Source: Lachnospiraceae bacterium (GTDB lineage: Bacteria > Bacillota > Clostridia > Lachnospirales > Lachnospiraceae). Taken from it: DNA of 64,000 nucleotides. The DNA lies in assembly GCA_024695665.1 (NCBI GenBank), contig JAILHT010000066.1, positions 1 through 64,000 on the forward strand, given 5' to 3'. The translations under genes were made by a program, and so were the position numbers. The notes beneath the pieces are model-generated. The model was not told the DNA's origin. It ran no database searches and saw only the letters and a program-made list of their open reading frames with translations. Shown here one piece after another: positions 1 through 64,000 of the stretch; position 1 is the stretch's first letter, and each line of letters begins with the position of its first letter.

Positions 1-299
1 CAATAGATGATGAGACTTCTTCGGTACTTGCCGTATTCACTTCACAGACAATGTTTACAGATGAGGCTGACAGTATGGTAAGCGGAAACAATGTATCGGT
101 ATTTTCAGATGTGATATCTTCATGCACGGATACTGATAGTGTAGAGGGAATCGTCATTCCTGTAAAAGAATATGACAGCTCATCACTCACAATAGCTTCG
201 TCCATACTTATAGCTTTCGGTGTCATATTTGTTGTTGTAATTCCGATAATACTCATTATTCTCGGAATAATTATATGGGTCAGAAGGAGAAGAAAATAG
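1..299 (+). CDS. GldG-like ABC export system protein, C-terminal fragment
   Basis: The reading frame is open from the left edge (first full codon at position 3), so this is the C-terminal end of a gene that starts outside the window. It reads through a hydrophilic stretch with the pattern VLAVFTSQTMF, then one hydrophobic segment of about 30 residues, and ends in a basic RRRRK tail. This matches the C-terminus of GldG-like auxiliary subunits of ABC exporters: a large extracytoplasmic domain followed by a last membrane helix. The next gene is a DUF4340 protein, the usual partner in the same operon, and overlaps the stop codon. Family assignment rests on this short piece plus context. The internal ATG at 51 is not needed as a start. 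Confidence 0.6.
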   Translation, partial: IDDETSSVLAVFTSQTMFTDEADSMVSGNNVSVFSDVISSCTDTDSVEGIVIPVKEYDSSSLTIASSILIAFGVIFVVVIPIILIILGIIIWVRRRRK

Positions 300-931
300 T
301 GAAAAAACAGAAGAAAACCTTTATCGTTTTGGTTTGTGTTCTCGTTATAGCTCTTCTCGGGTATGTGGCTCTTATAAAATACAATGAGAGCGTGGCCGAA
401 AAAGAGGCAGAAGAGGAAGAAGCAGCCAAGATTTATGTAACGGAAGCGGATGCTTCGGATATAATTTCATTTTCTTATCAGGTTGACGGAGAGACACTTA
501 CATTTTCTCTGATTGATGACAGTTGGATCTGTGCAGAGTATCCGGAATACGATCTTGATGAGGACAAGGTCAGTGCCATAGCATCTGATTTTGACCACAT
601 GGAGGCAACAACGGTTATCGATGATTACGAGGATCTTTCCGATTATGGATTTGATTCACCTACGGAGATAATGACATTGACTACATCCGATGAGAACACC
701 GTGATACTTACGGTGGGAATGAAAAATGATATAACAGGTGAATACTATATGACATCGGATGCCGATGAGAATCTCTACCTTGTTGATTCTACGGTTGCGA
801 CCGGATTTGAGACATCTATTGACGATCTGATTGCTGAAGAAGAGGAAACCGAGACAGAGACAGAAGATACAGAAACTATGGAGACTGAATCTGCAGAAAC
901 AGAATCTACAGAAACGGAATCAGAAGAATAA
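299..931 (+). CDS. DUF4340 domain protein of GldG-type ABC exporter operon
   Basis: A 210-aa protein with one N-terminal membrane anchor (about residues 7-26) and an extracytoplasmic domain of the DUF4340 type, ending in a low-complexity Glu/Thr tail (about 185-210). DUF4340 proteins commonly accompany GldG-like subunits in ABC export operons; the substrate is unknown. I place the start at the GTG at 299 because it overlaps the upstream TAG (TAGTG) and has GGAG about nine bases upstream. An in-frame ATG at 275 lies inside the upstream gene and has no good ribosome binding site. It is the last gene of its operon, followed by a clear terminator. Confidence 0.65.
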   Translation: MKKQKKTFIVLVCVLVIALLGYVALIKYNESVAEKEAEEEEAAKIYVTEADASDIISFSYQVDGETLTFSLIDDSWICAEYPEYDLDEDKVSAIASDFDHMEATTVIDDYEDLSDYGFDSPTEIMTLTTSDENTVILTVGMKNDITGEYYMTSDADENLYLVDSTVATGFETSIDDLIAEEEETETETEDTETMETESAETESTETESEE

Positions 932-940
932 TTTGAAAAT

Positions 941-982
941 AAAAAGGATTTTGAAGCGATATGCCTCAAAATCCTTTTTTTC
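941..982. terminator. Bidirectional intrinsic terminator
   Basis: A perfect 14-bp stem (941-954 with 966-979) and an 11-base loop, flanked by an A-run on the left and a T-run on the right. It can end the DUF4340 operon on the plus strand and the converging AraC gene on the minus strand. Confidence 0.85.
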
Positions 983-1038
983 TATGTCAGGTTGCAATTC
1001 CCTTCTGAGATAAATGCTCCGCAAGTATGTGCATAATA

Positions 1039-1938
1039 TTATCCACTGATAGAAAGCGTTTGTATCGTTTTGTTTGTGGATTCGATTATACCTGTAGGAA
1101 GAGAAGGAACCCTTCCACTCTTGCTGATATTTCCTATGACATGCTTTCTGTATTCCGAAGGAGTGACGCCCTCACATTCCTTGAATGCCTTATTGAAATT
1201 CTGCTGATTGTTGAAACCACACTCATAGGCGATACTTGTGATATCCTTATCGGTGTTTGCGAGCATGAATCCGGCATTATTTATTCTGTGAACCTTGACG
1301 TATTCCGGAAATGAGGTTTTTATGACCCCGGAAAAGATGCGCGATACCTTGTATGGGCTTACGCCAAACTCTTTTGCAACAGTCTGAAGAGATATGTTAT
1401 CCATACAGTGATTTGCCACATATGATATGACTTCTTCCGTTATATCGGAATAGTTGTTTTCGGTCCTGGTTTTTAAATTCATATACGGATAGCAGTGACA
1501 CAGTATCATAGAGAAGAGTGAGCCGACAAAAATATTGTTATCTGCTTTCGGATCGACATGAGCAAGTCTGTGTTCTATCCATTTCATATCCTCATGAACA
1601 TTCTCAGCTCTTATGATTGGAGATGTAGGAATATTCTGCAACAGTATTGACTTGTGCATGGGAATAAGATGCAACAGACAATTATATATTGCAAGATTTG
1701 TGTGGTTGTCGTTAGAAATTGTGTGGTAATCATGCTTTATGTTTGGAAAGATGACAGTCATATCCCCAGTTGATAAAATGTATCGATTGTCACCTATCTG
1801 CATGTCCAATTCACCCTCCAATACATGCACAAATTCTATATAAGAATGCACGTGTAGCGGGAATTGTAACGATGATCGCTCGTGCACTATGAAGTAGTTT
1901 TCGAGCTTGTCCTCGTACAACGGTTCTTTTTTGCTCAT
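1039..1938 (-). CDS. AraC-family transcriptional regulator (sugar operon)
   Basis: A 299-aa regulator with an N-terminal cupin-like sensor domain (FPLHVHSYIEFVHVLEGE at about residues 27-44) and a C-terminal AraC/XylS double helix-turn-helix (about 165-270, with SPYKVSRIF and SIAYECGFNNQQNFNKAFK). It is divergent from the alpha-galactoside transport and hydrolysis operon, so it is most likely that operon's activator, with an alpha-galactoside or derivative as effector (inference). Its probable -10 on the minus strand (positions 2015-2020) overlaps the -10 of the divergent operon, suggesting coupled regulation. The gene converges on the terminator at 941-982. Confidence 0.85.
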   Translation of the reverse strand: MSKKEPLYEDKLENYFIVHERSSLQFPLHVHSYIEFVHVLEGELDMQIGDNRYILSTGDMTVIFPNIKHDYHTISNDNHTNLAIYNCLLHLIPMHKSILLQNIPTSPIIRAENVHEDMKWIEHRLAHVDPKADNNIFVGSLFSMILCHCYPYMNLKTRTENNYSDITEEVISYVANHCMDNISLQTVAKEFGVSPYKVSRIFSGVIKTSFPEYVKVHRINNAGFMLANTDKDITSIAYECGFNNQQNFNKAFKECEGVTPSEYRKHVIGNISKSGRVPSLPTGIIESTNKTIQTLSISG

Positions 1939-1957
1939 AGTAACCCCCTTAACCTGT

Positions 1958-2022
1958 TTGCAAAAATTATGTGGTATTCATTGCCAAAATATGTGTTTTG
2001 ACCATGCGATGTTTATTATAAT
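1958..2022 (+). promoter_or_regulatory. Putative AraC operator repeats and promoter of alpha-galactoside operon
   Basis: Two imperfect direct repeats, TTGCAAAAATTATGTG (1958-1973) and TTGCCAAAATATGTG (1981-1995), lie about 22 bp apart, two helical turns, as is usual for AraC/XylS half-sites. The second ends at the -35 zone of a perfect TATAAT at 2017-2022. No good -35 hexamer sits at 16-18 bp (TTGACC at 1998 is only 13 bp away), which fits an activator-dependent promoter. Binding is inferred from pattern and position. Confidence 0.5.
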
Positions 2023-2095
2023 TCAAGATGTAAAAAATGTACATTTTTAAAAATTGAAAATTGATTGTGGGTTTTACAAAATGGGAGGTTGCAAA

Positions 2096-3502
2096 ATGAA
2101 AAGCAAACTTATGAAAAAGATCTTAAGTCTCACTCTTGTGGGCACAATGGCATTTTCTCTCGCAGCATGCGGAAGCTCATCTTCAAGCGATTCTGCTTCT
2201 TCGGAAAAAACTGAGACAGAAGAGGCTGAGGCAGAAGAGGCTGAGGCAGAGAGTGCTGATGCTGAGGAGACAGAAGCGGCTGTCACAGAAGTTCCTGAGG
2301 GAAGCATTGAACTTGAGTACAATTTAAGTACAGATGATTATGCTGTATTCCAGCAGATCATAGCTGATTTTACAGAGGAGACAGGTATTGATGTTACTAT
2401 AGTAAACCTCGGCGGAGATTACGAGTCGGGAATGAAGACAAAGATGGCTTCAAACGATCTACCGGATGTTTGGGTAACACATGGCTGGTCGCTTATCCGT
2501 TACAGCGAGTACATGATGAATCTTGCAGATGAGTCTTGGACTGAAAAGATTGATTCGGGATTGAAGAACGTTATCACAAATGATGACGGAGAACTCTTTA
2601 TTCTTCCTATCACACAGGCTGTTGCAGGTATTATGTACAACAAAGATGTTCTTTCAGATGCAGGAGTAGATCCGTCTGAGATTCGTACATGGGATGATTT
2701 CAATGCTGCTTGCGAGAAGATAAAAGCAAACGGTGTAACACCTATCGAGATGGTTCTCGGAGATGCTTACGATTCATATATGCTTGAGGTTATCTGGCCT
2801 ACACTTTACACAAACGACGGTGTGGCTGACAAGGATGCAAATATCGAGGCATTACAGGGCGGTACATTTGACTGGACAGCTCATACAGAAGCATTCGATA
2901 TGATGACAACCTGGTTTGACAACGGTTGGATCAATGATGATTATGCTTCAGGAAAGAGAGATGAGGTTCTCAATGCTCTCGCAAACGGAACAGGTGCTTT
3001 CACAATGTTCTCTACAGAGAATATTCCATCTATACGTATGCAGAATGCTGATGCAAATATCGGAGTTCTTCCTGTACCGGCTGCAAGCGATGACGCTCCT
3101 TCATACTTTGGAACAGGAGAAGGAAACTTCTCATGCTTCGGTATCTGGAAAGACACTGAGTACGAAGCAGAGTGCAAGCAGCTTCTCGAGTATCTTGCAC
3201 AGCCTGAGATAGCAGCTGAGATTGTTAAGATCGACGGAGGAATCCCTGCTCTTACTGACTGTGAAGTAGAATCAGGAACAGATGCAGCATATACCGCAGA
3301 TGCTTTCAAAGAGGCACAGACAATGTTTGACGGAGATCTCTGCTACGACAACTTCTTTGACAGAGAGTATCTTCCTTCAGGAATGTGGAGTGTAATGACA
3401 GATGCTGTTGATACACTTTATGCTGACGGAGATCCGGCAAGCTATATCGAGGAAGCAACAGGAATTGTTGCCGACAACTACAATGATTTGATGGGTAACT
3501 AA
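2096..3502 (+). CDS. Sugar ABC transporter substrate-binding lipoprotein
   Basis: A 468-aa extracellular solute-binding protein (family 1) with a lipoprotein signal peptide whose lipobox reads LAAC, followed by a Ser-rich and Glu/Ala-rich linker that tethers the binding domain to the membrane. The mature part has the family's usual features (PDVWVTHGW, NKDVLSDAGVDP, a run of Trp/Tyr pocket candidates). I start at the ATG at 2096, preceded seven bases upstream by GGGAGG; an upstream in-frame ATG at 2054 would add 14 non-signal residues. It is first in an operon with two permeases and two alpha-galactosidases, so the ligand is probably a raffinose-type alpha-galactoside. No ATPase gene is present, so a shared MsmX-type ATPase elsewhere is expected. 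Confidence 0.88.
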   Translation: MKSKLMKKILSLTLVGTMAFSLAACGSSSSSDSASSEKTETEEAEAEEAEAESADAEETEAAVTEVPEGSIELEYNLSTDDYAVFQQIIADFTEETGIDVTIVNLGGDYESGMKTKMASNDLPDVWVTHGWSLIRYSEYMMNLADESWTEKIDSGLKNVITNDDGELFILPITQAVAGIMYNKDVLSDAGVDPSEIRTWDDFNAACEKIKANGVTPIEMVLGDAYDSYMLEVIWPTLYTNDGVADKDANIEALQGGTFDWTAHTEAFDMMTTWFDNGWINDDYASGKRDEVLNALANGTGAFTMFSTENIPSIRMQNADANIGVLPVPAASDDAPSYFGTGEGNFSCFGIWKDTEYEAECKQLLEYLAQPEIAAEIVKIDGGIPALTDCEVESGTDAAYTADAFKEAQTMFDGDLCYDNFFDREYLPSGMWSVMTDAVDTLYADGDPASYIEEATGIVADNYNDLMGN

Positions 3503-3529
3503 CAAACTAAAAAATATTATGTTTAACTT

Positions 3530-3554
3530 GAGGGCTATGCCTTGCATAGCCCTC
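3530..3554 (+). promoter_or_regulatory. Intercistronic hairpin after binding-protein gene
   Basis: A perfect 10-bp stem (3530-3539 with 3545-3554) and a 5-base loop lies between the binding-protein stop and the first permease, without a strong T-run. Such hairpins often protect the 3' end of the binding-protein message or partly end transcription, giving more binding protein than permease. The function here is inferred. Confidence 0.55.
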
Positions 3555-3576
3555 ATTTTAAGGAGAAGCGTAATTT

Positions 3577-4452
3577 ATGGAAAAAAGATATAAAAAGCTA
3601 AATATTTATTATATTCCGGCGGTTATAATAATGCTTCTGTTTGTTGCTTATCCTCTTGCAAATGCTATCTACCTTTCTTTCTTTAACTGGAACGGCTATT
3701 CGCAGAGCAAGGAGTTTTTCGGAATAAACAATTATATTTCTCTTGTCACCGATAAGAACTTCCTTATCGCATTGAGAAATACTTTATTATACGGTTTTGG
3801 AAGTACATTTTTTCAGCAGGTTATAGGACTTGCGTTGGCACTGTTTTTAAATACAAAATTCAAAGGGAGAAAAATAGTAAGAACTGTTATCTACATGCCT
3901 GCTATGGTATCAGGTCTTGTCATGGGATATATTATGTACTTTTTCTTCCAGACCAACGGTGGTGTTATCAATGACATCCTTCTGTTTTTCGGAATTGACA
4001 AGGTGAACTGGCTCGGCCAGGCAAATACTGCAATATTTGCAATTATATTTGTAAACGTATGGCAGTTTGTCGGAATATCGATGGTTATTTATCTTGCCGG
4101 AATGCAGGGAATATCCCAGTCATATATCGAGGCGGCTACAATAGACGGCGCAAATTCATGGCAACTTTTCAGACATATTATCCTGCCTCTTCTCACACCG
4201 GCACTTTCTTCATCCGTAACCTTCAATCTTATCGGTGGATTGAAACTCTATGATGTTATCATCGCGTTGACAGACGGTGGGCCGGCAAAGAAATCGAACT
4301 CTCTTGCAACATATATAGCAAACCGTTATTTTGACGCTGAGAGAGCGGGATACGCGGCTGCGGTCGGTGTATTTTCTTTCGTTATGATCATGGTTATAGC
4401 AATGATTGTAAACAATTACTTCCGTAAGAAAGAGAAGGAGGTTGAGATCTGA
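3577..4452 (+). CDS. Sugar ABC transporter permease (MalF type)
   Basis: A 291-aa inner-membrane permease with six predicted membrane helices and the cytoplasmic EAA loop that docks the ATPase (EAATIDGANSWQLFRHIILP at about residues 187-206). It would form the translocation pore together with the next gene. The start ATG has AAGGAG upstream. Its stop overlaps the start of the second permease (TGATG), typical of translationally coupled MalF/MalG pairs. The substrate is inferred from the neighbouring alpha-galactosidases. Confidence 0.9.
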   Translation: MEKRYKKLNIYYIPAVIIMLLFVAYPLANAIYLSFFNWNGYSQSKEFFGINNYISLVTDKNFLIALRNTLLYGFGSTFFQQVIGLALALFLNTKFKGRKIVRTVIYMPAMVSGLVMGYIMYFFFQTNGGVINDILLFFGIDKVNWLGQANTAIFAIIFVNVWQFVGISMVIYLAGMQGISQSYIEAATIDGANSWQLFRHIILPLLTPALSSSVTFNLIGGLKLYDVIIALTDGGPAKKSNSLATYIANRYFDAERAGYAAAVGVFSFVMIMVIAMIVNNYFRKKEKEVEI

Positions 4453-5363
4453 TGTTTGAGAAGATAAAAAGGTTTTTTGTAAAGCCAAAATATATAGACA
4501 CAGGTGAAGGTGTTATATTTGATCCTTCGGAAGAGGGCAAAATTCCATGGAGAAAAAAAGATATATGGAAGTATATAGTGAGCTTGCTTTTGCTTCTGGT
4601 TTACCTTTTTCCTTTTTATGTAATCATCAATGTATCCTTAAAGACATTCAACGATACGTCTTCAAGAATATTGTTGGCCAATCCGATTTATCTGGACAAT
4701 TACAAAAAGCTTTTTGAGACCGGAGAGATTTTTACCGGTATCAGAAACTCACTAATTATAACTGTTGGGGTACTTGTGCTTGAGATTGTTGTCGGATGCC
4801 TTGCATCATATGCACTTTCAAGAAATCAGTCCAAGTTCAATGAGGTTGTGAGAAACCTTATTATGAGTGTAATGATGATATCGCCACTAACCACATTGGT
4901 CGGTGTGTATTCTACGATGTCAAAGATACATGGAACATCTACTTATTGGGGAATAATTCTTGTGCTCAGCTCATTCGGTTTGCCGCTTGTAATATTTTTG
5001 TACACAAACTTTATTTCATCAATTCCGAGAGGCTTAGATGAGGCTGCTGCTATTGACGGAGCTACAAGTCTTCAGACTTTTTTTAAGATCATACTTCCAC
5101 AGCTCAGAACGGTAACCGTCACGGTAATCATTCTTCAGGGTGTTGGGGTTTGGAATGAATATACTTATTCTTACTATTTTTTGCAGAAGGCAAATATGTC
5201 GACAATCACACTTGTTATAAAAAACTTCTTCGGATCTGTTATGAATGATTACGGGCAGGCTGCGGCAAATGCTGTTGTGGGAATGCTACCGCTTATCATA
5301 TTGTATCTTTTTCTTCAGAAGTATTTTATACAGGGACAGGTCGACAGTGCTATTAAAAGTTGA
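4452..5363 (+). CDS. Sugar ABC transporter permease (MalG type)
   Basis: A 303-aa permease with six predicted membrane helices and an EAA motif (EAAAIDGATSLQTFFKIILP, about residues 197-216). It has an unusually long hydrophilic N-terminus (about 35 residues) before the first helix. The ATG overlaps the TGA of the first permease by one base. It forms the heterodimeric pore with that protein for uptake of an oligosaccharide, probably an alpha-galactoside. The YesL gene follows after 17 bases. Confidence 0.9.
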   Translation: MFEKIKRFFVKPKYIDTGEGVIFDPSEEGKIPWRKKDIWKYIVSLLLLLVYLFPFYVIINVSLKTFNDTSSRILLANPIYLDNYKKLFETGEIFTGIRNSLIITVGVLVLEIVVGCLASYALSRNQSKFNEVVRNLIMSVMMISPLTTLVGVYSTMSKIHGTSTYWGIILVLSSFGLPLVIFLYTNFISSIPRGLDEAAAIDGATSLQTFFKIILPQLRTVTVTVIILQGVGVWNEYTYSYYFLQKANMSTITLVIKNFFGSVMNDYGQAAANAVVGMLPLIILYLFLQKYFIQGQVDSAIKS

Positions 5364-5380
5364 TTTTATAAGGGAAGATT

Positions 5381-6037
5381 ATGAAATTCGGAGATTTTTT
5401 ACAAAAGGACACGCCAATAATGAATTTTTTAAACGATGCGGCGGATGTGATTTATATAGGATTCTTGTGGCTTTTGTTTTCTGTGCCGATTATAACTATA
5501 GGCCCTGCAACATGCGGTGCTTACTATGCTATGGCCAAGGTTGTCAGGCATAAGAGAGATACTGTATTTCACTCTTTTATCGAAGCGTTTAAGAATAATC
5601 TTAAACAGGGTATGGTATATAGTATTATCTATGTATTATTGCTTGCATTTATGATTGGATTTGTCATGAATTATGAGTATCTGATTCCGCAGATGAGCGG
5701 TTCTTATCTTACTATGCTTGTTATGCTTGGATTTACGGTTTCTATGACACTGGTTTATATATTTCCTGTAATGTCCAGATATAAATGTGGAATGATTGAG
5801 TTGTTTAAATACTCTGTAGTCATGTCAGTATCAAATCCGATAAAGACATTGGCACTTATTCTGCTTGTTGTCTTTTTTGTGATATTAAGTTTCATGATCC
5901 CCTTTTTACTTGCGGTATTACCCGGACCTTCTTTCTTGATTTCAACCTACCTTTTGGAAGGAACATTAAAGAAGTATATAAAGATCGAAAATGACAATTT
6001 TAAAGATGCCGATGATATTCCTTGGTATCTGGAATAG
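5381..6037 (+). CDS. YesL family (DUF624) membrane protein
   Basis: A 218-aa integral membrane protein with four or five hydrophobic segments. The N-terminal pattern FLNDAADVIYIGFLWLLFS and GPATCGAYYAM identify the YesL/DUF624 family, which is regularly encoded with CUT1-type sugar ABC transporters in Firmicutes. Its exact role is unknown; an accessory function in uptake is usually assumed. It lies between the permease and the GH36 gene in the same operon, with a GGAAG-like ribosome binding site at 5370-5376. Confidence 0.8.
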   Translation: MKFGDFLQKDTPIMNFLNDAADVIYIGFLWLLFSVPIITIGPATCGAYYAMAKVVRHKRDTVFHSFIEAFKNNLKQGMVYSIIYVLLLAFMIGFVMNYEYLIPQMSGSYLTMLVMLGFTVSMTLVYIFPVMSRYKCGMIELFKYSVVMSVSNPIKTLALILLVVFFVILSFMIPFLLAVLPGPSFLISTYLLEGTLKKYIKIENDNFKDADDIPWYLE

Positions 6038-6045
6038 GAGATAAT

Positions 6046-8175
6046 ATGGATAACAGAATTCTTATAAACGAGTACGGTTTGTATATTGAATTCAAGATTC
6101 ATGACAATAAGATCGTAGAATTGAAAAGATTTTCGCCAAGTGCCATTGGGGAAAAACTAAAAGATTTACCCGAGGAAAAGACACCTATAGGTTCGGACGG
6201 AAGGACACTTCATACACCTCCGGTGATTGAACTTCAGATTACGGGAAAATCCACCAGAGATATGCATGGTTACAAGCACAATGCCAGCAGCGCATCACAT
6301 GATCTCAGATATATAAGCCATGAGATTAATGACAATGAGAAGGGCAAGGAACTTATCATTCACCTGAAGAGTGAGTATGACCTTTTTGCTGATTACCATA
6401 TGCAGCTATACAAAAACGCACCGGTAGTCAGAGTGTTTACAACCTTAACCAACAAAGGAAAAGAAGCGCTTCCTATAGAATATGTATCCTCCTTTGTATA
6501 TCAGAACATGTGCGGAGATGGGGAGAAGAAGTATTTTGATAAGACGGATATCTACACTCCTCACAACAGCTGGAGTTGTGAAAGCCATTGGGAAAAACAT
6601 GATATAGAAGATGTCAATGTCTCCAGAATGCCGGCTGACGGATTCAATCTTCCGGGGTTTGGAAACAACAGATATGCATATACCGGCTTCAGCTCGTGGT
6701 CTTCCGTAGAGCATCTTCCGATGGGACTTACATATGACAGAGAGATGAATGAGACATACTGTTTCCAAGTTGAGAATTCCGGTCAGTGGCATATTGAATA
6801 TGATTCCGAACCGGGAAAGAAACTTACTCTCTGCCTTAGCGGCCCTACGGAGCAGGAGCACGGCTGGTGGTACAATCTCAAGGAGGGTGAATGCTTTACA
6901 ACCGTTCCTGCGGCCTTCGGTGTTGTCTGTGGAGACGTGAGTGAGGCGATAGCAGCTCTGACGCTCTACAGAAGAGCTATGAGAAGAGAAAATGACGATG
7001 ATAAAAAACTTAATGTTGTTTTCAATGACTATATGAACTGTCTCATGGGCGACTGTACCGAAGAGAAGGATATGAAAATCATCGACAAGGCTGCTGAGAT
7101 GGGATGCGAGTATTTCTGCCTCGATTGCGGTTGGTATGACAAAGGATACTGGTGGGACAGAGTCGGCGAGTGGATAGAGTCTCCGGAGAGATTCCCTAAC
7201 GGACTTAAGAGTCTGTGCGACTATGCAAAGAGCAAAGGTATGGTTATGGGACTTTGGCTTGAGATAGAAGTTATGGGAACCGCATGCAAACTTGCGGATA
7301 CACTTCCGGATGACTGGTTTGTGTGCCGCCACGGAAAGAGACATATCGACAACAAGAGATATCTTTTGGACTTCAGAAATCCTGATGTAAGAAAATACTG
7401 CATGGATGTTGTAGACAGACTTGTAAATGAGTATGGTGTGGGATATTTTAAAGTTGATTACAACGTTACAATGGGACATGGCTCCGATCTTTATACGGAT
7501 TCAAATGCGCAGGCAATCCTCGACCATTACAGAGCTCTCTACAGTTGGTATGAAGAGATATTCAAAAAACATCCGGACCTTGTTATTGAAAACTGTGGTT
7601 CGGGAGCAATGAGAATGGATTACGGAATGCTCAGACTTTTGAGTTTACAGTCCACAAGCGATCAGACGGATTATATATACAATTCCTATATCGGAACATC
7701 TGTAGCATCTGCAGTTACACCGGAACAGGCCGGAATGTGGGTTTATCCTTACGAGGATGATGAGGAACATGTCATTTACAATATGGTAAACGGATTGCTT
7801 TTGAGACCATATATGAGCGGTATGGTATGGAAACTCAAAGAGAATTCCATGAATCTTTTAAAAGAGGGTGTCGAGTGCTACAAAGCTATAAGGGGCGATA
7901 TTGCCGATTCTGTTCCTTTCTTCCCATTCGGCTTGAACCGTATTAGTGACAAAGCTCTCTGCTATGGAGTAAAAAAAGATAAGGTTGCATACCTTGAAGT
8001 ACTTTTGCCGAAATGTGACGAGGTTGATATCCCACTCGAAATCGGGGAGATAGATTCTGTTGAGGTCATATATCCGAAGAAGGTCAATTGCGAATTTGAG
8101 TGCGGGAACAATTGTCTGCACGTTAAGATGCCTTCGGAGAAGAATGCAAGGTTATTTAAAATAAATCTTAAATAA
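6046..8175 (+). CDS. GH36 alpha-galactosidase
   Basis: A 709-aa cytoplasmic glycoside hydrolase of family GH36, which removes terminal alpha-1,6-galactose from raffinose-type sugars. The N-terminal half is the beta-sandwich domain and the middle is the (beta/alpha)8 barrel. The likely nucleophile is Asp471 in YFKVDYN and the acid/base is Asp525 in CGSGAMRMDYG. There is no signal peptide, so the substrate must be imported by the upstream transporter. The start at 6046 follows GGAG at 6037-6040; the earlier in-frame ATG at 6022 lies within yesL. Related GH36 members act on alpha-GalNAc, so exact specificity is not certain. Confidence 0.85.
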   Translation: MDNRILINEYGLYIEFKIHDNKIVELKRFSPSAIGEKLKDLPEEKTPIGSDGRTLHTPPVIELQITGKSTRDMHGYKHNASSASHDLRYISHEINDNEKGKELIIHLKSEYDLFADYHMQLYKNAPVVRVFTTLTNKGKEALPIEYVSSFVYQNMCGDGEKKYFDKTDIYTPHNSWSCESHWEKHDIEDVNVSRMPADGFNLPGFGNNRYAYTGFSSWSSVEHLPMGLTYDREMNETYCFQVENSGQWHIEYDSEPGKKLTLCLSGPTEQEHGWWYNLKEGECFTTVPAAFGVVCGDVSEAIAALTLYRRAMRRENDDDKKLNVVFNDYMNCLMGDCTEEKDMKIIDKAAEMGCEYFCLDCGWYDKGYWWDRVGEWIESPERFPNGLKSLCDYAKSKGMVMGLWLEIEVMGTACKLADTLPDDWFVCRHGKRHIDNKRYLLDFRNPDVRKYCMDVVDRLVNEYGVGYFKVDYNVTMGHGSDLYTDSNAQAILDHYRALYSWYEEIFKKHPDLVIENCGSGAMRMDYGMLRLLSLQSTSDQTDYIYNSYIGTSVASAVTPEQAGMWVYPYEDDEEHVIYNMVNGLLLRPYMSGMVWKLKENSMNLLKEGVECYKAIRGDIADSVPFFPFGLNRISDKALCYGVKKDKVAYLEVLLPKCDEVDIPLEIGEIDSVEVIYPKKVNCEFECGNNCLHVKMPSEKNARLFKINLK

Positions 8176-8190
8176 ATCGGAGTTTATGAA

Positions 8191-9510
8191 ATGAATTACA
8201 CAAAAAAGAACGATTTTGCAAAGAAACCGCCGAGAGGATGGAACAGTTGGGATTGTTACGGTGCGAGTGTGACAGAGGATGTACTTAAGAAAAATGCCGA
8301 TTATATGGCAAAAAATCTTAAACAGTTCGGATATGAGTACATCGTTTGCGATATTCAGTGGTATGAGCCAAATGCCAGGTCATCACACTATACCGATTTT
8401 GCTGATCTTTGCATAGATGAGTATGGAAGAACCTATCCGGCAGAAAACCGTTTTCCCTCATCAAAAGGAGGGTCAGGCTTTAAGAATATCGCCGACTATG
8501 TTCATGAAAAAGGCTTGAAATTCGGAATTCACATTATGAGAGGAATTCCAAGAATGGCCGTTCATATGAATTTGCCTGTCAAGGGTACGGAATATAAGGC
8601 GAGAGATATTGCCCATGCATCATCCATATGCTGCTGGAACACGGATATGTACGGACTGGATGCCTCCAGGCCGGGAGCACAGGAATATGTAGATTCTCTT
8701 ATGGAACTATACGCATCCTGGGGAGTTGATTTTATAAAGATTGATGATATCTGTGTGAATTATAAAATCCCGGGTGATGAGTCGACGATTTCGTATTGTG
8801 CGGACGAAATAGAAATGTACAGACGTGCTATCGACAAGTGCAAAAGAGAGATAGTTTTGAGCTTGTCACCGGGCCCTGCCATGTTGAGCGAAGCAAAGCA
8901 TCTTTGCGAGAATGCGAATATGTGGAGAATTACAAACGATTTCTGGGACGACTGGAGACTCTTGTACAACATGTTTGAGAGATGCAATGAGTGGAGTGAA
9001 TATGTGAGCGAGGGATGTTATCCTGATTGCGATATGATACCGGTTGGACATCTTTCTATAATAGGAGAGGAAAACGGAAAAACCGATAGATATACATGTT
9101 TTACTAAAGACGAGCAAAAAACAATGATCACACTCTGGAGTATATTTGGTTCACCTTTGATCTTGGGGTGCGAACTTACAGATCTCGATGAGTGGACCAA
9201 AGAACTTGTGACAAACAGTGAAGTGCTTGAACTTGACAATAATGGCAAGAATGCAAGACAGGTAAAGAGAAGCACAAAACATGTTATCTGGACTGCATGC
9301 GGTGAGGATGAATCATTGTATGTTGCAGTATTCAATATCGGAGGATGGAGAGAAAAGTTTGCAGTACGAGGCGAGGACATAAACGCATCCGGTGTATATA
9401 AAATCAGAGATTTGTGGGAGCATAAGGAATTGGGTGAGTTTAATGAAACAATGACAGTTGAACTGGATTCGCATGCCTGCAAATTGTTTAAATTGTCAAA
9501 AATGAGTTAA
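8191..9510 (+). CDS. GH27 alpha-galactosidase-like hydrolase
   Basis: A 439-aa protein of family GH27 (clan GH-D), recognised by PRGWNSWDCYGASVTE near the N-terminus. Catalytic candidates are Asp185 in FIKIDD (nucleophile) and Asp250 in WRITND (acid/base). A C-terminal beta domain starts at about residue 345. No signal peptide is visible. It is 15 bases after the GH36 gene, so two alpha-galactosidases of different families are made from one message, perhaps for different linkages or chain lengths. GH27 also contains isomalto-dextranases, alpha-N-acetylgalactosaminidases and beta-L-arabinopyranosidases, so the sugar is inferred. Confidence 0.8.
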   Translation: MNYTKKNDFAKKPPRGWNSWDCYGASVTEDVLKKNADYMAKNLKQFGYEYIVCDIQWYEPNARSSHYTDFADLCIDEYGRTYPAENRFPSSKGGSGFKNIADYVHEKGLKFGIHIMRGIPRMAVHMNLPVKGTEYKARDIAHASSICCWNTDMYGLDASRPGAQEYVDSLMELYASWGVDFIKIDDICVNYKIPGDESTISYCADEIEMYRRAIDKCKREIVLSLSPGPAMLSEAKHLCENANMWRITNDFWDDWRLLYNMFERCNEWSEYVSEGCYPDCDMIPVGHLSIIGEENGKTDRYTCFTKDEQKTMITLWSIFGSPLILGCELTDLDEWTKELVTNSEVLELDNNGKNARQVKRSTKHVIWTACGEDESLYVAVFNIGGWREKFAVRGEDINASGVYKIRDLWEHKELGEFNETMTVELDSHACKLFKLSKMS

Positions 9511-9558
9511 AATTGTATTAAATACATGCTATGTATGTGTAACAATGCAAGTCATATG

Positions 9559-9603
9559 TGCTATAATCGAGAGGAATTTCCCGGGAGGGATTCCTCTTGT
9601 TTT
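9559..9603 (+). promoter_or_regulatory. Extended -10 promoter overlapping a terminator-like hairpin
   Basis: TGcTATAAT (9559-9567) is an extended -10 promoter for the AI-2E-type gene; the -35 region (GTAACA at 9539) is weak. Four bases further a hairpin begins (GAGGAAT 9571-9577 pairing with ATTCCTC 9590-9596) followed by TTGTTTTA. The hairpin probably ends the upstream galactosidase operon, so promoter and terminator are interleaved. Confidence 0.5.
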
Positions 9604-9694
9604 ATCTCAGTGAGTATTGGCGCTCGGCCGTGTTATCTCGGACCGTGAAAGAATTGGAATTGAAATTATAATATGGGGAGAAAGAAGGTTGTAA

Positions 9695-10870
9695 ATGAAT
9701 TTAAAAAACATAAAAGATGAGAAATGGTTTCCGTATACAGTTGCGGGATGTTCGACCGTTTTATTCTTTTTTCTGTTACAAAATATAAATGTTTTGGGAA
9801 CTTTTTTTTCGTGGATCGGTATATTGATTTCACCTTTGCTTGTAGGGGTTGTCATAGCATATCTTATCAATCCGATTGCGATGTTTGTTGAGAAACAGAT
9901 AATGGAGCGGTTGAATGTAAAGAAAAAAAAGATAAGATGGGGCGCATCAGTCGGGATAGCCTTCATTCTGGTTGCACTTGTACTTGCACTTTTACTTGTG
10001 GCTCTCATACCGTCTCTGGTTGAGAGTATAACAACTTTTGTCTCAAATCTTAACGATTATCAGGCTTCTTTTGAAGGATTTTTAAAGAAAAGTGACGGGA
10101 CGCCGAACACGGATTTGAACAAAACTGTTGACTCTCTGGTCGATAAGTTAAAGGACTATTTCCCGACATTGACTGAAAATCTTTTGTCAAATTCGGCGGG
10201 AATAGGACATTCAATGACAAATTTCGGCCTTGGGATTATTTTGGCGATATATTTTCTTTTGGATAAGAGTGATATAACACCATGGATTTCGAGGATTTTC
10301 CAAAAGATCACAAGCCCTGAGAATTACAAAAAACTCGTAGACTTCAGTGTTAAGTGCAACAGCATTCTTCTCAGATATATATCCTGCTCTGTTCTTGAGG
10401 CTTTTTTGGTTGGAGTTGCAAATGCGGTATTTATGATGATCTCACATATGCCTTTTGTGGCATTGCTGTCGGTTGTTGTCGGCGTGACAAATCTTGCGCC
10501 TACATTCGGACCTATCATCGGATGTGTAATAGGAATGTTTATTCTTTTTCTCATAAAACCGATTTATGCACTTTACTTTTTGGGATTTACACTTGTTATC
10601 CAGACACTTGACGGTTATGTTATAAAACCTAAGCTCTTTGGCAATACACTTGGGGTTTCCTCTTTGTGGATATTGATTTCCATTATTTGCGGAGGAAAAA
10701 TGTTTGGAGTAGTCGGCGTTCTATTTGCAATTCCGTTTGCGGCTATAGTTCAGTATCTGCTCGAGGAAATATTGTTCCCGAAACAGGATAACGGACACAG
10801 AAGTATGCCTTGGGAGCACCATTCAAAGACGAAAAAAGAAGATTCGACCGACACGGAGGAAGAAGAGTGA
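9695..10870 (+). CDS. AI-2E family transporter (PerM/YtvI-like)
   Basis: A 391-aa multi-pass membrane protein of the AI-2E/PerM family. It has two N-terminal helices, a central soluble region (about residues 110-170) and a C-terminal block of helices with the family signatures YVIKPKLFGNTLGVSSLW and TNLAPTFGP. Members have been linked to autoinducer export, Na+/H+ antiport and membrane insertion; this one cannot be assigned a substrate. It ends in a charged Glu-rich tail. The gene overlaps the next small membrane protein gene by four bases, so the two are probably co-translated. Confidence 0.82.
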   Translation: MNLKNIKDEKWFPYTVAGCSTVLFFFLLQNINVLGTFFSWIGILISPLLVGVVIAYLINPIAMFVEKQIMERLNVKKKKIRWGASVGIAFILVALVLALLLVALIPSLVESITTFVSNLNDYQASFEGFLKKSDGTPNTDLNKTVDSLVDKLKDYFPTLTENLLSNSAGIGHSMTNFGLGIILAIYFLLDKSDITPWISRIFQKITSPENYKKLVDFSVKCNSILLRYISCSVLEAFLVGVANAVFMMISHMPFVALLSVVVGVTNLAPTFGPIIGCVIGMFILFLIKPIYALYFLGFTLVIQTLDGYVIKPKLFGNTLGVSSLWILISIICGGKMFGVVGVLFAIPFAAIVQYLLEEILFPKQDNGHRSMPWEHHSKTKKEDSTDTEEEE

Positions 10871-11106
10871 AAAAGATAAAAAGAATACTTGCGGTAATAG
10901 GGATTATTATCCTTTTGGGATTGTATCTCTCAACACTTATATTTGCTCTTATAGGAAGTGAGAGGGCACTTGATTATCTCAAGGTATCTGTGTATGCAAC
11001 AATAGTTGTACCGGTTTTGATATGGGCATATATGTTTGTATATAAGCTTATGAAGGGCGATGAAAACAAACCTGAGATTCCTTCGGAGGATGAAAAGAAA
11101 GATTGA
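10867..11106 (+). CDS. Small two-helix membrane protein
   Basis: A 79-aa protein with two hydrophobic segments (about residues 7-29 and 40-60) and a charged C-terminal tail. I do not recognise the family. The start is the GTG at 10867, which overlaps the upstream TGA (GTGA) and has GGAGG seven bases upstream at 10855-10859; an in-frame ATG at 10810 lies deep in the previous gene. Overlap with the AI-2E transporter gene suggests that the two products work together. Confidence 0.65.
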   Translation: MKKIKRILAVIGIIILLGLYLSTLIFALIGSERALDYLKVSVYATIVVPVLIWAYMFVYKLMKGDENKPEIPSEDEKKD

Positions 11107-11131
11107 AAATGTAGGTGTTATTTGTTATACT
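11103..11131 (+). promoter_or_regulatory. Promoter of SEC-C protein gene
   Basis: TTGAAA (11103-11108), 17-bp spacer, TATACT (11126-11131), with an extended TGt before the -10. It overlaps the stop codon of the upstream gene and lies about 45 bases before the SEC-C start codon. Confidence 0.6.
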
Positions 11132-11177
11132 GATACTTGCTTTTTAAGAAGACTATTATATTGAGGTGGTATATAAA

Positions 11178-11678
11178 ATGGCATTATTACAGGATTGGCA
11201 GAAAGTTGCCTACAACGAGAAAACAAACAAAGGAGAACTTCAGAAGTTTTGGCAGAGATATTTCCTTCTTGAAAAGGGAGTTTACGAGAAACTTCTTGAG
11301 AACCCTGATGAGGTCGTAGAGGGAACAGTAAAAGAACTTGCCGATAAATATGAGCTTTCAATTATGGATATGACCGGTTTCCTTGATGGAATCAATGACA
11401 GCCTTGTAGAACCGAACCCAATCGAGACAATGGAGGAAGATACAAAAGTAAGCCTTCATTTCGATAAGGAAAAACTTTACAAGAATATGGTGGATGCAAA
11501 GGCTGACTGGCTCTACAATATTCCTGCATGGGAGAAGATCTTCGATGAGGATAAGAGAAAAGCACTTTACCTTGAGCAGAAGAAGTCCGGTACTGTGATT
11601 GTTGGAAAGAAGGTCGGAAGAAACGATCCTTGTCCATGTGGCAGCGGTAAGAAATATAAATATTGCTGCGGAAGATAA
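11178..11678 (+). CDS. SEC-C metal-binding motif protein
   Basis: A 166-aa soluble protein ending in a SEC-C zinc-binding motif ([20 protein letters not shown]), the same motif found at the C-terminus of SecA. The rest is mostly helical and I do not recognise another domain. I start at the ATG at 11178, eight bases after GAGGTGG at 11163-11169; the in-frame ATG at 11166 has no ribosome binding site. The gene is monocistronic, with its own promoter upstream and a strong terminator downstream. Function unknown; SEC-C tails usually mediate metal-dependent protein or ribosome contacts. Confidence 0.75.
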
Positions 11679-11740
11679 TATATAGGATATTATACTTTGC
11701 GGTTTTGATTCAGATTTTATTTATATGATAAAATATCATA

Positions 11741-11779
11741 AAGACAGTTTGGAAATTTTTCCAAACTGTCTTTTTTTTG
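11741..11779 (+). terminator. Intrinsic terminator after SEC-C gene
   Basis: A perfect 13-bp stem (11741-11753 with 11760-11772), a 6-base loop and a run of eight T. Confidence 0.9.
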
Positions 11780-11789
11780 CGCAAATCTA

Positions 11790-11818
11790 TTGATTATATG
11801 GGGATTTTGGACTATAAT
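11790..11818 (+). promoter_or_regulatory. dcw cluster promoter (PmraZ)
   Basis: TTGATT (11790-11795), a 17-bp spacer and a perfect TATAAT (11813-11818) place the start of transcription near 11825, exactly where the AAAGTGG repeats begin. This is the likely main promoter for mraZ and the downstream division and cell-wall genes. Confidence 0.7.
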
Positions 11819-11824
11819 CAGAGA

Positions 11825-11864
11825 AAAGTGGTGGAAAGTGGTGCAAAATACCATAAAGTGGAGA
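11825..11864 (+). promoter_or_regulatory. MraZ box array
   Basis: Four consecutive 10-bp units: AAAGTGGTGG (11825), AAAGTGGTGC (11835), a degenerate AAAATACCAT (11845) and AAAGTGGAGA (11855). Helically phased direct repeats upstream of mraZ are the known binding sites of MraZ (an AAAGTG-type box is described in mollicutes, TGGGN in E. coli). Their position at and just after the presumed +1 predicts autorepression of the dcw operon. Confidence 0.7.
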
Positions 11865-11871
11865 GTACCAT

Positions 11872-12303
11872 ATGTTGATGGGAGAGTTTAATCATACAAT
11901 CGATACTAAAGGGCGAGTTATCATCCCTTCGAAGTTCAGAGAGTCGCTGGGCGATGCGTTTGTTGTCACCAAGGGACTTGACGGATGTCTTTTCGGTTAC
12001 CCAATTGACGAATGGAAAAAAATAGAAGAAAAGTTCAGAAGCATTCCACTTACCACTAAAGATGCCAGAAAGTTCTCGAGATTTTTCTTTGCCGGCGCTG
12101 CCGATCTGGAACTTGATAAGCAGGGAAGAATCTTACTTCCGCAGGTTTTGAGAGAGTATGCTTCACTTACAAAAGATATAGTTGTAGTCGGTGTATTGAA
12201 CAGAATCGAAATCTGGGATAAAGACAAATGGAACGAGAACAACAGTTACGATGACATGGATGAAATTGCAGAGCATATGGCTGAGCTGGGACTCGGCATT
12301 TGA
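11872..12303 (+). CDS. mraZ: Transcriptional regulator MraZ
   Basis: A 143-aa protein with two SpoVT/AbrB-like swapped-hairpin DNA-binding repeats ([14 protein letters not shown] near residue 12 and [14 protein letters not shown] near 82). MraZ forms a ring-shaped oligomer that binds repeats in front of its own gene and controls the division/cell-wall cluster. The first gene of the cluster, it sits directly behind the repeat array at 11825-11864. Start is the ATG at 11872 (MLMGEF), with GGAG at 11860-11863; an ATG two codons later is also possible. Confidence 0.95.
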
Positions 12304-12318
12304 CAAGCAGAGGTTTGA

Positions 12319-13260
12319 ATGGAATTTAAACACAAGTCGGTCCTTTTAGAGGAAGTAATTGAAAATCTGAATATAAAACCTGACGGGATATATGTCGACG
12401 GTACACTTGGAGGCGCAGGACATTCGAGCGAGATTGTAAAACGCTTGGGGGAAGGCGGAAGACTTATTGGCATTGATCAGGATTCCGATGCCATAAAGGC
12501 TGCTACCGAAAGGCTTGCTCCTTACAAAGACAAGGTCACGATTGTCAGAGACAATTACTGCAATATGAAGAGCGTATTGGACTCACTTAATATAGAAAGA
12601 GTTGACGGCATATTGCTTGACCTGGGAGTCTCATCATATCAGTTGGATTCAAAGGACAGAGGTTTTACCTACAGAGAGGAAGATGCTCTTCTTGATATGA
12701 GAATGGATGATAGAAATCCGATGACTGCCGCGGATATCATAAATGATTACAGTGAAGGAGAACTCACGAGAATACTTAAGGAATACGGCGAGGAGAGATT
12801 TGCAAAAAAGATAGCCTCAAATATTTGTACGGCAAGGGAAAACAAAAGGATTGAAACTGCCGGTGAGTTGAATGAAATCATAAAAAATTCCATTCCGATG
12901 AAGTACAGAGCAAACGGAGGACATCCTTCAAAGAGAACTTATCAGGCGATCCGAATAGAATTAAACAGAGAACTTGATGTTCTTAAAAACAGTCTTGATG
13001 ATATGATATCGAAATTGAGTGACGGAGGAAGGCTTTGTGTCATAACATTCCATTCGTTGGAAGATAGAATTGTAAAGAACAATTTTAAAACAAATGAAAA
13101 TCCTTGTACCTGCCCTAAGAATTTTCCGGTATGTGTCTGCGGGAAAAAATCAAAAGGAAAAGTCATATCAAGGAAACCTATTCTTCCCAGCGAGGAAGAG
13201 CTGGAGACAAACTCCAGATCGAAGAGTGCAAAACTCAGAGTTTTTGAAAGAAAACACTAA
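12319..13260 (+). CDS. rsmH: 16S rRNA (cytosine1402-N4)-methyltransferase
   Basis: A 313-aa SAM-dependent methyltransferase that N4-methylates C1402 in the decoding centre of 16S rRNA. The family signatures are plain: [13 protein letters not shown], the SAM loop [48 protein letters not shown], and [12 protein letters not shown] near the end. A Cys-rich segment ([13 protein letters not shown]) near residue 260 is typical of the family. It follows mraZ by 15 bases, the usual order. Confidence 0.96.
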
Positions 13261-13320
13261 AAACTTTGCTTGAAAAAGATATATGAATAAAAGTTATATG
13301 AATTAAAAGGGATGATTAAT

Positions 13321-13785
13321 ATGAAAACAAATTACTATGTAGACGGAAATACAGTCAGAAGACTTCACGGCGAACCTGAAGAGAGAAGACAAAGAGCAGA
13401 GGAAGCCAGAAGAAAAAAACAGCATAGAGAGAATCTTAAAGCAGCAAGAAGAAATCAAGAGATTGCCCGCAATATGAGTTTCGGGTATGTTCTTTTCTGC
13501 ACTTTGGCGACCGTTCTTGTAGTAATGGCAAGCATCCAGTACATAAAAATTCAGACAGATGTAAACACACATCTGAAGACCATAGCAAACCTCGAATCGC
13601 AGGTTACAGATCTCAGAGCAGATAATGATGCTATGGAAAGAAGGATTGCAACTTCCGTGGATATTGATACAATAAGAGAAAAGGCATCGGGCGAGTTGGG
13701 TATGCACTATGCCAATGAAGGTCAGATAAAGACATTCTCCGTAAACGAGGGTGACTACATGAATCAGTATGCTGACCTTGAGTAA
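13321..13785 (+). CDS. ftsL: FtsL-like division protein
   Basis: A 154-aa bitopic membrane protein: a charged, Arg/Glu-rich cytoplasmic N-terminus (about 45 residues), one membrane helix (about 50-70), then a short extracellular coiled coil (NLESQVTDLRADNDAMERR). Size, topology and position between rsmH and the transpeptidase gene identify FtsL, which with DivIB and DivIC activates septal wall synthesis. I choose the ATG at 13321 because AGGGATGA lies at a suitable distance; the ATG at 13312 would be adjacent to the ribosome binding site. FtsL is poorly conserved, so position weighs heavily in the call. Confidence 0.8.
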   Translation: MKTNYYVDGNTVRRLHGEPEERRQRAEEARRKKQHRENLKAARRNQEIARNMSFGYVLFCTLATVLVVMASIQYIKIQTDVNTHLKTIANLESQVTDLRADNDAMERRIATSVDIDTIREKASGELGMHYANEGQIKTFSVNEGDYMNQYADLE

Positions 13786-13802
13786 TAATTCATGGAGAGC
13801 TT

Positions 13803-15767
13803 ATGTTTAACGTAAAATTAAAGAGAAATGAAAAACGGAAATTAACCCGGAGCGTGCGTAAGAAACTCATTTTATCTTTCGGTATTGTGGTTTTGGCACT
13901 GTTCGGGTTAATTTTCAGATTAATGTATATAGAGTATACCAGCGGTGAAAAGTACGAAAAAAAGGTCCTTTCACAGCAGGAGTACGACAGTAAGACCATA
14001 GCATATCAAAGAGGAAACATAACCGATACAAAGGGGTCGGTGCTTGCGACAAGTGTTGACGTTTACAATGTTATTTTGGACTGTAAAGTGCTTAGTCAGG
14101 AGAAAGAAAATATTGAACCTACACTAAAAGCGCTTGCCACAGCTTTTGAGGATCTCGACTATGACGAACTGTATCAGAAACTTAAAGACAATCCGTCAAA
14201 ACAGTATATGGTTCTTGAGAAGAAAAAGAGCTACGATGAGGTTCAGAAATTCATTCAGATGCAGGACGACTCTGAAAATTATCCTAATATATCCAGCAGT
14301 GGCGTGTGGATGGAGAAGGAATATGAAAGACAGTATCCGTACAGCTCGCTTGCATCATCTATTGTTGGTTTTGTCTCATCCGGAAACGTCGGAACGACAG
14401 GGCTTGAAAATTATTACAATACAACTTTAAACGGGACAAACGGAAGAGAATACGGATATTTGAATTCCGATAACAACTACGAAAAGACAATAAAGGAAGC
14501 TGAGGACGGAATGTCGATAGTGACAACTATCGATATAAATATTCAGTCGGCAGTGGAGCAGAAAATCCAGGATTTTATTGCAAATTATACGAACGGATAC
14601 AGGGAAGGCCGAGGCGCGACAAATATTTCGGTCCTTGTTATGGATCCGAACAACGGTGAAATTTTGGCACTTGCAGATGACAAGGAATATGATCTGAACA
14701 ATCCGAGAGATTTGAGTGGGTATTATACTGAGGAGGAATTGGCCGGATTGTCTGATGAAGATCAGTACAATGCTCTTAATGAGATATGGCAAAGTTACGG
14801 AGTGTCTTCAACTTATGAGCCGGGATCTGTAGCGAAACCTTTTACGGTGGCGATAGGACTTGAGACAGGAACTCTCACCGGTAATGAGGTGTACTACTGT
14901 GACGGATATGAGATTGTCGGTGGATCGAGAATAAGCTGTGTCAGCATATACGGACATGGGGAGGAAACGGTCGAAGGCGCGCTCATGGACTCCTGTAACG
15001 ATGCTCTTATGCAGATGTCATACAGTATAGGAATTGAGAATTTTACAAAATATCAGAATGTATTCGGATTTGGTCTTAAAACGAATGTCGATTTGCCGGG
15101 AGAAGCAAGGACGGACAGCCTTATATACACGGCCGACAACATGACGGCAGTCGATCTTGCGACAAACTCTTTCGGACAGAACTTTAATACTACGATGATT
15201 CAGCTCGGAAGTTCGTTTTGTTCCCTTATTAACGGAGGATATTATTATCAGCCTCATGTTGTAAGAAAGATTTTGGATTCCGACGGAAATACTATATCTA
15301 CCGTTTCACCGACATTATTGAAACAGACAGTATCCGAGGAGACGTCTGACACGGTCAGAGGTTACCTCGTGTCGGTTGTCTCGGACGGAACGGGAGCAAC
15401 TGCAAAAGTAAACGGTTATTCGATGGGAGGTAAAACCGGTACCGCTGAGAAGGTGGGAAGAGACGGAGAGAATTATCTTGTTTCTTTTATAGGTTTTGCA
15501 CCGGCTGAGAATCCTCAGGTGGTAATATATGCGATTATAGATGAGCCAAACGTTGAGGATCAGGCACATTCATCATATGCACAACAGCTTGTCAAAGATA
15601 TTCTTACTGAGATTCTTCCTTATATGAATATCTATATGGATGAGGAACTTGTCCCTGAGGAGAGCGAGGAAGAAGCTGTTGTTGAAGTTCAGGCTGAGGA
15701 GACGGTTGAAGGAACAACAGGCGATACCGCAGAAGTTACGGCAGAACCGGAGGCAGAGAACCAGTAA
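13803..15767 (+). CDS. Class B penicillin-binding protein (FtsI/PBP2B/SpoVD family)
   Basis: A 654-aa peptidoglycan transpeptidase with an N-terminal membrane anchor (about residues 20-42), a PBP dimerisation domain and a C-terminal transpeptidase domain. The active-site motifs are Ser342-V-A-Lys345 (PGSVAKP), Ser397-C-Asn399, and Lys544-T-G-T. It crosslinks septal peptidoglycan together with the FtsW-type glycosyltransferase encoded downstream. It lacks C-terminal PASTA repeats found in many Firmicute homologues and instead ends in a Glu/Val/Thr-rich low-complexity tail of about 45 residues. I leave the symbol blank because ftsI, pbpB and spoVD orthologues cannot be told apart here. Confidence 0.9.
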   Translation: MFNVKLKRNEKRKLTRSVRKKLILSFGIVVLALFGLIFRLMYIEYTSGEKYEKKVLSQQEYDSKTIAYQRGNITDTKGSVLATSVDVYNVILDCKVLSQEKENIEPTLKALATAFEDLDYDELYQKLKDNPSKQYMVLEKKKSYDEVQKFIQMQDDSENYPNISSSGVWMEKEYERQYPYSSLASSIVGFVSSGNVGTTGLENYYNTTLNGTNGREYGYLNSDNNYEKTIKEAEDGMSIVTTIDINIQSAVEQKIQDFIANYTNGYREGRGATNISVLVMDPNNGEILALADDKEYDLNNPRDLSGYYTEEELAGLSDEDQYNALNEIWQSYGVSSTYEPGSVAKPFTVAIGLETGTLTGNEVYYCDGYEIVGGSRISCVSIYGHGEETVEGALMDSCNDALMQMSYSIGIENFTKYQNVFGFGLKTNVDLPGEARTDSLIYTADNMTAVDLATNSFGQNFNTTMIQLGSSFCSLINGGYYYQPHVVRKILDSDGNTISTVSPTLLKQTVSEETSDTVRGYLVSVVSDGTGATAKVNGYSMGGKTGTAEKVGRDGENYLVSFIGFAPAENPQVVIYAIIDEPNVEDQAHSSYAQQLVKDILTEILPYMNIYMDEELVPEESEEEAVVEVQAEETVEGTTGDTAEVTAEPEAENQ

Positions 15768-15850
15768 CACAACCTGTGCTACTTTACACCGAGAAAAAAA
15801 TGCCCTATACTTGTTTAGTTATTTTTATATAGAAGAGAGGTAATTGTGTA

Positions 15851-16804
15851 ATGGGTTGGCATTTGGCACTGCCTGTATTTATATCTTTTTTTATTTCAGT
15901 TGTAACAGGACCGTTTTTGATACCTGTTTTAAGGAAACTTAAAGTCGGAAATACCGAGAGGGAAGAGTTGGAATCCCACCAAAAGAAAAACGGAACACCT
16001 ACGATGGGTGGACTTATGTTTTTGGCGGCAATACTTATAACTTCAATAATTTATGCCGGCAGATATCCGAAGATATTACCTGTTGTAATACTTACAATGG
16101 GATTTGGAATAATCGGATTTATAGATGATTATTTAAAAGTTGTTTTGAAAAGATCTGACGGTCTTATCGCTTGGCAGAAGATGCTTCTTCAGATTGTTGT
16201 AACGGCTTTGTTTGCTTTCTATATTATGAATTTTACGGACGTATCGCTTGATATTATTATTCCGTTTATGAACGGTTATAGGATTTCCATTGGCGTTCTT
16301 GCTGTTCCGGTTATGTTTTTTGCTGTAATTGGAACGGTGAACGGTACAAACTTTACCGATGGGGTGGATGGTCTTGCGACGAGCGTAACCATAGTGGTTG
16401 CATTGTTTTTTGCTGCGGCTTCCAATAAATTGGGATCTGAGACTGATATCATATGCCTTATCGTATTTGGCGCTCTCATGGGATTTCTTGTTTATAACGT
16501 ATATCCGGCAAAAGTGTTTATGGGAGATACAGGTTCTCTTGCACTCGGCGGATTTGTTGCCGGGGTCGCTTATATGTTAAATATGCCTTTGTTTATAATC
16601 ATTGTTGGTTTCATATATTTGATAGAAGTGCTTTCTGTTATCATCCAGGTGACATATTTCAAAAAAACACATGGAAAAAGAATTTTCAGAATGGCACCTA
16701 TCCATCATCATTTTGAACTTGGAGGATGGTCTGAGACCAAGGTGGTTGCGATATTTACAATTGTCACAGCACTTCTTGCTTTTTTTGCATATGCTGCAAT
16801 GTAG
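15851..16804 (+). CDS. mraY: Phospho-N-acetylmuramoyl-pentapeptide transferase
   Basis: A 317-aa integral membrane enzyme with ten predicted helices that transfers phospho-MurNAc-pentapeptide from UDP to undecaprenyl phosphate, making lipid I. Diagnostic sequences are GTPTMGG near residue 50, FIDDYLK, NGTNFTDGVDGLA and the His-rich loop APIHHHFELGGWSE close to the C-terminus. The start is preceded by GAGAGGTAATTGTG. The 83-base gap after the PBP gene shows no clear terminator. Confidence 0.96.
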   Translation: MGWHLALPVFISFFISVVTGPFLIPVLRKLKVGNTEREELESHQKKNGTPTMGGLMFLAAILITSIIYAGRYPKILPVVILTMGFGIIGFIDDYLKVVLKRSDGLIAWQKMLLQIVVTALFAFYIMNFTDVSLDIIIPFMNGYRISIGVLAVPVMFFAVIGTVNGTNFTDGVDGLATSVTIVVALFFAAASNKLGSETDIICLIVFGALMGFLVYNVYPAKVFMGDTGSLALGGFVAGVAYMLNMPLFIIIVGFIYLIEVLSVIIQVTYFKKTHGKRIFRMAPIHHHFELGGWSETKVVAIFTIVTALLAFFAYAAM

Positions 16805-16825
16805 AATTTTGGAGGTAAATTGGAA

Positions 16826-18181
16826 ATGGGTTTTGAAAACAAGAAGTTTCTTCTTGTGGGAGCCGGAAAGAGCGGTATTGCCGCGGCAGGTCTCCTGAAG
16901 GAAAAGAACCTTACATACAGTCTTTATGACGGAAATGAGAAACTTGACTCAAAAGGCTTGAAAAATGACAATCCGGGTATACTCGACTGCGATATCTATG
17001 CCGGAGAACTTCCGGATGAGGTTATTAAAAATACGGATATTGCCGTGTTGAGCCCAGGCGTTCCGACAGATTTGCCTGTTATAGACAGACTCAGAGAGAA
17101 CAACTGCGAAATATGGGGAGAAATCGAACTTGCTTATCGTTTCTCTGCGGGAAAGATACTTGCAATAACCGGAACAAACGGCAAGACAACAACCACAACA
17201 CTGGTCGGAGAGATAATGAAAGCGTATTTCAAGGATGTCAGGGTTGTCGGAAATATCGGTATACCTTACACAAAGGAAGCGGTAACAATGAATGATGATA
17301 CAGTCACCGTAGCTGAGATAAGCAGTTTTCAGCTTGAGACGGCTATAGAGTTTCATCCTAATGTCACCGCGATATTAAACATCACACCGGATCATTTGAA
17401 CAGACATCATACCATGGAAAATTATATTGCCTGTAAAGAGAGTATCGTAAAGAATCAGTGCTCCGGTGAGGCTGTTATTTTAAATTATGAGGATGAGGTA
17501 TTAAGAGAGTTTGGAAAATCTCTTGATATAAAAGTGATATATTTCTCATCGAAGAGAAGACTTGAGAATGGTTATTATCTTTCTAATGACAAGATAGTAA
17601 AAGCTGCCTGTGGTAAGGATGATATTCTTTTGAGTGTAGATGAGCTCAATCTCCTCGGAAATCACAATTATGAGAATGTCATGGCTGCAATAGCTATGTC
17701 CGAGAATTTCGGAGTACCTATGGATGTTATACTTGAGACTGTCAAAAACTTTAAGGCGGTTGAACATCGTATAGAATTTGTCATCGAAAAGAACGGCGTG
17801 GCTTATTATAATGACTCAAAGGGAACAAATCCGGATGCTGCAATCCAGGGCATAAGAGCCATGAAGCGACCTACACTCCTTATAGGCGGAGGATATGACA
17901 AACAATCCGAGTATGATGAGTGGATAGAGGCCTTTGACGGAAAAGTAAAGAAGCTTGTTTTGATCGGACAGACCAAAGAAAAGATAAAAGAATGTGCAAA
18001 CAAACACGGTTTTTTCGATGTTGTTATGTGCGAGACGTTTGAGGAAGCTATATATTTTTGCAGGGATAATGCAAAAAGTGGTGATGCGGTACTTCTTTCA
18101 CCTGCATGCGCCAGCTGGGGAATGTTTGACAATTACGAAGAAAGAGGAAGAATCTTTAAAGATATAGTCAGAAATATGTAG
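16826..18181 (+). CDS. murD: UDP-N-acetylmuramoylalanine--D-glutamate ligase
   Basis: A 451-aa Mur ligase that adds D-Glu to UDP-MurNAc-L-Ala. It has the N-terminal UDP-binding fold (FLLVGAGKSGIAAAG), the ATP-binding P-loop GTNGKTTTT at about residue 115, and the family motif near HRIEFV and YNDSKGTNPDA. Two starts are possible: the ATG at 16826 (ten bases after GGAGG) and a TTG at 16820 (four bases after it). I prefer the ATG. Confidence 0.95.
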   Translation: MGFENKKFLLVGAGKSGIAAAGLLKEKNLTYSLYDGNEKLDSKGLKNDNPGILDCDIYAGELPDEVIKNTDIAVLSPGVPTDLPVIDRLRENNCEIWGEIELAYRFSAGKILAITGTNGKTTTTTLVGEIMKAYFKDVRVVGNIGIPYTKEAVTMNDDTVTVAEISSFQLETAIEFHPNVTAILNITPDHLNRHHTMENYIACKESIVKNQCSGEAVILNYEDEVLREFGKSLDIKVIYFSSKRRLENGYYLSNDKIVKAACGKDDILLSVDELNLLGNHNYENVMAAIAMSENFGVPMDVILETVKNFKAVEHRIEFVIEKNGVAYYNDSKGTNPDAAIQGIRAMKRPTLLIGGGYDKQSEYDEWIEAFDGKVKKLVLIGQTKEKIKECANKHGFFDVVMCETFEEAIYFCRDNAKSGDAVLLSPACASWGMFDNYEERGRIFKDIVRNM

Positions 18182-18192
18182 GAGAGTTATGG

Positions 18193-19311
18193 ATGCCTAA
18201 AACAGGAAAAAGAAAAAAGGAGAAAAAAATTCGATATTTTGATTATACATTGCTTTTTATAATCATTTTTCTTGTTGGATTCGGTCTCGTAATGCTATAC
18301 AGCACGAGCTCCTATACGGCAGCGACAAGATTCGGCGATTCGGCCTATTATCTGCAAAAACAGTTAAGGGCAGTAATCCTGGGATTTGGAGCGATGATAA
18401 TAATCTCTGTGATTGATTATCATTTTTGGATGAGAATAAGTGCTTTTGCATATGCGTTTTCTTTTTTTCTTTGCCTGGCAGTTATATTTATCGGAAGAAA
18501 TTATAACGGTTCAACCAGATGGATTTACCTCGGAGGAGTATCCTTTCAGCCGTCAGAGATAGCAAAAATTGCTACCATTATTTTTCTGTCGGCCCTGATA
18601 AACAGAATCCCGGGACAGATGGGAAAATTTTCGTCTATCCTAAAGCTCATATTGATAGCATTTCCTATGATTGCTGTTATCGCTTTAAACAACTTAAGTA
18701 CAGCCATAATTATTCTCGGTATAACAATTGTTATAATATTTGTGGCAAGTCCTAAATATTTACCTTTTGGAATGATTGCCGCCATAGGCGTTGCCCTGGC
18801 AGGAGTATTTGTTCTAACGGCCGGATACAGACTGGACAGAATAAAAATATGGCTCAATCCGGAAGACTATGAAAAAGGATATCAGACACTTCAGGGATTG
18901 TATGCAATAGGTTCAGGAGGATTATTCGGAAAAGGGCTCGGAGAGAGCATGCAGAAGCTCGGTTATCTGCCCGAGGCACAGAATGACATGATTTTTTCGA
19001 TAATTTGTGAAGAACTTGGACTTTTCGGCGCAATCTGTGTAATCCTTCTCTATATTATTTTAATATGGAGATTTATGGTTATCGCAACGAATGCCAAAGA
19101 TCTTTACGGCTCTTTGGTTGTCAGCGGGATTTTGGCACACATAGCTATACAGGTCATATTAAATATAGCCGTTGTGACAAATACAATACCGAATACAGGA
19201 ATAACACTTCCTTTTATAAGTTACGGAGGAACGTCGCTGTCCATACTCTTGGCAGAGATGGGGCTGGCATTAAATGTGGCAAAACAAATCAGGCTTACAC
19301 CTGCAGAATAA
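18193..19311 (+). CDS. ftsW: SEDS-family septal peptidoglycan glycosyltransferase (FtsW/SpoVE)
   Basis: A 372-aa polytopic SEDS protein with about ten membrane helices. Characteristic sequences are GLVMLYSTSSY near the N-terminus, RWIYLGGVSFQPSEIAKI, and LPFISYGGTSL near the C-terminus. It polymerises lipid II at the septum with the class B PBP encoded upstream. Start at 18193 is set by GGAGAG eight bases upstream; the ATG at 18189 runs into a stop. In many clusters murG follows; here divIB follows directly after six bases. Confidence 0.92.
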   Translation: MPKTGKRKKEKKIRYFDYTLLFIIIFLVGFGLVMLYSTSSYTAATRFGDSAYYLQKQLRAVILGFGAMIIISVIDYHFWMRISAFAYAFSFFLCLAVIFIGRNYNGSTRWIYLGGVSFQPSEIAKIATIIFLSALINRIPGQMGKFSSILKLILIAFPMIAVIALNNLSTAIIILGITIVIIFVASPKYLPFGMIAAIGVALAGVFVLTAGYRLDRIKIWLNPEDYEKGYQTLQGLYAIGSGGLFGKGLGESMQKLGYLPEAQNDMIFSIICEELGLFGAICVILLYIILIWRFMVIATNAKDLYGSLVVSGILAHIAIQVILNIAVVTNTIPNTGITLPFISYGGTSLSILLAEMGLALNVAKQIRLTPAE

Positions 19312-19317
19312 ATTTTT

Positions 19318-20073
19318 ATGATAAAAGAGAAAAGAAGACAACAAAGAAAAAGAAAAAGAGCGCTTATCATTTCTCTGGCAATAGTTCTTGTGATTTTTAT
19401 CGCGTTCATGATTGTCTGGAATGTCTTTACAGTCAAAAACGTGGTTGTCGAGGGAAATGAATTGTACAGCACCAAGCAGATTGAAGAGATTGCTTTGAAT
19501 GATGAGTACTCATGGAACTCACTCTATGTTCTTTTTAAATCAAAATTCATTAAGAGTGAGGAGGTCCCTTTTGTGGATGTCATGGAGATATCTCTCGACG
19601 ATCCGCACACGGTACATATAAAAGTGTATGAGAAGGGAAGCATAGGATACATTTATCTGGCCGGAACAAATCAGAATGCTTATTTTGACAAAGACGGTTT
19701 CGTTATAGAAACCTCCGAGGAGGAGATTGAGGGTGTGCCGAGAGTCGACGGACTGGGTTGCGACAAGGTTGTGCTTTATGAAAAATTGCCAATCGAAAAT
19801 GAGTCAATCCTAAAAGAAGTTCTTGTGTGCACACAGGCATTAAAAAAGTATGAAGTGGTCCCGGAGACAATAACATTTGATTCCTCAGGAAATATTACGC
19901 TGAGATATGAGACTATCAAGGTTTTGCTTGGCGATGATACGAACCTTACCGAGAAGATAATGCGATTGCCGGTTATACTTCCGGATCTTGAAGGGAAGAC
20001 AGGAACACTTCATGTAGAAGATTGGACGACAGATAACAAAAACATCATATTCAGAGAGGAGAGTATTGATTAA
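19318..20073 (+). CDS. divIB: Cell division protein DivIB/FtsQ
   Basis: A 251-aa bitopic protein: a basic cytoplasmic N-terminus (about 18 residues), one membrane helix (about 19-38), then an extracellular POTRA domain (VKNVVVEGNELYSTKQIEEI) and a beta domain. It is a component of the DivIB-FtsL-DivIC divisome subcomplex. Size and topology match Firmicute DivIB. It sits between ftsW and ftsZ, its normal place. The ribosome binding site upstream is weak, so translation may be coupled to ftsW. Confidence 0.85.
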   Translation: MIKEKRRQQRKRKRALIISLAIVLVIFIAFMIVWNVFTVKNVVVEGNELYSTKQIEEIALNDEYSWNSLYVLFKSKFIKSEEVPFVDVMEISLDDPHTVHIKVYEKGSIGYIYLAGTNQNAYFDKDGFVIETSEEEIEGVPRVDGLGCDKVVLYEKLPIENESILKEVLVCTQALKKYEVVPETITFDSSGNITLRYETIKVLLGDDTNLTEKIMRLPVILPDLEGKTGTLHVEDWTTDNKNIIFREESID

Positions 20074-20090
20074 AAAATCAGATTTTTCGG

Positions 20091-20119
20091 TTGATTATTT
20101 TATATAAAACTAATATTAT
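20091..20119 (+). promoter_or_regulatory. Putative ftsZ promoter
   Basis: TTGATT (20091-20096), 17-bp spacer and TATTAT (20114-20119) in the AT-rich gap between divIB and ftsZ. It would allow ftsZ to be expressed apart from the rest of the cluster. Confidence 0.5.
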
Positions 20120-20192
20120 AATAATTAGATTTTTATGATTTTATGAGAAATTATAGGTTGAAGCTAGACGTTAGTTAAAGGAGGAGTTACCT

Positions 20193-21389
20193 TTGTTAGA
20201 GATAAATACTGCAGATACAGATTCCAATGCAAAAATCATTGTTATCGGGGTCGGAGGAGCCGGAAACAATGCTGTAAACAGAATGATAGATGAGAATATT
20301 GAAGGTGTTGAATTCATAGGAATCAATACCGATAAACAGGCACTTGCTCTTTGCAAGGCCCCATTGCTTATTCAGATAGGAGAGAAACTCACTAAAGGAC
20401 TTGGTGCAGGCGCACAGCCTGAGATCGGTGAGAAAGCAGCCGAGGAAAGCGCAGAGGAACTTACAGAAGCTGTTAAGGGCGCAGATATGGTATTCGTCAC
20501 ATGTGGAATGGGTGGCGGTACAGGAACCGGAGCAGCACCTGTTGTTGCAAAGATAGCTAAAGAGATGGGTATTCTCACTGTCGGTGTTGTCACAAAACCA
20601 TTTAAATTTGAAGCAAAGCAGAGAGCTATAAATGCCGCAAACGGTGTCGAGAGACTTCGTGACAGCGTTGATACTCTTATTGTTATACCAAATGACAAAC
20701 TTTTGGAGATTGTTGACAGACATACTTCCATGCCGGATGCTTTGAAAAAAGCAGACGAGGTTTTACAGCAGGGTGTACAGGGTATTACCGATCTTATCAA
20801 TGTTCCGGCACTTATCAACCTTGACTTTGCCGATGTTCAGACAGTTATGAAGGACAAAGGTATGGCTCATATCGGAATCGGTAGTGCAAAGGGCGATGAA
20901 AAAGCTCTTGATGCTGTTAAGATTGCTGTTGAAAGTCCTCTTCTTGAGACAACCATCAATGGCGCTAGCCATGTTATCATCAATATTTCAGGTGATATAT
21001 CACTTATGGACGCAAGCGATGCCGCAAGTTATGTTCAGGAACTTGCAGGTGATGATGCGAATATTATTTTCGGTGCAAAATACGATCAGACTATGACGGA
21101 TGAGGCTACTATTACCGTTATTGCCACCGGCCTTGAGAATGGTGGGGTTTCAAGAAATATCATTCCATCTCTTAAATATGATGGAAAACCTCTTGTGAAC
21201 TCAAGGGCATCCATGACAACACAGGATAAGCCTATGGCAAGCAGACCGAGACCGGTTGTAAATCCTACAGCACAGGCAAATCCAAAGCCGGTTTCTACAC
21301 TTGGAGTAAACAGAGTTCCACAGCCTGAGAGCACTGTTGCACAGAAAGATATTAAGATACCTGAGTTTTTGAAGAATTCGAGAAAATAA
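20193..21389 (+). CDS. ftsZ: Cell division GTPase FtsZ
   Basis: A 398-aa tubulin-like GTPase that polymerises into the Z ring. The GTP-binding signature [13 protein letters not shown] is at about residues 106-118, and the N-terminal [11 protein letters not shown] is present. After the globular core (to about 320) comes a linker rich in Pro, Lys and Arg and a C-terminal peptide [12 protein letters not shown], the usual docking site for partners such as SepF. The start is a TTG at 20193, fixed by AAGGAGGAG six bases upstream and by the protein's usual N-terminus; no ATG fits. Confidence 0.97.
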
Positions 21390-21404
21390 CAGGGGGCGGA
21401 TCTT

Positions 21405-21722
21405 ATGAGAGATAAGATCGATGAAAGAGATCTTCAGGATATGCTGAGGAGAAATGTTATTAAAAGCTATAATGTTCATTATATGACTATGGACGAGGTG
21501 GCTGAGGATGCCCGGGAACCTGTAGAGGAAGAACCTGTTGAAGAACCTGTACAGGAAAAGAAACTTCCAAAGGTTGAACTTGAAGGATATCCGGAGTACA
21601 GCGAAGAATTGCCACCTTCTGCTTTTTATGGTCAAGAGAAAGCTGATGAGGAGACTCTTGCCAGAATGGCCGAAATCATGAAAGACAGAGAAGCTGCAGT
21701 AAAAGATATATTCAACCAATAA
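21405..21722 (+). CDS. Small acidic protein downstream of ftsZ, unknown
   Basis: A 105-aa soluble, strongly acidic protein that I do not recognise. It has a helical N-terminus (ERDLQDMLRRNVIKSYNVHY), a low-complexity Glu/Pro/Val middle (PVEEEPVEEPVQEKK) and a helical C-terminus. It starts 15 bases after ftsZ with GGGGCGG upstream and is followed by a strong terminator, so it is the last gene of the dcw operon. Its place suggests a role connected with division, but nothing in the sequence proves it. Confidence 0.6.
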   Translation: MRDKIDERDLQDMLRRNVIKSYNVHYMTMDEVAEDAREPVEEEPVEEPVQEKKLPKVELEGYPEYSEELPPSAFYGQEKADEETLARMAEIMKDREAAVKDIFNQ

Positions 21723-21726
21723 GAAT

Positions 21727-21761
21727 AAAACGACGCATTATAGTAATGCGTCGTTTTTTTT
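21727..21761. terminator. Bidirectional intrinsic terminator after the dcw cluster
   Basis: An 11-bp perfect stem (21730-21740 with 21744-21754) and a 3-base loop, with A-run and T-run on either side. It separates the dcw operon from the converging AraC gene and can work in both directions. Confidence 0.9.
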
Positions 21762-21782
21762 GAATTTTAGGATTTTTTTAGA

Positions 21783-22688
21783 CTATTTAGTATATGAGGA
21801 TGGCGACATACGGTATTTCTTTTTAAAAGCTCTTAAAAATGTTGTATATTCCTTAAAACCTGATTGCTCAAAGGCCTCTGCCACAGGTTTACCGGAATTT
21901 AAAAGGGCAGTGGCATTTATAAGTCTCTTTTCTTCTATATAGTTGTGTAATGAATAGCCTGTCTCTTCTTTAAACTTGTGCATCAGATAGTACTTGCTCA
22001 TATAAAATCTGGTTGCTATATCATCATTGGATAGATTTTCCTTAAGATTTTTATTTATGTAGCTTATGATTTCATCTATTTTCGGATCGTATGTAATGGA
22101 TGAGAAATCTTCTTTGAAATCAGGTGAAAGAAGCAATCTGAAAAGAGAGACAAGAAAATGTTCCATATGTGAATCAGCAAGTATTTTGGCGCCAAATGCA
22201 TCTTCATTGCCGCAATGATAAGCATCCATCAACATCTTTTGCAGATCTTTTGTCAGCTCTCTCTTTAATCTGATTAGAGATGCCTTTAGTATATTGGACT
22301 TTATCTCTGTATTCTCTTCGGTGAATTTGTCGAAATAGGCATCGGATATCCATAAAACAAGACGCTCATATTCGACACTCGGGTCAATTACGGGACGGTG
22401 GATCTTGTGCATTGGAACCAAAAGAATGTCATTGTTTTTCAGCTCGTAGCTTTTGCCTTCTATTTCATAGTTGACTTTTCCGTGAATCAAAACAACAAGT
22501 TTATGAAAGTCGTGATAGTGATAATTGAATGATATCTCTTTTTTGTCTTTGATATAGAAAAGATGATAGTTTTCATTTAAGTATCCGCTCTTGTTTTCCG
22601 GATTTAGATTCTTAAGTTTTATCTCTTCATCATTAAGGTATGCCCAAGGGGCTTTTGTTTTTGTACTCATATGCTCATTATAATGCAT
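21783..22688 (-). CDS. AraC-family transcriptional regulator
   Basis: A 301-aa regulator with an N-terminal cupin sensor domain (NYHYHDFHKLVVLIHGKVNYEIEGKS split over about residues 54-80) and a C-terminal AraC double helix-turn-helix (TRFYMSKYYLMHKFKEETG and FEQSGFKEYTTFLRAFKKK). It is divergent from dapF, with no sugar or transport genes nearby, so its target is unclear. It is not a close duplicate of the AraC protein at 1039-1938. Confidence 0.85.
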   Translation of the reverse strand: MHYNEHMSTKTKAPWAYLNDEEIKLKNLNPENKSGYLNENYHLFYIKDKKEISFNYHYHDFHKLVVLIHGKVNYEIEGKSYELKNNDILLVPMHKIHRPVIDPSVEYERLVLWISDAYFDKFTEENTEIKSNILKASLIRLKRELTKDLQKMLMDAYHCGNEDAFGAKILADSHMEHFLVSLFRLLLSPDFKEDFSSITYDPKIDEIISYINKNLKENLSNDDIATRFYMSKYYLMHKFKEETGYSLHNYIEEKRLINATALLNSGKPVAEAFEQSGFKEYTTFLRAFKKKYRMSPSSYTK

Positions 22689-22725
22689 ATAGCACTTTTT
22701 GCAAGGTTGTCGACATGTTTTGCAC

Positions 22726-22753
22726 TTGGATACTGAAAAAACAGTTGTATGAT
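22726..22753 (+). promoter_or_regulatory. Candidate promoter for the DapF-like gene
   Basis: TTGGAT (22726-22731), 16-bp spacer, TATGAT (22748-22753) in the divergent intergenic region. An alternative pair (TTGTAT at 22745, TATCAG at 22768) overlaps it, so the assignment is tentative. Confidence 0.35.
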
Positions 22754-22798
22754 TGTTTTATAGATTATATCAGAACCCTTATGTATGGAGGAAAGCTT

Positions 22799-23644
22799 AT
22801 GGATACGATTATTTTGAGGAAATATCACGGACTTGGAAACGATTATTTGATACTTGATCCGAAAAAGAACGAGATTAAGCTTCAGGACAGATATATTGAG
22901 TTGATGTGCAGAAGAAAATACGGTATCGGATCCGACGGAATTCTATATGGACCGATTATAGAAAACGGTGAGATTCATGTAAAGATATTCAATGCGGATG
23001 GAAGTGAAGCTGAGCAGGGCGGAAATGCCGTAAGCATATTTGCAAGATATCTTAAAGACGAAAAATATGTAACTGATGAAGCCGTTGATATATATACTAA
23101 GGCAGGAAAAGTCCACGTCAGATATCTGGATGAAAAGGGTGATACACTTTGCGTGAACATGGGAAAAGCTGCTTTCTTCTCAATCGGAAATACTATAGAG
23201 ATGCCTGATACAGATATGAAAACAGAGCCTTTGCAGTTTAATGGAAATATGTACAACACGGTTTGTCTTTCAATAGGAACGCCAAACTGTGTAATAATGA
23301 CTGAAAATGTATCTGAGGGCTGTGCCGAAGAACTGGGACCTTATGTTGAGAATGCAGATTATTTTCCAACAAGAATAAATATGGAGCTTATGAAAGTTGT
23401 ATCGAGGGATACACTTGAGATTGAGAATTATGCAAGAGGTGAGGGATATGTTCCTTCCTCGGGAACGGGCGCCTGTGCTGCGGCTGCGGCAGCATATAAG
23501 ATGGGACTTACAGACAGTAAAGTTACCGTAAAGATGCCGGGCGGAGATATGCAGATTGAGATAGCGGATAACAAGGACGTTTTTATGACCGGACATGTTG
23601 TACCTGTAGGAGAAGTGACACTGGCTGAGAACTTTTTCGCATAA
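22799..23644 (+). CDS. dapF: DapF-family protein lacking both catalytic cysteines
   Basis: A 281-aa protein with the full fold and many signatures of diaminopimelate epimerase, which converts LL- to meso-diaminopimelate: KYHGLGNDYLILD at the start, FNADGSEAE, SIGTPNCVI, and a SGTGACAAA segment. The two active-site cysteines of the family (Cys73 and Cys217 in the H. influenzae enzyme) are replaced: residue 74 is Gly (EQGGNA instead of QCGNG) and residue 221 is Ser (SSGTGA instead of ACGSGA). A Cys remains at 225 but in the non-catalytic position. It may be a variant epimerase or have another reaction. Start at 22799 is supported by GGAGG seven bases upstream; a longer in-frame ORF from 22640 is not. 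Confidence 0.8.
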   Translation: MDTIILRKYHGLGNDYLILDPKKNEIKLQDRYIELMCRRKYGIGSDGILYGPIIENGEIHVKIFNADGSEAEQGGNAVSIFARYLKDEKYVTDEAVDIYTKAGKVHVRYLDEKGDTLCVNMGKAAFFSIGNTIEMPDTDMKTEPLQFNGNMYNTVCLSIGTPNCVIMTENVSEGCAEELGPYVENADYFPTRINMELMKVVSRDTLEIENYARGEGYVPSSGTGACAAAAAAYKMGLTDSKVTVKMPGGDMQIEIADNKDVFMTGHVVPVGEVTLAENFFA

Positions 23645-23695
23645 TACTTATTAATTTTTACACATAAACATATACTTTTAAATAAAAGTACCTTG

Positions 23696-23704
23696 TGGTA
23701 GAAT
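23696..23704 (+). promoter_or_regulatory. Extended -10 promoter upstream of argS
   Basis: TGgTAGAAT (23696-23704) is an extended -10 element; the -35 region (TTTTAA near 23676) is poor. It lies four bases before the terminator-like hairpin that separates the DapF-like gene and argS. Confidence 0.4.
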
Positions 23705-23705
23705 A

Positions 23706-23757
23706 AAAAACTGGTATAGTTTTAGGAAAAAACTAAAACTACACCGGTTTTTATTTT
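23706..23757 (+). terminator. Terminator-like hairpin between dapF and argS
   Basis: An 18-bp stem with one wobble and one mismatch (23708-23725 with 23733-23750), a 7-base loop and a T-rich tail. It can end the dapF message; if the promoter at 23696 is real it would also be the 5' leader hairpin of argS. Confidence 0.7.
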
Positions 23758-23795
23758 GTTTATAAGCAAGTTATGAATGAAGGAGTTGTTCGTAG

Positions 23796-25562
23796 ATGAA
23801 TAAGATACTTGATGTTATAAGTGAAGAAGTACAGAAGGCATTTGAGAAAAAAGGTTACGATCCGAAATACGGAAAAGTAGGCCTTTCAAACAGACCTGAT
23901 TTGTGTGAATATCAGTGCAACGGAGCAATGGCATGTGCAAAGGTATACAAGAAGGCACCTTTTATGATCTCCGATGAGATCGCAGAGGAACTGAATTCGA
24001 ATACTATGTTTGAAAGCGTTGTGAGCGTAAAGCCTGGATTTTTGAATATAAAACTTTCGGGTGCTTTTCTTAATGACTATGTTACAAAGATGGGTGAGGA
24101 TTCAAAATACGGAGTATCAGAGGTTGAAGAAGATCGAACCGTTATGCTTGATTTCGGAGGACCTAATGTGGCAAAGCCTCTTCATGTCGGACATCTCCGC
24201 TCTGCGATAATCGGTGAGAGTGTGAAGAGAATACTGAGATTCAAAGGAGATAAGGTAATAGGTGATGTTCATCTCGGAGACTGGGGACTTCAGATGGGGC
24301 TTATCATAACAGAACTTAAAAGCAGAAAGCCTGAGCTTGTCTATTTTGATGACAGTTATATGGGAGAGTATCCTACAGAGGCTCCGTTTACAATTGCAGA
24401 GCTTGAAGAGATTTATCCTACTGCAAGTGCAAAATCTAAAGAGGATGTCTCTTATAAAGAGGAAGCGTTAAAAGCAACAGTTGAAGTTCAGAAAGGAAAA
24501 CCGGGATACAGAGCACTTCTCAATCATATATTGAATGTCTCGGTGACTGACCTGAAGAAAAACTATGAAAATCTGGGGGTTTCTTTTGACCTTTGGAAAG
24601 GAGAATCAGATGCGGATCCTTATATTCCTGACATGGTAAAGAAGATGAGGGATGAAGGGTTTGCATATGAGAGCGATGGCGCACTGGTTGTGGATGTTAA
24701 AGAAGAAAGTGATACAAAGGAAATCCCTCCTTGTATGATTTTAAAATCAGATGGAGCAGCCTTGTATGACACTACAGATCTTGCAACTTTGATCTGGAGA
24801 ATGAACGATTACAATCCGGATGAGGTCATCTATGTAGTTGACAAAAGACAGGAACTTCATTTTATTCAGGTGTTCAGGTGCGCAAAGAAGACAGGAATAG
24901 TTCCGGCAGATAAGAAACTCACATTTTTGGGCTTCGGAACAATGAACGGAAAAGACGGAAAACCATTCAAAACCAGAGAAGGTGGTGTAATGCGATTGGA
25001 GCATCTGCTCACATCTATTAATGAGGAGATGGCTGCCAAGATAGCCGATAATAATACAATGAGTAAAGATGAGGCGGAAAAGACTGCCAAAATTGTTGCT
25101 CTTGCTGCCATTAAATACGGCGATCTCTCGAACCAGGCATCAAAAGATTATGTGTTTGATATTGACAGATTCACATCTTTTGAAGGAAACACAGGTCCAT
25201 ACATCCTTTATACTATTGTAAGAATCAAATCAATTCTGGCAAAATATAAGGAGAGCGGAAAAAATATCGCAAACTGTAAATTGCTTGCACCAAAGAAGGA
25301 CAGCGAGAAGGAACTCATGCTTGCGCTGACAAAGTATGCGCCGGCAATAGATTCAGCGTATGAAGAACTTGCGCCACATAAGATCTGTGCATATATATAC
25401 GAACTCTCAAATGCATTGAATCATTTTTACCATGAGACAAAGATTATGGGAGAAGAAGACGCAGACAGACAGGCATCCTACGTAAAACTTCTTGATATTA
25501 CAAGGGGTGTGCTTGAGCAGGCTATCGATCTTTTGGGATTTGAAGCACCTGAGAGGATGTAA
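23796..25562 (+). CDS. argS: Arginyl-tRNA synthetase
   Basis: A 588-aa class I aminoacyl-tRNA synthetase. The Arg-tRNA synthetase N-terminal domain is at residues 1-90, the HIGH motif appears as HVGH in ANVAKPLHVGHLRSAIIG form (about 125-142), and the DALR anticodon-binding domain is at the C-terminus, ending in a canonical PERM. The MSK-like loop is replaced by GKPFKTREG, common in ArgRS. Length is typical. The ATG at 23796 has AAGGAG upstream. It is followed at once by a strong promoter for the metal GTPase gene. Confidence 0.96.
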   Translation: MNKILDVISEEVQKAFEKKGYDPKYGKVGLSNRPDLCEYQCNGAMACAKVYKKAPFMISDEIAEELNSNTMFESVVSVKPGFLNIKLSGAFLNDYVTKMGEDSKYGVSEVEEDRTVMLDFGGPNVAKPLHVGHLRSAIIGESVKRILRFKGDKVIGDVHLGDWGLQMGLIITELKSRKPELVYFDDSYMGEYPTEAPFTIAELEEIYPTASAKSKEDVSYKEEALKATVEVQKGKPGYRALLNHILNVSVTDLKKNYENLGVSFDLWKGESDADPYIPDMVKKMRDEGFAYESDGALVVDVKEESDTKEIPPCMILKSDGAALYDTTDLATLIWRMNDYNPDEVIYVVDKRQELHFIQVFRCAKKTGIVPADKKLTFLGFGTMNGKDGKPFKTREGGVMRLEHLLTSINEEMAAKIADNNTMSKDEAEKTAKIVALAAIKYGDLSNQASKDYVFDIDRFTSFEGNTGPYILYTIVRIKSILAKYKESGKNIANCKLLAPKKDSEKELMLALTKYAPAIDSAYEELAPHKICAYIYELSNALNHFYHETKIMGEEDADRQASYVKLLDITRGVLEQAIDLLGFEAPERM

Positions 25563-25570
25563 GTGTTTTC

Positions 25571-25622
25571 TTGACAAAAAATATGCTAAAGGATAACATT
25601 TTTAGGCAGGCTTTGCCGGCCT
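25571..25622 (+). promoter_or_regulatory. Strong promoter and leader hairpin of the CobW operon
   Basis: A perfect TTGACA (25571-25576), 17-bp spacer and TAACAT (25594-25599), starting nine bases after the argS stop. A hairpin follows (25604-25611 with 25615-25622, one mismatch, TTT loop) without a T-run. This promoter probably drives the long run of genes to 40412. Confidence 0.65.
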
Positions 25623-25677
25623 GAATGTATATACAACAGTTAACAGTTTATTTTTTTACGGAAAGAAGGAATAAAAA

Positions 25678-26829
25678 ATGACAAAAATTGACATAATTTC
25701 AGGTTTCCTTGGAGCAGGAAAAACTACTCTTATAAAGAAACTCCTCGAGGAAGTATTCAAAGGAGAGAAGGTAGCCCTGATTGAGAATGAATACGGTGAA
25801 GTAGGAATCGACGGAGGATTTTTGAAGGATTCCGGAATACAGATTACAGAGATGAATTCAGGATGTATCTGTTGTACACTTGTCGGAGATTTTGCAAAGA
25901 GTCTTCATGAGGTACTTGATACATATCATCCGGACAGAATCATTATTGAGCCGTCAGGAGTAGGAAAACTTTCTGATGTTATGAAGTCGGTGCTCGATTT
26001 TGAGAGAGAAGCTGATGTTAAGCTTAACGGACTTGTAGCAGTTGTCAATGCGAAGAAGGCAGCTAAGCAGATGAAAGCTTTCGGTGAGTTTTTTAACAAC
26101 CAGATTGCCTATGCCACAACAATTGTCTTGAGCCGTACAACAGATGCTTCGGATGCGCTTCTAGAAGCAACGGTTAAGCAGATGCAGGAACTCAATTCAA
26201 AGGCAGCTATCATCACAACTCCATGGGAAGATATTTCCGGTGAGGCTATAGTAAAGGTAATCGAAGGACAGGACAATCTTGAGATAAAGGTACTTGCAGA
26301 AGCTGAGGCAGACAAGGATGCTGCTGAGCATGAGCATCATCACCATGACCACGATCATGAGGACCATGAACATCATCACCATGACCACGATCATGAGGAG
26401 CATGAACATCACCATCATGACCACGATCATGAGGAGCATGAACATCACCATGACCACGATCATGAGGAGCATGAACATCACCATCATGACCACGATCATG
26501 AGGACCATGAGCATCATGACCACGACCATGAGCATCATCACCATCATGCTGATGATATTTTTGACAGCTGGGGAAAAGAGACTCCGCATAAGTACACAAA
26601 GGAGAAGATTGAGGAAATCTTAAAGGCTCTAGCTGATGATGACGAGTACAGCAACGTGCTCAGAGCAAAAGGTATGGTAATGAATGCCAATGGCGGATGG
26701 ATCTATTTCGATATGGTTCCGGGAGAGTATGAAATCCGTGAAGGTGAGCCGGATTATACCGGAAGACTTTGCGTAATCGGAACAGGAATAGATGATGACA
26801 AGATGTCCAAACTTTTTGAATTGGTTTAA
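25678..26829 (+). CDS. CobW/G3E-family metal-chaperone GTPase with His-rich insert
   Basis: A 383-aa GTPase of the CobW/YeiR/ZNG1 group, which loads zinc, cobalt or nickel into target proteins. The P-loop GFLGAGKTT is at residues 9-17, and the metal-binding CxCC motif (GCICC) is at 62-66. A histidine/aspartate/glutamate-rich insert at about 218-291 consists of six 11- or 12-residue repeats and should bind several metal ions. The CobW C-terminal domain follows (about 305-383). It heads a run that includes a second CobW-like protein. The metal is not determinable from sequence; no Zur site is obvious. Confidence 0.88.
   Translation: MTKIDIISGFLGAGKTTLIKKLLEEVFKGEKVALIENEYGEVGIDGGFLKDSGIQITEMNSGCICCTLVGDFAKSLHEVLDTYHPDRIIIEPSGVGKLSDVMKSVLDFEREADVKLNGLVAVVNAKKAAKQMKAFGEFFNNQIAYATTIVLSRTTDASDALLEATVKQMQELNSKAAIITTPWEDISGEAIVKVIEGQDNLEIKVLAEAEADKDAAEHEHHHHDHDHEDHEHHHHDHDHEEHEHHHHDHDHEEHEHHHDHDHEEHEHHHHDHDHEDHEHHDHDHEHHHHHADDIFDSWGKETPHKYTKEKIEEILKALADDDEYSNVLRAKGMVMNANGGWIYFDMVPGEYEIREGEPDYTGRLCVIGTGIDDDKMSKLFELV
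26329..26550 (+). repeat. In-frame 36-bp tandem repeat coding for the His-rich segment
   Basis: Units of 36 bp start at 26329, 26365, 26401 and 26470; one unit (26437-26469) is 33 bp and lacks one His codon; a degenerate last unit runs from 26506. The consensus peptide is HEHHHHDHDHEE. All changes keep the frame, as expected for a repeat that expands and contracts under selection for metal binding. Confidence 0.9.
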
Positions 26830-26925
26830 CTTAGTCGTAGAAATCCCAAACTGCTAAGAGTTAGAGTGTTGGGGGATGACAAACTATACTCGCAAGTGAG
26901 TATGGACTAATAAGAGGAAATAAAA

Positions 26926-27867
26926 ATGGAAGAAATACCTGTATATTTATTTACGGGCTTTATGGATAGCGGTAAGACATCTCTTATCAAACAGACGCTG
27001 ATTGAGGACGGTTTTGCATCAGAGGGCAAATCCCTTCTCATAGTCTGTGAAGATGGTGATGAGGAGTATGATGAGGCCGAGATGGCGAAAATCAACACCA
27101 AGATTCTCTATGTTGAAAAAGAGGAAGATTTTACCGATGAACTGCTGAAAAATATAAATCTCCAATATTTGCCGGATCAGGTTTTTATCGAATTTAACGG
27201 TACATGGGGAGCGGAGACTTTTGTCGACAGGAAGCTCCCGGAGGGGTGGATATTGGTGCAGAGTCTTTGTACTATCGATGCATCAACATTTGAGATGTAT
27301 ATGCAGAATATGAGAGCTATGATGTTGGATCAGTTCTTTGATGCGGATGTTGTTATTTTCAACAGATGCACACTTGATACTGCAAGGGCAAAATTCAGAG
27401 CAAATATAAAGCAGACTAACAGAAGAGCACAAATAGTATATGAGTTGACTGATGGATCCATTGATGAGAGGGAAGAGGAACTTCCGTTTGACATAAATGC
27501 TGATGTTATCGAACTTTCGGATGCAGATTATGCACTTTGGTTTATGGATTGTCAGGATAACCCTAAGAAATATGACAAAAAGAAAATTCACTTTCTTGCG
27601 CTTGTTTACAATCCGGACAAACTCGGAAAAGGGCTTATGGTTCCGGGAAGATTTGCGATGACGTGCTGCGTTGAGGATGTTCAGTTTATAGGATTTAAAT
27701 GTAAATATGCCAAAGAAAATGAAATTCCGCACAAATCATGGATAGATATAACAGCTGAGGTTCATGTGGAATTTGCAAAAGAGTACAGAGGAAAAGGCCC
27801 TGTTTTATATCCGATAGATATAAAGCCGGCAAGCAAACCTGAAGACGAACTTGTTTATTTTTCATAA
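26926..27867 (+). CDS. CobW-like GTPase fused to a YcgQ/DUF1980-like C-terminal domain
   Basis: A 313-aa protein. The N-terminal part is CobW-like with a P-loop (GFMDSGKTS, residues 10-18), but the CxCC metal motif is absent. The C-terminal part contains GRFAMTCCVEDVQFIGF (about 240-256), which resembles the conserved CC-x-x-D motif of DUF1980/TIGR03943 proteins such as YcgQ, partners of a permease linked to metal homeostasis. This is recalled similarity, not a search. It follows the His-rich GTPase by 96 bases; both probably act in metal allocation. The amidase gene starts 15 bases downstream. Confidence 0.7.
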   Translation: MEEIPVYLFTGFMDSGKTSLIKQTLIEDGFASEGKSLLIVCEDGDEEYDEAEMAKINTKILYVEKEEDFTDELLKNINLQYLPDQVFIEFNGTWGAETFVDRKLPEGWILVQSLCTIDASTFEMYMQNMRAMMLDQFFDADVVIFNRCTLDTARAKFRANIKQTNRRAQIVYELTDGSIDEREEELPFDINADVIELSDADYALWFMDCQDNPKKYDKKKIHFLALVYNPDKLGKGLMVPGRFAMTCCVEDVQFIGFKCKYAKENEIPHKSWIDITAEVHVEFAKEYRGKGPVLYPIDIKPASKPEDELVYFS

Positions 27868-27882
27868 AGGTGGATTGACGTA

Positions 27883-29592
27883 TTGAAATATTATCGTATA
27901 GATAAAAACGGAAACAAAACCGTGGTTGAAAAGAAAAAGAAAAGCACGGCTTACAAACTGCAAGCTGCTATAAAATGGATGGTTTGTTTTGCGGCATTGT
28001 TTTTGGTCATATGCGGAATCGGAGTACTTGATAAAAAAATAGACGGAATAAATCTCCTTTCAAATATCTCGGAGAAACTGGAAGAAATAACTGAAGGGGA
28101 AACAGAGGAGACTTCAACAGAAGAGGAAACTGAAGCCGCCGAGGAAGAAACGGAAGATTCCGGAGTTTTATTTACTGTTTGTGTTGACCCCGGACATGGT
28201 GGAATCGACAGAGGAAATCAAGATAACGGAAGAGATGAATGTGATGACAACTTTAATCTGGCTCTTAAACTTAAAGCAGAGCTTGAAGCATTAAATATAG
28301 GAGTTGTAATGACAAGGACCGAGGATGTAAAAGTCTTTCTCGAAGAGAGGGTGACGATAGCGAACAACTCGGGGGCTACATATTTTATATCTTTACACAG
28401 GAATTCCGGTGACGGTTACGGTGTTGAATCGTGGATAAACGGTTCAGGAACCTCGGAAGAAACGCAGACATACGGCCAGATGATTCATGATGCAATAATA
28501 GCAGTGGGAGCAACCAGAGATCGAACATTAAAGACCGGATCCGAGAGTGACTCCAACGGTGGGTATTATGTTTTGAGAAATACCAATATGCCGGCAGTAC
28601 TTATAGAACTTGGCTTTATGGATTACGAGGAGGATAATGTCCTCTTTGATCAAAACATGGACGCTTACGCGAAAGCTATAGCCGATGCTATTTATCAGTG
28701 CTATCAGATATATCATGGGGAGGATAGCGAAAGCGACAACTCCACTGAGGATGGCGCGGAGACAACTACAGAAGATGCAACTGAGGACACCGAAGAAACG
28801 GCAGCATCCGTTTCTTCGGAAGTTTCATATACGGGGATGACTTTGAACTATGAAGCCATCGAGGATATCAACTCACTTGACAGTGATATTTTAAACTGGT
28901 CGCAGGGTAACAAGTTGGATTCAAGTAATATCCCGACTGCCTGTAGCGATTACAATTCAAAATACGGGGGATATAATGCTGATTTTTTTGTGGACAGCGG
29001 GCAGGATAAAACCCTTTATCTGACTTTTGACGAGACTTATGAGTACGGATGTACTTCAGATATTTTGAGTACATTGAAAGAAAAGGGAGTCCAGTCCGTA
29101 TTTTTTGTAACAAAAACGTACGCAGAAGAAAATCCCGACATGGTCAGACAGATAATTGATGAAGGACATATTTTGGGGAATCTCTCCTCGACTTATCCGA
29201 CGAACGGGCTTCCATCGGAAACCTTGTCAGATCAACAAAATGAGATTATAGAGAATCATGAGTATATAAAAGAAAACTTTGGATATAATATGTATCTTTT
29301 CAGATTTCCGGAAGGCAAATTTTCTGAGCAGTCGTTGGCGCTTGCCAACAACTGCGGTTACAGGAGTGTATTCTGGAGCTTTTCATATCTGGATTATAAT
29401 GTAAACAGCCAACCGGATGAAAATGAATCATTGGAAAAACTGGTTTCCAAACTACATCCCGGAGCAATATATCTTCTACACGGACAGTCCCGTACCAACG
29501 CGGATATACTGGGCGATTTTATATCGCAGGCTAAGGCGGCCGGATATAGCTTTGCAAGCTATGCCGATATTGCCGCAAAAACGATTCAGTAA
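27883..29592 (+). CDS. N-acetylmuramoyl-L-alanine amidase fused to degenerate PdaA-like deacetylase domain
   Basis: A 569-aa exported, membrane-anchored protein: one N-terminal helix (about residues 28-50), a Glu/Thr linker, an Amidase_3 (CwlD/AmiC-like) domain at about 95-285, a second acidic linker, and a polysaccharide-deacetylase domain at about 375-569. Amidase zinc ligands are visible: His105 in DPGHGG, Glu in the RDECDDNFNL region, His in SLHRN and Glu in LIELGF. The deacetylase part resembles PdaA (GAIYLLH, FWSFSYLDYN), but the metal motif NHSxxHP reads NLSSTYP (Leu434, Tyr438) and the first motif is TFDET. It starts with TTG at 27883 after AAAGGTGG. Confidence 0.85.
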   Translation: MKYYRIDKNGNKTVVEKKKKSTAYKLQAAIKWMVCFAALFLVICGIGVLDKKIDGINLLSNISEKLEEITEGETEETSTEEETEAAEEETEDSGVLFTVCVDPGHGGIDRGNQDNGRDECDDNFNLALKLKAELEALNIGVVMTRTEDVKVFLEERVTIANNSGATYFISLHRNSGDGYGVESWINGSGTSEETQTYGQMIHDAIIAVGATRDRTLKTGSESDSNGGYYVLRNTNMPAVLIELGFMDYEEDNVLFDQNMDAYAKAIADAIYQCYQIYHGEDSESDNSTEDGAETTTEDATEDTEETAASVSSEVSYTGMTLNYEAIEDINSLDSDILNWSQGNKLDSSNIPTACSDYNSKYGGYNADFFVDSGQDKTLYLTFDETYEYGCTSDILSTLKEKGVQSVFFVTKTYAEENPDMVRQIIDEGHILGNLSSTYPTNGLPSETLSDQQNEIIENHEYIKENFGYNMYLFRFPEGKFSEQSLALANNCGYRSVFWSFSYLDYNVNSQPDENESLEKLVSKLHPGAIYLLHGQSRTNADILGDFISQAKAAGYSFASYADIAAKTIQ

Positions 29593-29609
29593 TACTCAAG
29601 GAGGTTAAA

Positions 29610-30497
29610 ATGTATTCAATCGTTAAAAAGGAAAAACTTGCAGACAAAATCTACCTTATGGAGGTTAAAGCCCCAAGAGTAGCTGCGTACTGCGAACCCG
29701 GTCAGTTTATCATAGTGATAGACGGGGAAAAAGGTGAGCGTATACCTTTAACTATCTGTGATTATGACAGAGAAAACGGAACAATAACCATTGTTTTTCA
29801 GTCCGTCGGAGCATCTACAACAAAAATGGCAGATCTTGAAGTCGGCGATGCTTTTACGGATTTTGTTGGACCTTTGGGGCAGCCTTCAGAGTTCGTAAAC
29901 GAGGATATAGAAGAATTGAAAAAGAAGAAGATTGTTTTTATAGCCGGAGGAGTCGGAACAGCACCTGTTTATCCTCAGGTGAAATGGCTTCATGAGCATG
30001 GGGTTGATTGTGATGTCATTATGGGATCAAAGACAAAAGATCTTCTTATTCTTGAAGATAAAATGAGAGCGGTAGCAACAAATCTTTATGTCACCACAGA
30101 TGACGGATCTTACGGATTCCATGGAATGGGAACAAATCAGCTTCAGGCTCTTGTCGATTCCGGAAAAGAATATACAAATTGCGTTGCTATCGGTCCGATG
30201 ATAATGATGAAATTTGTATGCAAACTCACAAAGGAACTCAATATTCCTACAATAGTTTCCATGAACCCTATAATGGTCGACGGAACCGGAATGTGCGGAG
30301 CTTGCAGACTTGTAGTCGGTGGAGAAGTAAAGTTTGCATGTGTTGACGGTCCTGAATTTGACGGTCATCTCGTGGACTTTGACCAGGCAATGAAGCGTCA
30401 GACAATATATAAAACCGAAGAGGGAAGAGCTATGTTAAAGCTTATAGAAGGAGATACCCACCACGGTGGATGCGGAAATTGCGGAGGAGACAAATAA
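29610..30497 (+). CDS. nfnA: NADH-dependent ferredoxin:NADP+ oxidoreductase, small subunit NfnA
   Basis: A 295-aa flavoprotein of the ferredoxin-NADP reductase group (sulfide dehydrogenase beta-like). It has an FAD-binding barrel, an NAD-binding half (FIAGGVGTAPVYPQ at about residue 110) and a C-terminal [2Fe-2S] site with GMCGACRLVV followed by a later Cys (KFACVDGPEF). With NfnB it forms the electron-bifurcating complex that couples NADH, NADPH and ferredoxin pools. The stop overlaps the NfnB start by one base. A short Cys/His-rich tail (HHGGCGNCGG) ends the protein. Confidence 0.88.
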   Translation: MYSIVKKEKLADKIYLMEVKAPRVAAYCEPGQFIIVIDGEKGERIPLTICDYDRENGTITIVFQSVGASTTKMADLEVGDAFTDFVGPLGQPSEFVNEDIEELKKKKIVFIAGGVGTAPVYPQVKWLHEHGVDCDVIMGSKTKDLLILEDKMRAVATNLYVTTDDGSYGFHGMGTNQLQALVDSGKEYTNCVAIGPMIMMKFVCKLTKELNIPTIVSMNPIMVDGTGMCGACRLVVGGEVKFACVDGPEFDGHLVDFDQAMKRQTIYKTEEGRAMLKLIEGDTHHGGCGNCGGDK

Positions 30498-31882
30498 TGA
30501 ATCAGATGACAAAAGTACCTGTAAGAGAGCAGGATCCAAAGGTCAGAGCGACAAACTTTGATGAAGTTTGCCTTGGATATAATGAAGATGAGGCAGTTGA
30601 AGAAGCATCTCGTTGCCTCAATTGTAAAAATCCTCTCTGTGTTGCAGGATGCCCTGTAAGTATCAATATACCGGGATTTATTGCAAAAGTTAAAGAGAGA
30701 AAATTCGAGGAAGCATATCAGATTATCAGTGAATCTTCAGCACTTCCGGCTGTATGTGGACGTGTTTGTCCTCAGGAGAGCCAGTGCGAGGGAAAATGCG
30801 TAAGAGGAATAAAGGGTGAGGCCGTTGCAATCGGTAAACTTGAGAGATTTGTAGCCGATTGGGCAAGAGAAAACAATATCAAGCCTGTAAATGAGTCTGC
30901 AAAGAACGACAAAAAGGTTGCTGTAATAGGCTCCGGTCCTTCGGGACTCACATGTGCCGGAGATTTAGCAAAAAAAGGTTATGACGTAACCATTTTTGAG
31001 GCGCTTCATCACGCAGGAGGAGTTTTGGTTTACGGTATACCTGAATTCCGTCTCCCGAAGGACAAGGTGGTTGCCAAGGAAGTTGAAAATGTAAAAGAAC
31101 TTGGTGTAAAGATTGAGACAAATGTTGTTGTGGGTAAATCCGTTACCATAGATGAACTCATTGAAAATGAGAATTTTGATGCTGTATTTATCGGTTCAGG
31201 AGCCGGACTTCCAAGATTTATGGGTATACCGGGAGAACAGGCAAACGGAGTGTTCTCGGCAAATGAGTTTCTTACAAGAAACAATCTTATGAAGGCTAAT
31301 CTTGATGATTATGCAACTCCGATCATGAAAGGAAGAAAAGTTGCCGTAGTCGGCGGAGGAAATGTTGCGATGGATGCCGCAAGAACCGCTTTGAGACTCG
31401 GAGCAGAGGTTTATATTGTATACAGAAGAAGTGAGGCGGAGCTTCCGGCAAGAGTTGAGGAGGTTCACCATGCAAAAGAAGAAGGAATACAGTTTCATCT
31501 TCTTTGCAATCCAACAGAGATACTTGTTGATGATCAGGGCTGGGTTTCCGGAATGACTTGTATTAAAATGGAACTTGGAGAGCCTGATGAGTCCGGAAGA
31601 AGAAGTCCGCATGAGATTCCGGGAAGTGAGTTCACTCTTGATCTCGATACTGTTATTATGTCGCTCGGAACTTCTCCGAATCCTCTTATCTCATCTACCA
31701 CAAAGGGACTTGAGGTAAACAGAAGAGGATGTATAGTTGTCAATGAGGACACAGGTGCTTCTTCAAAAGAAGGCGTATATGCAGGAGGCGACGCAGTAAC
31801 CGGAGCGGCTACGGTTATTCTTGCAATGGGAGCCGGAAAAATGGCAGCGAAGGGTATAGACGAGTATCTTAGCAATAAATAA
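30497..31882 (+). CDS. nfnB: NADPH-dependent oxidoreductase large subunit NfnB (GltD-like)
   Basis: A 461-aa FAD/[4Fe-4S] protein of the glutamate synthase small-subunit family. The N-terminal domain carries cysteine sets for two clusters (CLNCKNPLCVAGCP and CGRVCPQESQCEGKC), followed by FAD-binding GSGPSGLTCAG and NADPH-binding GGGNVAMDAARTALRLG. Pairing with NfnA directly upstream argues for the bifurcating transhydrogenase rather than glutamate synthase, since no large GltB subunit is present. I start at the ATG at 30497, overlapping the nfnA stop, with GGAGG nine bases upstream. Confidence 0.88.
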   Translation: MNQMTKVPVREQDPKVRATNFDEVCLGYNEDEAVEEASRCLNCKNPLCVAGCPVSINIPGFIAKVKERKFEEAYQIISESSALPAVCGRVCPQESQCEGKCVRGIKGEAVAIGKLERFVADWARENNIKPVNESAKNDKKVAVIGSGPSGLTCAGDLAKKGYDVTIFEALHHAGGVLVYGIPEFRLPKDKVVAKEVENVKELGVKIETNVVVGKSVTIDELIENENFDAVFIGSGAGLPRFMGIPGEQANGVFSANEFLTRNNLMKANLDDYATPIMKGRKVAVVGGGNVAMDAARTALRLGAEVYIVYRRSEAELPARVEEVHHAKEEGIQFHLLCNPTEILVDDQGWVSGMTCIKMELGEPDESGRRSPHEIPGSEFTLDLDTVIMSLGTSPNPLISSTTKGLEVNRRGCIVVNEDTGASSKEGVYAGGDAVTGAATVILAMGAGKMAAKGIDEYLSNK

Positions 31883-31907
31883 AAAATGATTAGAGGTATG
31901 TGTAGGG

Positions 31908-34900
31908 TTGCGAAAGCGGATTAGAGAACTCGCACGTGGAAGGATTGGTTACAGAAATTCGTCATTAGTTTTGTCAGAGGACAAAATCAATCTGGAAGTG
32001 CTTGAGGGTGGCACAGTTGCCGGTGAGTTTTCTTTTCACACAGATACGGATGACGTTGTCAGGGGGAATGTATATTCCTCCCTGTCACGTATGGAATGTT
32101 TGACACCTGTATTTGACGGAAGAAAGATTACTGTCCGGTATGAATTCAACAGTTCGGGATTAAATGAGGGTGATGTTCTCAGGGGAGATTTTTTCATAGT
32201 TTCCGATTGCGGGGAATATAACCTTTCTTTTGTTGTGTCCGTTTTGAACCCTTATGCAGACTCCTCGATGGGCAATATTAAAAGTCTTGATGATTTTGTA
32301 AGCCTTTATAAGGATTATCCTAACGAGGCTGAAAAAATCTTCTATTCAACGTATTTTCATCATATTATAACCAACAATTCTCTCTTCCAAAGAAACCTTT
32401 ACGAAGGCTTGAGAAACGGGAGCAGGAGTGTTTTTAATATCGAGGAATTTCTTGTTGAGTGTGGAGTAAAAAAGCGTATTGAACTTGGATGTGCCAAGAA
32501 TGAGTATGAATTTTTCTCAGTCACGGAAAACTGCAGTGATATTATAGAAATCACCAGAAATACATGGGGATTTGTCAATATTGATATCAAATCCGATTCA
32601 CCTTTTATAGAATTTTCAAAAAATCGAATAACCGATTCTGATTTCATAGGTATGACATGTTATATACCTATGGTTATTTGTGCTGATAAGCTTCATGCCG
32701 GAAAGAACTACGGAAAAATAGTTTTGTCTAACGGAATTTGGCAGAGAGAGATTTCCATATGTGCCACACAGAGTAACGGTTTGAATTTCGGCAAACATTC
32801 CGATTCCCATCGCAAAATGATATTTGTTGCTCTTGGAAGACTCTATATGGATTATAGACTGGGGCATATAGTGACCGGCAAATGGTCTGATAAATCCTTA
32901 GATCTGCTGGATGAACTTATAGTGTTGGACGATCAACCGTTCTATAAACTCATGAAGGCGCAGCTTTATCTTGCAAATGGGAGAAAACAGGATGCCGAGT
33001 GGATATTAAATGATTACAGACGTGCATGGGATGGCATAGAAGATGAGGTATATGGATATTATCTGTATGTCAATACTCTCTATAACAAAGAGGATTCTTA
33101 TGTAAACAGACTTATTGATAAGGTTAACGATATTTATATCAGAAACCGTGAGAGCGCACTTTTGTTCTTTTGTATACTGAATCTCAACTCAGAGTATGTA
33201 AAGGACAGACATGCGAGATATCTTGCCATATGTAATTTCGTAGAGAAATACGGGCATTCTTACACATTGGAGACGGAGGCATTAAATATTGTATTATCGG
33301 AGCCTTATTGCGCAGCATCACTCAACCTTTTTGTAAAAAGAATATTGCTCAGGGCGGATCGGTACGGATATCTCGACGAGAAAATATGCCAGAGAATTGT
33401 CCAACTTGCAGACAGAGAGAGCACATATGACCCATGTGTTAGACGTTTGCTTGAGTCATCCGCGAATATATTGGAGGATGAGGAGAGTATAACGGTGCTC
33501 TGCTCGTATCTGGTGAAAAATCATATCTATGATGAAGGTGCTTTTTATGTATATGAAAAAGGCATAAATTCGAATGTCAGAGTTGCCGGAATATATGAGG
33601 CTTATCTTGAGTCTTCCGACAGCAGGAAGGTAAGTCAGCTTCCGCATATAATTCTTATGTATTTTAAAGCACACAGTCATCTGCCTTATCAGCAGAAGGC
33701 ACAACTTTTGGTAAGTATAATAGCAAACAAAGAAAACGATCCTGCCACATATGAGGATTATCATGACCAGATAGTAAAATTTGCATATGAGCAGCTTGAA
33801 CTTTCAAGAGTTGACGATTCGCTTTCCGTTATCTACGGTGATGTTTTTGACAATTATATAAGAATTAGGGAGGTTGCATCACAGCTGGCCTCAGTTTTGT
33901 TTGTGCATAGGGTAACATGTTTTGATCCGAACACGGCATTTGTAGTTGTAAGAGAAAAAGGATTAAAAAATGAGACCAAGGTTCCCGTGAAAAATCATCT
34001 GACATACGTTAATATATATACAAATGACAGACAGATTTTTATGGAGGATATGAACGGCAACAGAAGCGCTGATAAAAATTTGTATCAGCTGGAAATGCTG
34101 ATGCCCGTACATAAATATTTAAAAACCTGTCTCAAGTATGCACCGGAGGAATTTGGTTATCTGCTCAGTTATTTCAAAAACAAGACATCAACCGCAGGAG
34201 CCAATCTCGATGACATTTATATGTTAGAAAGCCTTTTTGAAGACGGCAGAATTAGCGAAGAGTACAGAAATGAGCTGGCTATGAGATATTCACATTTTCT
34301 CGATGACAGAGGAAGAGCTGATATTGTTATCAGGGCGGTGAATTTTGATAAGCTAAGCGATGAGGACAGAATAAGATATATTGAGCTGCTTATTGACAAC
34401 AGCGTGTTGGACTCGGCATACAGATTCATCAGGGATTACAGCATATATACTATAGATGTAAAATATCTGTACAGAGTTGTCTCATATATTATAAGAGAAG
34501 TTGAGTTTGAGGATGACTATGAACTTTTAGATATTTGCATGATTTTATTTGAAAAAGGATGTCAAAAACCGGATCTTTTAATGTATCTTGAGAAACATGC
34601 GCAAGGGTCAAGCAAAAACCTTGAAAAGGTTTTGAGAGTAATACGAAAAGCAGATTTGCCAAGACTTAATCTGACAGAGAGATTGCTCATACAGTCGCTT
34701 TTTTCAACAGAGTATATAAGTATGTCACAGGAGATTTTCGAGGATTATGTGAAGGAGGGGGACCCTGAGGTAATAGATGCATATCTCACGTACCAGAATC
34801 ATATGTCATTCTCCAAGGACGTTGTGGTTTCTGAAAGGTTGTTCCTTTACACGAAGGAAAGAATCTTGATAGATGACAATGTGCCTGCAGTTATGAAGTT

Positions 34901-35435
34901 TTCTTTGGCAAAATATCTTGTCGAAAAAGGAGAATTAAAGCCGGAGGATGAAAAACTTGTCACAGGTTTTATAGCCGAATGGCTGGATCTTGGATTGTAT
35001 TTTAAGTTTTATAAAAAGCTTTCTCATGATATACAGGAAAAATTGCATATATTTGACCAGACGATCATAGAATACAGGACGACGCCGAGAAAACGTGTAA
35101 AAATATATTACAGGCTCAGCGAATCGGATGAGTATATCCGTGAAGATCTGCAGGAAATGTATTATGGTATATATGTAAAGCATACAACATTGTTTTTCGG
35201 AGAGAGCATGCAATACTACATCGTCGAGGAGAACGGCGATAGGGAGGACACTCTCGAAAGCGGAAAATTGGACAATCTCGGAATAAGTGGAAACAATGCT
35301 TCATCTAGATATGATTATCTAAATGAATTGTTGATGGCTTATTATCTGGGGGAGACGGATGCTCTTGATAAGATGATAAAAGAGTATGTGAAAAAGACGA
35401 AAGAAGTACAATCATTATTTGAACTGATGGGATGA
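31908..35435 (+). CDS. Large DUF5717 family protein (Ig-like and alpha-solenoid)
   Basis: A 1175-aa protein without signal peptide or membrane helix. Residues about 1-120 look like a beta-sandwich (SLVLSEDKINLEVLEGG to NLSFVVSV), residues about 190-310 like a second one, and the centre (about 310-1080) is almost wholly helical with TPR-like or solenoid texture. A beta-rich segment lies near the C-terminus. I recognise it as DUF5717, a Lachnospiraceae-type family of unknown function. The start is a TTG at 31908, supported by the family's usual MRKRI-x-x-L-A-x-G N-terminus; AGAGG lies 11 bases upstream. It is followed after six bases by its usual DUF5716 partner. Confidence 0.75.
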   Translation: MRKRIRELARGRIGYRNSSLVLSEDKINLEVLEGGTVAGEFSFHTDTDDVVRGNVYSSLSRMECLTPVFDGRKITVRYEFNSSGLNEGDVLRGDFFIVSDCGEYNLSFVVSVLNPYADSSMGNIKSLDDFVSLYKDYPNEAEKIFYSTYFHHIITNNSLFQRNLYEGLRNGSRSVFNIEEFLVECGVKKRIELGCAKNEYEFFSVTENCSDIIEITRNTWGFVNIDIKSDSPFIEFSKNRITDSDFIGMTCYIPMVICADKLHAGKNYGKIVLSNGIWQREISICATQSNGLNFGKHSDSHRKMIFVALGRLYMDYRLGHIVTGKWSDKSLDLLDELIVLDDQPFYKLMKAQLYLANGRKQDAEWILNDYRRAWDGIEDEVYGYYLYVNTLYNKEDSYVNRLIDKVNDIYIRNRESALLFFCILNLNSEYVKDRHARYLAICNFVEKYGHSYTLETEALNIVLSEPYCAASLNLFVKRILLRADRYGYLDEKICQRIVQLADRESTYDPCVRRLLESSANILEDEESITVLCSYLVKNHIYDEGAFYVYEKGINSNVRVAGIYEAYLESSDSRKVSQLPHIILMYFKAHSHLPYQQKAQLLVSIIANKENDPATYEDYHDQIVKFAYEQLELSRVDDSLSVIYGDVFDNYIRIREVASQLASVLFVHRVTCFDPNTAFVVVREKGLKNETKVPVKNHLTYVNIYTNDRQIFMEDMNGNRSADKNLYQLEMLMPVHKYLKTCLKYAPEEFGYLLSYFKNKTSTAGANLDDIYMLESLFEDGRISEEYRNELAMRYSHFLDDRGRADIVIRAVNFDKLSDEDRIRYIELLIDNSVLDSAYRFIRDYSIYTIDVKYLYRVVSYIIREVEFEDDYELLDICMILFEKGCQKPDLLMYLEKHAQGSSKNLEKVLRVIRKADLPRLNLTERLLIQSLFSTEYISMSQEIFEDYVKEGDPEVIDAYLTYQNHMSFSKDVVVSERLFLYTKERILIDDNVPAVMKFSLAKYLVEKGELKPEDEKLVTGFIAEWLDLGLYFKFYKKLSHDIQEKLHIFDQTIIEYRTTPRKRVKIYYRLSESDEYIREDLQEMYYGIYVKHTTLFFGESMQYYIVEENGDREDTLESGKLDNLGISGNNASSRYDYLNELLMAYYLGETDALDKMIKEYVKKTKEVQSLFELMG

Positions 35436-35441
35436 TGGCAT

Positions 35442-36653
35442 ATGGATTACAGTTGTATCGGTATAGACTTTGAAGGGAATATGGCCCTCGTGTCTTATGT
35501 GAATAAAAATGATTATGAACCGACCACGGTCAGCACTGTTGTTGGCGGTGACGATTATCAGATACCGGTCTGCGTTGTCAAGAAAAAAGGTATAGGGCAG
35601 TGGCTGTATGGAAAGGATGCCGTCTCATATGCCAAAGCCAACAAAATAAAATGTGAGAGCAATCTCTTGGAGAGAGCTGAAAATCAGGAAACAGTTATAA
35701 TAGAAGGGACGGAGTATGCTCTTCAGGATTTGTTTTTCTTCTTTTTAAAGAAACTTATGGCACTTCCTTCAAAAATGGGAGCGGTAGGAAACTTTGACCG
35801 CATTGCCATAACAATAGAAAATGTGACTCTTAAAAATATGCAGTTGTTTTGGATCTGTATGGAAAAACTAAAGTTTCCTTTAAACAATCTTTCGGTTATG
35901 GACCACAGGGAGAGTTTTTGCCATTATGTTATGCATCAGGAAGAGGATCTGAAAAGACATCTCGCAGCAATGTTTGAGTTTTGCGGAGACAAACTTACAC
36001 TAAGACTTTTGACAAAGAACATTAAACAAAAACCTGTTACCGTCTCTGTCATGGAGGAATCCTTGATGTATGACAATATGGATAAAGACAGCTTTTTGTT
36101 GGGAATAGCAAAGGAGAATTTTACCGGGAAAATGATATCTTCGGTATATCTTACCGGTGATGGTTTTGACGGTGACTGGATGAAACAGTCCTTAAAATAT
36201 CTTTGCTCCGGAAGAAGAGTTTTTTTGGGGAAAAATCTTTACAGTAAGGGCTGCTGTTATGCTGCTGATCTGAATAATGATTATGTTTACCTCGGAGAGA
36301 ATGAACTCAAAAATAATGTGAGTCTGAAAGTGACTGAACATGGTTTATACAAATTCATTCCGCTTGCAGAAGCCGGAAAAAACTGGTATGATCAGCAATT
36401 TGATTATGATATCTATGTAAAAGGTGAACCGGAGATAGACCTTTGGGTTCAGGAGACAAATGGAAATAAACCAAAGATCTTAACATTTGTACTTAAGGAC
36501 TGGCCTAAGAGAAAATGTGATATCACGAGAGTGAGAGTTTCATCAAAGCCATTGTCACCGAAGGAGATAAAAATTTCAGTAAAAGATCTTGGATTTGGAG
36601 AGATTTCCCAATCCACAAATGCATTTAGCGAATATACGTTAAAATTGGAGTAG
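35442..36653 (+). CDS. DUF5716 family, divergent Hsp70/actin-fold protein
   Basis: A 403-aa protein recognised as DUF5716. It looks like a diverged Hsp70/actin-type nucleotide-binding fold: GIDFEGNMALVSYV at the start resembles phosphate loop 1, IPVCVVKKKGIGQWLYGKDAV resembles the Hsp70 segment that follows, FDRIAITIENVTLKNMQ resembles the VPA-x-F region, and SVYLTGDGFDGDW resembles the adenosine loop. The second phosphate loop (DLGGGT in DnaK) reads EFCGDKLT and is not conserved, so ATP hydrolysis is doubtful. The last 90 residues are a separate beta-rich tail. It sits between the DUF5717 giant and a TPR protein, six and three bases apart. Confidence 0.65.
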   Translation: MDYSCIGIDFEGNMALVSYVNKNDYEPTTVSTVVGGDDYQIPVCVVKKKGIGQWLYGKDAVSYAKANKIKCESNLLERAENQETVIIEGTEYALQDLFFFFLKKLMALPSKMGAVGNFDRIAITIENVTLKNMQLFWICMEKLKFPLNNLSVMDHRESFCHYVMHQEEDLKRHLAAMFEFCGDKLTLRLLTKNIKQKPVTVSVMEESLMYDNMDKDSFLLGIAKENFTGKMISSVYLTGDGFDGDWMKQSLKYLCSGRRVFLGKNLYSKGCCYAADLNNDYVYLGENELKNNVSLKVTEHGLYKFIPLAEAGKNWYDQQFDYDIYVKGEPEIDLWVQETNGNKPKILTFVLKDWPKRKCDITRVRVSSKPLSPKEIKISVKDLGFGEISQSTNAFSEYTLKLE

Positions 36654-36656
36654 CTT

Positions 36657-37397
36657 ATGAGTGAATTGTATCTTTGTACGGGAGAGATATCTGCTATGCC
36701 ATATTATCTGGATGTTGCAGGGCTTAATATCTATTCCCTCGAAGAGATGAGTTTTTTTCTAAAAGAGAATATAGAACTTATAGATGAATCATTCATGAGC
36801 GAGGAACTTGTCGAATGGATCTCGAAAGAAATCGGAAATAATATTCTTGCCAAAAAAGAGACCGGTGCAATTGAGAATAATAGGTTTTATGAATTTGTTG
36901 AAAATATTCTTTTTGCCGGAAATATTTTGAGCAAAGAAGAAATAAATGAATGCATGAGTCTGATGAAGCAGTATCAGAACAGAGATTCCTTTGAGAGAAG
37001 AAAGTATAAAGCGGACGGCTATGTGAAAAAGGAATTGTATCCTGCTGCAATAAGAGAGTATGAAAAGCTTCTTGAGGAAAATGGGATAAGGAAGCACAAA
37101 AAAGAGTTTTTAAGCGAGATATACAACAATCTGGGTTGCGCCTATGCCGGGATGTTTCAATTTAAAGCTGCTTATGAGTATTTTTTGAAGGCTTATGAAC
37201 TCGGTGGAAATGAGAAAATGAGGCTGCACGCACTGCGTAGCAAATCTTTCTTTGATGCTGAGACCGAACTTGATTTGAAAGGCAGAGAGATATCGAAAAG
37301 CTATGAGAATAAAGCCTGCGATATCATTGGCGAGTACAATGACAAAACGGAACTGATAAGTGAACTGAAGGAAGATTATAGAAAACTATTGGGATAG
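36657..37397 (+). CDS. TPR-containing protein of DUF5717 cluster
   Basis: A 246-aa soluble protein. The first 110 residues are helical and unrecognised. At about 120-195 there are tetratricopeptide-like helices (AAIREYEKLLEENG and EIYNNLGCAYAGMFQFKAAY, then FLKAYELGG). TPR proteins bind peptide tails and often serve as adaptors of chaperones; here the neighbour is an Hsp70-like protein, so an adaptor role is plausible but inferred. The start is three bases after the DUF5716 stop and the ribosome binding site (TTGGAG) lies within that gene. Confidence 0.65.
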   Translation: MSELYLCTGEISAMPYYLDVAGLNIYSLEEMSFFLKENIELIDESFMSEELVEWISKEIGNNILAKKETGAIENNRFYEFVENILFAGNILSKEEINECMSLMKQYQNRDSFERRKYKADGYVKKELYPAAIREYEKLLEENGIRKHKKEFLSEIYNNLGCAYAGMFQFKAAYEYFLKAYELGGNEKMRLHALRSKSFFDAETELDLKGREISKSYENKACDIIGEYNDKTELISELKEDYRKLLG

Positions 37398-37413
37398 TTT
37401 GAAAGGAAGGCAT

Positions 37414-38586
37414 ATGTTTTTCTTTAGAAGAAAAAAGAAACAACCTACAATCGATCTTGATGAGGAAATCGATTCCCTCTATCTTTCTCCCGAGGACAGA
37501 AATGATCCGCATAAGGTTCAGCATTACGTCTTTCAGAGATGTGAGCAGATACTTGAGGCAAACAAGGAGATGGAGCAGGAACTCAGTGAATACAGACTTG
37601 TCACGCAATATATTAATGACATCTCAGTCCTTGACGAATTGCCTAAAAGTGACAAGAAAGCCATTGCACATCTTGCGGACGGAATAGTAAGCCTAGAGAA
37701 ATCAAGGGCCGATATGGTCAGAAAATCAAAGGTCAACATCGATGAGGCCACCTACAAGATAATGCAGATAAATGAGGAGGACATCCCGGATGCAATAAGA
37801 AGACTACGGGAGAACGAGACTTGGGAGAATACGGTCAAGAGAGATATGCAGTATCTCGAGGCGGAGAAGACCAGATGGAATTATCTTAAGAGTTCTCTGG
37901 AAAGACAGCAGACAATTCTGAAATATGCCAGTTATATTCTTATTGGTCTTTTTGCTGTTGCCCTCATATTTTTGAGCTTTGTACAATTTGCACTGGAGAT
38001 AGATATGTCTCTTGCTTGGATGATTGTAACATTTATTTTTTGTCTTGCAGGGGTACTTATATTTGTCAGGATGCAAAACAATTCAACGGAGATTGTTCAG
38101 GCGCATGTGAATGCAAATTATGCCATAACGCTCAACAATAAGCTCACTTTTAAATATGTGAATGTCAAAAATGCCGTAGATTATTCCTGCGAGAAGTTTA
38201 AGGTTCACAATTCTTATGAGTTGAATTATATGTGGGAGCAGTATCTTCTTGCTACTAAAGAGAGAAATAAGTTGTCGGATATGGACTTTGATATGGAATA
38301 TTATGCCGGAAGGCTGGTAAAAGAACTCAAAAAGCATAATATACATGACCCTCAGATATGGGTGCATCAGGCGGAGGCACTGGTTAACAAGAAAGAGATG
38401 GTTGAGGTAAAACATAACTGGATACTGAGGAGACAAAAATTAAGAGAGAGAGTAGCTTACAACAAAGATAATATAAATAAGCAGAGAGCAGAGATAGATG
38501 AGCTTCTGCAGGATGAAGAGACTGCGACAGATGAACTCAGATCAATTGTTGAGTCTTTGGATAAACTGGAAATTGCGAGGGATTAG
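37414..38586 (+). CDS. Membrane-anchored coiled-coil protein of DUF5717 cluster
   Basis: A 390-aa protein. An N-terminal basic FFFRRKKK is followed by a long charged helical region (about 20-165) with coiled-coil character, two adjacent membrane helices (about 168-192 and 198-220), and a second charged helical region to the C-terminus. Both coiled-coil regions should lie on the same side, in the cytoplasm. I do not recognise the family. I start at the ATG at 37414, which has AAAGGAAGG just upstream; a TTG at 37399 is also in frame. It may anchor the other three products to the membrane (inference). Confidence 0.65.
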   Translation: MFFFRRKKKQPTIDLDEEIDSLYLSPEDRNDPHKVQHYVFQRCEQILEANKEMEQELSEYRLVTQYINDISVLDELPKSDKKAIAHLADGIVSLEKSRADMVRKSKVNIDEATYKIMQINEEDIPDAIRRLRENETWENTVKRDMQYLEAEKTRWNYLKSSLERQQTILKYASYILIGLFAVALIFLSFVQFALEIDMSLAWMIVTFIFCLAGVLIFVRMQNNSTEIVQAHVNANYAITLNNKLTFKYVNVKNAVDYSCEKFKVHNSYELNYMWEQYLLATKERNKLSDMDFDMEYYAGRLVKELKKHNIHDPQIWVHQAEALVNKKEMVEVKHNWILRRQKLRERVAYNKDNINKQRAEIDELLQDEETATDELRSIVESLDKLEIARD

Positions 38587-38588
38587 GA

Positions 38589-40412
38589 TTGAATATACCG
38601 GATAAATCTCAGCTTAAGGCTATAAGGCATGGGGAAGGCCCCATGCTTGTTCTTGCCGGACCGGGAAGCGGGAAGACTTTCGTGGTCACAAAAAGAGTTG
38701 AGAATCTGATAAATGAATACAAAGTTTCACCCGGGAAAATACTTGTAATCACATTCACACGTACTGCTGCGGGTGAGATGAGAGATCGTTTTCTCACTAT
38801 GAATCCTGACTGTAGAGGAGTTACCTTTGGTACTTTTCATGCAGTTTTTTTTATGATACTCAAAAACGCATACGGATATACAGCTGAGAATATCATTCGT
38901 GAAGATGAAAGATTTTTTATCATGAAAAATCTTATAAGACAGCTTAAATTGGAATATGAAGATGAGAATGATTTTATCGGAAACATTTTTTCCGAGATTT
39001 CTTTGATCAAAAATACAGGGATTGAACTGTCAAATTATTATTCGACAAGTTGCGGTACGGATGAGTTCAGAAGGCTTTATGTAGGTTATGACAAGGCTCT
39101 CAGACGTACAAACAAGATTGACTTTGACGATATGCTGACTTTTACATATGAGCTTTTTGATATGCGAAAGGATATATTGGCAATGTGGCAGAGAAAGTTT
39201 GAGTATATTCTTATAGATGAATTTCAGGATGTGAACAAGGTTCAATATGATATTGCACTGATGCTCGCAGGAAAACGCGCGAATCTTTTTATGGTCGGCG
39301 ATGACGATCAGTCAATATACAGATTCAGGGGCGCAGATCCTAAAATCATGCTCAATATAAAAGATGATTTCAAAAACTTGAAAACAGTGAATCTCTCTGT
39401 GAATTACAGATGCCCGGAGAATATTACAGATGTGGCAATGCAGCTTATATCCCAAAACAGTGCCAGATATGAAAAGGATATTATATCCCGGAATCAGGGG
39501 GGAAGGGTTGTACGTAGATTATTTGAGGATCAGTGGAAAGAGAGCGATTTTATAATCAAAAAGTTGAGAGAGTATGAAGATGACGGGATTGATTTGAATA
39601 ATGTTGCCGTGCTTTTCAGGGTCAATACAGGATGCAGACTTATAGCAGAGAAGTTTACAGAATATAATATAACCTTTCAGATGAGGGACAGTTTTCCTTC
39701 AATATACGATCATTGGATGGCAAAAGACATTTTTGCTTACATGGATATTGCTCACGGTTCGAGAAAACGGGAAGATTTTTTGCTTATAATAAACAGACCT
39801 AAGAGATATATTTCGAGGGAGAGCCTTGAGTATTCCGAGGTTGCTTTTGATGTATGGCAGGCTTTCTACAGCGAGCAACCGTGGATAGAAAAGAGGATAG
39901 AAGATTTACAAAAAGACTTAAAATTCATAAAAAAACTCAGTCCTTTTGCGGCTGTAAATTATATAAGAAAATCTGTCGGTTATGATGAATTTATCAAGGA
40001 GTATGCAACGTTCAGACATATAAACAAGGATGAGCTGTTTGATACTCTTGATGAACTTACGGAGAGTGCGAAACCTTTTGATACTTATGAGAAATGGCTT
40101 GAACATATCGTTGAATTCAAAGATATTCAGAAAAAAAATAAAGAGATGAACCCAAACACCGATGGGGTTTCTCTTTTGACTTTTCACTCTGCGAAAGGAC
40201 TTGAGTTTGAAAAGGTGTTCATCATAGATATGAATGAGGATGTGATTCCTTACAAAAAAGCCGTTCTCCCCGAAGATATTGAGGAGGAACGGCGTATGTT
40301 GTATGTTGGTATGACACGAGCAATATCGGAACTTTACCTTCTCTCTGCAAAAAAAATACATGGAAAAGAAGCCGATGACTCGCAGTTCCTTTATGAAATG
40401 GATATGGCGTAA
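38589..40412 (+). CDS. UvrD/Rep-family ATP-dependent DNA helicase
   Basis: A 607-aa superfamily 1A helicase with all main motifs: Q-motif and Walker A (AGPGSGKT near residue 25), motif II LIDEFQDVN, motif III GDDDQSIYRFRGA, motif IV VNYRCPENI, motif V LTFHSAKGLEF and motif VI RRMLYVGMTRA. It is shorter than PcrA/UvrD and lacks the C-terminal Tudor-like tail. The start is a TTG at 38589 with GAGGG seven bases upstream, two bases after the previous stop. It closes the long co-directional run; whether it is functionally tied to the DUF5717 set is unclear. Confidence 0.88.
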   Translation: MNIPDKSQLKAIRHGEGPMLVLAGPGSGKTFVVTKRVENLINEYKVSPGKILVITFTRTAAGEMRDRFLTMNPDCRGVTFGTFHAVFFMILKNAYGYTAENIIREDERFFIMKNLIRQLKLEYEDENDFIGNIFSEISLIKNTGIELSNYYSTSCGTDEFRRLYVGYDKALRRTNKIDFDDMLTFTYELFDMRKDILAMWQRKFEYILIDEFQDVNKVQYDIALMLAGKRANLFMVGDDDQSIYRFRGADPKIMLNIKDDFKNLKTVNLSVNYRCPENITDVAMQLISQNSARYEKDIISRNQGGRVVRRLFEDQWKESDFIIKKLREYEDDGIDLNNVAVLFRVNTGCRLIAEKFTEYNITFQMRDSFPSIYDHWMAKDIFAYMDIAHGSRKREDFLLIINRPKRYISRESLEYSEVAFDVWQAFYSEQPWIEKRIEDLQKDLKFIKKLSPFAAVNYIRKSVGYDEFIKEYATFRHINKDELFDTLDELTESAKPFDTYEKWLEHIVEFKDIQKKNKEMNPNTDGVSLLTFHSAKGLEFEKVFIIDMNEDVIPYKKAVLPEDIEEERRMLYVGMTRAISELYLLSAKKIHGKEADDSQFLYEMDMA

Positions 40413-40425
40413 AGAAACCTGTATT

Positions 40426-40722
40426 TTATAGTTCTTCGAAATATGAACTGTCGAGCCATTCGTCGAAGCGCTCCTCCACAGCTTCATATTCTTCATCAGT
40501 CTCAATATTGTCGAGGGTTGGGTTGCCTTCTTTGTCTTCGCTGTATCTGTAGAGGAATACCTCGCCTTCGGCATTGTGATTTCCGTCTGCATCCAACGGG
40601 ATGAGAACTATGTAATCGCGCTCATTCACGGTAAAGATTGTCAGAATATCACAGTCAACCTCGGTTCCGTCATCGAGTTCAACGGTTACCATTATATCTT
40701 CGTCATCAGTGTATTTTTCCAT
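40426..40722 (-). CDS. DUF1292 domain protein
   Basis: A 98-aa very acidic protein on the minus strand, of the DUF1292 (YrzB-like) family: VTVELDDGTEVDCDIL and RDYIVLIPLDADG are typical. Function unknown; the family is widespread in Firmicutes. GGGAG lies eight bases upstream of the ATG. It converges on the helicase gene with only 13 bases between the two stops and no visible terminator, so the two transcripts probably overlap. Confidence 0.82.
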   Translation of the reverse strand: MEKYTDDEDIMVTVELDDGTEVDCDILTIFTVNERDYIVLIPLDADGNHNAEGEVFLYRYSEDKEGNPTLDNIETDEEYEAVEERFDEWLDSSYFEEL

Positions 40723-40758
40723 TGGTTAAACTCCCTTGTAAATGATAAATTTAATGGA

Positions 40759-40787
40759 ATTATAAAAACGAAGGCTTAAAAAGTCAA
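40759..40787 (-). promoter_or_regulatory. Promoter of DUF1292 gene
   Basis: On the minus strand, TTGACT (40787-40782), 17-bp spacer and a perfect TATAAT (40764-40759), about 40 bases before the start codon. Confidence 0.65.
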
Positions 40788-40813
40788 CTTTATGTTAATT
40801 TTATTTAAAAGAA

Positions 40814-40822
40814 TGATATAAT
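40814..40822 (+). promoter_or_regulatory. Promoter of GH13-like gene
   Basis: TGaTATAAT (40814-40822) is a perfect extended -10, with a poor -35 (TTAATT at 40795). It lies 38 bases before the start codon. Confidence 0.55.
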
Positions 40823-40859
40823 GACTTTTGAGTTTTTAGGTTTGAGAAGGTGGAAATAG

Positions 40860-42746
40860 ATGGAATTAAGAATAGGTCAGGGAAAATTCAATATACCCGG
40901 AGTGAATTTTATTGACGGAGGATTTAATTTTTGCTTTGACACTTCTGTTGTCAGAGGAAAGAAATCCGGTAACACACCGCTGGTAAGCTGTGAGATACTT
41001 TTAGTCTCTATAGAGAGTGGAGAGATTGAAAAACGTATTCCTATTGACGAGGAGTATATAATCGGAGATCTGTGCTGTGTAAGCATCGAGGGAATTGATG
41101 TTATGAAATACGGCTATCTGTTCAGCGTAAATGATGAGATATTCATGGATCCATGTGCACGTATTGTATATGGCAGAGAGAAATGGGCCGATGAAAACAG
41201 ACTTCAGATCATAAAGAAAAAAGACAGATCCAATTATTTGTTTGCAGGATTCCATTGGCATCATCCTGCAGAGACAAAAACCCTTCATCTAAAAAAAGAG
41301 GATATGGTAATGTACCATCTCAACGTCAGAAGTTTTACTGCAGCGGAAAAAGGAAGCGACAGGGGGACTTTTGCCGGCCTTATCAAAAAAATACCTTACC
41401 TTAAAAGCCTTGGAATCAATGTACTCTCACTTATGCCTATCTACGAATTTGAGGAATGGATACCGCAGGATGACTGCAGTCCGGCCGAAGGATGGACAGT
41501 CAGAGAGAGCGATATGTATTATCCTAACGATGTATCTTTAAGAGAACCACGTGTAAATATGTGGGGCTATGACGGAGGTTATTATTTTGCTCCAAAAGCA
41601 TCATTTTCACAATCAAAAGATGCGGAGAGTGAGCTTAAATCATTGATAAAGGAGTGCCATGATGCCGGGATTATGGTTGTCATGGATATGTTTGCAGACA
41701 GAAGCGTAAGCGCAGTTATGGTCGCAGACGCCATGAGATACTGGGTATGCGAATATAAGATAGATGGATTTACATTATTAGGAGAAGGTATAAATACAGA
41801 TATCCTTCTTTCGGATCCAATTTTGAAAAAAACCTATTTCTTTAAAGATTATTTTACCGATGAGCAGATAGAAAATGACTTGTACAACAGACTTTTTATT
41901 CAAAACGAAGAGTTCATGTATGTCATGAGAAAAGTGATTGCGACAAGACAGGCAAATATGAGTGAAGCCTTCACTCAGATAAAGAAACAGGGTGAGAAGA
42001 CGGGATTTGTAAATTATATTACATATCATAACGGATTCACTTTGAAAGACTTGTTTTCCTATGCGATGAAGCACAATGAGGATAACGGTGAGTACAACCG
42101 CGACGGAAATGACTTCAACTTCAGCACAAACTGTGGAATTGAAGGAGATACAAGAAAAAAGGCCGTATCTACAAAGAGAATGAAGTGCATTTATAATGCA
42201 ATTTCTCTAATGGCTCTCTCCCAGGGAATTCCTATGTTCTTAGCAGGAGATGAGAGGGGCAATTCACAGAATGGAAATAACAATGCTTATTGCCAGGACA
42301 ATGAAATTGGTTGGGTCAACTGGAAAAAAAATAAGACCGCGGAACAGATAAAGGATTTTACAACCGGCATTTTAAAATTCAGAAAGGATCATAAGATGAT
42401 CAGAAGGCCGGTGCCTATGATGTTTAAAGATTCGATGAATTGCGGTATGCCGGACATTTCCCTTCATGGCACTGATGCCTGGCTAAATAATATAGCCTGG
42501 AACTCCATGGAAGCAGGAGTATGCTACTGCGGTGAATTCTGTGGAGAGAAGGATAATGTATATATGGCTTTCAATTTTTCCAACAGCCTTACAAAACTGG
42601 CGCTTCCGCCGATACCCGGGAAAAAAGGTTGGCGCAAAGTTATGGATACAAATTGTCTAAGCCCTTTTGAAATCGTAGAATCCGATTTGCATAAGGGAGG
42701 CATACAGATTGCGCCGAACTCAATTGTTTTGTTGGTAAGTGAGTAA
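40860..42746 (+). CDS. GH13 debranching-enzyme-like protein without catalytic residues
   Basis: A 628-aa homologue of GlgX/isoamylase/pullulanase-type GH13 enzymes: YHLNVRSFT, YLKSLGINVLSLMP, NMWGYDGGYYFAPK, NRDGNDFNFSTNCGIEG, FLAGDERGNSQNGNNNAYCQDNEI and GWVNW all follow the family pattern. The three acids needed for hydrolysis are missing. In the nucleophile motif (normally DGFRFD) the sequence is DGFTLL, so the nucleophile position is Leu307 and the adjacent Arg is Thr305. The general-acid segment has no AE-x-WD. The stabiliser HDG is HNG (Asn391). It is probably a carbohydrate-binding or regulatory pseudoenzyme. GAAGGTGG precedes the start. Confidence 0.8.
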   Translation: MELRIGQGKFNIPGVNFIDGGFNFCFDTSVVRGKKSGNTPLVSCEILLVSIESGEIEKRIPIDEEYIIGDLCCVSIEGIDVMKYGYLFSVNDEIFMDPCARIVYGREKWADENRLQIIKKKDRSNYLFAGFHWHHPAETKTLHLKKEDMVMYHLNVRSFTAAEKGSDRGTFAGLIKKIPYLKSLGINVLSLMPIYEFEEWIPQDDCSPAEGWTVRESDMYYPNDVSLREPRVNMWGYDGGYYFAPKASFSQSKDAESELKSLIKECHDAGIMVVMDMFADRSVSAVMVADAMRYWVCEYKIDGFTLLGEGINTDILLSDPILKKTYFFKDYFTDEQIENDLYNRLFIQNEEFMYVMRKVIATRQANMSEAFTQIKKQGEKTGFVNYITYHNGFTLKDLFSYAMKHNEDNGEYNRDGNDFNFSTNCGIEGDTRKKAVSTKRMKCIYNAISLMALSQGIPMFLAGDERGNSQNGNNNAYCQDNEIGWVNWKKNKTAEQIKDFTTGILKFRKDHKMIRRPVPMMFKDSMNCGMPDISLHGTDAWLNNIAWNSMEAGVCYCGEFCGEKDNVYMAFNFSNSLTKLALPPIPGKKGWRKVMDTNCLSPFEIVESDLHKGGIQIAPNSIVLLVSE

Positions 42747-42761
42747 ACAGGAGTAATAACA

Positions 42762-43289
42762 GTGAATATAATCGGACATTTGAAGACTATTCTCCATCAC
42801 AAAAAGCTTGTCAGACAGGGCTGTTTTAGGGTTGGATTGTACAGGCAGGGACTTTTTCATGATATGTCAAAGTTCTCCCCGACTGAGTTTATTCCCGGAT
42901 GCTTGTATTTTCAAGGAAATATGAGTCCGAACAACGAGGAGAGAAGGGTGAAGGGCTATTCCAGCGCATGGCTTCACCACAAAGGAAGAAACAAACATCA
43001 TCTGGAATATTGGATTGATTATTCAAAAGAACATGAAGGTATGGTCGGGATGAGAATGCCGGACAAATATGTTGTCGAAATGTTTATAGACAGAATGTCG
43101 GCTTCAAAAACCTATCTGAAGGATAAATATACGGATGCTTCACCTTATGAATACTATGAGAGAGGCAAGAACAATCACATATTACATCCTGAGTGCAGAG
43201 CGCTTCTTGAGACACTCCTTACAATGTTAAAAGATAAAGGTGAGGATGAAACTTTCAGATATATAAAGACTGTGGTGTTAAAAAAATAA
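42762..43289 (+). CDS. DUF5662 family protein
   Basis: A 175-aa soluble protein rich in His and Arg, recognised as DUF5662: LKTILHHKKLVRQGCFR, LFHDMSKFSPTEF, and WLHHKGRNKHHLEYW. The conserved His/Asp pattern (HD in FHDMSKF plus later HH pairs) suggests a metal site like that of HD-domain proteins, but no activity is known to me. It starts with GTG at 42762, with AGGAG eight bases upstream, 15 bases after the GH13-like gene, and is followed by a terminator. Confidence 0.75.
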   Translation: MNIIGHLKTILHHKKLVRQGCFRVGLYRQGLFHDMSKFSPTEFIPGCLYFQGNMSPNNEERRVKGYSSAWLHHKGRNKHHLEYWIDYSKEHEGMVGMRMPDKYVVEMFIDRMSASKTYLKDKYTDASPYEYYERGKNNHILHPECRALLETLLTMLKDKGEDETFRYIKTVVLKK

Positions 43290-43307
43290 TATTTTGAGAA
43301 GACTTAA

Positions 43308-43352
43308 AAATAAGATGAAAGTATGATAATATACTATCATCTTATTTTTTTC
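43308..43352 (+). terminator. Intrinsic terminator after DUF5662 gene
   Basis: A stem of 11 bp (43308-43318 with 43337-43347), continuing inward after one mismatch with AGTAT/ATACT, followed by a T-run. Confidence 0.8.
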
Positions 43353-43396
43353 TGTAATAAATCCCAATTATAAATCCTTTTGGAAAGGAGTACATA

Positions 43397-44920
43397 TTGT
43401 ACAGTAAAATCCATACGGCTGCTTTATTCGGCATAGAAAGCATTGGTGTGGAAGTTGAGGCGGATGTCAATGACGGGCTGCCTGTTTTTGATATGGTCGG
43501 TTTTTTAGGCACCGAGGTGAAAGAGGCCAGGGAAAAAGTCAGGACCGCATTAAGAAACTGCGGATATCGGTTACCCCCGAAGAGAATAACGGTGAATCTA
43601 TCACCGGGAGGAATAAAAAAGAGCGGATCTGGTTTCGACCTACCGGTTGCAGTGGCCTTGCTCTGCGCCATGGGAGTGATTGACATATCACTGTTTAATG
43701 ATTGCATAGTGGTAGGCGAACTGTCATTGGACGGTCGGATTCTGCCCGTGAACGGAGTGCTGTCTATTGTTTTGAAAGCAAAAAAAGAAGGATTTAAAAA
43801 ATGTCTTCTTCCGCGAGCAAACAAAGATGAGGCCTTGATGGTCTCGGATATCAATATATACACGGCAGAGACACTCACGGAAATTATCAATTTCAATGAA
43901 ATGAAGAACGAGACCGGGGGAAAAACACCAAAAACCACGGGAACATTCTGCAGGTATGATTTCAAGGATATGAACGGTCAAAAAGGCGTCAGAAGGGCTT
44001 GTGAGATTGCGGTCTCCGGAAGGCACAATATGCTTATGGTTGGCCCTCCGGGAAGCGGGAAATCGTTTGCCGCAAGATGTATACCGGGAATTCTTCCGTC
44101 CATGAATGAAAATGAAATGTTGGATGTTGCGCTTGTATATAGCGCATCGGGTGATTTCGACAAAAGATTGAATTCGCTTTATGAGCGTCCGTACAGATCG
44201 CCTCACCACACGGTGACGGCAAAAGGACTCTCCGGAGGAGGCGTGGTTCCAAAACCAGGGGAGATCTCCTTGGCAAATAAGGGTGTTCTTTTTTTGGACG
44301 AACTTGCGGAATACAATATGAATGTTTTGGAAACCTTAAGGGAACCGTTGGAGGATAAATATATAAAAATAGTAAGGGCATCCGGAACTTTTGTTTTTCC
44401 GGCCGATTTTATGCTGGTTGCAGCAATGAATCCATGCTCTTGCGGATTCTTTCCGGACAGAAATATATGCAATTGTACGAGAACTTCGATAAATCGTTAC
44501 ATGGGGAGAATATCACAGCCACTCTTGGATCGCATCGATGTAACGGTTGAAGCACCGAGGTTAAATTATAGAGAGATAGCCGAGAAGAGAGAGAATGAGT
44601 CCTCAAATGACATTAGAAAAAGGGTTGATGAGGCAGTCGCAATACAGAACGAGAGATATAAAAGAGAGGAGTTCTCATTTAACAGTGAGATTCCTGCAGG
44701 CAGAATGGATGAGTTTGTATGCCTTACATCAAAGCAAATGGTCCATATGAAAGAGATGTATGAGAGGTTGAATATTTCCGCAAGGTCATATCACAAGATA
44801 TTGAAGGTGGCGAGGACTATAGCTGATGTCGAGGGGAAAAACGATATAGAGACAGTTCATCTGAATGAGGCGATTTGTTATAGGAGTATAGATAAAAAGG
44901 AATGGGAGAAGAATCTGTAA
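43397..44920 (+). CDS. comM: YifB/ComM-family AAA+ Mg-chelatase-like ATPase
   Basis: A 507-aa protein with an N-terminal Lon-like/ChlI domain (about 1-165), an AAA+ core with Walker A GPPGSGKS at about 217-224 and Walker B LFLDELAEY, and a C-terminal Mg-chelatase domain. ComM is a hexameric helicase that promotes branch migration during natural transformation. The Cys-rich AMNPCSCGFFPDRNICNCT is typical of the family. The start is a TTG at 43397 with AAAGGAG six bases upstream. It overlaps dprA by 19 bases, a competence gene pair. Confidence 0.9.
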   Translation: MYSKIHTAALFGIESIGVEVEADVNDGLPVFDMVGFLGTEVKEAREKVRTALRNCGYRLPPKRITVNLSPGGIKKSGSGFDLPVAVALLCAMGVIDISLFNDCIVVGELSLDGRILPVNGVLSIVLKAKKEGFKKCLLPRANKDEALMVSDINIYTAETLTEIINFNEMKNETGGKTPKTTGTFCRYDFKDMNGQKGVRRACEIAVSGRHNMLMVGPPGSGKSFAARCIPGILPSMNENEMLDVALVYSASGDFDKRLNSLYERPYRSPHHTVTAKGLSGGGVVPKPGEISLANKGVLFLDELAEYNMNVLETLREPLEDKYIKIVRASGTFVFPADFMLVAAMNPCSCGFFPDRNICNCTRTSINRYMGRISQPLLDRIDVTVEAPRLNYREIAEKRENESSNDIRKRVDEAVAIQNERYKREEFSFNSEIPAGRMDEFVCLTSKQMVHMKEMYERLNISARSYHKILKVARTIADVEGKNDIETVHLNEAICYRSIDKKEWEKNL

Positions 44921-45993
44921 AATACAAAATTTGGCTTGACAATATAAAGGGTTTGGGCAGGGCCAACAAAATAAAATTAACCGAATATGCCGGTAGTGCA
45001 AAAGAAGTATTTTTTATGTCAAAAAAAGATATAGAGGATATCATTTGGCTGAAAGACAAACAGAAGAAGGCAATGTACGATGATGGAGCAAAAGATGGCG
45101 CAGAACGGCTTTTTGAGGTTTTTGAAAAAGGAAAAGTTAAGATTACAACAATTGACGATTGTGATTATCCGAAGAAACTTAAGAATATATATGATCCGCC
45201 CTATGCTCTGTATTACATCGGCGAAAATGTATTTGATAACAAAAAAATCATATCTGTTGTAGGTGCAAGAATGTGCGATGAGTACGGGAGAACATATGCG
45301 TTAAAGATTGCCAGAGCACTGGCCGAGAACGGATGTGTAATCGTAAGCGGAATGGCCTACGGCATTGATGCCGCAGCGCACTGGGGAGCGCTCAAAGGAT
45401 GTGGCAAGACAATAGCGGTTTTGGGGAATGGACCGGATATAATATACCCTGAAAAGAATGCACTACTTTATAATGAAATAATTGATAATGGATGTGCTGT
45501 TTCTGAATATTTTCCGAAAACGGCACCGAAACCGGGCCTCTTTCCACAGAGGAACAGAATTATAAGCGGGTTGAGTGATGCGGTCATTTTGATTGAGGCG
45601 AAAGAAAAAAGCGGTTCGCTTATTACGGCTGATCTTGCACTTGATCAAGGGAAAGATATATATGCATTGCCGGGCAGGGTAGATGATGCATTAAGTGCCG
45701 GAACAAATGCCTTAATTAAGCAGGGCGCAGGCATCATTACCGATATAGAAAGTCTTCTTAAAGACCTAAATCTGGACTGCAAATCTTCCATTGATAAAGA
45801 TTCTCCAAAGGAAAAATACCTTGAAAAAGAAGAATTGATGTTGTATAGTGTTTTGGATTTACATGAAAAAAATCTTGAAATAATATACAAAGAGGCAAAC
45901 CTGGAAAGGGAGGCTGCTTTGAATGCGCTTTCGTCACTTATAAAAAAGGGGTATGTCACGGAGTGCTTCAAGAATTATTATAGGAGAATATGA
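44902..45993 (+). CDS. dprA: DNA-processing protein DprA
   Basis: A 363-aa DprA/Smf protein, which binds incoming single-stranded DNA and loads RecA. It has an N-terminal helix-hairpin-helix-like domain (NIKGLGRANKIKL), the extended Rossmann fold (ISVVGARMCDEYGRTYA, SGMAYGIDAAAH, FPQRNRIISGLSD, SGSLITADLAL, ALPGRVDDALSAGTN) and a short winged-helix-like C-terminal domain. It overlaps comM upstream and topA downstream by a few bases, so the three are one transcription unit. Confidence 0.93.
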   Translation: MGEESVKYKIWLDNIKGLGRANKIKLTEYAGSAKEVFFMSKKDIEDIIWLKDKQKKAMYDDGAKDGAERLFEVFEKGKVKITTIDDCDYPKKLKNIYDPPYALYYIGENVFDNKKIISVVGARMCDEYGRTYALKIARALAENGCVIVSGMAYGIDAAAHWGALKGCGKTIAVLGNGPDIIYPEKNALLYNEIIDNGCAVSEYFPKTAPKPGLFPQRNRIISGLSDAVILIEAKEKSGSLITADLALDQGKDIYALPGRVDDALSAGTNALIKQGAGIITDIESLLKDLNLDCKSSIDKDSPKEKYLEKEELMLYSVLDLHEKNLEIIYKEANLEREAALNALSSLIKKGYVTECFKNYYRRI

Positions 45994-48071
45994 TGCGCAA
46001 ATATCTGGTTATTGTGGAGTCACCTGCAAAAGTAAAAACAATAAAAAAATTTTTGGGAAAAAATTATGAGGTAATGGCCTCAAACGGACATGTGAGAGAT
46101 CTGCCGAAGAGTCAGCTCGGAGTTGATGTTGACAATGATTTCACACCGAAGTACATAACGATAAGGGGAAAAGGAGATATACTTGCCGGACTTCGTAAAG
46201 AAGTAAAAAAGGCGGATCATGTATACCTCGCAACTGACCCTGACCGCGAGGGAGAAGCAATTTCATGGCATTTGTATGAGGCATTGAAACTCGATGACTC
46301 CAAGGCTTCCAGAATAACTTTTAACGAGATCACAAAGAGCGCTGTCACGGCGTCACTCAAAGCTCAAAGAAATATTGATTACGATCTTGTAGATGCACAG
46401 CAGGCGAGACGTGTCTTAGACCGTATGGTTGGTTACAAGATTTCACCGCTTTTGTGGGCAAAGGTAAAGAGAGGACTTAGCGCCGGAAGAGTTCAGTCGG
46501 TTACTTTAAGACTTATTTGCGACAGGGAAGATGAGATAAACGCGTTCATACCGGAAGAGTATTGGACTATAGAGGTTGAACTTCTTGTCGAAGGAGAAAA
46601 AAAGACTCTGACTGCAAAACTTACCGGAGATGAGAACGGAAAACTTCTGATTCCGGATAAAAAGACCGCAGAAGAGATAGAAAAAGCACTGAAAAAAAGT
46701 GAATTTTCCGTGCTTGACGTAAAAAAAGGAGAGAAGGTCAGAAAATCTCCGCTTCCTTTTACGACAAGTACTTTACAGCAGGAAGCTTCTGCAAAACTCA
46801 ATTTTTCAATCCAGAAGACTATGCGTATTGCACAGCAGCTCTATGAAGGAGTTGAGGTAAAGGGAATGGGAACCGTAGGTCTCATCACTTATCTACGTAC
46901 TGATTCCGTGAGAGTTTCGGATGAGGCAAAGACCTCTGCTTCAAGCTATATAGAAGAGCACTACGGTGAGAACTATGTCGGAAACAAGAACGTAAAAGCG
47001 GCTTCAGAAGGAAGAATACAGGATGCGCATGAGGCCATAAGACCTTCCGATATTGCGAGAACTCCGGTTATCGTAAAGGAGTCTTTAAGCAGAGATCAGT
47101 TTAGACTGTATCAGCTTATCTGGCAGAGATTTATGGCAAGTCAGATGAGTCCGGCAGTGTTTGAGACAACATCCATACATGTCGGAGCCGGAAAATACAA
47201 ATTGAGTACTTCTGCACAGAAACTCTTATTTGAAGGATTTCTCTCGGTTTATAACGAGTCGGATGACACTGATGGGAAAAGTTCAAATACTATGATAAAG
47301 AGCCTTGATGAGAATTCAAAGCTTGCACTTGACAATATTGATTGCAAACAGCATTTTACACAGCCTTCACCGCACTTTACCGAGGCATCCCTCGTAAAGA
47401 CTATGGAGGAACTCGGAGTAGGAAGACCAAGTACGTATTCTCCGACCGTTTCACTTCTCCTCGGAAGACATTATATTGTCAAAGAAGGAAAAAATATATT
47501 TGTGACAGAGCTTGGACAGGTTGTTAACGACATAATGAAGGATTCTTTCCCACAGATCGTGGATGCAAGCTTTACGGCAAACATGGAGTCACTTCTCGAC
47601 AAGGTAGAGGAGGGAACCGTCGACTGGAAGATGATAGTAAGAAACTTCTATCCGGATCTCAAAGCTGCGGTCGACAAGGCTGAGGAAGAACTTGAAAAAG
47701 TCGAGATTCACGATGAGGTCACAGATGTGATTTGTGAAGAGTGCGGCAGAAATATGGTAATCAAATACGGACCGCACGGTAAGTTTTTGGCCTGCCCGGG
47801 ATTCCCTGAGTGTAGGAATACAAAACCATACTATGAGAAGATTGGTGTAGAGTGTCCTAAATGCGGAAAGGATATTGTCTTAAAGAAGACCAGAAAAGGC
47901 AGACTCTACTACGGATGTATCGACAATCCGGACTGTGATTTTATGTCATGGCAGAGACCTGTCAAGGAAAAATGCCCTAAATGCGGTTCTTATATGGTCA
48001 GAAAAGGAAAGATAAATGTATGCGCAAATGACCAGTGCGGATACCATGCAAAGCCTGAGAAAGAAAATTAG
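45990..48071 (+). CDS. topA: DNA topoisomerase I
   Basis: A 693-aa type IA topoisomerase that relaxes negative supercoils. The Toprim domain is at the N-terminus (LVIVESPAKVKTIKKFLG, ATDPDREGEAI), the catalytic Tyr301 is in LITYLRTDSV, and three C-terminal zinc fingers contain the usual Cys sets (CEECGRNM, CPKCGKDI, CPKCGSYM). The ATG at 45990 overlaps the dprA stop; a second ATG is at 45993. The dprA-topA-codY order is a common Firmicute arrangement. Confidence 0.96.
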   Translation: MMRKYLVIVESPAKVKTIKKFLGKNYEVMASNGHVRDLPKSQLGVDVDNDFTPKYITIRGKGDILAGLRKEVKKADHVYLATDPDREGEAISWHLYEALKLDDSKASRITFNEITKSAVTASLKAQRNIDYDLVDAQQARRVLDRMVGYKISPLLWAKVKRGLSAGRVQSVTLRLICDREDEINAFIPEEYWTIEVELLVEGEKKTLTAKLTGDENGKLLIPDKKTAEEIEKALKKSEFSVLDVKKGEKVRKSPLPFTTSTLQQEASAKLNFSIQKTMRIAQQLYEGVEVKGMGTVGLITYLRTDSVRVSDEAKTSASSYIEEHYGENYVGNKNVKAASEGRIQDAHEAIRPSDIARTPVIVKESLSRDQFRLYQLIWQRFMASQMSPAVFETTSIHVGAGKYKLSTSAQKLLFEGFLSVYNESDDTDGKSSNTMIKSLDENSKLALDNIDCKQHFTQPSPHFTEASLVKTMEELGVGRPSTYSPTVSLLLGRHYIVKEGKNIFVTELGQVVNDIMKDSFPQIVDASFTANMESLLDKVEEGTVDWKMIVRNFYPDLKAAVDKAEEELEKVEIHDEVTDVICEECGRNMVIKYGPHGKFLACPGFPECRNTKPYYEKIGVECPKCGKDIVLKKTRKGRLYYGCIDNPDCDFMSWQRPVKEKCPKCGSYMVRKGKINVCANDQCGYHAKPEKEN

Positions 48072-48138
48072 GAATAATCTTTCAACTGTTGTTAATATGT
48101 GAAAATTGCCGAATTATACGTAAATCTTTTTGAAAATA

Positions 48139-48166
48139 TTGAAATTTTCAGAAAACGTGTTACAAT
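48139..48166 (+). promoter_or_regulatory. codY promoter with internal CodY box
   Basis: TTGAAA (48139-48144), 16-bp spacer, TACAAT (48161-48166) with extended TGt. Within the spacer, 48143-48157 reads AATTTTCAGAAAACG, matching 13 of 15 bases of the known CodY box AATTTTCWGAAAATT. A site between -35 and -10 would block RNA polymerase, so CodY should repress its own gene. Confidence 0.7.
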
Positions 48167-48195
48167 TCTATTATTGAATAAAATAGGAGGACAAG

Positions 48196-48981
48196 ATGAG
48201 CGTACAATTATTGGATAAGACCAGGAAAATCAACAAGCTTTTACATAATAACAATTCGACAAAAGTTGTTTTTAATGATATCTGCGATGTGATGACGGGA
48301 ATTCTCGATTCAAATATTCTTGTCATCAGCAAGAAGGGTAAGGTGCTTGGAAGCAGTATCTTTAAAGGCACAACCCCGATTAAAGAGATGATTGTCGACG
48401 AGGTCGGTGGGTTTATCGATTCAATGTTGAACGAAAGATTATTGGGGATTCTGTCAACAAAAGAGAATGTCAATCTCGAGACCCTCGGATTTGAGGGCGA
48501 TATAAAAAGATATCAGGCTATTATCACTCCTATAGATATAGCGGGAGAGAGACTTGGTACATTGTTCGTATACAGATTTGACAATCAGTATGACATCGAT
48601 GATATTATTCTTTGTGAGTATGGAACAGCTGTTGTAGGTCTTGAGATGATGAGATCGGTAAACGAAGAAAATGCGGAGGAGACAAGAAAGATACAGATTG
48701 TAAAGTCCGCTATAAACACACTTTCGTTCTCGGAGCTTGAAGCCATTATACATATTTTCGATGAACTCGACGGAAAAGAAGGTATTCTTGTTGCGAGCAA
48801 GATAGCCGACAGGGTCGGGATAACGAGATCGGTTATTGTGAATGCACTTAGGAAGTTTGAGAGTGCGGGAGTAATCGAATCGAGGTCGTCCGGTATGAAA
48901 GGAACCTACATCAAAGTACTTAACGATGTGGTATTTGACGAACTTGATAAGATAAAAAAACAGAATAACAAAAGGATTTAA
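48196..48981 (+). CDS. codY: GTP-sensing global regulator CodY
   Basis: A 261-aa protein with the N-terminal GAF domain that senses branched-chain amino acids (about residues 1-155; LDKTRKINKLL start) and a C-terminal winged helix-turn-helix (ASKIADRVGITRSVIVNALRKF). CodY represses or activates many genes in response to GTP and branched-chain amino acids. AGGAGG lies seven bases upstream of the ATG. Promoter with its own box upstream, strong terminator downstream, so the gene can be expressed alone. Confidence 0.96.
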   Translation: MSVQLLDKTRKINKLLHNNNSTKVVFNDICDVMTGILDSNILVISKKGKVLGSSIFKGTTPIKEMIVDEVGGFIDSMLNERLLGILSTKENVNLETLGFEGDIKRYQAIITPIDIAGERLGTLFVYRFDNQYDIDDIILCEYGTAVVGLEMMRSVNEENAEETRKIQIVKSAINTLSFSELEAIIHIFDELDGKEGILVASKIADRVGITRSVIVNALRKFESAGVIESRSSGMKGTYIKVLNDVVFDELDKIKKQNNKRI

Positions 48982-48989
48982 GATTTAGT

Positions 48990-49021
48990 AAGGGATTTAC
49001 AGATTTGTAAATCCCTTTTTG
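48990..49021 (+). terminator. Intrinsic terminator after codY
   Basis: A perfect 11-bp stem (48990-49000 with 49007-49017), a 6-base loop and a T-run. Confidence 0.9.
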
Positions 49022-49104
49022 TTATCATATGACGGTAATAAGTGTTAAAAGCCGATATATTGTGTTGAATTCCTCTAAAAAACACCATATTTGGTAAAAA
49101 AATC

Positions 49105-49132
49105 TTGTGTTTTTTTAGAGATTCTTTATAAT
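49105..49132 (+). promoter_or_regulatory. Promoter of flagellar operon
   Basis: TTGTGT (49105-49110), 16-bp spacer and a perfect TATAAT (49127-49132), a housekeeping-type promoter about 50 bases before flgB. Further upstream, GCCGATAT at 49051-49058 matches a SigD/sigma-28 -10 box, but no TAAA -35 is at the right distance. Confidence 0.55.
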
Positions 49133-49180
49133 AAAAATATATATGGGGTTTTATGTCTTTTTTTAGAAAGGAAATGCGAA

Positions 49181-49570
49181 ATGATTAATTCACATGCTTA
49201 CGATTATATCGATGTGCTGGATAAGGCCGCAGATGCAAGCTGGAAAAGAGAACAGTTAATCACAAATAATATCGCTAACGTAGATACACCGGGGTACAAG
49301 AGACAGGATCTGGACTTTGAGAGCACACTTAAACAAGAACTTGGGAAATCACAATATGTCACTCTCGATGATAAAATCAAGAATACGAACCTTAACAATC
49401 TTGAGGCGGAGACCTATACGGATTATGCCGGATTCTCATACAGAGAAGACAAGAACAATGTTGATATAGATACCGAGAATGTTGAGCTGGCAAGCGAACA
49501 GCTGAGATATAACGCTATCAGCAACAGTTTGACGAACGAACTCAACAGACTCAAATCTGTTATAAGCTAA
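49181..49570 (+). CDS. flgB: Flagellar basal-body rod protein FlgB
   Basis: A 129-aa proximal rod protein. The N-terminal rod-family motif is clear (NNIANVDTPGYKRQDLDFE). The C-terminal helix NALEVELASEQL-like segment (NVELASEQLRYNAISNSL) pairs with the N-terminal helix. The start is the ATG at 49181, with AAAGGA eight bases upstream; the frame is open back to 49091 but that stretch contains the promoter. First gene of the flagellar operon. Confidence 0.93.
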   Translation: MINSHAYDYIDVLDKAADASWKREQLITNNIANVDTPGYKRQDLDFESTLKQELGKSQYVTLDDKIKNTNLNNLEAETYTDYAGFSYREDKNNVDIDTENVELASEQLRYNAISNSLTNELNRLKSVIS

Positions 49571-49589
49571 TCGATCGGAGGTATAAAAT

Positions 49590-50033
49590 ATGGGATTATT
49601 TCAATCATTTGATATAAGTGCATCCGGAATGACCGCAGAGAGATTCAGAACAGATATTATTGCGGAGAACGTTGCAAATGTAAATACAACAAGAACGGAG
49701 GACGGTACTCCGTATACAAGAAAGGCCGTTATTTTTTCAGAGAAGACTCAGAGCAATTTTGCTGATGTACTTCAGGGAGCCATAAGAGGCTATGAGGGAA
49801 ACGGCGTAAAGGTTTCCAAAGTTTATGAAGATACAGAGACGGATTATATCATGGAATACGATCCTTCCCATCCTGATGCGGATGAGAACGGGTATGTGAC
49901 ATATCCGAATGTAAATATTGTTACTGAAATGACCAATCTTATAGATGCGAGCAGAGCTTATGAAGCCAATGTCACGGCTTTCAACACGAGTAAAGCTATA
50001 GCAAGCGCGGGACTGAATATTGGTAACCAGTAA
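49590..50033 (+). CDS. flgC: Flagellar basal-body rod protein FlgC
   Basis: A 147-aa proximal rod protein with FDISASGMTAERFRTDIIAE at the N-terminus, ENVANVNTTRT, and the C-terminal signature MTNLIDASRAYEANVTAFN typical of FlgC. GATCGGAGG precedes the ATG. Follows flgB by 19 bases. Confidence 0.94.
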   Translation: MGLFQSFDISASGMTAERFRTDIIAENVANVNTTRTEDGTPYTRKAVIFSEKTQSNFADVLQGAIRGYEGNGVKVSKVYEDTETDYIMEYDPSHPDADENGYVTYPNVNIVTEMTNLIDASRAYEANVTAFNTSKAIASAGLNIGNQ

Positions 50034-50080
50034 TTAATATTATTAGTATCATTAGAAAACATTTTTTGAGGTGAAAAAAC

Positions 50081-50395
50081 ATGGATATTAGCGCGTTGAC
50101 CAATGTTTCGTCAAATTATATAAAACAGGCTGCCGAGAACAATCCGTATACAACGGTAGCAGATGAGACAGAGTTCGCTTCCGTCTTGGAGTCATCCATG
50201 AAGCTGATCAATGACACAAATGATTATCAGAATGCTGCCGAGCAGGCTGAGATACAGTTCGCACTCGGAGAGTCGACCAGCACACATGATTTGACCATAG
50301 CACAGCAGAAAGCAAATATTGCGCTTCAATATACGGTTGCTGTCAGAGACAGAACGCTGGAAGCATACAACAATATTATGAATATGCAGATGTAA
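50081..50395 (+). CDS. fliE: Flagellar hook-basal body protein FliE
   Basis: A 104-aa protein joining the MS ring and the rod. The conserved C-terminal part is present (HDLTIAQQKANIALQYTVAV, RDRTLEAYNNIMNMQM). GAGGTG precedes the ATG. Position between flgC and fliF is standard. Confidence 0.92.
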   Translation: MDISALTNVSSNYIKQAAENNPYTTVADETEFASVLESSMKLINDTNDYQNAAEQAEIQFALGESTSTHDLTIAQQKANIALQYTVAVRDRTLEAYNNIMNMQM

Positions 50396-50433
50396 TTGAT
50401 TTTTGTTTTATTTAGGAATGGGGAAAGTTAGAC

Positions 50434-52038
50434 ATGCCTGAGAGAATACAAAATATTATAAACAGAGTTCTTGAATGGTGGAATAAGTTTACAATGCGCC
50501 AGAAGATACTTTTGGTGAGTGTTGTCGGTGTATTTGCCACCACTCTTGTAATACTTGGTGTGGTTGTCTCAAGACCGACATATGTACCTATTGTGACTTG
50601 CAATAATGCCACTGAGGCATCGAGTGTAAAATCACTGCTTGAGGACAATTCTATCCCGTATGAGGTGTCGAGTGACGGAATGACATTTTCCGTCAGAACG
50701 GAAAACGAGGCAGATGCATCTATTCTTCTCGGCTCCAATGAGATAGCTACCGAAGGCTATGATATCGACAATGTTTTTGATGGGGGATTCTCATCCACCG
50801 AGTCTGACAAGACAAAGAAGTATCAGGCTTATCTGGAAAGCAAATTTGCCGAGCAGCTCTCGACCATAAGCAATGTTGAGAGCGCATCTGTTTCGCTTTC
50901 AATCCCGGAAGATGACGGAACAATAATTCAGAGAGATAAGGATTCATACGCAAGTATTATCTTGACACTCTCATCGGATATGGACAGTGAGCAGGCTGCG
51001 GGTATTGCAAAGTTTGTCGCTACGGAAGTTGGAAATGAGGATACGAAGAATATTCTTATACTTGATTCCAACGGAAATGTTCTTTTTTCTGGTGGTGATG
51101 AAACCACTTCTGTAGGGACTGCGAATTCTCAGCTTACACTCAGACAAAAAACGGAAAATCTTGTAAAGAGTGAAGTTAAAGATGTAATGCTTGGCACTGA
51201 TGTGTATGACAATGTTGAGGTTGGATTGAATCTGGTTATGGATTTTGATGCAACAACATATACAAATCACCATTATTACGTTGATGATGGTCAGACTCAG
51301 GGATATTTGGACAGCCAAAGCACATATGAATCGGAGAGCACGGGTGGAACAGGCGGAACACCGGGTACCGACTCAAATAATGATACGACATATGTTGTAG
51401 AAGATGATACGGTTACATCTTCATCTGTGACGGAAACAAACAGCGATTATGTACCGAGCGAAGAAATTACTCAAAAAGAGAGTAACGGTGGAACGGTAGA
51501 TTATGAAACATCATCGATATCCGTCGTAGCAACAAGTTATGTTGTATATGATGAAGATACTTTGAAAGCATCCGGTGCGCTGGATGATATGACTTTTGAC
51601 GAATACATTGCTGCAAACTCCGACAGAGTAAGAACCGAGGTCGATGAGGATTTGTATGCGATGGTCTCGAACGCGACCGGTATATCCACAGACAATATAT
51701 CAATTATTGCCTATGACAGTCCGGTATTTAAGTATTCTACAAGCACTGCAAGAGAACTGACAGATTATTTGCAACTAGCACTTGCGATATTGATTTTCGC
51801 CCTTCTCGGATTTGTTGTATTCAGAAGTACGAGACGTGTTGAGACTGCAGAGGTTGAACCGGAACTTTCGGTTGAAAACCTTCTTGAGGCAACGAGAGAA
51901 AATGAGGAGGAGTCCCTGGAGGATATCGGTTACACCGAGAAGTCCGAAACAAGGGTACTTATAGAAAATTTTGTACAGGAGAATCCGGAAGCGGCTGCTT
52001 CGCTTTTGAGAAACTGGTTGAACGAAGAGTGGGAGTAA
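50434..52038 (+). CDS. fliF: Flagellar MS-ring protein FliF
   Basis: A 534-aa protein with two membrane helices (about 24-44 and 440-460) and a periplasmic-facing ring-building region between them, including RBM modules (NNATEASSVKSLLEDNSIPYEV; NVESASVSLSIPEDDG). The C-terminal cytoplasmic tail (NWLNEEWE at the end) binds FliG. A Ser/Thr/Gly-rich low-complexity segment at about 295-345 forms the loop usual in FliF. Confidence 0.93.
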   Translation: MPERIQNIINRVLEWWNKFTMRQKILLVSVVGVFATTLVILGVVVSRPTYVPIVTCNNATEASSVKSLLEDNSIPYEVSSDGMTFSVRTENEADASILLGSNEIATEGYDIDNVFDGGFSSTESDKTKKYQAYLESKFAEQLSTISNVESASVSLSIPEDDGTIIQRDKDSYASIILTLSSDMDSEQAAGIAKFVATEVGNEDTKNILILDSNGNVLFSGGDETTSVGTANSQLTLRQKTENLVKSEVKDVMLGTDVYDNVEVGLNLVMDFDATTYTNHHYYVDDGQTQGYLDSQSTYESESTGGTGGTPGTDSNNDTTYVVEDDTVTSSSVTETNSDYVPSEEITQKESNGGTVDYETSSISVVATSYVVYDEDTLKASGALDDMTFDEYIAANSDRVRTEVDEDLYAMVSNATGISTDNISIIAYDSPVFKYSTSTARELTDYLQLALAILIFALLGFVVFRSTRRVETAEVEPELSVENLLEATRENEEESLEDIGYTEKSETRVLIENFVQENPEAAASLLRNWLNEEWE

Positions 52039-52045
52039 TTGAGAG

Positions 52046-53053
52046 ATGGCAACTGAGGAACTTACAGGATTGCAGAAGGCCGCTGTTTTGCTGATTGCAT
52101 TGGGACCTGAGAGGTCGGCGGATATCTTCAAACATCTTAAAGAAGAAGAAATTGAAGAATTGACACTGGAAATAGCAAATACCCGTAGTGTATCTCCTCA
52201 GGTAAAGGAGGAAATACTCAATGAGTTTTATCAGGTATGTCTCGCCCAGCAGTATATTGCAGAAGGTGGTATCGGATATGCCAAAGAACTTCTCGAGAAA
52301 TCTCTCGGTTCGGAGAAAGCACAGGGAGTTCTTGCAAAACTTACCGCTTCATTGCAGGTACGTCCTTTCGAGTTTATAAGAAAGACAGATCCGGCTCAGA
52401 TATTGAACTTTATCCAGGACGAGCATCCACAGACGATAGCCATGATCTTGTCATATCTTCCTGCAAACCAGGCGGCTATGATTCTTGGATCTCTTATGCC
52501 GGAAGTTCAGGCTGATGTCGCAAAGAGAATTGCTACTATGGACAGAACATCCCCGGATGTTATAAAAGAGGTTGAGTCGGTATTGGAAAGAAAACTTTCT
52601 TCACTTATCAACCAGGATTACACAATCGTCGGTGGTGTGGATTCGGTTGTAAATATTTTGAATACAGTAGACCGTTCTACGGAGAAACATATTATGGAAT
52701 CTCTCGAAATCGAGGTTCCGGAGCTCGCCGACGAAATCAGAAAGAAGATGTTCGTGTTCGAGGATATTCTTTTGCTGGACGATCGTGCTATACAGAGGGT
52801 ATTGAGAGATGTGGAGAACTCGGATCTTTCTATTGCATTGAAGGGTGCAAACGAGGAGGTTCAGAATGCAATATTGAAGAACCTTTCAAAACGTCTTGCA
52901 GAGATGATAAAAGAGGATATGGAATTCATGGGACCTGTACGTATGAAGGACGTAGAGGAAGCTCAGCAGAAGATAGTAAATGTCATAAGACGTCTCGAGG
53001 ATGCTTCAGAAATCGTAATTTCACGAGGCGGAGGAGATGAGATTATTGCATAA
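52046..53053 (+). CDS. fliG: Flagellar motor switch protein FliG
   Basis: A 335-aa motor switch protein that transmits torque from MotA. N, middle and C domains are all present; EHPQTIAMILSYL at about residue 130 is the conserved middle-domain motif, and the C-terminal domain holds the charged torque helix (LLLDDRAIQRVLRDVENSDL). The start follows the fliF stop by seven bases with GAGAG. The end overlaps fliH. Confidence 0.95.
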   Translation: MATEELTGLQKAAVLLIALGPERSADIFKHLKEEEIEELTLEIANTRSVSPQVKEEILNEFYQVCLAQQYIAEGGIGYAKELLEKSLGSEKAQGVLAKLTASLQVRPFEFIRKTDPAQILNFIQDEHPQTIAMILSYLPANQAAMILGSLMPEVQADVAKRIATMDRTSPDVIKEVESVLERKLSSLINQDYTIVGGVDSVVNILNTVDRSTEKHIMESLEIEVPELADEIRKKMFVFEDILLLDDRAIQRVLRDVENSDLSIALKGANEEVQNAILKNLSKRLAEMIKEDMEFMGPVRMKDVEEAQQKIVNVIRRLEDASEIVISRGGGDEIIA

Positions 53054-53819
53054 TAAGAATAATATACCTACAGATAAATCCGGAAGGCCTGTCAGAGTTA
53101 TAAATTCAAATGCAGTTTTGGATGAGATGCTTTACAAGATGTACAAGGATAAACTTGTGGAGCAAGAGGAAGAAAACAATTCAGATGTGGCGGAAGATGT
53201 GACCAATGTCATGTCGAAGGAACAGGCAAATGATGAGGCTGAGAAGATTATAAATGAGGCGAGAGAGACAGCTGAAAAGCTTGTTGCCGATGCGAAAGCG
53301 CGTACAGATCAGATAAAAAGCGAAGCTTATGAGAAAGGATTGGCGGAAGGAAGAGATGCCGGCTACAGCGACGGATATGAGAACGGCTCAAAAGAGTTTG
53401 ACGATCGTCTCGCCGAGCTTGAGGGAAGAGAAGCCGAACTTGATGCCAAGTATGAGCAGGAGATGTCGGATTTGGAACCGCAGCTCTTGGACACCATTTT
53501 AGGTGTTATAGACAAAGTTTTTCGTGTGCAGTTTTCAGGGAAGAGAGATTTGCTTCTCTATCTTATTCAGAATTCGATCATGAATATAGAAAAAGCCACT
53601 AGCTTTGAGATACATGTTTGCGAGAATCAGAAAGATTATGTCGATAATCACAAGGATGAGATTATTGAAAAGGTCGGAGAGGGAATAAAGCTGGACATAG
53701 TTTCAGATCCGACTATATCGGAAGATCAATGTACTATAGTCACTGATACCGGTGTTTTTGAATGTGGCTTTGGCGCGCAGCTTGACAATCTCATAAGAGA
53801 TTTAAAATCGCTTGTTTAA
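53037..53819 (+). CDS. fliH: Flagellar assembly protein FliH
   Basis: A 260-aa peripheral stator of the type III export ATPase. A helical, Glu/Ala-rich central coiled coil (about 75-145) includes the Gly-rich repeats usual in FliH (YEKGLAEGRDAGYSDGYENG), and a C-terminal domain (about 150-260) binds FliI. The ATG at 53037 is very close to GGAGGAG; a TTG at 53046 has better spacing and could be the true start. Overlaps fliG by 17 bases. Confidence 0.85.
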   Translation: MRLLHNKNNIPTDKSGRPVRVINSNAVLDEMLYKMYKDKLVEQEEENNSDVAEDVTNVMSKEQANDEAEKIINEARETAEKLVADAKARTDQIKSEAYEKGLAEGRDAGYSDGYENGSKEFDDRLAELEGREAELDAKYEQEMSDLEPQLLDTILGVIDKVFRVQFSGKRDLLLYLIQNSIMNIEKATSFEIHVCENQKDYVDNHKDEIIEKVGEGIKLDIVSDPTISEDQCTIVTDTGVFECGFGAQLDNLIRDLKSLV

Positions 53820-53831
53820 TGAGGTGGTTTA

Positions 53832-55145
53832 ATGCTTCAAACCTATGATTTGGAAAAATATAAAACTATAGCCGACAAAACCTTTTTTAACAGAAACGGA
53901 AAGGTTATAAAGATTGTCGGATTGACTATAGAAAGTATGGGACCACAGGCAAAGATGAACGATCTTTGCAAGATTATTGTGAGTTCAGATGAGGACAAAT
54001 ACATAATGGCCGAGGTGGTCGGATTCAGAGACAGCTCTGTACTTCTGATGCCTCTGGATGAAATAGACGGAGTCGGAGTAGGGTGTACTGTGGTTAACAC
54101 GGGACATCCTTTAGCTGTTTTAACGTCAGAAGAATTGCTTGGACACACGGTTGACGGTATAGGAAGAATCGAGGATGATTTCGAGTTTAACGCACGTGTC
54201 AGTATGCCGGTTGATGCACCGCCACCCGATCCTATGAAGAGAAAGATCATTGATGAGATATTGCCTCTTGGAGTAAAGGCGGTTGACTCCACAATCACTC
54301 TTGGAAAAGGTCAGAGAATCGGTATATTTGCCGGATCCGGTGTGGGAAAGAGTACGCTTCTCGGAATGTTTGCCAGAAATACAAAAGCAGACATCAATGT
54401 TATCGCTCTTATAGGAGAGCGAGGCAGAGAGGTTAGAGAGTTTATAGAGAGAGATCTTGGCCCCGAGGGAATGAAAAGATCGGTCGTTGTTGTCGCAACC
54501 TCCGACAAACCTGCATTGATAAGAAACAAAGCCGCGAAGACGGCTACAGCTATAGCCGAATATTTCAGAGATCGTGGAAAAGACGTGCTGCTTATGATGG
54601 ATTCTTTGACACGTTTTTCGATGGCCCAGAGAGAGATTGGTCTTGCATCAGGCGAACCTCCTGTTACAAGAGGCTATCCGCCTAGTGTTTATTCTGAGAT
54701 GCCTAAGCTCTTGGAGAGAGCGGGTAACTCGGATGTCGGTTCTATCACGGGACTTTATACTGTTCTCGTAGACGGTGACGATTTCAATGAACCTATCACA
54801 GATACTGCAAGAAGTATTCTTGATGGACATATTGTGTTATCGCGTGCGCTGGCGCAAAAGAATCATTATCCTGCAATCGATGTTATGGCAAGCATTTCAA
54901 GATGTATGAGTTCAATAGTCGATCCGAAGCACAAGGCTGCTGCAGGAAAACTCAGAAATGTTTTGGCCACATATAATGATGCTGAAGATCTGATAAATAT
55001 AGGGGCATACAAAAAGGGAGCAAATCCGGAGATTGATTTTGCAATAGAAAAGATCGGCGCCGTAAATGATTTTTTGACACAGGATACTATGGATGTGTAC
55101 GGGCTTGATGAGGAGATTGATTTGCTGGAAAAACTTTTCGACTGA
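53832..55145 (+). CDS. fliI: Flagellum-specific ATPase FliI
   Basis: A 437-aa F1-beta-like ATPase powering flagellar protein export. Walker A is GIFAGSGVGKSTL (about residues 163-175), Walker B LLMMDSLTRF, and the signature PPSVYSEMPKLLERAG is intact. GAGGTGG precedes the ATG. It lies between fliH and fliJ, its two partners. Confidence 0.96.
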   Translation: MLQTYDLEKYKTIADKTFFNRNGKVIKIVGLTIESMGPQAKMNDLCKIIVSSDEDKYIMAEVVGFRDSSVLLMPLDEIDGVGVGCTVVNTGHPLAVLTSEELLGHTVDGIGRIEDDFEFNARVSMPVDAPPPDPMKRKIIDEILPLGVKAVDSTITLGKGQRIGIFAGSGVGKSTLLGMFARNTKADINVIALIGERGREVREFIERDLGPEGMKRSVVVVATSDKPALIRNKAAKTATAIAEYFRDRGKDVLLMMDSLTRFSMAQREIGLASGEPPVTRGYPPSVYSEMPKLLERAGNSDVGSITGLYTVLVDGDDFNEPITDTARSILDGHIVLSRALAQKNHYPAIDVMASISRCMSSIVDPKHKAAAGKLRNVLATYNDAEDLINIGAYKKGANPEIDFAIEKIGAVNDFLTQDTMDVYGLDEEIDLLEKLFD

Positions 55146-55158
55146 TAAGAGGTAATTC

Positions 55159-55614
55159 ATGGCTAAATTTGTTTTTAAAATGGAAAATATATTAAAAATA
55201 AAAAGACAGCTGGAGAATCAGGAGAGAATGGCATACGGCATGGCCACGGCAAGAGTGAACGAGGAGGAAGAAAAACTCCGTGTGCTAATGACAAGAAGAA
55301 TCGAGTATGAGAACAAGGCGAAGGACCTTGTATCCGGTTCTTTAAAAGTAAATGAAATTATTTCAAACAGAAATTCGATAAATGTCATGAAAAGCATGAT
55401 AAGAGCTCAGATGATTGAAGTGCAGACAGCCAGGAAGAATCAGGAGCTTGCAAGGAAGAAACTCAATGATGCCATGACCGAGAGAAAGATATATGAAAAG
55501 CTTAAAGAACAGGCATTTGAGAACTTCAAGAAAGAGATTATATATGAGGAAAACAAGATCAACGATGAATTGGTAAGCTACAGATACCAATTGTCGGATG
55601 AGGATGAAGCATAG
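55159..55614 (+). CDS. fliJ: Flagellar export protein FliJ
   Basis: A 151-aa, almost wholly helical coiled-coil protein starting MAKFVFKMENILKIKRQLENQE, the usual FliJ pattern. FliJ sits in the FliI hexamer and couples it to the export gate. GAGGT precedes the ATG. Confidence 0.85.
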   Translation: MAKFVFKMENILKIKRQLENQERMAYGMATARVNEEEEKLRVLMTRRIEYENKAKDLVSGSLKVNEIISNRNSINVMKSMIRAQMIEVQTARKNQELARKKLNDAMTERKIYEKLKEQAFENFKKEIIYEENKINDELVSYRYQLSDEDEA

Positions 55615-55635
55615 GTTAAGAGGTGAGAGGAAAAG

Positions 55636-56529
55636 ATGGCAAAAGACGCTGATAACGAGGAAGGAAAAAAGCTTACCCGGCTTGAAAAAAAGAAACTAAA
55701 ACTTGAGAAAAAGGAAGAAAAGCAGAGAGAGCGTGAGGAAAAGCGAATTGCTAAACTCGTTGCAAAAGGAGTTGATCCCGCTGATATAGAGAGCGCCGAT
55801 GAAGACAGTATAGGAAGCAAGATTGCCATTTTTGTTGTTACTCTTGTTATCATAGCCATATGGTTAGCTATACTTGCACTGTTGATAAGGTGGGATGTCG
55901 GAGGATTCGGCTCTACTGTTTTAAAGCCGATACTTAAGGATGTACCTTATCTTAACATGATACTTCCTGAGGATGAGGAGGAGATTGTTGAGCAGAATTC
56001 CACTGAGGACACCGAGTATCCTTACAGCTCGATAGCAGAGGCAATAAATCGTATAAAGGAACTTGAGATACAGGTTGAGGATCTTAAGGCTGAGTCCGCA
56101 GAGAAAGACGCACAGCTTGCGGAACTTTCCGCGGTGGAGACTGAACTGGCGGCATATAAGGCATATGAGGCAGAATTTGAAGCTTTGAAGCAGAAATTTG
56201 ACGAAGAGGTTGTTTTTTCTGACCAAGCACCCGATATAGAAGAATATAAGACTTTTTATGAGAGCATAGAGCCTGAAAATGCGGAGACATTGTACAAGCA
56301 AGTTTTGGAACAGATTCAGACGGACGAGGAGATTGAGGATTATGTCAAGACATATTCTTCCATGAAACCGAAAGCTGCCGCCGCTGTGTTTGATACAATG
56401 ACAAACAATCTGGATCTTGTGGCGAAGATACTCAATGCTATGGATGCAGAATCGAGGGCAAACATAATGAATGTTATGGATTCAGAAGTTGTTGCAAAGC
56501 TTACCGCAATTATGGAGCCTGATAAGTAA
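55636..56529 (+). CDS. MotE/YlxF-like flagellar chaperone
   Basis: A 297-aa protein with a highly charged N-terminus (about 55 residues), one membrane helix (about 62-84), a coiled coil (about 130-185), and a C-terminal MgtE-N-like helical domain (YSSMKPKAAAAVFDTMTNN, LDLVAKILNAMDAESRANIM). This is the architecture of MotE (YlxF in Bacillus), which in other bacteria stabilises the stator protein MotC or MotA/B. Its position between fliJ and fliK is that of ylxF. Confidence 0.8.
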   Translation: MAKDADNEEGKKLTRLEKKKLKLEKKEEKQREREEKRIAKLVAKGVDPADIESADEDSIGSKIAIFVVTLVIIAIWLAILALLIRWDVGGFGSTVLKPILKDVPYLNMILPEDEEEIVEQNSTEDTEYPYSSIAEAINRIKELEIQVEDLKAESAEKDAQLAELSAVETELAAYKAYEAEFEALKQKFDEEVVFSDQAPDIEEYKTFYESIEPENAETLYKQVLEQIQTDEEIEDYVKTYSSMKPKAAAAVFDTMTNNLDLVAKILNAMDAESRANIMNVMDSEVVAKLTAIMEPDK

Positions 56530-56566
56530 AAAGCTTATATAAAAAATAAATTATGAAAGGAGGAAT

Positions 56567-58204
56567 ATGATGGCAACTGTTGGAAATGTTTCGGATACCA
56601 TAGCGCAGGTTGAGATGAGCAAGGCTATCGGAAAGAATTCAAACGGGTCGGAAGAAAGCATAACCACAAGTTTTATGAATCTCATGAACGGATACAATCC
56701 GAGTGGCAGTGAAGCTGCTTCGGGAAAAAGGATTGACGGTTATTCAAAAGAGGAGAATTATTCCGGAGAGTCCGACGTTTTTGAAGGTTCAAAGACATTC
56801 AGCAAGGTAAAAAGCGAGAAGCTGGCTCAGAAGGAAGAAGTATCCGATTACAAGATCACTGATGAGGACAGAAAAGCGGTTGCGGACTTCGAGGAAAAGA
56901 CGGCCGATTTAATCAAAGAAAAACTGGGCGTCACCGATGAGGAACTCGAGGAAGCGATGGCTGAACTTGGACTTGCATATGCAGATCTTCTCGACCCAAC
57001 AAATGTGACTTCGCTTGCAATGAAGCTAACCGGAGCTATGAACATTGGAGAACTCTTGACGACAGACGGTTTCGGAGAACTCATGCAGGGTGTTGAAGAA
57101 CTTGCCGAGAATCTTATAGGTTACTTAAAACTCGATGATGTATCTTTAAAAGAGTTTGCCGGACTGATTGAACAGACCGAAGCGCCGGAAGAGATGAAGG
57201 TAACAGACAACATTGAAAGCACAGTCAAGCCTGATGCAAATGTAAATGAATCTGTAGCTGATGAGACGATTGTAGATGAAGCTCATATTGCGACAGAGGA
57301 GGCAGCAAAACCGGAGATGGTTTCGGATGTTGCAGAGGAGACTGTAGCTATTCAAAGCGATGTTGTCAATTCTAAAGAGAACACTTCTGATTCAAAAGAT
57401 GCAGTGAATGTCAATGTTGTAGAGAATACCAACGAGAAGAACCCGCAGCAGACAGAAACGGAACAGGCAGCTGATGCAGGAACTGATGAAGAAGAGCAGT
57501 CTCTGATACAGGATATTGTGACTGAATCAAAGGGAAATAACTCTGAATCTGAGGGCGACTCAAATCAAAACAAGGAAACCTTTAATCAGGATGACAACAA
57601 TGATTTCTTTGAGAATCTTAAGAGCAACACATCCAATAACAATACGGCTGTGAGAAATGATTTTACCGTTGTGACAGAAGGAAATGCTACAAATAATGTG
57701 ACCGCAACAGAAAATGTTACAACACAGGCTTCTTACGTTGATACTGAGAACATAATCTCACAGATTGTGACTCAGGCAAGAGTTTTGAACACGGAGAGCC
57801 TTTCATCTGTCGAAATGCAGTTGAATCCCGAAAATCTCGGTAAGATGATATTGCAGGTCGTTCAGGAAGATGAACATATTACGGCAAAGATTACGACACA
57901 GAACGAGACTGTCAGAGAAGCTATACAGAATCAGCTGGCGGATTTGAGAGTAAACCTCAATCAACAGGGTATAAAAGTTGATGCTGTCGAAGTTACGGTT
58001 TCGAGCCATGCGTTTGAAGAGAATCTTGAAGGAAGATTTTCCGAAAATAGCAATGAGAATGAACAGTCAAATCAAAGATCACAGACAAGAAGAAACTTAA
58101 ATGTAAACGATCTCGATGATGCGGAAGTCGAACTCAGCGAAAGCGAGGCACTTGCAGCAAACATCATGAGAGACAACGGAAATAGCATGGATATGCATGC
58201 ATAA
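56567..58204 (+). CDS. fliK: Flagellar hook-length control protein FliK
   Basis: A 545-aa protein: a long, low-complexity N-terminal ruler region rich in Glu, Asn and Thr, then a conserved Flg_hook domain at about 400-495 (SVEMQLNPENLGKMILQV and VREAIQNQLADLRVNLNQQG). It measures hook length and switches export specificity. AAAGGAGG lies just upstream; two adjacent ATGs (56567 and 56570) could both serve. Confidence 0.88.
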   Translation: MMATVGNVSDTIAQVEMSKAIGKNSNGSEESITTSFMNLMNGYNPSGSEAASGKRIDGYSKEENYSGESDVFEGSKTFSKVKSEKLAQKEEVSDYKITDEDRKAVADFEEKTADLIKEKLGVTDEELEEAMAELGLAYADLLDPTNVTSLAMKLTGAMNIGELLTTDGFGELMQGVEELAENLIGYLKLDDVSLKEFAGLIEQTEAPEEMKVTDNIESTVKPDANVNESVADETIVDEAHIATEEAAKPEMVSDVAEETVAIQSDVVNSKENTSDSKDAVNVNVVENTNEKNPQQTETEQAADAGTDEEEQSLIQDIVTESKGNNSESEGDSNQNKETFNQDDNNDFFENLKSNTSNNNTAVRNDFTVVTEGNATNNVTATENVTTQASYVDTENIISQIVTQARVLNTESLSSVEMQLNPENLGKMILQVVQEDEHITAKITTQNETVREAIQNQLADLRVNLNQQGIKVDAVEVTVSSHAFEENLEGRFSENSNENEQSNQRSQTRRNLNVNDLDDAEVELSESEALAANIMRDNGNSMDMHA

Positions 58205-58216
58205 AAGGAGATAAAG

Positions 58217-58894
58217 ATGGCATATACACAGGTAGTAAGCAATGGTCAGCTGGTAGATACATCAGCTTCAGCCACTTCAAGCTCATCCTCTTCATCATCG
58301 TCGACAGACAGTTCAAACAACCTTGACAAGGATGCGTTTTTGCAACTTCTGGTTGCGGAGATGAAATATCAGGATCCATTGGAGCCGACTACAAATACTG
58401 AGTACATCGCGCAGCTTGCAACTTTTTCACAGCTTGAGGCAACAACGAATCTTGAGACCACAATCGAGTCAAATATGGCAAATGATCTTGTTGGAAAAGA
58501 GGTAATACTTGAGGTTACGGATTCTTCCGGTTCTACATCATATGTTCATGGAAAAGTTGACTATGTAATGTATGAAGAAGGAGAGACATATCTTTCCGTA
58601 AATGACAGCTTATATTCTATTGAAGACCTTGACACAGTAGTTGATGATGAGTATTACGAAGCTACGACTCTCGCAAATGATTTCGCGACACTTGTAGGCA
58701 AGCTTCCATCGGCTTCACAGCTCACTTTGAGTGATGAGAGCGCTGTTGCGGCAGCCAGAGCAGCATATGATGCAATGAGCGATTACCAGAAGGGATTCGT
58801 TGATGAAAGCTATGTGACAGCACTTGAAAAACTGGAAGAGAAGATGGCGGAACTCAAGGCACAGGCTGAGGCTACATCTTCAAGTGATGATTAA
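58217..58894 (+). CDS. flgD: Hook-cap protein FlgD with C-terminal helical surface module
   Basis: A 225-aa scaffold protein for hook assembly. The conserved N-terminus is present (LDKDAFLQLLVAEMKYQDPL, then NTEYIAQLATFSQLEATTNL). A core domain extends to about residue 150. The C-terminal part (about 155-218), GKLPSASQLTLSDESAVAAA, ARAAYDAMSDYQKGFV and LEKLEEKMAEL, looks like the three-helix module repeated in many Firmicute surface proteins. A Ser-rich stretch separates residues 1-14 from the core. GGAG precedes the ATG. Confidence 0.88.
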   Translation: MAYTQVVSNGQLVDTSASATSSSSSSSSSTDSSNNLDKDAFLQLLVAEMKYQDPLEPTTNTEYIAQLATFSQLEATTNLETTIESNMANDLVGKEVILEVTDSSGSTSYVHGKVDYVMYEEGETYLSVNDSLYSIEDLDTVVDDEYYEATTLANDFATLVGKLPSASQLTLSDESAVAAARAAYDAMSDYQKGFVDESYVTALEKLEEKMAELKAQAEATSSSDD

Positions 58895-58928
58895 TTTGAT
58901 ATGATATCCACGGATGGAGGAATTGATT

Positions 58929-59324
58929 ATGAATCAAATATCAAAGAATTTTTCATCCATTGAACAGATAAGAGGACAGTATTTAAATACCGAAAATGAG
59001 GTTAAGAAAACAGAAGTTTCTGCCGATGAATCATTTGTAGAGGTTTTAAAGAAAGCTTCTTATGAAAATCAACCGTTAAAATTTTCAAAACATGCTTCGA
59101 TGAGACTTGAGTCGAGAAATATTTCTCTTTCAAAAGAACAGAGTGACAGACTCAATGAGGGAGTTACAAAGGCATCTGAAAAGGGCATAAATGATTCTCT
59201 GGTAATAGTTGATTCAATGGCATTTATAGTCAATGTACCGAACAAAACGGTTGTGACGGCAATGGATCAGACAGGTACAGACGATAATATTTTTACAAAC
59301 ATAGACGGAGCCGTAATAATATAG
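58929..59324 (+). CDS. Flagellar operon protein (TIGR02530-like)
   Basis: A 131-aa soluble protein with the conserved stretch LKFSKHASMRLESRNISLSK and LVIVDSMAFIVNVPNKTVVT, which I recognise as the TIGR02530 flagellar operon family found between flgD and flgE in Firmicutes. Function unknown. The start is the ATG at 58929, eight bases after GGAGG; an ATG at 58914 is upstream of the ribosome binding site. Confidence 0.78.
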   Translation: MNQISKNFSSIEQIRGQYLNTENEVKKTEVSADESFVEVLKKASYENQPLKFSKHASMRLESRNISLSKEQSDRLNEGVTKASEKGINDSLVIVDSMAFIVNVPNKTVVTAMDQTGTDDNIFTNIDGAVII

Positions 59325-59407
59325 CCGGACCTCACGGAGGCTTATGAATCCCGAACGACAGAAGGATTCAAAATTCAAATCGGCTCGTCAGATGGAGGAC
59401 TTTCATT

Positions 59408-61138
59408 ATGATGAGATCATTGTATTCTGCTGTGTCAGGACTTAAGACACATCAGACAAAGATGGACGTAATAGGTAACAACATTGCGAACGTCAACACA
59501 GTCGCTTTTAAGTCTTCTTCGGTAACCTTTTCCGAAGTAATGTATCAGACACTTTCAAATGCATCCGGAGCCACAACATCCGGACTTGGAGGCGTCAATG
59601 CAAAACAGATTGGTCTTGGAACCGCAGCTGCAGCTACAAATGTAAGTATTACAACATCCGGTGCAGCTCAGACAACAGGTAATCCGTTTGATATAAGACT
59701 TACAGATTCAAATTCCACTAACTTTTTTATAGTAAATAACGGATCTGAAAATCTTTTTACAAGAGCCGGATCATTTTATATTGATGGAACAGGTAACCTA
59801 TGCATGACATCTACGGGATATACTTTGATGGGATGGCAGGTTGATGATAACGGAAATATACAGAAAGATACTGTTTCCGCCCTTAGAATAATGCAGGAGA
59901 AGAATCTTACCTCTGCACCTGAGGCTACAACTAATGCGAGTGTTGCCGGAGTTATCGATAAGAATGATACAAATGTTACCAGCGATACCGGATATATCAT
60001 GAACTTAAATTTTTATGACAGCCTGGGATATCAGTATACCTGTAAATTCTCTGTTACAGAAGTTAACGGTGACCAGGGAACATATGCGGTGGAGGTTGCT
60101 GATATACTTGACTCAGACGGAAATTCGATTTTGAGTGAGTATCTCACAACGGGAAATCTCTCAGATATATTCGGAGAGAATGTAACACTTCCGTCACAGA
60201 AGTATTCACCTTCCGATTCTGATTTCGTATATATTACGGACGATATGATTTCGGCAGGCACATATACAGGACCTGACGGAACCACAATCACTACAGCAGG
60301 ATGGTATCACTTGGTTGATTCGGTTTATTCACAGACTGATGCTACGACATATTCAAATGTCTATGTTCCTATAACGATGGATATCACAAATGATGCTTAT
60401 ACCAGTGATACTTATTATACTGATTCGACAATGTCTTCGACAGTTTCATACAACGGAACTTTGACGGACTTGTTTGATGTTTCTGCAACCGATCTCGCAA
60501 GCGCTGCTTGGGATACGACCAATTTCCCCGGACAACTTGTAGTTTACAGAGATACATCAGCTTTCTATCTTCAGTTTGATACTGCAGACGGAACATTCTC
60601 ATATGTTGATGAGGCAGGAACAGGACAAGTTACACTTAATATGTCTGCTTTGGGAGATATGTTTGAGGATATCACGGTTGATTTTACACAGACTAAGAAT
60701 TATGACAACGGTGGAAGCTCAACTCTTTCAATTGACGCCGGAGATACCGATGGAGTGACCGGTGTTGGTAAAGCGCTCGGAGCGATGACCGGTATAACAA
60801 TCAGTAACGATGGGAAAATTTACGGATCTTACGATAATGGTAATACAGTTCTTTTGGGACAGATAGCAGTTGCACAGTTCAACAATGCATCAGGTCTTGA
60901 GAAGGTTGGAGAAAGCTGTTACAGAACAACTTTGAACTCCGGAGAATTTGACGGAATCGGTGTTGAAATCACAGCTGATGGAAGTAAGATGACAACTGGA
61001 GAACTTGAGATGTCAAACGTTGATCTTTCCGCAGAATTTACCGATATGATTGTTACACAGAGAGGTTTCCAGGCAAACTCCAGAGTAATAACAACATCTG
61101 ATACACTTCTTGAGGAACTTATAAACCTTAAGAGATAA
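59408..61138 (+). CDS. flgE: Flagellar hook protein FlgE
   Basis: A 576-aa hook subunit with the N-terminal family motif (SAVSGLKTHQTKMDVIGNNIANVNT), a middle variable region (about 150-440) and the C-terminal helix (NVDLSAEFTDMIVTQRGFQA, NSRVITTSDTLLEELINLKR). The middle region is rich in Thr, Ser and Tyr and accounts for the length. Two adjacent ATGs are possible (59408, 59411), with GGAGG nine bases before the first. Last gene before a terminator. Confidence 0.93.
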   Translation: MMRSLYSAVSGLKTHQTKMDVIGNNIANVNTVAFKSSSVTFSEVMYQTLSNASGATTSGLGGVNAKQIGLGTAAAATNVSITTSGAAQTTGNPFDIRLTDSNSTNFFIVNNGSENLFTRAGSFYIDGTGNLCMTSTGYTLMGWQVDDNGNIQKDTVSALRIMQEKNLTSAPEATTNASVAGVIDKNDTNVTSDTGYIMNLNFYDSLGYQYTCKFSVTEVNGDQGTYAVEVADILDSDGNSILSEYLTTGNLSDIFGENVTLPSQKYSPSDSDFVYITDDMISAGTYTGPDGTTITTAGWYHLVDSVYSQTDATTYSNVYVPITMDITNDAYTSDTYYTDSTMSSTVSYNGTLTDLFDVSATDLASAAWDTTNFPGQLVVYRDTSAFYLQFDTADGTFSYVDEAGTGQVTLNMSALGDMFEDITVDFTQTKNYDNGGSSTLSIDAGDTDGVTGVGKALGAMTGITISNDGKIYGSYDNGNTVLLGQIAVAQFNNASGLEKVGESCYRTTLNSGEFDGIGVEITADGSKMTTGELEMSNVDLSAEFTDMIVTQRGFQANSRVITTSDTLLEELINLKR

Positions 61139-61176
61139 TTATTTGATATATCGATTTTGAATGAAATAGGTATTAT

Positions 61177-61220
61177 AACAAGAAAGTATGGCTTCAAGCT
61201 GTACTTTCTTGTTTTTTTGT
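61177..61220 (+). terminator. Intrinsic terminator after flgE
   Basis: A perfect 12-bp stem (61177-61188 with 61202-61213), a 13-base loop and a T-run. It divides the flagellar genes into two transcription units. Confidence 0.85.
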
Positions 61221-61230
61221 CTAAATCGTG

Positions 61231-61239
61231 TGGTATAAT
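61231..61239 (+). promoter_or_regulatory. Extended -10 promoter of the motA unit
   Basis: TGgTATAAT (61231-61239) follows the terminator by 11 bases; the best -35, TTGTTT at 61209, is 19 bp away. A leader of about 170 AT-rich bases precedes motA; I see no known riboswitch in it, only a weak CodY-like match at 61355-61369. Confidence 0.5.
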
Positions 61240-61415
61240 TTATAAAAGATACAAAATGTTGAAAAAAACTGACAATAAATATTAAAAGATTAGTAGACAA
61301 GTACCAATAAATTTAGTAAGATTATTTATATGAGTTATTATGTCTATTTTTGTATATTTTCATATAATTACTAAGTAAACATAAACTTAAATGATGATAA
61401 TTGGGTGGTGAAATC

Positions 61416-62198
61416 TTGGACATAGCGTCTCTTGCAGGATTGATATTAGGTGCGGTAATGCTTGTCTTCGGTATTGTATCTAACGGTGCCGATCCGATGA
61501 GTTATGTTGATATAGCATCTGTAATCATTACATTGGGAGGTTCCATAGCGGGAACCCTTGCTTCATTTAAATTAAATGATTTTATTTCCGGACTTAAGAG
61601 CTTCTCTCTTCAGTTTAAAGGAGATGCCCAGGACCCTACGGCGATGATAAACAATATCATCAATCTTTCAAACGTTGCCCGTAAGGAAGGGCTTCTTGCA
61701 CTTGAGGAAGCTGCCAATAACGAGGAGGATGCCTTCTTGAAAAAAGGAATCATGCTTGTTGTTGACGGTACTGACCCGGAACTTGTAAAAGGGATTCTTG
61801 AGACAGATTTGAGCTGTCTTGAGGACAGGCATAAAAAGACTATTTCGTTCTGGGATAAATGGGCAGAACTCGGACCTGCATGGGGAATGATCGGAACACT
61901 TGTTGGATTGGTTAACATGCTTAACAACCTTTCCGATGCATCTGCTATCGGACCTGCCATGGCGGTTGCTTTGCTTACGACTATGTACGGTTCACTTATA
62001 GCAAACTGGATATGTTCACCATGTTCTGCAAAACTTAAGGTAAATAATGACCTTGAAGTTATCGTAAAAACAGTTACAATAGAAGGGCTTTTGTCTATAC
62101 AGGCAGGAGAAAACCCGAGAGTTATTGAAGAAAAACTTAAGTCATTCCTGGCTCCATCAGTCAGAGACAGCTTGGGCTCAGGCGGAGGTGAGGAATAG
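61416..62198 (+). CDS. motA: Flagellar motor stator protein MotA
   Basis: A 260-aa membrane protein with four helices forming the ion channel with MotB. DIASLAGLILGAVMLVFG at the N-terminus and WAELGPAWGMIGTLVGLVNM, GPAMAVALLTTMYGSLIAN in the second half are the family pattern. I choose the TTG at 61416, seven bases after GGGTGG, because the protein's usual N-terminus begins there; a TTG at 61401 is upstream of the ribosome binding site. Overlaps motB by one base. Confidence 0.92.
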   Translation: MDIASLAGLILGAVMLVFGIVSNGADPMSYVDIASVIITLGGSIAGTLASFKLNDFISGLKSFSLQFKGDAQDPTAMINNIINLSNVARKEGLLALEEAANNEEDAFLKKGIMLVVDGTDPELVKGILETDLSCLEDRHKKTISFWDKWAELGPAWGMIGTLVGLVNMLNNLSDASAIGPAMAVALLTTMYGSLIANWICSPCSAKLKVNNDLEVIVKTVTIEGLLSIQAGENPRVIEEKLKSFLAPSVRDSLGSGGGEE

Positions 62199-63025
62199 TG
62201 GCGAGACAAAAAAAGGAAGATCCTCCTAAGGGGTCCCCGGCATGGATGGCCACGTTCTCAGACCTCATGAATTTGCTCTTGTGTTTCTTCGTGTTGCTTT
62301 TCTCAATGTCAAGCGTCGATGCGGAGAAATTTGAACTTGTAGTAGCTTCATTAAAGAGCAGTTTTTCGGTTCTTCCTGCCGGAGGAACCACTATAGGTGA
62401 GGAAGGGATGCTCATTTCTTCCGGAATAAGCCAACTCGAACAGTTTGATATCTTTTTCGAACAGGCCGAGGGAGAGGAAACAGAGGATAGTGAGTCGGAG
62501 ACTGAAACCACCGAGATGACAGAGGAACAGGCCGAGGAAATGATTGAACAACAAGGCCTTGAAGAATCTGAAGAAATAAGTGAGGAAGTTGAACAGAAAC
62601 TCACCGAATACGGTATTCAGAATGAAGTTGAAGTTTCTTTTAACGCGCAATATGTACTTATTACATTAAACGGAGCGTTGCTTTTTGATTCGGGCCAGTC
62701 CGATGTGAGAGAAGATGCTATTCCTATATTGACTAAAGTAAGTAGCATACTCGAAGCTTATACTGAGAATATTATTGAGGTCGAAGGACATACGGATAAT
62801 GTTCCTATATCCAATGACAAGTATGAGAGTAATGATGTTTTGTCTATGTACAGAGCATTGACGGTTGCCAATTTTATCAGAGCAAACACATCGCTTGATC
62901 CGGCAATCATCAAATCGTCAGGCCGAGGAGAGTACCTTCCGGTGGCGGACAACTCTACAGCTGAGGGAAGAGCAAAAAACAGAAGAGTTGAAATAAAAAT
63001 ATACAATTCGTATAATTCGGATTGA
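62198..63025 (+). CDS. motB: Flagellar motor stator protein MotB
   Basis: A 275-aa stator subunit with one membrane helix carrying the essential Asp (WMATFSDLMNLLLCFF at about residues 17-32), an acidic Glu/Thr linker (about 90-130) and a C-terminal OmpA-like peptidoglycan-binding domain (VEGHTDNVPIS, RANTSLDPAIIKSSGRGEYL, GRAKNRRVEI). It starts with GTG at 62198, overlapping the motA stop, with GGCGGAGGTGAGG upstream. Confidence 0.93.
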   Translation: MARQKKEDPPKGSPAWMATFSDLMNLLLCFFVLLFSMSSVDAEKFELVVASLKSSFSVLPAGGTTIGEEGMLISSGISQLEQFDIFFEQAEGEETEDSESETETTEMTEEQAEEMIEQQGLEESEEISEEVEQKLTEYGIQNEVEVSFNAQYVLITLNGALLFDSGQSDVREDAIPILTKVSSILEAYTENIIEVEGHTDNVPISNDKYESNDVLSMYRALTVANFIRANTSLDPAIIKSSGRGEYLPVADNSTAEGRAKNRRVEIKIYNSYNSD

Positions 63026-63042
63026 TAAAATGGGAGAGGCAT

Positions 63043-63558
63043 ATGAAAAAGAATTTAATTTCCATAGTTATTCTTGCACTGGTTATTGCAAACCTTGTTC
63101 TTACTGCAATAATCATGATTACCATCATCCCGGAGACCAAAAAGGTTAATTCTTTGATCACGGAAGTTTGTTCGGCAATCGATCTTGAACTTAAAAGCGG
63201 AACAATTAACACAACGAATGTATCTGTTCCTATAGATCAGATCGCAACATATGATATATCCGATGCAATGACCATAAAACTTAAAGACTCCGGTGACGGA
63301 GAGAGTCATTATGCGGTTATAACCGTAACAATTTCCATGAATACGTCAAACGCTGATTATGCTACATACAGCGCTACGATGGAGGAGAAATCTTCTCTTA
63401 TAAAGAGCCAGATAAATACAATTGTTTCGGGATATACGTTTGATGAGTTCAATTCGGATCAGGAAGCAGTTCAGGATGCAATTCTTTCAGCTTTGCAGAC
63501 ACTGTTCAATTCCGATTTTATCATCGATGTAGGATTCCCTACAGTTACGGTACAGTAG
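63043..63558 (+). CDS. fliL: Flagellar basal body-associated protein FliL
   Basis: A 171-aa bitopic protein: one N-terminal membrane helix (about 5-28) and a C-terminal extracytoplasmic domain ending in a stomatin-like arrangement. FliL surrounds the stator and modulates torque. The sequence is diverged; position between motB and fliM supports the call. The start is the ATG at 63043, after GGGAGAGG; an in-frame ATG at 63022 lies in motB. Confidence 0.78.
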   Translation: MKKNLISIVILALVIANLVLTAIIMITIIPETKKVNSLITEVCSAIDLELKSGTINTTNVSVPIDQIATYDISDAMTIKLKDSGDGESHYAVITVTISMNTSNADYATYSATMEEKSSLIKSQINTIVSGYTFDEFNSDQEAVQDAILSALQTLFNSDFIIDVGFPTVTVQ

Positions 63559-63597
63559 TGAATTTATTATTATTGATGACAAGGTGGTGGGAGTAAC

Positions 63598-64000
63598 GTG
63601 GGAGACGTTCTGTCCCAAAAAGAGATTGACAATCTTCTTCAAGCCTTAAACAGTGGTGAACTTGATGTTGATGACATCAGCAAAGAACCCGAGAAACAGA
63701 TTAGGGATTACGACTTTGCCAGGCCATCAAAGTTTTCCAAAGAACATCTAAGGACCTTGGAGATTATATTTGAAAACTACGGCAGATTACTTTCTACCAG
63801 CCTTCCGATATATTTGAGGAAGAATATTCAGGTGGATGTTATGAACTCCGAAGCTGTTACTTATATGGAGTTTTCAAACGCACTTTCCAACCCTGTACTG
63901 TTGGGAATTGTGGATATGCCGCCACTCAAGGGAAATATCATTCTTGAGATGGCATCTAACCTGGGGTATGCAATAGTCGACAGAATGCTCGGTGGATTGG
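63598..64000 (+). CDS. fliM: Flagellar motor switch protein FliM, N-terminal part
   Basis: A partial gene, open to the window edge (134 codons). The N-terminus has VLSQKEIDNLLQAL, the CheY-binding segment of FliM, followed by the conserved YDFARPSKFSKEHLRTLEII and the start of the middle domain. It begins with GTG at 63598, with GGTGGGAG nine bases upstream. FliM links FliG and FliN in the C-ring. Confidence 0.93.
   Translation, partial: MGDVLSQKEIDNLLQALNSGELDVDDISKEPEKQIRDYDFARPSKFSKEHLRTLEIIFENYGRLLSTSLPIYLRKNIQVDVMNSEAVTYMEFSNALSNPVLLGIVDMPPLKGNIILEMASNLGYAIVDRMLGGL

What the first reader, a model, noticed from the sequence alone, without database searches (positions are those of the whole stretch)
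22799..23644. DapF homologue with both catalytic cysteines replaced
Diaminopimelate epimerase needs two cysteines acting as base and acid. Aligned by their motifs, the first is Gly74 (QGGNA for QCGNG) and the second is Ser221 (SSGTGACA for ACGSGACA). The rest of the family pattern is intact and the gene is not decaying. I recall Ser variants of this kind in other clostridia. Either another residue pair does the chemistry, or the protein is a different isomerase, or a second DapF exists in the genome.
Basis: partly seen in the sequence, partly recalled or inferred. Interest (0 to 1): 0.62.

Follow-up and report, generated by a model that had tools for sequence, protein, structure and literature searches.

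The report
Cysteine-free DapF relative with own switch
This gene looks like the enzyme that flips a cell-wall amino acid (DapF), but it has lost both catalytic cysteines; it belongs to a conserved, apparently unstudied branch found in many gut-type Clostridia beside a normal DapF, usually with its own regulator gene, so it probably does a different job.

Summary
In detail: P0001 (22799-23644) is a DapF-family protein with Gly74 and Ser221 where DapF has its catalytic cysteines. The sister species has the same residues, so this is not a sequencing error. One correction: the rest of the active site is not intact. GNPH has become GTPN and ERG has become ARG, so two residues that contact the far end of diaminopimelate (DAP) are lost too.

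The same genome has a Cys/Cys DapF and a DapL, so P0001 need not be its DAP epimerase. P0001 belongs to a well-separated branch of DapF-like proteins (84 collected) whose usual state is Ser/Ser (67 of 84). The branch occurs in 66 of 397 sampled family genomes, and all 60 of those re-tested also carry a second DapF.

In 57 of 84 loci an AraC-type regulator lies divergently upstream. In 50 of 84 the intergenic stretch holds a conserved site with two half-sites 21 bp apart; the window has an exact copy. Against its sister P0001 is as constrained as FtsZ.

Best reading: a dedicated, regulated DapF paralogue that binds a DAP-like amino acid but cannot do two-cysteine epimerisation. Its chemistry is unproven. 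A working Ser/Ser epimerase is not excluded, but sole-copy Ala/Ser DapFs in related genomes weaken that case.

The parts
22799..23644 (+). Cysteine-free DapF paralogue P0001 (281 aa), Gly74/Ser221; also Thr161, Asn163 and Ala212 in place of Asn, His and Glu
   Evidence: translation; TIGR00652 and PF01678 hits; alignment with solved DapFs; column counts
23018..23020 (+). Gly74 codon, at the place of the first catalytic cysteine
   Evidence: sequence; alignment
23459..23461 (+). Ser221 codon, at the place of the second catalytic cysteine
   Evidence: sequence; alignment
21783..22688 (-). AraC-family regulator (cupin-type sensor domain plus HTH_18), divergent from P0001
   Evidence: Pfam hits; the same regulator family lies divergently upstream in 57 of 84 branch loci
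22691..22704 (+). Operator half-site 1, AGCACTTTTTGCAA, exact match to the consensus AGCANTNTTTGCAA
   Evidence: the DNA search; conserved upstream of the gene in 50 of 84 branch loci
22712..22725 (+). Weaker second half-site, GACATGTTTTGCAC, 21 bp after the first
   Evidence: 21-bp period of the motif across 40 non-redundant loci; the window copy is read by eye
22748..22753 (+). Possible -10 element TATGAT of the P0001 promoter, at the place of the conserved TATAAT-like block
   Evidence: aligned consensus; no sigma-70 match reported here by the scan
22677..22704 (-). Promoter-like match (TTGCAA, 16, TATAAT) for the AraC gene, whose -35 overlaps half-site 1
   Evidence: scan (such matches are no more frequent in the region than in shuffles)

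Best explanation
P0001 is a member of a distinct, conserved, cysteine-free branch of DapF paralogues (usual state Ser/Ser) and is not the genome's DAP epimerase. Shown: branch, second DapF, conserved neighbour regulator, conserved operator-like site, purifying selection. Inferred: the divergent AraC protein binds the two half-sites and switches the gene on when it senses a small molecule. The protein then closes over an alpha-amino acid in the usual DapF cleft: the alpha-carboxylate is held by the helix ends at Gly75-Asn76 and Gly222-Thr223, the alpha-amine by Asn14, and the far end by Asn65, Asn194 and Arg213. With Gly74 on one face and only Ser221 on the other, the two-base proton swap of DapF is not available to it. 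The most likely action is a one-base reaction (elimination, dehydration or one-sided proton exchange) on a DAP-like amino acid altered at its far end; plain ligand binding comes next.
For: Second Cys/Cys DapF and DapL in the same genome. Branch separated from canonical DapF, SH-aLRT 100. Pair in the branch: S/S 67, G/S 8, S/T 6, S/N 1, C/S 1, S/unread 1 of 84; canonical set C/C 70 of 75. DAP contacts named for Anabaena DapF (PMC12039745, passages) are all kept in 77 of 84 branch members, but two are lost in the window genus. AraC divergent in 57 of 84 loci; operator-like site in 50 of 84, 47 of 57 with AraC against 3 of 27 without. pN/pS 0.150. Precedent for one-base work: a Ser/Thr pair in trans-3-hydroxyproline dehydratase (PMC4113996, passages).
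Against: No substrate, assay or usable model: the AlphaFold model is poor (mean pLDDT 37.1). The only recurrent neighbour is the regulator, so neighbours give no pathway. The one-base step is analogy from a different subfamily with different substrates. The second site also accepts Thr or Asn and the first accepts Gly, which fits a non-catalytic protein as well. Gly74 lineages other than the window genus keep all DAP contacts.
Confidence: 0.5

Rival explanations
1. The Ser/Ser branch are working, thiol-free DAP epimerases: two serines do the 1,1-proton transfer. In Lachnospiraceae they are a regulated second copy, for instance for conditions that inactivate the Cys/Cys enzyme; P0001 is a weakened derivative.
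For: In G040, G1005, G644 and G664 the branch gene is the only DapF homologue found; G644 is a one-contig genome. G040 and G1005 also carry DapL, and the dapF usually found between the ANTAR gene and dapL is missing there. DAP contacts are kept in 77 of 84. An active Ser/Cys 4-hydroxyproline epimerase is known (PMC4113996, passages).
Against: Cys-to-Ser mutants of a DapF-fold racemase lose most activity (PMC11602996, passages). Relatives of G040 have sole DapFs with Ala/Ser (G971, G985) or Ala/Cys (G975), so being the only copy does not prove activity. A PLP-dependent replacement for DapF is proposed in print (PMC9026213, passages); neither it nor Ddh was looked for here. P0001 itself has only one serine and has lost two contacts.
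Confidence: 0.2
2. P0001 is a ligand-binding pseudoenzyme: it binds a DAP-like amino acid or cell-wall fragment and works with, or buffers, the AraC regulator instead of doing chemistry.
For: Both catalytic positions vary (Gly/Ser, Ser/Ser, Ser/Thr, Ser/Asn) while fold and cradle residues stay. The regulator is the only recurrent partner. Hits to the operator elsewhere in the loci are about as frequent as chance (21 in 1.34 Mb; chance mean 0.81 per 64 kb of window).
Against: No precedent that I know of for a DapF-fold co-sensor. 27 of 84 loci had no regulator called next to the gene, and the basal sole-copy members have none.
Confidence: 0.22
3. A racemase or epimerase for another amino acid that uses branch-specific residues (such as the invariant Tyr217) as acid or base.
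For: Tyr217 is invariant (83 of 83 readable rows) where canonical DapF has Glu (74 of 75); other branch-specific residues are Tyr9, Cys37, Phe81 and Glu209.
Against: The position reads Ile in the best solved relative (9mro, alignment), so it is not a known catalytic site, and no structure places the Tyr near the substrate.
Confidence: 0.08
4. Decaying pseudogene or assembly error.
For: Two catalytic residues and two contacts lost.
Against: Full-length frame, same residues in an independent sister genome, pN/pS 0.150, operator and regulator kept.
Confidence: 0.02

Closest known systems
Diaminopimelate epimerase DapF (TIGR00652, EC 5.1.1.7)
   Same: Whole-length family match above the curated cut-off; both GN.. 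and ..GTGACA helix caps; Asn14, Asn65, Asn194 and Arg213 kept
   Different: No catalytic cysteine; Asn161 to Thr and Glu212 to Ala; separate branch; AraC partner and operator
Proline racemase superfamily members with Ser/Cys or Ser/Thr pairs (4-hydroxyproline epimerase, trans-3-hydroxyproline dehydratase)
   Same: Serine in place of the first catalytic cysteine, as in the Ser/Ser relatives; DapF-like fold; shows that the pair can change and the enzyme still work (PMC4113996, passages)
   Different: Different subfamily and substrates; P0001 has Gly, not Ser, at the first place
DapF-fold racemases with other substrates (F. nucleatum histidine racemase, CntK, O-ureidoserine racemase)
   Same: Precedent that a 'dapF' can be another enzyme (PMC11602996, passages); O-ureidoserine racemase 7vdy is a weaker hit of P0001
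   Different: The first two keep both cysteines; CntK and the histidine racemase did not appear among the 17 solved sequences matched
DapF2, the PLP-dependent proposed replacement of DapF (PMC9026213, passages)
   Same: Also an alternative to canonical DapF, proposed from genome context
   Different: Alanine-racemase-like, unrelated to P0001; the name is taken, so I do not use it here

Membership tests
DapF family (TIGR00652 / PF01678) | Whole-protein score above the curated cut-off | tested here: met
   205.7 vs 114.65 bits and 163.8 vs 34.7 bits
DAP epimerase (EC 5.1.1.7) | Two catalytic cysteines, one at the head of each central helix | tested here: not met
   Gly74 and Ser221
DAP epimerase (EC 5.1.1.7) | Full set of DAP contacts (Asn13, Asn66, Asn164, Asn197, Glu215, Arg216 of Anabaena DapF) | tested here: not met
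   4 of 6 kept; Asn164 is Thr161 and Glu215 is Ala212
DAP epimerase (EC 5.1.1.7) | Measured LL-DAP/meso-DAP interconversion | not testable with these tools
   needs a bench assay
Cysteine-free (Ser/Ser) DapF branch defined here | Falls inside the branch in a tree | tested here: met
   SH-aLRT 100 for the split from canonical DapF
Cysteine-free (Ser/Ser) DapF branch defined here | Branch-specific residues Tyr9, Cys37, Ile80, Phe81, Glu209, Tyr217 | tested here: met
   all present in P0001
Cysteine-free (Ser/Ser) DapF branch defined here | Ser at both catalytic positions | tested here: not met
   Gly at the first; 67 of 84 members are Ser/Ser, 8 of 84 Gly/Ser
AraC family (the partner, 21783-22688) | AraC-type HTH and sensor domain above cut-off | tested here: met
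   HTH_18 67.4 bits, AraC_binding 46.1 bits
Proline racemase superfamily one-base dehydratases | Ser/Thr catalytic pair | tested here: not met
   the pair of P0001 is Gly/Ser; substrate not testable here

The most novel reading that the evidence does not exclude
The Ser/Ser branch carries out cofactor-free amino-acid epimerisation without any thiol (in some genomes as the only DapF), and the Gly/Ser form in the window is a further step to a new one-base reaction under its own AraC switch.
Probability: 0.2. Interest if true: 0.8.

Novelty: new variant of a known kind. Interest (0 to 1): 0.55.

Why it matters
The two cysteines are the textbook basis of DapF catalysis, yet members of this branch pass the curated model for diaminopimelate epimerase (P0001; four of four Ser/Ser members scanned), so they will be named as that enzyme. 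A branch carried by about one in six sampled genomes of the family (66 of 397), beside a normal DapF and under its own regulator, is a sizeable block of doubtful annotation. It is also a direct test of whether a DapF-type active site can work with serines or with one base. The operator and regulator give a handle for finding the ligand.

Tried and rejected
Sequencing error and decay: rejected. Single gene in the genome: rejected. Pathway from neighbours: apart from AraC no neighbour family recurs across contexts; recurrences such as HflX, AddAB, argS and CobW follow subgroups. Structure: AlphaFold with the two sequences allowed gave mean pLDDT 37.1, so no fold search was run. Sole-copy argument for a working Ser/Ser epimerase: kept only as a rival, because sole Ala/Ser and Ala/Cys DapFs occur in the same family and Ddh or PLP-type replacements were not searched. 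Literature: the searches showed no paper on this branch in their listings (searches returned no papers at all); only open-licence papers are held, so this is no proof of absence. The genome-contig scan with the single protein found just two loci. A viral-contig scan found one Ser/Ser relative.

Full report
WHAT IS THERE. The frame 22799-23644(+) encodes a 281-aa protein, P0001, with GGAGG shortly before the ATG. It scores 205.7 bits against TIGR00652 DapF (cut-off 114.65) and 163.8 bits against PF01678. Its best solved relatives are DapFs (17 distinct sequences at E up to 0.001). In those alignments the first catalytic cysteine is Gly74 and the second is Ser221. The same residues occur in the sister species (82% identical, L020/L049), so an error at both codons is very unlikely.

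Passages of PMC12039745 list the residues of Anabaena DapF that hold DAP. Mapped through the alignment, P0001 keeps Asn14, Asn65, Asn194 and Arg213 and the helix-end backbone donors, but Asn164 has become Thr161 and Glu215 has become Ala212; the His of GNPH is Asn163. In 75 canonical sequences these three positions are Asn 75, Glu 72 and His 72.

THE GENOME HAS A NORMAL DapF. A Pfam search of the genome finds one more DapF, C32:12397-13248(-), with MCGNG and ACGTGACA, 32% identical to P0001, and a DapL at C156 at 605 bits against a cut-off of 364.7. The genome is 90.8% complete.

A BRANCH, NOT A FREAK. A profile of seven branch members (A1) at E up to 1e-82 finds the branch in 66 of 397 genomes of the family, 6 of 391 of the class sample and 25 of 392 of the order sample; the samples overlap. 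I fetched 83 loci and with the window had 84 members. A tree of 75 rows (51 branch members thinned at 85% identity, 23 canonical, 1 fusion) puts all branch members and the fusion on one side of a branch with SH-aLRT 100. The pair at the two cysteine positions is Ser/Ser 67, Gly/Ser 8, Ser/Thr 6, Ser/Asn 1, Cys/Ser 1 and Ser/unread 1 of 84. The canonical set is Cys/Cys 70 of 75, the other five having lost one or both. 77 of 84 branch members keep all six DAP contacts that I counted. Branch-specific residues include Tyr9, Cys37, Ile80, Phe81, Glu209 and Tyr217.

WHERE GLY74 COMES FROM. Gly74 occurs in three genera, each inside the Ser/Ser branch. Window and g29 share the string EQGGNA and CobW genes downstream. 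The tree separates them, but an AU test does not reject them as one clade (p 0.165; log-likelihood 30 lower). So the number of origins is two or three. Positional relatives with the same argS neighbour (for example L160, L164, L166, L170) are Ser/Ser.

CONSTRAINT. Against the sister species, pN/pS is 0.150 for P0001, 0.136 argS, 0.156 ftsZ, 0.118 ftsQ, 0.094 cobW and 0.332 araC. Synonymous sites are near saturation, so these are rough, but the gene is plainly kept.

THE SWITCH. Clustering of neighbours leaves one recurrent partner: an AraC-family regulator on the opposite strand just upstream, in 57 of 84 branch loci, a lower bound because the simple ORF picker missed some. In 48 intergenic stretches the 10-mer TTTGCAATAT occurs in 28, with a shuffle maximum of 5 for any 10-mer (base-composition shuffles, loci not thinned for relatedness). 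The pattern AGCANTNTTTGCAA with up to one mismatch lies upstream in 50 of 84 loci, in the same orientation as the gene (L124 has one extra inverted copy), with 21 hits elsewhere in 1.34 Mb. In 40 non-redundant loci the motif repeats with a sharp peak at 21 bp, followed by a TATAAT-like block. The site goes with the regulator: 47 of 57 loci with AraC, 3 of 27 without (Fisher p 3.5e-10, not corrected for relatedness). The window has an exact half-site at 22691-22704 (4 matches at up to one mismatch, chance mean 0.81; this is the only exact one) and a weaker second one at 22712-22725 read by eye. Direct repeats about 21 bp apart are typical of AraC-family sites (recalled). Binding itself is not shown.

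DOES THE BRANCH EPIMERISE DAP? For: in 60 of 60 tested family genomes with the branch gene (60 of the 66 found; six were not passed to the call) a second DapF is present, but in G040, G1005, G644 and G664 the branch gene is the only one found at E up to 1e-12. G040 and G1005 carry DapL; G055, G644 and G664 do not. In many relatives the order is glnA, ANTAR-like gene (name by eye), dapF, dapL; in G040 and G1005 it is glnA, ANTAR-like gene, dapL. Those sole-copy members are all Ser/Ser and have no AraC called. Against: among 38 genomes of the family of G040, 27 have only canonical-type DapFs, 2 only the branch gene, and 9 none. Some of the canonical-type sole copies read Ala/Ser (G971, G985), Ala/Cys (G975) or Cys/Ser (G907). 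Either those lineages use another route or cysteines are less needed than thought, so sole-copy status does not prove activity. Ddh was not searched. A PLP-type replacement for DapF is proposed in print (PMC9026213, passages), and in G644 an alanine-racemase-like gene (148.5 bits, below its 168 cut-off) lies two genes upstream. Cys-to-Ser mutants of a DapF-fold racemase are greatly reduced (PMC11602996, passages), while natural Ser/Cys epimerases and Ser/Thr dehydratases exist in the proline racemase superfamily (PMC4113996, passages).

HOW IT MOST LIKELY WORKS. The alpha-carboxylate cradle is intact, so an amino acid should still bind. With Gly on one face a two-base swap in the known way is excluded. 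I put a one-base reaction on a DAP-like amino acid first, ligand binding without chemistry next, a thiol-free epimerase third. These are inferences; no substrate is known.

VERDICT. A new variant of a known kind: a conserved, regulated, cysteine-free DapF branch whose members pass the DAP-epimerase model. The Gly/Ser form in the window is one of its most altered members.

Noticed in passing
L235:2689-4302 (-), genome G055: A 537-aa fusion of a PLP-dependent cysteine-synthase-like domain (PF00291, 171.5 bits) with a degenerate DapF-like domain (PF01678, 79.2 bits) that groups with the cysteine-free branch.
   Followed up: partly
L047, L237, L240, L264: DapF lies at the C-terminal end of long frames (about 1320-1400 aa) whose upstream part reads like carbamoyl-phosphate synthase large subunit (by eye, no family search): a likely CarB-DapF fusion, some with the first cysteine lost.
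   Followed up: partly
L258, L260, L240: Canonical-type DapFs that have lost one or both cysteines (Ala/Ser, Cys/Ser) although they are the only DapF found in their genomes.
   Followed up: partly
L173:102-7657 (-), genome G117: A branch DapF (cut by the contig end) follows a cysteine-synthase-like gene and four related nitrogenase-like component genes, two of which were scanned (NifE/NifD-like, far below cut-offs).
   Followed up: partly
L050:6019-6485: In Sporomusa acidovorans the branch gene is broken into pieces next to a YcaO-like gene (by eye), while a separate, intact canonical-type DapF exists.
   Followed up: no
window 25678-27867: Two adjacent CobW-like GTPase genes, the first with a long His/Asp-rich repeat, downstream of argS (named by eye).
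   Followed up: no
window 27883-29592: One frame that looks like an N-acetylmuramoyl-L-alanine amidase joined to a polysaccharide deacetylase-like part (by eye).
   Followed up: no

Follow-up and report, generated by a model that had tools for sequence, protein, structure and literature searches.

The window, the whole 64,000-nucleotide stretch of DNA analysed here from a Lachnospiraceae genome (G000), carries an open, complete reading frame that joins two wall-enzyme domain types. The encoded protein has, in order, a predicted N-terminal membrane helix, an Amidase_3 domain, acidic linkers rich in Thr and Glu, and a PdaA-like CE4 (NodB) domain. Its TTG start is preceded by AAAGGTGG. A gap of 15 bp separates the upstream CobW/DUF1980_C gene from the fusion start, and 17 bp separate the fusion end from the oxidoreductase gene downstream. 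The features of the locus are as follows:

25678–26829, + strand: CobW protein with a long His/Asp/Glu repeat, a conserved neighbour
26926–27867, + strand: CobW GTPase domain plus DUF1980_C, conserved upstream neighbour
27883–29592, + strand: the fusion gene, 569 amino acids
27946–28032, + strand: predicted membrane-anchor helix, residues 22–50, from a helix in a weak AF2 model and a hydrophobic run in the translation
28177–28692, + strand: Amidase_3 domain, residues 99–270 (Pfam 3.5e-42), with H105, E119, H172 and E242 kept
28702–28833, + strand: acidic, poorly conserved linker, residues 274–317, with 47% identity between the two species of the genus
28876–29571, + strand: PdaA-like CE4/NodB domain, residues 332–563 (match to PDB 1w1a, 4.9e-42; Pfam core 374–495)
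29023–29037, + strand: motif 1, TFDET, residues 381–385, with base Asp D383 kept and the change G385T
29179–29199, + strand: motif 2, NLSSTYP, residues 433–439, with both zinc histidines lost (L434, Y438)
29479–29481, + strand: H533, kept, equivalent of the PdaA general acid H222 (role of H222 from the available part of PMC12444981)
29610–30497, + strand: oxidoreductase subunit with a DHODB-type Fe-S domain, conserved downstream neighbour

We collected further fusions by protein searches of the genus (2 genomes) and of the family (299 genomes, and 397 that overlapped the first set), together with one scan of named genome contigs and with region fetches. The best few candidates per genome were scored in the family searches, giving at least 18 distinct fusions from Lachnospiraceae and relatives; 13 keep both zinc histidines of the CE4 domain and 5 do not. 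The five inactivated fusions are those of the window, of a sister species in the same genus (G001), and of a clade of three genera (G182, G159 and G099). The gene order cobW, cobW-DUF1980_C, fusion and two oxidoreductase genes was found in all six loci outside the genus with enough flank (L041–L045, L047). A further locus, L046 in G144, begins at a contig end, and both downstream oxidoreductase genes are present there. All seven of these orthologues with shared neighbours read NHS(V/L)THP at motif 2. In seven other fusion loci (L140–L146), no window neighbour from 13803–42746 was matched except the fusion itself.

Some features of the neighbourhood were recorded in their own right. At 26326–26546, in the upstream CobW gene, a 36-bp unit is repeated about six times and encodes segments rich in His, Asp and Glu. 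This run is probably metal-binding, and the two CobW genes look like a metal-handling pair. The pair adjoins the fusion in G001 and in every one of the six syntenic loci whose flank is long enough. A scan of the + strand upstream of the cobW genes for a Zur box consensus gave best scores of 9/15 in the window and 9–10 in six orthologues, which are background-like; L042 scored 12, a level reached at two places in the whole window. Two large genes of the function-unknown families DUF5717 and DUF5716 follow the fusion locus (31908–36653). A phage origin was considered by scanning the viral_contigs set with the CE4 part, and none of the 59 stretches that matched the pattern encoded a relative.

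The amidase half matches Amidase_3 (PF01520) and retains H105, E119, H172 and E242, which we take to be the catalytic and zinc residues of that family. All four are kept in each of the 16 fusions that were aligned out of the 18. The initial annotation had placed an amidase and a PdaA-like domain on one polypeptide, and the Pfam and PDB matches agree. Its label of 'CwlD-type' for the amidase was too specific. The spore cortex amidase CwlD belongs to the same Amidase_3 family, but the window amidase scored 84.2 bits against the CwlD model (TIGR02883; cut-off 221.55), and the separate CwlD genes of relatives scored 205–215 bits, likewise under the cut-off. A stand-alone CwlD was present in 13 of the 16 fusion genomes tested and was not found in G000, G001 or G306. 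We concluded from these sequence comparisons that the fusion is not a CwlD orthologue, because most relatives carry a separate CwlD beside it.

The second domain was matched by Pfam Polysacc_deac_1 at residues 374–495 (1.2e-25), and its nearest solved structure is B. subtilis PdaA (PDB 1w1a, 1w17 and 1ny1). Alignment to PdaA set the window motifs TFDET, NLSSTYP, RFPEG, FWSFSYLDY and YLLH against TFDNG, NHSFHHP, RPPRG, FWSVAFVDW and YLLH, in agreement with the changes first reported for motifs 1 and 2. The window domain thus lacks both zinc histidines, but its base Asp, the Arg of motif 3, the Asp of motif 4 and the general-acid His remain; the retained residues include T381, D383, R474, W498, D504 and H533. 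The reading of motif 1 as TFDET was correct, but PdaA's TFDNG was not the proper yardstick: the subfamily standard is TFDEG, so that E384 is ancestral and only G385T is specific to the genus.

Family models drew the same distinctions. PdaA keeps both zinc histidines, reads TFDNG, stands alone and acts in sporulation, whereas the window domain scored 192.1 bits on the PdaA model (TIGR02884; cut-off 298) and has L434 and Y438 in place of the histidine pair, with H533 at the position of H222. The score was 74.6 bits on TIGR02873 (cut-off 391.5), the YlxY model, which we take to be that of SwsB, and the change of base Asp to Asn that marks SwsB is absent, D383 being kept. A NodB domain without metal ligands counts as a CE4 pseudoenzyme, and the window domain has this form on its sequence. 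Two AF2 models (nine rows each) had mean pLDDT values of 59.6 and 56.4, too poor for the pocket to be read; a fold search with the second, itself a weak model, returned PdaA first (1ny1, 1.1e-12, rmsd 8.6).

The syntenic gene of the sister species reads NYSTSYP and TFDAT, with Tyr at both zinc-histidine positions and Ala in place of E384. Because this second species is also altered, a sequencing accident was ruled out; a pseudogene or an assembly error was likewise rejected on the strength of two MAGs, conserved synteny and equal constraint on both domains. The two species differ at position 434 (L or Y) and at the residue that follows the base Asp (E or A), which suggests that the metal positions can drift freely.

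We considered whether the domain could still be a deacetylase, with Asp, Glu, Tyr or Cys holding a metal in another geometry or with hydrolysis proceeding without metal. The retention of D383, R474, D504 and H533 agrees with such an enzyme, as does that of E384 in the window protein and of E446, E477 and C354 in both species (C354 occurs in 8 of the 36 other rows, E477 in 5). But E384 is replaced in the sister species, the lost-ligand positions vary, and removal of metal stops deacetylation by PdaA and by engineered SwsB, according to the accessible text of PMC12444981. Nor does the CE4 alignment contain any gained His common to both species. A rebuilt zinc site was set aside on this last ground, although C354 and seven acidic positions that are common to both species and uncommon elsewhere leave room for one in the sequence. 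Continued deacetylation is in our judgement highly improbable, and the window CE4 domain is very probably deacetylase-dead.

Loss of the zinc site might mean that the CE4 domain is debris, decaying slowly after the loss of sporulation and persisting through its joining to the amidase. Comparison of the two species gave pN values of 0.149 for CE4 and 0.151 for the amidase, with linkers reaching 0.31 and synonymous sites saturated (pS 0.75 and 0.80, respectively). On a fusion tree with lengths fitted per domain, the genus stem branch was 0.335 for CE4 versus 0.434 for the amidase, so the CE4 stem was no longer; the branches after the species split were slightly longer in CE4 (0.121 and 0.186, versus 0.090 and 0.178), as decay would predict. 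Only 4 of the 31 columns strictly invariant in 36 other rows changed in both species, namely G385T, H434L/Y, H438Y and A501S. All four lie within motif windows (hypergeometric p = 0.023, computed post hoc on windows set after the changed columns had been seen, and with relatedness ignored). Counted over 31 near-invariant columns, with L124 and L139 also left out, the window protein keeps 27 and G001 keeps 26. The substitution counts indicate that, between the two species, selection acts on CE4 about as strongly as on the amidase. Equal pN, the stem branches and the confinement of changes to motif windows argue against neutral decay.

We then placed the loss of the zinc site on a tree of PdaA and 65 CE4 rows, built after masking nine columns of the catalytic site. 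The rows were a non-random sample made up of best-scoring hits and chosen regions (20 fetched, with long open frames preferred). Five rows were dropped before the counts: L006 and L009, of a different CE4 type; L040, the same as L002; L046, the same as L011; and the PdaA reference. Both zinc histidines are present in 58 of the 65 rows (13 of 18 fusions and 45 of 47 others). The rows without the pair fall in four places: the window genus, the clade of G182, G159 and G099 (support 100), L134, and the second L128 protein. Within this sample, the deacetylase site disappeared from fusions on two or more occasions, with the domain retained. The initial annotation had proposed conserved His loss in orthologues as a sign of a non-hydrolytic role; such loss holds within the genus (2 of 2 species) and fails outside it, where the seven syntenic orthologues keep both histidines.

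The general acid sets the window genus apart. All 58 rows with the histidine pair have H533, as do both species of the window genus, and it is lost in the other five of five rows without the pair. The alignment thus indicates that the window genus is the only place in the sample without the zinc site yet with the general acid. D383, R474 and T381 are no guide to choosing between the hypotheses, because the other inactivated fusions keep them as well. Tyr at 438 recurs in the window genus, L121 and the second L128 protein (L128b). Ser at 501 recurs in the window genus, L120, L123 and L128b, compared with one of 58 rows with both histidines.

Other rows showed changes of their own. L134 and the second L128 protein are Lachnospiraceae CE4 proteins without an amidase that were separately inactivated, the latter adjoining an intact copy on one 3.3-kb stretch. 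At CE4 column 477 (29311–29313), the variable position of motif 3, Asn recurs outside the genus in four of five inactivated rows, and no row among the 58 with the pair has it. L124 and L139 keep both histidines but depart from the motifs elsewhere in unusual ways, among them the loss of the base Asp. Motif 2 of L123 was too divergent to align consistently (Y/D or R/M), with no His either way.

The absence of sporulation genes near ftsZ, pointed out in the initial annotation, extends more widely: Spo0A, SpoIVA, CwlD and stand-alone PdaA were not found anywhere in G000 (91% complete) or in G001 (81% complete). Single absences are soft at such completeness, but neither genome yielded any of the four markers. 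Spo0A and SpoIVA were counted in 16 of the 18 fusion genomes, with G371 and G373 left out. Spo0A was above cut-off in 13 of the 16, including G178 and G148, which barely passed, by way of the C-terminal half (about 202 versus 200 bits); the G302 hit was a 174-bit fragment where a contig ends, and G000 and G001 had only receiver-domain hits. SpoIVA was likewise present in 13 and was not found in G000, G001 or G241. A stand-alone PdaA-type gene occurred in 8 of 13 distinct genomes (G300 counted as G001), scoring 283–290 bits, under the cut-off of 298; none was found in G000, G001, G083, G178 or G241. In G083 and G178 (L012, L014), which have SpoIVA and CwlD, the intact fusion is the sole match above 150 bits to the PdaA model and may be their PdaA.

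These gene contents bear on decay after the loss of sporulation. The missing genes in both genomes of the window genus suit that account, but G182, G159 and G099 carry Spo0A and SpoIVA and also have an inactivated fusion. Together with the constraint on the domain, this leaves debris an improbable explanation. The same three genera rule out loss of sporulation as a general cause, and with it the earlier hint that a lack of sporulation explains the change; G241 (89% complete), for comparison, has an intact fusion and Spo0A, with SpoIVA not found.

A stand-alone CE4 paralogue of the fusion type (at least 221 bits, among the 18 genomes) was present in G000, G099, G159, G182 and, in two copies, G241. 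With the one query used, neither G001 (81% complete) nor any of the other 12 intact-fusion genomes gave such a hit. The paralogues of G000, G099, G159 and G182 (L003, L019, L022, L026) keep both histidines. The paralogue thus accompanies four of five inactivated fusions versus one of 13 intact ones (one-sided Fisher 0.008, with relatedness ignored), an association that was noticed post hoc and represents two evolutionary events. This pattern suggests that a stand-alone deacetylase relieved the fused CE4 domain of that task.

What the freed domain might do can be set against the known chemistry. In B. subtilis, CwlD strips the peptide and PdaA then deacetylates and cyclises, as given in the available text of PMC10116595; intact orthologues of the fusion would be a one-protein version of this sequence. 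The sections of PMC12444981 that were available describe SwsB as a cyclase only, which needs no transition metal (a role of Ca not being fully excluded), and report that cyclisation by metal-stripped PdaA persists at a slower rate and that neither enzyme cyclises without its histidine (H222 in PdaA, H282 in SwsB). In the same sections, muramic lactam is called unique to spores, and PdaA and SwsB are named as the sole reported enzymes forming an amide directly from carboxylate and amine, with the mechanism open. Like SwsB, the window domain is a PdaA relative with the general-acid His and, to judge from its residues, without deacetylation. However, in SwsB the zinc motif remains and the Asp, Arg and Thr near the base are gone, the window domain is the reverse, and the N-terminal domains of the two proteins differ.

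The main rival to our preferred reading is therefore drawn from SwsB: the CE4 domain would be a metal-free muramic-delta-lactam cyclase, with the amidase stripping the peptide, the paralogue deacetylating MurNAc and the CE4 domain closing the lactam. Retention of H533 in both species of the genus, set against its loss in the other five inactivated rows, favours a remaining chemical role, and an intact stand-alone paralogue is at hand in G000. A role in lactam formation only, one of the three options first raised for the domain beside glycan binding and guidance of the amidase, is better founded than could be known from one sequence, because SwsB cyclises without a transition metal and H533 is kept. 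But the paralogue was not found in G001, the lactam is described as a spore product and the four spore genes sought are missing from both genomes, and the literature consulted, in the parts available, reports no member of the TFDEG subfamily that cyclises. In addition, the support from SwsB and PdaA concerns removal of metal, not removal of two histidine side chains (PMC12444981, same sections). We consider cyclisation unlikely, and the fuller proposal, that a gut Lachnospiraceae genus without the sporulation genes tested uses a metal-free lactam cyclase, by a route opposite to that of SwsB, in its vegetative wall, quite unlikely.

CE4 proteins described as inactive offer partial parallels. 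Ba0150 (4M1B) and EcCDA (2VYO) have NodB domains described as inert or probably inactive in the available part of PMC10967932, and BA3943 is a CE4 pseudoenzyme by its PDB title; unlike in the window fusion, joining to an amidase is not among the features described for them there. Among titles and the starts of abstracts, our literature search recognised no paper on an Amidase_3-CE4 fusion or on lactam outside spores. E. coli SddA deacetylates the denuded glycan strands that amidases produce, and genetics ties it to amidase activation, which it modulates (PMC12440217, from the text available). It differs from the window protein in being a separate protein of family PF04748 that needs its metal-binding residues for activity. 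By this example from another family, the CE4 domain could be a structural or protein-protein module, for instance in amidase regulation or in recruitment of a division partner, with no binding of glycan. The residues that are kept are nonetheless those of the CE4 motifs, as the near-invariant columns show, and we give such a module very little probability.

Our preferred reading, held tentatively and at a little less than an even chance, is that the protein is a membrane-anchored peptidoglycan amidase whose deacetylase-dead CE4 domain serves as a module that binds denuded glycan. The amidase would strip stem peptides from MurNAc, and the CE4 domain, its deacetylase chemistry lost, would still bind the denuded glycan in its old groove (D383, R474, W498, D504, H533). 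It would thereby tether the enzyme to its product, or to places where denuded glycan abounds, making the stripping processive or localised; the stand-alone intact paralogue (G000:C31) would account for any such deacetylation in the cell. Retention of H533 speaks somewhat against this reading, because a module that only binds could do without that histidine; so do the CE4 branches, slightly longer than those of the amidase after the species split, and C354 and the acidic residues common to both species and uncommon elsewhere. Binding only is favoured by the absence of the spore genes, of any TFDEG-subfamily protein shown to cyclise in the literature as far as available, and of the paralogue from the G001 assembly. 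We thus rank binding of denuded glycan first and cyclisation second.

Amidase-deacetylase fusions exist in Lachnospiraceae, and the window genus presents a natural variant of them in which the zinc site has been removed and the general acid kept. Because syntenic orthologues with an intact site stand beside this variant, the role of the zinc site is open to direct comparison. If the cyclase reading were true, the genus would provide a second route to the chemistry of SwsB, the formation of an amide from a free acid and an amine without energy input.

Follow-up and report, generated by a model that had tools for sequence, protein, structure and literature searches.

A conserved gene trio of the Lachnospiraceae built around DUF5716, a predicted pseudo-Hsp70, may encode a client-binding scaffold

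Ssz1 of the eukaryotic RAC is a lidless, non-hydrolysing Hsp70 whose SBD-beta is completed by its partner Zuo1 (PMC7083937). A related layout is predicted for DUF5716, the product of the second of four adjacent genes in the 64,000-nucleotide stretch of Lachnospiraceae DNA analysed here (the window). Lachnospiraceae rank with the most common bacteria of the human gut, and to our knowledge the core genes of this family that lack a known function have hardly been tested. Pfam gives no function for the DUF5717 or DUF5716 families, as a first reading made from the letters alone (the sequence-only reading) had stated. No paper naming DUF5717 was found in the literature searched, and the single DUF5716 paper has, judging from title and abstract, no bearing on the set. 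The favoured explanation, held at a rough probability of 0.45, is that the set encodes an obligate, family-private, ATP-independent cytosolic scaffold that binds clients around a dead Hsp70 and is sometimes anchored at the membrane.

The four genes share one strand (Table 1), and the close spacing described in the sequence-only reading was confirmed, with gaps of 6, 3 and 1 bases. The last gap widens to 16 bases if gene 4 begins at the ATG listed in the table, which lies behind AGGAAGG and is more likely to be the start than 37399. The end of gltA lies 25 bases upstream of the set and a UvrD-like helicase gene (38589-40412) starts 2 bases behind it, and transcription here may extend beyond the set. 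Neither adjacency is conserved in any of the first 20 relatives examined. The helicase matches the PADLOC GajB models, which are general UvrD helicases; the four set genes match no PADLOC model. The core of the set is the trio DUF5717-DUF5716-TPR, and the membrane coiled-coil gene is accessory.

Table 1. Genes of the set (window positions) and predicted regions of DUF5717 (residues).
Feature	Position	Strand	Description and evidence
Gene 1, DUF5717, putative giant scaffold	31908..35435	+	1175 aa, TTG start; Pfam, AF2 model, fold comparison
Gene 2, DUF5716, predicted pseudo-Hsp70	35442..36653	+	403 aa; AF2, DnaK fold match, hhalign, motif table
Gene 3, putative TPR adaptor	36657..37397	+	246 aa; sub-cut-off TPR, natural fusion to DUF5716 in L111
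Gene 4, putative accessory membrane protein	37399..38586	+	395 aa ORF; likely start ATG 37414
DUF5717 Ig domains, PapD/MSP/ASH-type	residues about 18-115 and 192-291		fold comparison of AF2 model
DUF5717 helical solenoid, roughly 750 residues	residues 296-1045		AF2 model
DUF5717 beta insert inside solenoid	residues 666-730		AF2 model
DUF5717 C-terminal beta domain, then two helices	residues 1052-1122		AF2 model

The product of gene 2 belongs to DUF5716_C (PF18980), which spans its residues 121-402 with an E-value of 3e-87 and 293 bits against a cut-off of 34.7. Its AF2 single-chain model (mean pLDDT 89, pTM 0.81) has an ASKHA-fold NBD followed by an SBD-beta, which is the layout of an Hsp70, and the leading PDB matches of the model are Hsp70s (Foldseek 1e-19). 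Fold comparison with DnaK (7kru) gave a Z of 21.5 over 375 residues at an rmsd of 6.2, and Ssz1 and Hsp110 reached a Z of about 20. Profile searches agree, with an E of 0.0013 for PDB DnaK and an hhalign probability of 97.7% (E 2e-12) for the DnaK of the same genome. The diverged Hsp70-type fold that had been proposed from the sequence is therefore upheld.

New over that proposal is the assignment, from motifs and model, of DUF5716 as a predicted pseudo-Hsp70. Among 134 sequences neither the phosphate-1 Thr pair (GTTN) nor the phosphate-2 GGGT (DLGGGT) is conserved, the columns being variable in both cases. The position of DnaK subdomain IIB holds just 16-33 residues in all 134 and is compact in the AF2 model. 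The SBD-alpha lid is absent from alignment and model alike, the chain stopping after the SBD-beta strands, and Pfam HSP70 (PF00012) was not among the matches listed at E up to 1. With the phosphate motifs, IIB and the lid missing, DUF5716 fails the defining catalytic features of an Hsp70, and the protein appears to be Hsp70-derived with its ATPase activity presumably lost. An intact DnaK is encoded separately in the same genome, on another contig. The best conserved stretch of DUF5716 is a reworked adenosine-side motif, GxGF..W..SL..LC..RRVF.G.NL..KGAC. This conservation could speak for a nucleotide-sensing Hsp70 variant, in which the motif still binds a nucleotide or other ligand and so switches the complex, but the loss of the very elements that clamp the nucleotide (phosphate-1, phosphate-2 and IIB) makes such a sensor improbable.

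DUF5717_N (PF18984) and DUF5717 (PF18983) together span residues 1-1171 of gene 1, with E-values of 3e-228 and 3e-73 and scores of 760 and 247 bits against cut-offs of 25, which places the protein in the family. An AF2 single-chain model (mean pLDDT 86) and fold comparison both bear out the Ig-like and alpha-solenoid make-up read from the sequence, and at a pTM of 0.54 the arrangement of the domains is uncertain. The Ig domains resemble PapD, FimC, HYDIN, SCS2 and OCRL (Z 10-11, rmsd about 2, ~93 residues) and have no sequence match in the PDB. The solenoid has a weak, generic fold likeness to Ski3, Ctr9 and IFT-A (Z about 8); the VIA-align rows for this model fall mostly on the N-terminal 290 residues and barely cover the solenoid and C-terminal domain. 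An export signal was not seen in DUF5717.

These folds bring a purely architectural complex into consideration, in which the pseudo-Hsp70 would be a rigid, clientless brick and the Ig domains and solenoid would form a cell-shape, division-site or envelope scaffold. The DUF5717 Ig domains match ASH/PapD-type domains of the cilia central apparatus, CEP192 and HYDIN, and the C1 central pair PDB entries matched by DUF5716 contain an Hsp70-like chain. However, the SBD-beta is kept in all DUF5716 relatives aligned, and genes for division or the cell wall are not found repeatedly close to the set. An architectural role is thus possible but doubtful.

The third member of the trio is recognised mainly through its relatives. 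The window copy has a TPR match under the Pfam cut-off, while in 14 of 20 relatives TPR_12 scores an E of 0.01 or better (8e-9 at best) and the gene 3 profile matches designed TPRs. Its N-terminal domain of about 110 residues (window 36657-36986) matched no Pfam family and is conserved, with C7, P15, E30, L31, N38, L51 and E58 near-invariant. At one locus (L111, UBA1251) DUF5716 and the TPR protein form a single in-frame ORF of 689 aa with no ambiguous bases. This natural fusion argues for contact between the two proteins.

Gene 4 matches no Pfam family above cut-off. Its product has two adjacent hydrophobic TM helices (about residues 174-230), which are seen in relatives as well, and its arms are charged, poor in Gly and Pro, and probably helical and cytoplasmic; they may form coiled coil. 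The gene is present in 111 of 250 genera (about 44%) and adjoins DUF5716 in 65 of the 65 cases with both listed. Mapping its presence on the DUF5716 tree requires nine changes, five of them forced by starred branches; it is possibly ancestral and was then lost repeatedly. An anchor gene in 44% of genera would suit an architectural complex, but its absence from the other 56% weighs against one. The same count shows that membrane tethering, which the sequence-only reading had suggested for the four-gene set, is not the general mechanism. The trio as one functional unit survives from that proposal, and the constancy of the fourth gene does not.

A survey of 250 Lachnospiraceae genera with Pfam profiles, using one genome per genus, found DUF5717 and DUF5716 each in 244 (98%), nearly always in single copy. 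The family is taken to be Lachnospiraceae on the strength of its named relatives, which include Blautia, Kineothrix, Anaerocolumna, Eisenbergiella, Lactonifactor and 'Lachnospiraceae bacterium'. In all seven genomes without DUF5717, DUF5716 or both, the adaptor N-terminal domain is missing too; three of the seven are <70% complete. In a phylum-wide sample the above-cut-off matches came from four family genomes and from none of ~295 outside the family, and in a class-wide sample from nine of nine family members and none of 236 others. Across the two samples, about 530 genomes outside the family thus gave no DUF5717 or DUF5716 match above cut-off; a weak DUF5717 match in one of them (G027, E 6.5e-4) fell below it. 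With nearly all genera carrying it and no sampled outsider, this is seemingly one of the gene sets that the family shares and keeps private.

Such a distribution is hard to reconcile with a phage-defence or mobile-element system, which has nothing in its favour beyond fast divergence. No match to the set was found in plasmid sequences and no confirmed one in viral contigs, and together with the lack of a PADLOC match, the near-universal single copies and the intercorrelated identities of the trio this makes such a system very unlikely, in line with the first reading of the locus. Four records labelled as phage match the set, and the two that were inspected are both chromosomal in look. L199 (MT835486.1) and L200 (MT835988.1) come from human faeces, are labelled 'Bacteriophage sp.' as unverified records, and carry the set, in L199 beside valS (valyl-tRNA synthetase) and in L200 between the same flanking genes as in locus L164. 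They look like fragments of bacterial chromosome filed as phage.

Order and strand of DUF5717-DUF5716-TPR are kept in 133 of 138 loci, comprising 84 without the coiled-coil gene, 48 with it and 1 with the fusion. Median gaps across loci are 15, 12 and 14 bases. The same arrangement and similarly short gaps reappear in relatives with 25-30% identity, which is far beyond chance. Homologues commonly lying apart had been named beforehand as an outcome that would count against a complex, and this is not what is seen: match tables, which share many genomes with the 138-locus count, place DUF5717 and DUF5716 side by side in 114 of 116 cases, and one exception (G307) is a contig break. In G337 and in a Blautia locus (L088, G780), both from draft or MAG assemblies, DUF5717 lies elsewhere amid unrelated genes and all parts of the trio are kept. 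The window genes sit in a dense same-strand run, as might be expected if their products were functionally separate housekeeping proteins with nothing in common but an operon. This explanation is disfavoured, and quite improbable, given the near-perfect co-occurrence, the joint absence, the persistence when split and the natural fusion. The trio probably works as one complex, a view well supported by the genomics.

Chaperone genes adjoin the set at a few loci. In L157 (1399-4620), from a genome (G466) whose DUF5716 is among those nearer to the window's copy in the tree of that protein, intact dnaK and dnaJ lie directly upstream, 143 bases before DUF5717. In L063 (11346-13415) htpG directly precedes the set in the same orientation; 12 further loci carry full-length htpG upstream at a distance of a few genes, and L118 has a partial htpG. 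Behind the TPR gene of L102 (12069-20940) are three short Hsp70 homologues and a 442-aa protein without a Pfam family, and the cluster continues with another Hsp70-like protein, the fourth, and one protein of 342 aa. The neighbours in L157, L063 and L102 hint at proteostasis, but they are rare and could be due to chance. The L102 cluster was rejected as a part of the system because it is lineage-specific, its 442-aa marker occurring in just 2 of 200 genera, once as a weak match.

Other neighbours were likewise set aside. Genes for purB, purC, purF, metNIQ-type proteins and valS recur downstream at variable distance and are not in the window; a link to purines or methionine transport was rejected, and the recurrence is read as old synteny. 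An upstream aminotransferase was dismissed as a partner since it lies on the opposite strand and is found in about a third of loci.

Median identity across loci is 29-32% for the trio (32% for DUF5716) versus 86% for PurB at the same loci, with purB as the only yardstick. Between close relatives dN/dS is 0.02-0.18, with dS often near saturation, which places the trio proteins under purifying selection. Pairwise identities of the trio members follow one another closely (r 0.90-0.95) and those of PurB less so (0.55-0.61). The three genes thus seem to be inherited together and to evolve at a common pace, which is not proof of contact. For purF the correlations lie close to zero, which is probably due to paralogues mixed into the purF set. 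Fast divergence under purifying selection is a point in favour of the architectural complex. A structural adaptor would account for the fast divergence no less than a chaperone would, which counts against the client-binding scaffold.

For the client-binding scaffold, of which the structural models are two single chains (DUF5716 and DUF5717), a division of labour can be proposed. DUF5717 would be the long scaffold, its two Ig domains and solenoid serving as docking surfaces. DUF5716 would no longer cycle with ATP and may instead be a constitutive, fast-exchange module for peptide binding and docking, its lidless SBD-beta perhaps completed by a partner in analogy to Ssz1. The TPR protein might bind DUF5716 directly and link it to scaffold or client, and in about 44% of genera the two-TM coiled-coil protein could tether the complex to the membrane. 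The complex would most likely hold client polypeptides or hand them over for the ordinary DnaK and HtpG machines, as a holdase or in assembly. A bolder version, a tentative one that we consider unlikely, is a family-wide quality or assembly machine with an ATP-dead Hsp70 and no J-protein or exchange factor, an independent analogue of RAC-type systems that had a single origin at the family root and is nearly indispensable. A universal, fast-evolving and apparently non-enzymatic complex centred on a dead Hsp70 would put the Hsp70 fold to a use that is new in bacteria. The set could also serve as a marker of the family and as a target for genetics in Lachnospiraceae.

Parts of the set resemble known systems and also depart from them. 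DUF5717 has a long helical solenoid like Ski3, Ctr9 and IFT-A, a likeness at the level of helical repeats that does not imply membership. Both its Ig domains have the PapD-like/MSP/ASH fold of PapD, FimC, SCS2, OCRL and HYDIN, but unlike in PapD-like proteins they are fused to the solenoid, with no export signal seen. DUF5716 shares the ASKHA NBD fold and SBD-beta with DnaK and canonical Hsp70s, whereas it lacks their lid, IIB, phosphate-1 TT, phosphate-2 GGGT and match to PF00012. Pfam finds no DnaJ domain in the four set proteins, and thus no RAC-type, Zuo1-like J-domain partner. Ssz1 itself, the nearest parallel in concept, differs in its full NBD and ATP binding, DUF5716 being without subdomain IIB and the phosphate motifs. 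Like DUF5716, however, Ssz1 joins an Hsp70 NBD to a lidless SBD-beta; it is not an ATPase and works with an obligate partner, both of which are probable for DUF5716 as well.
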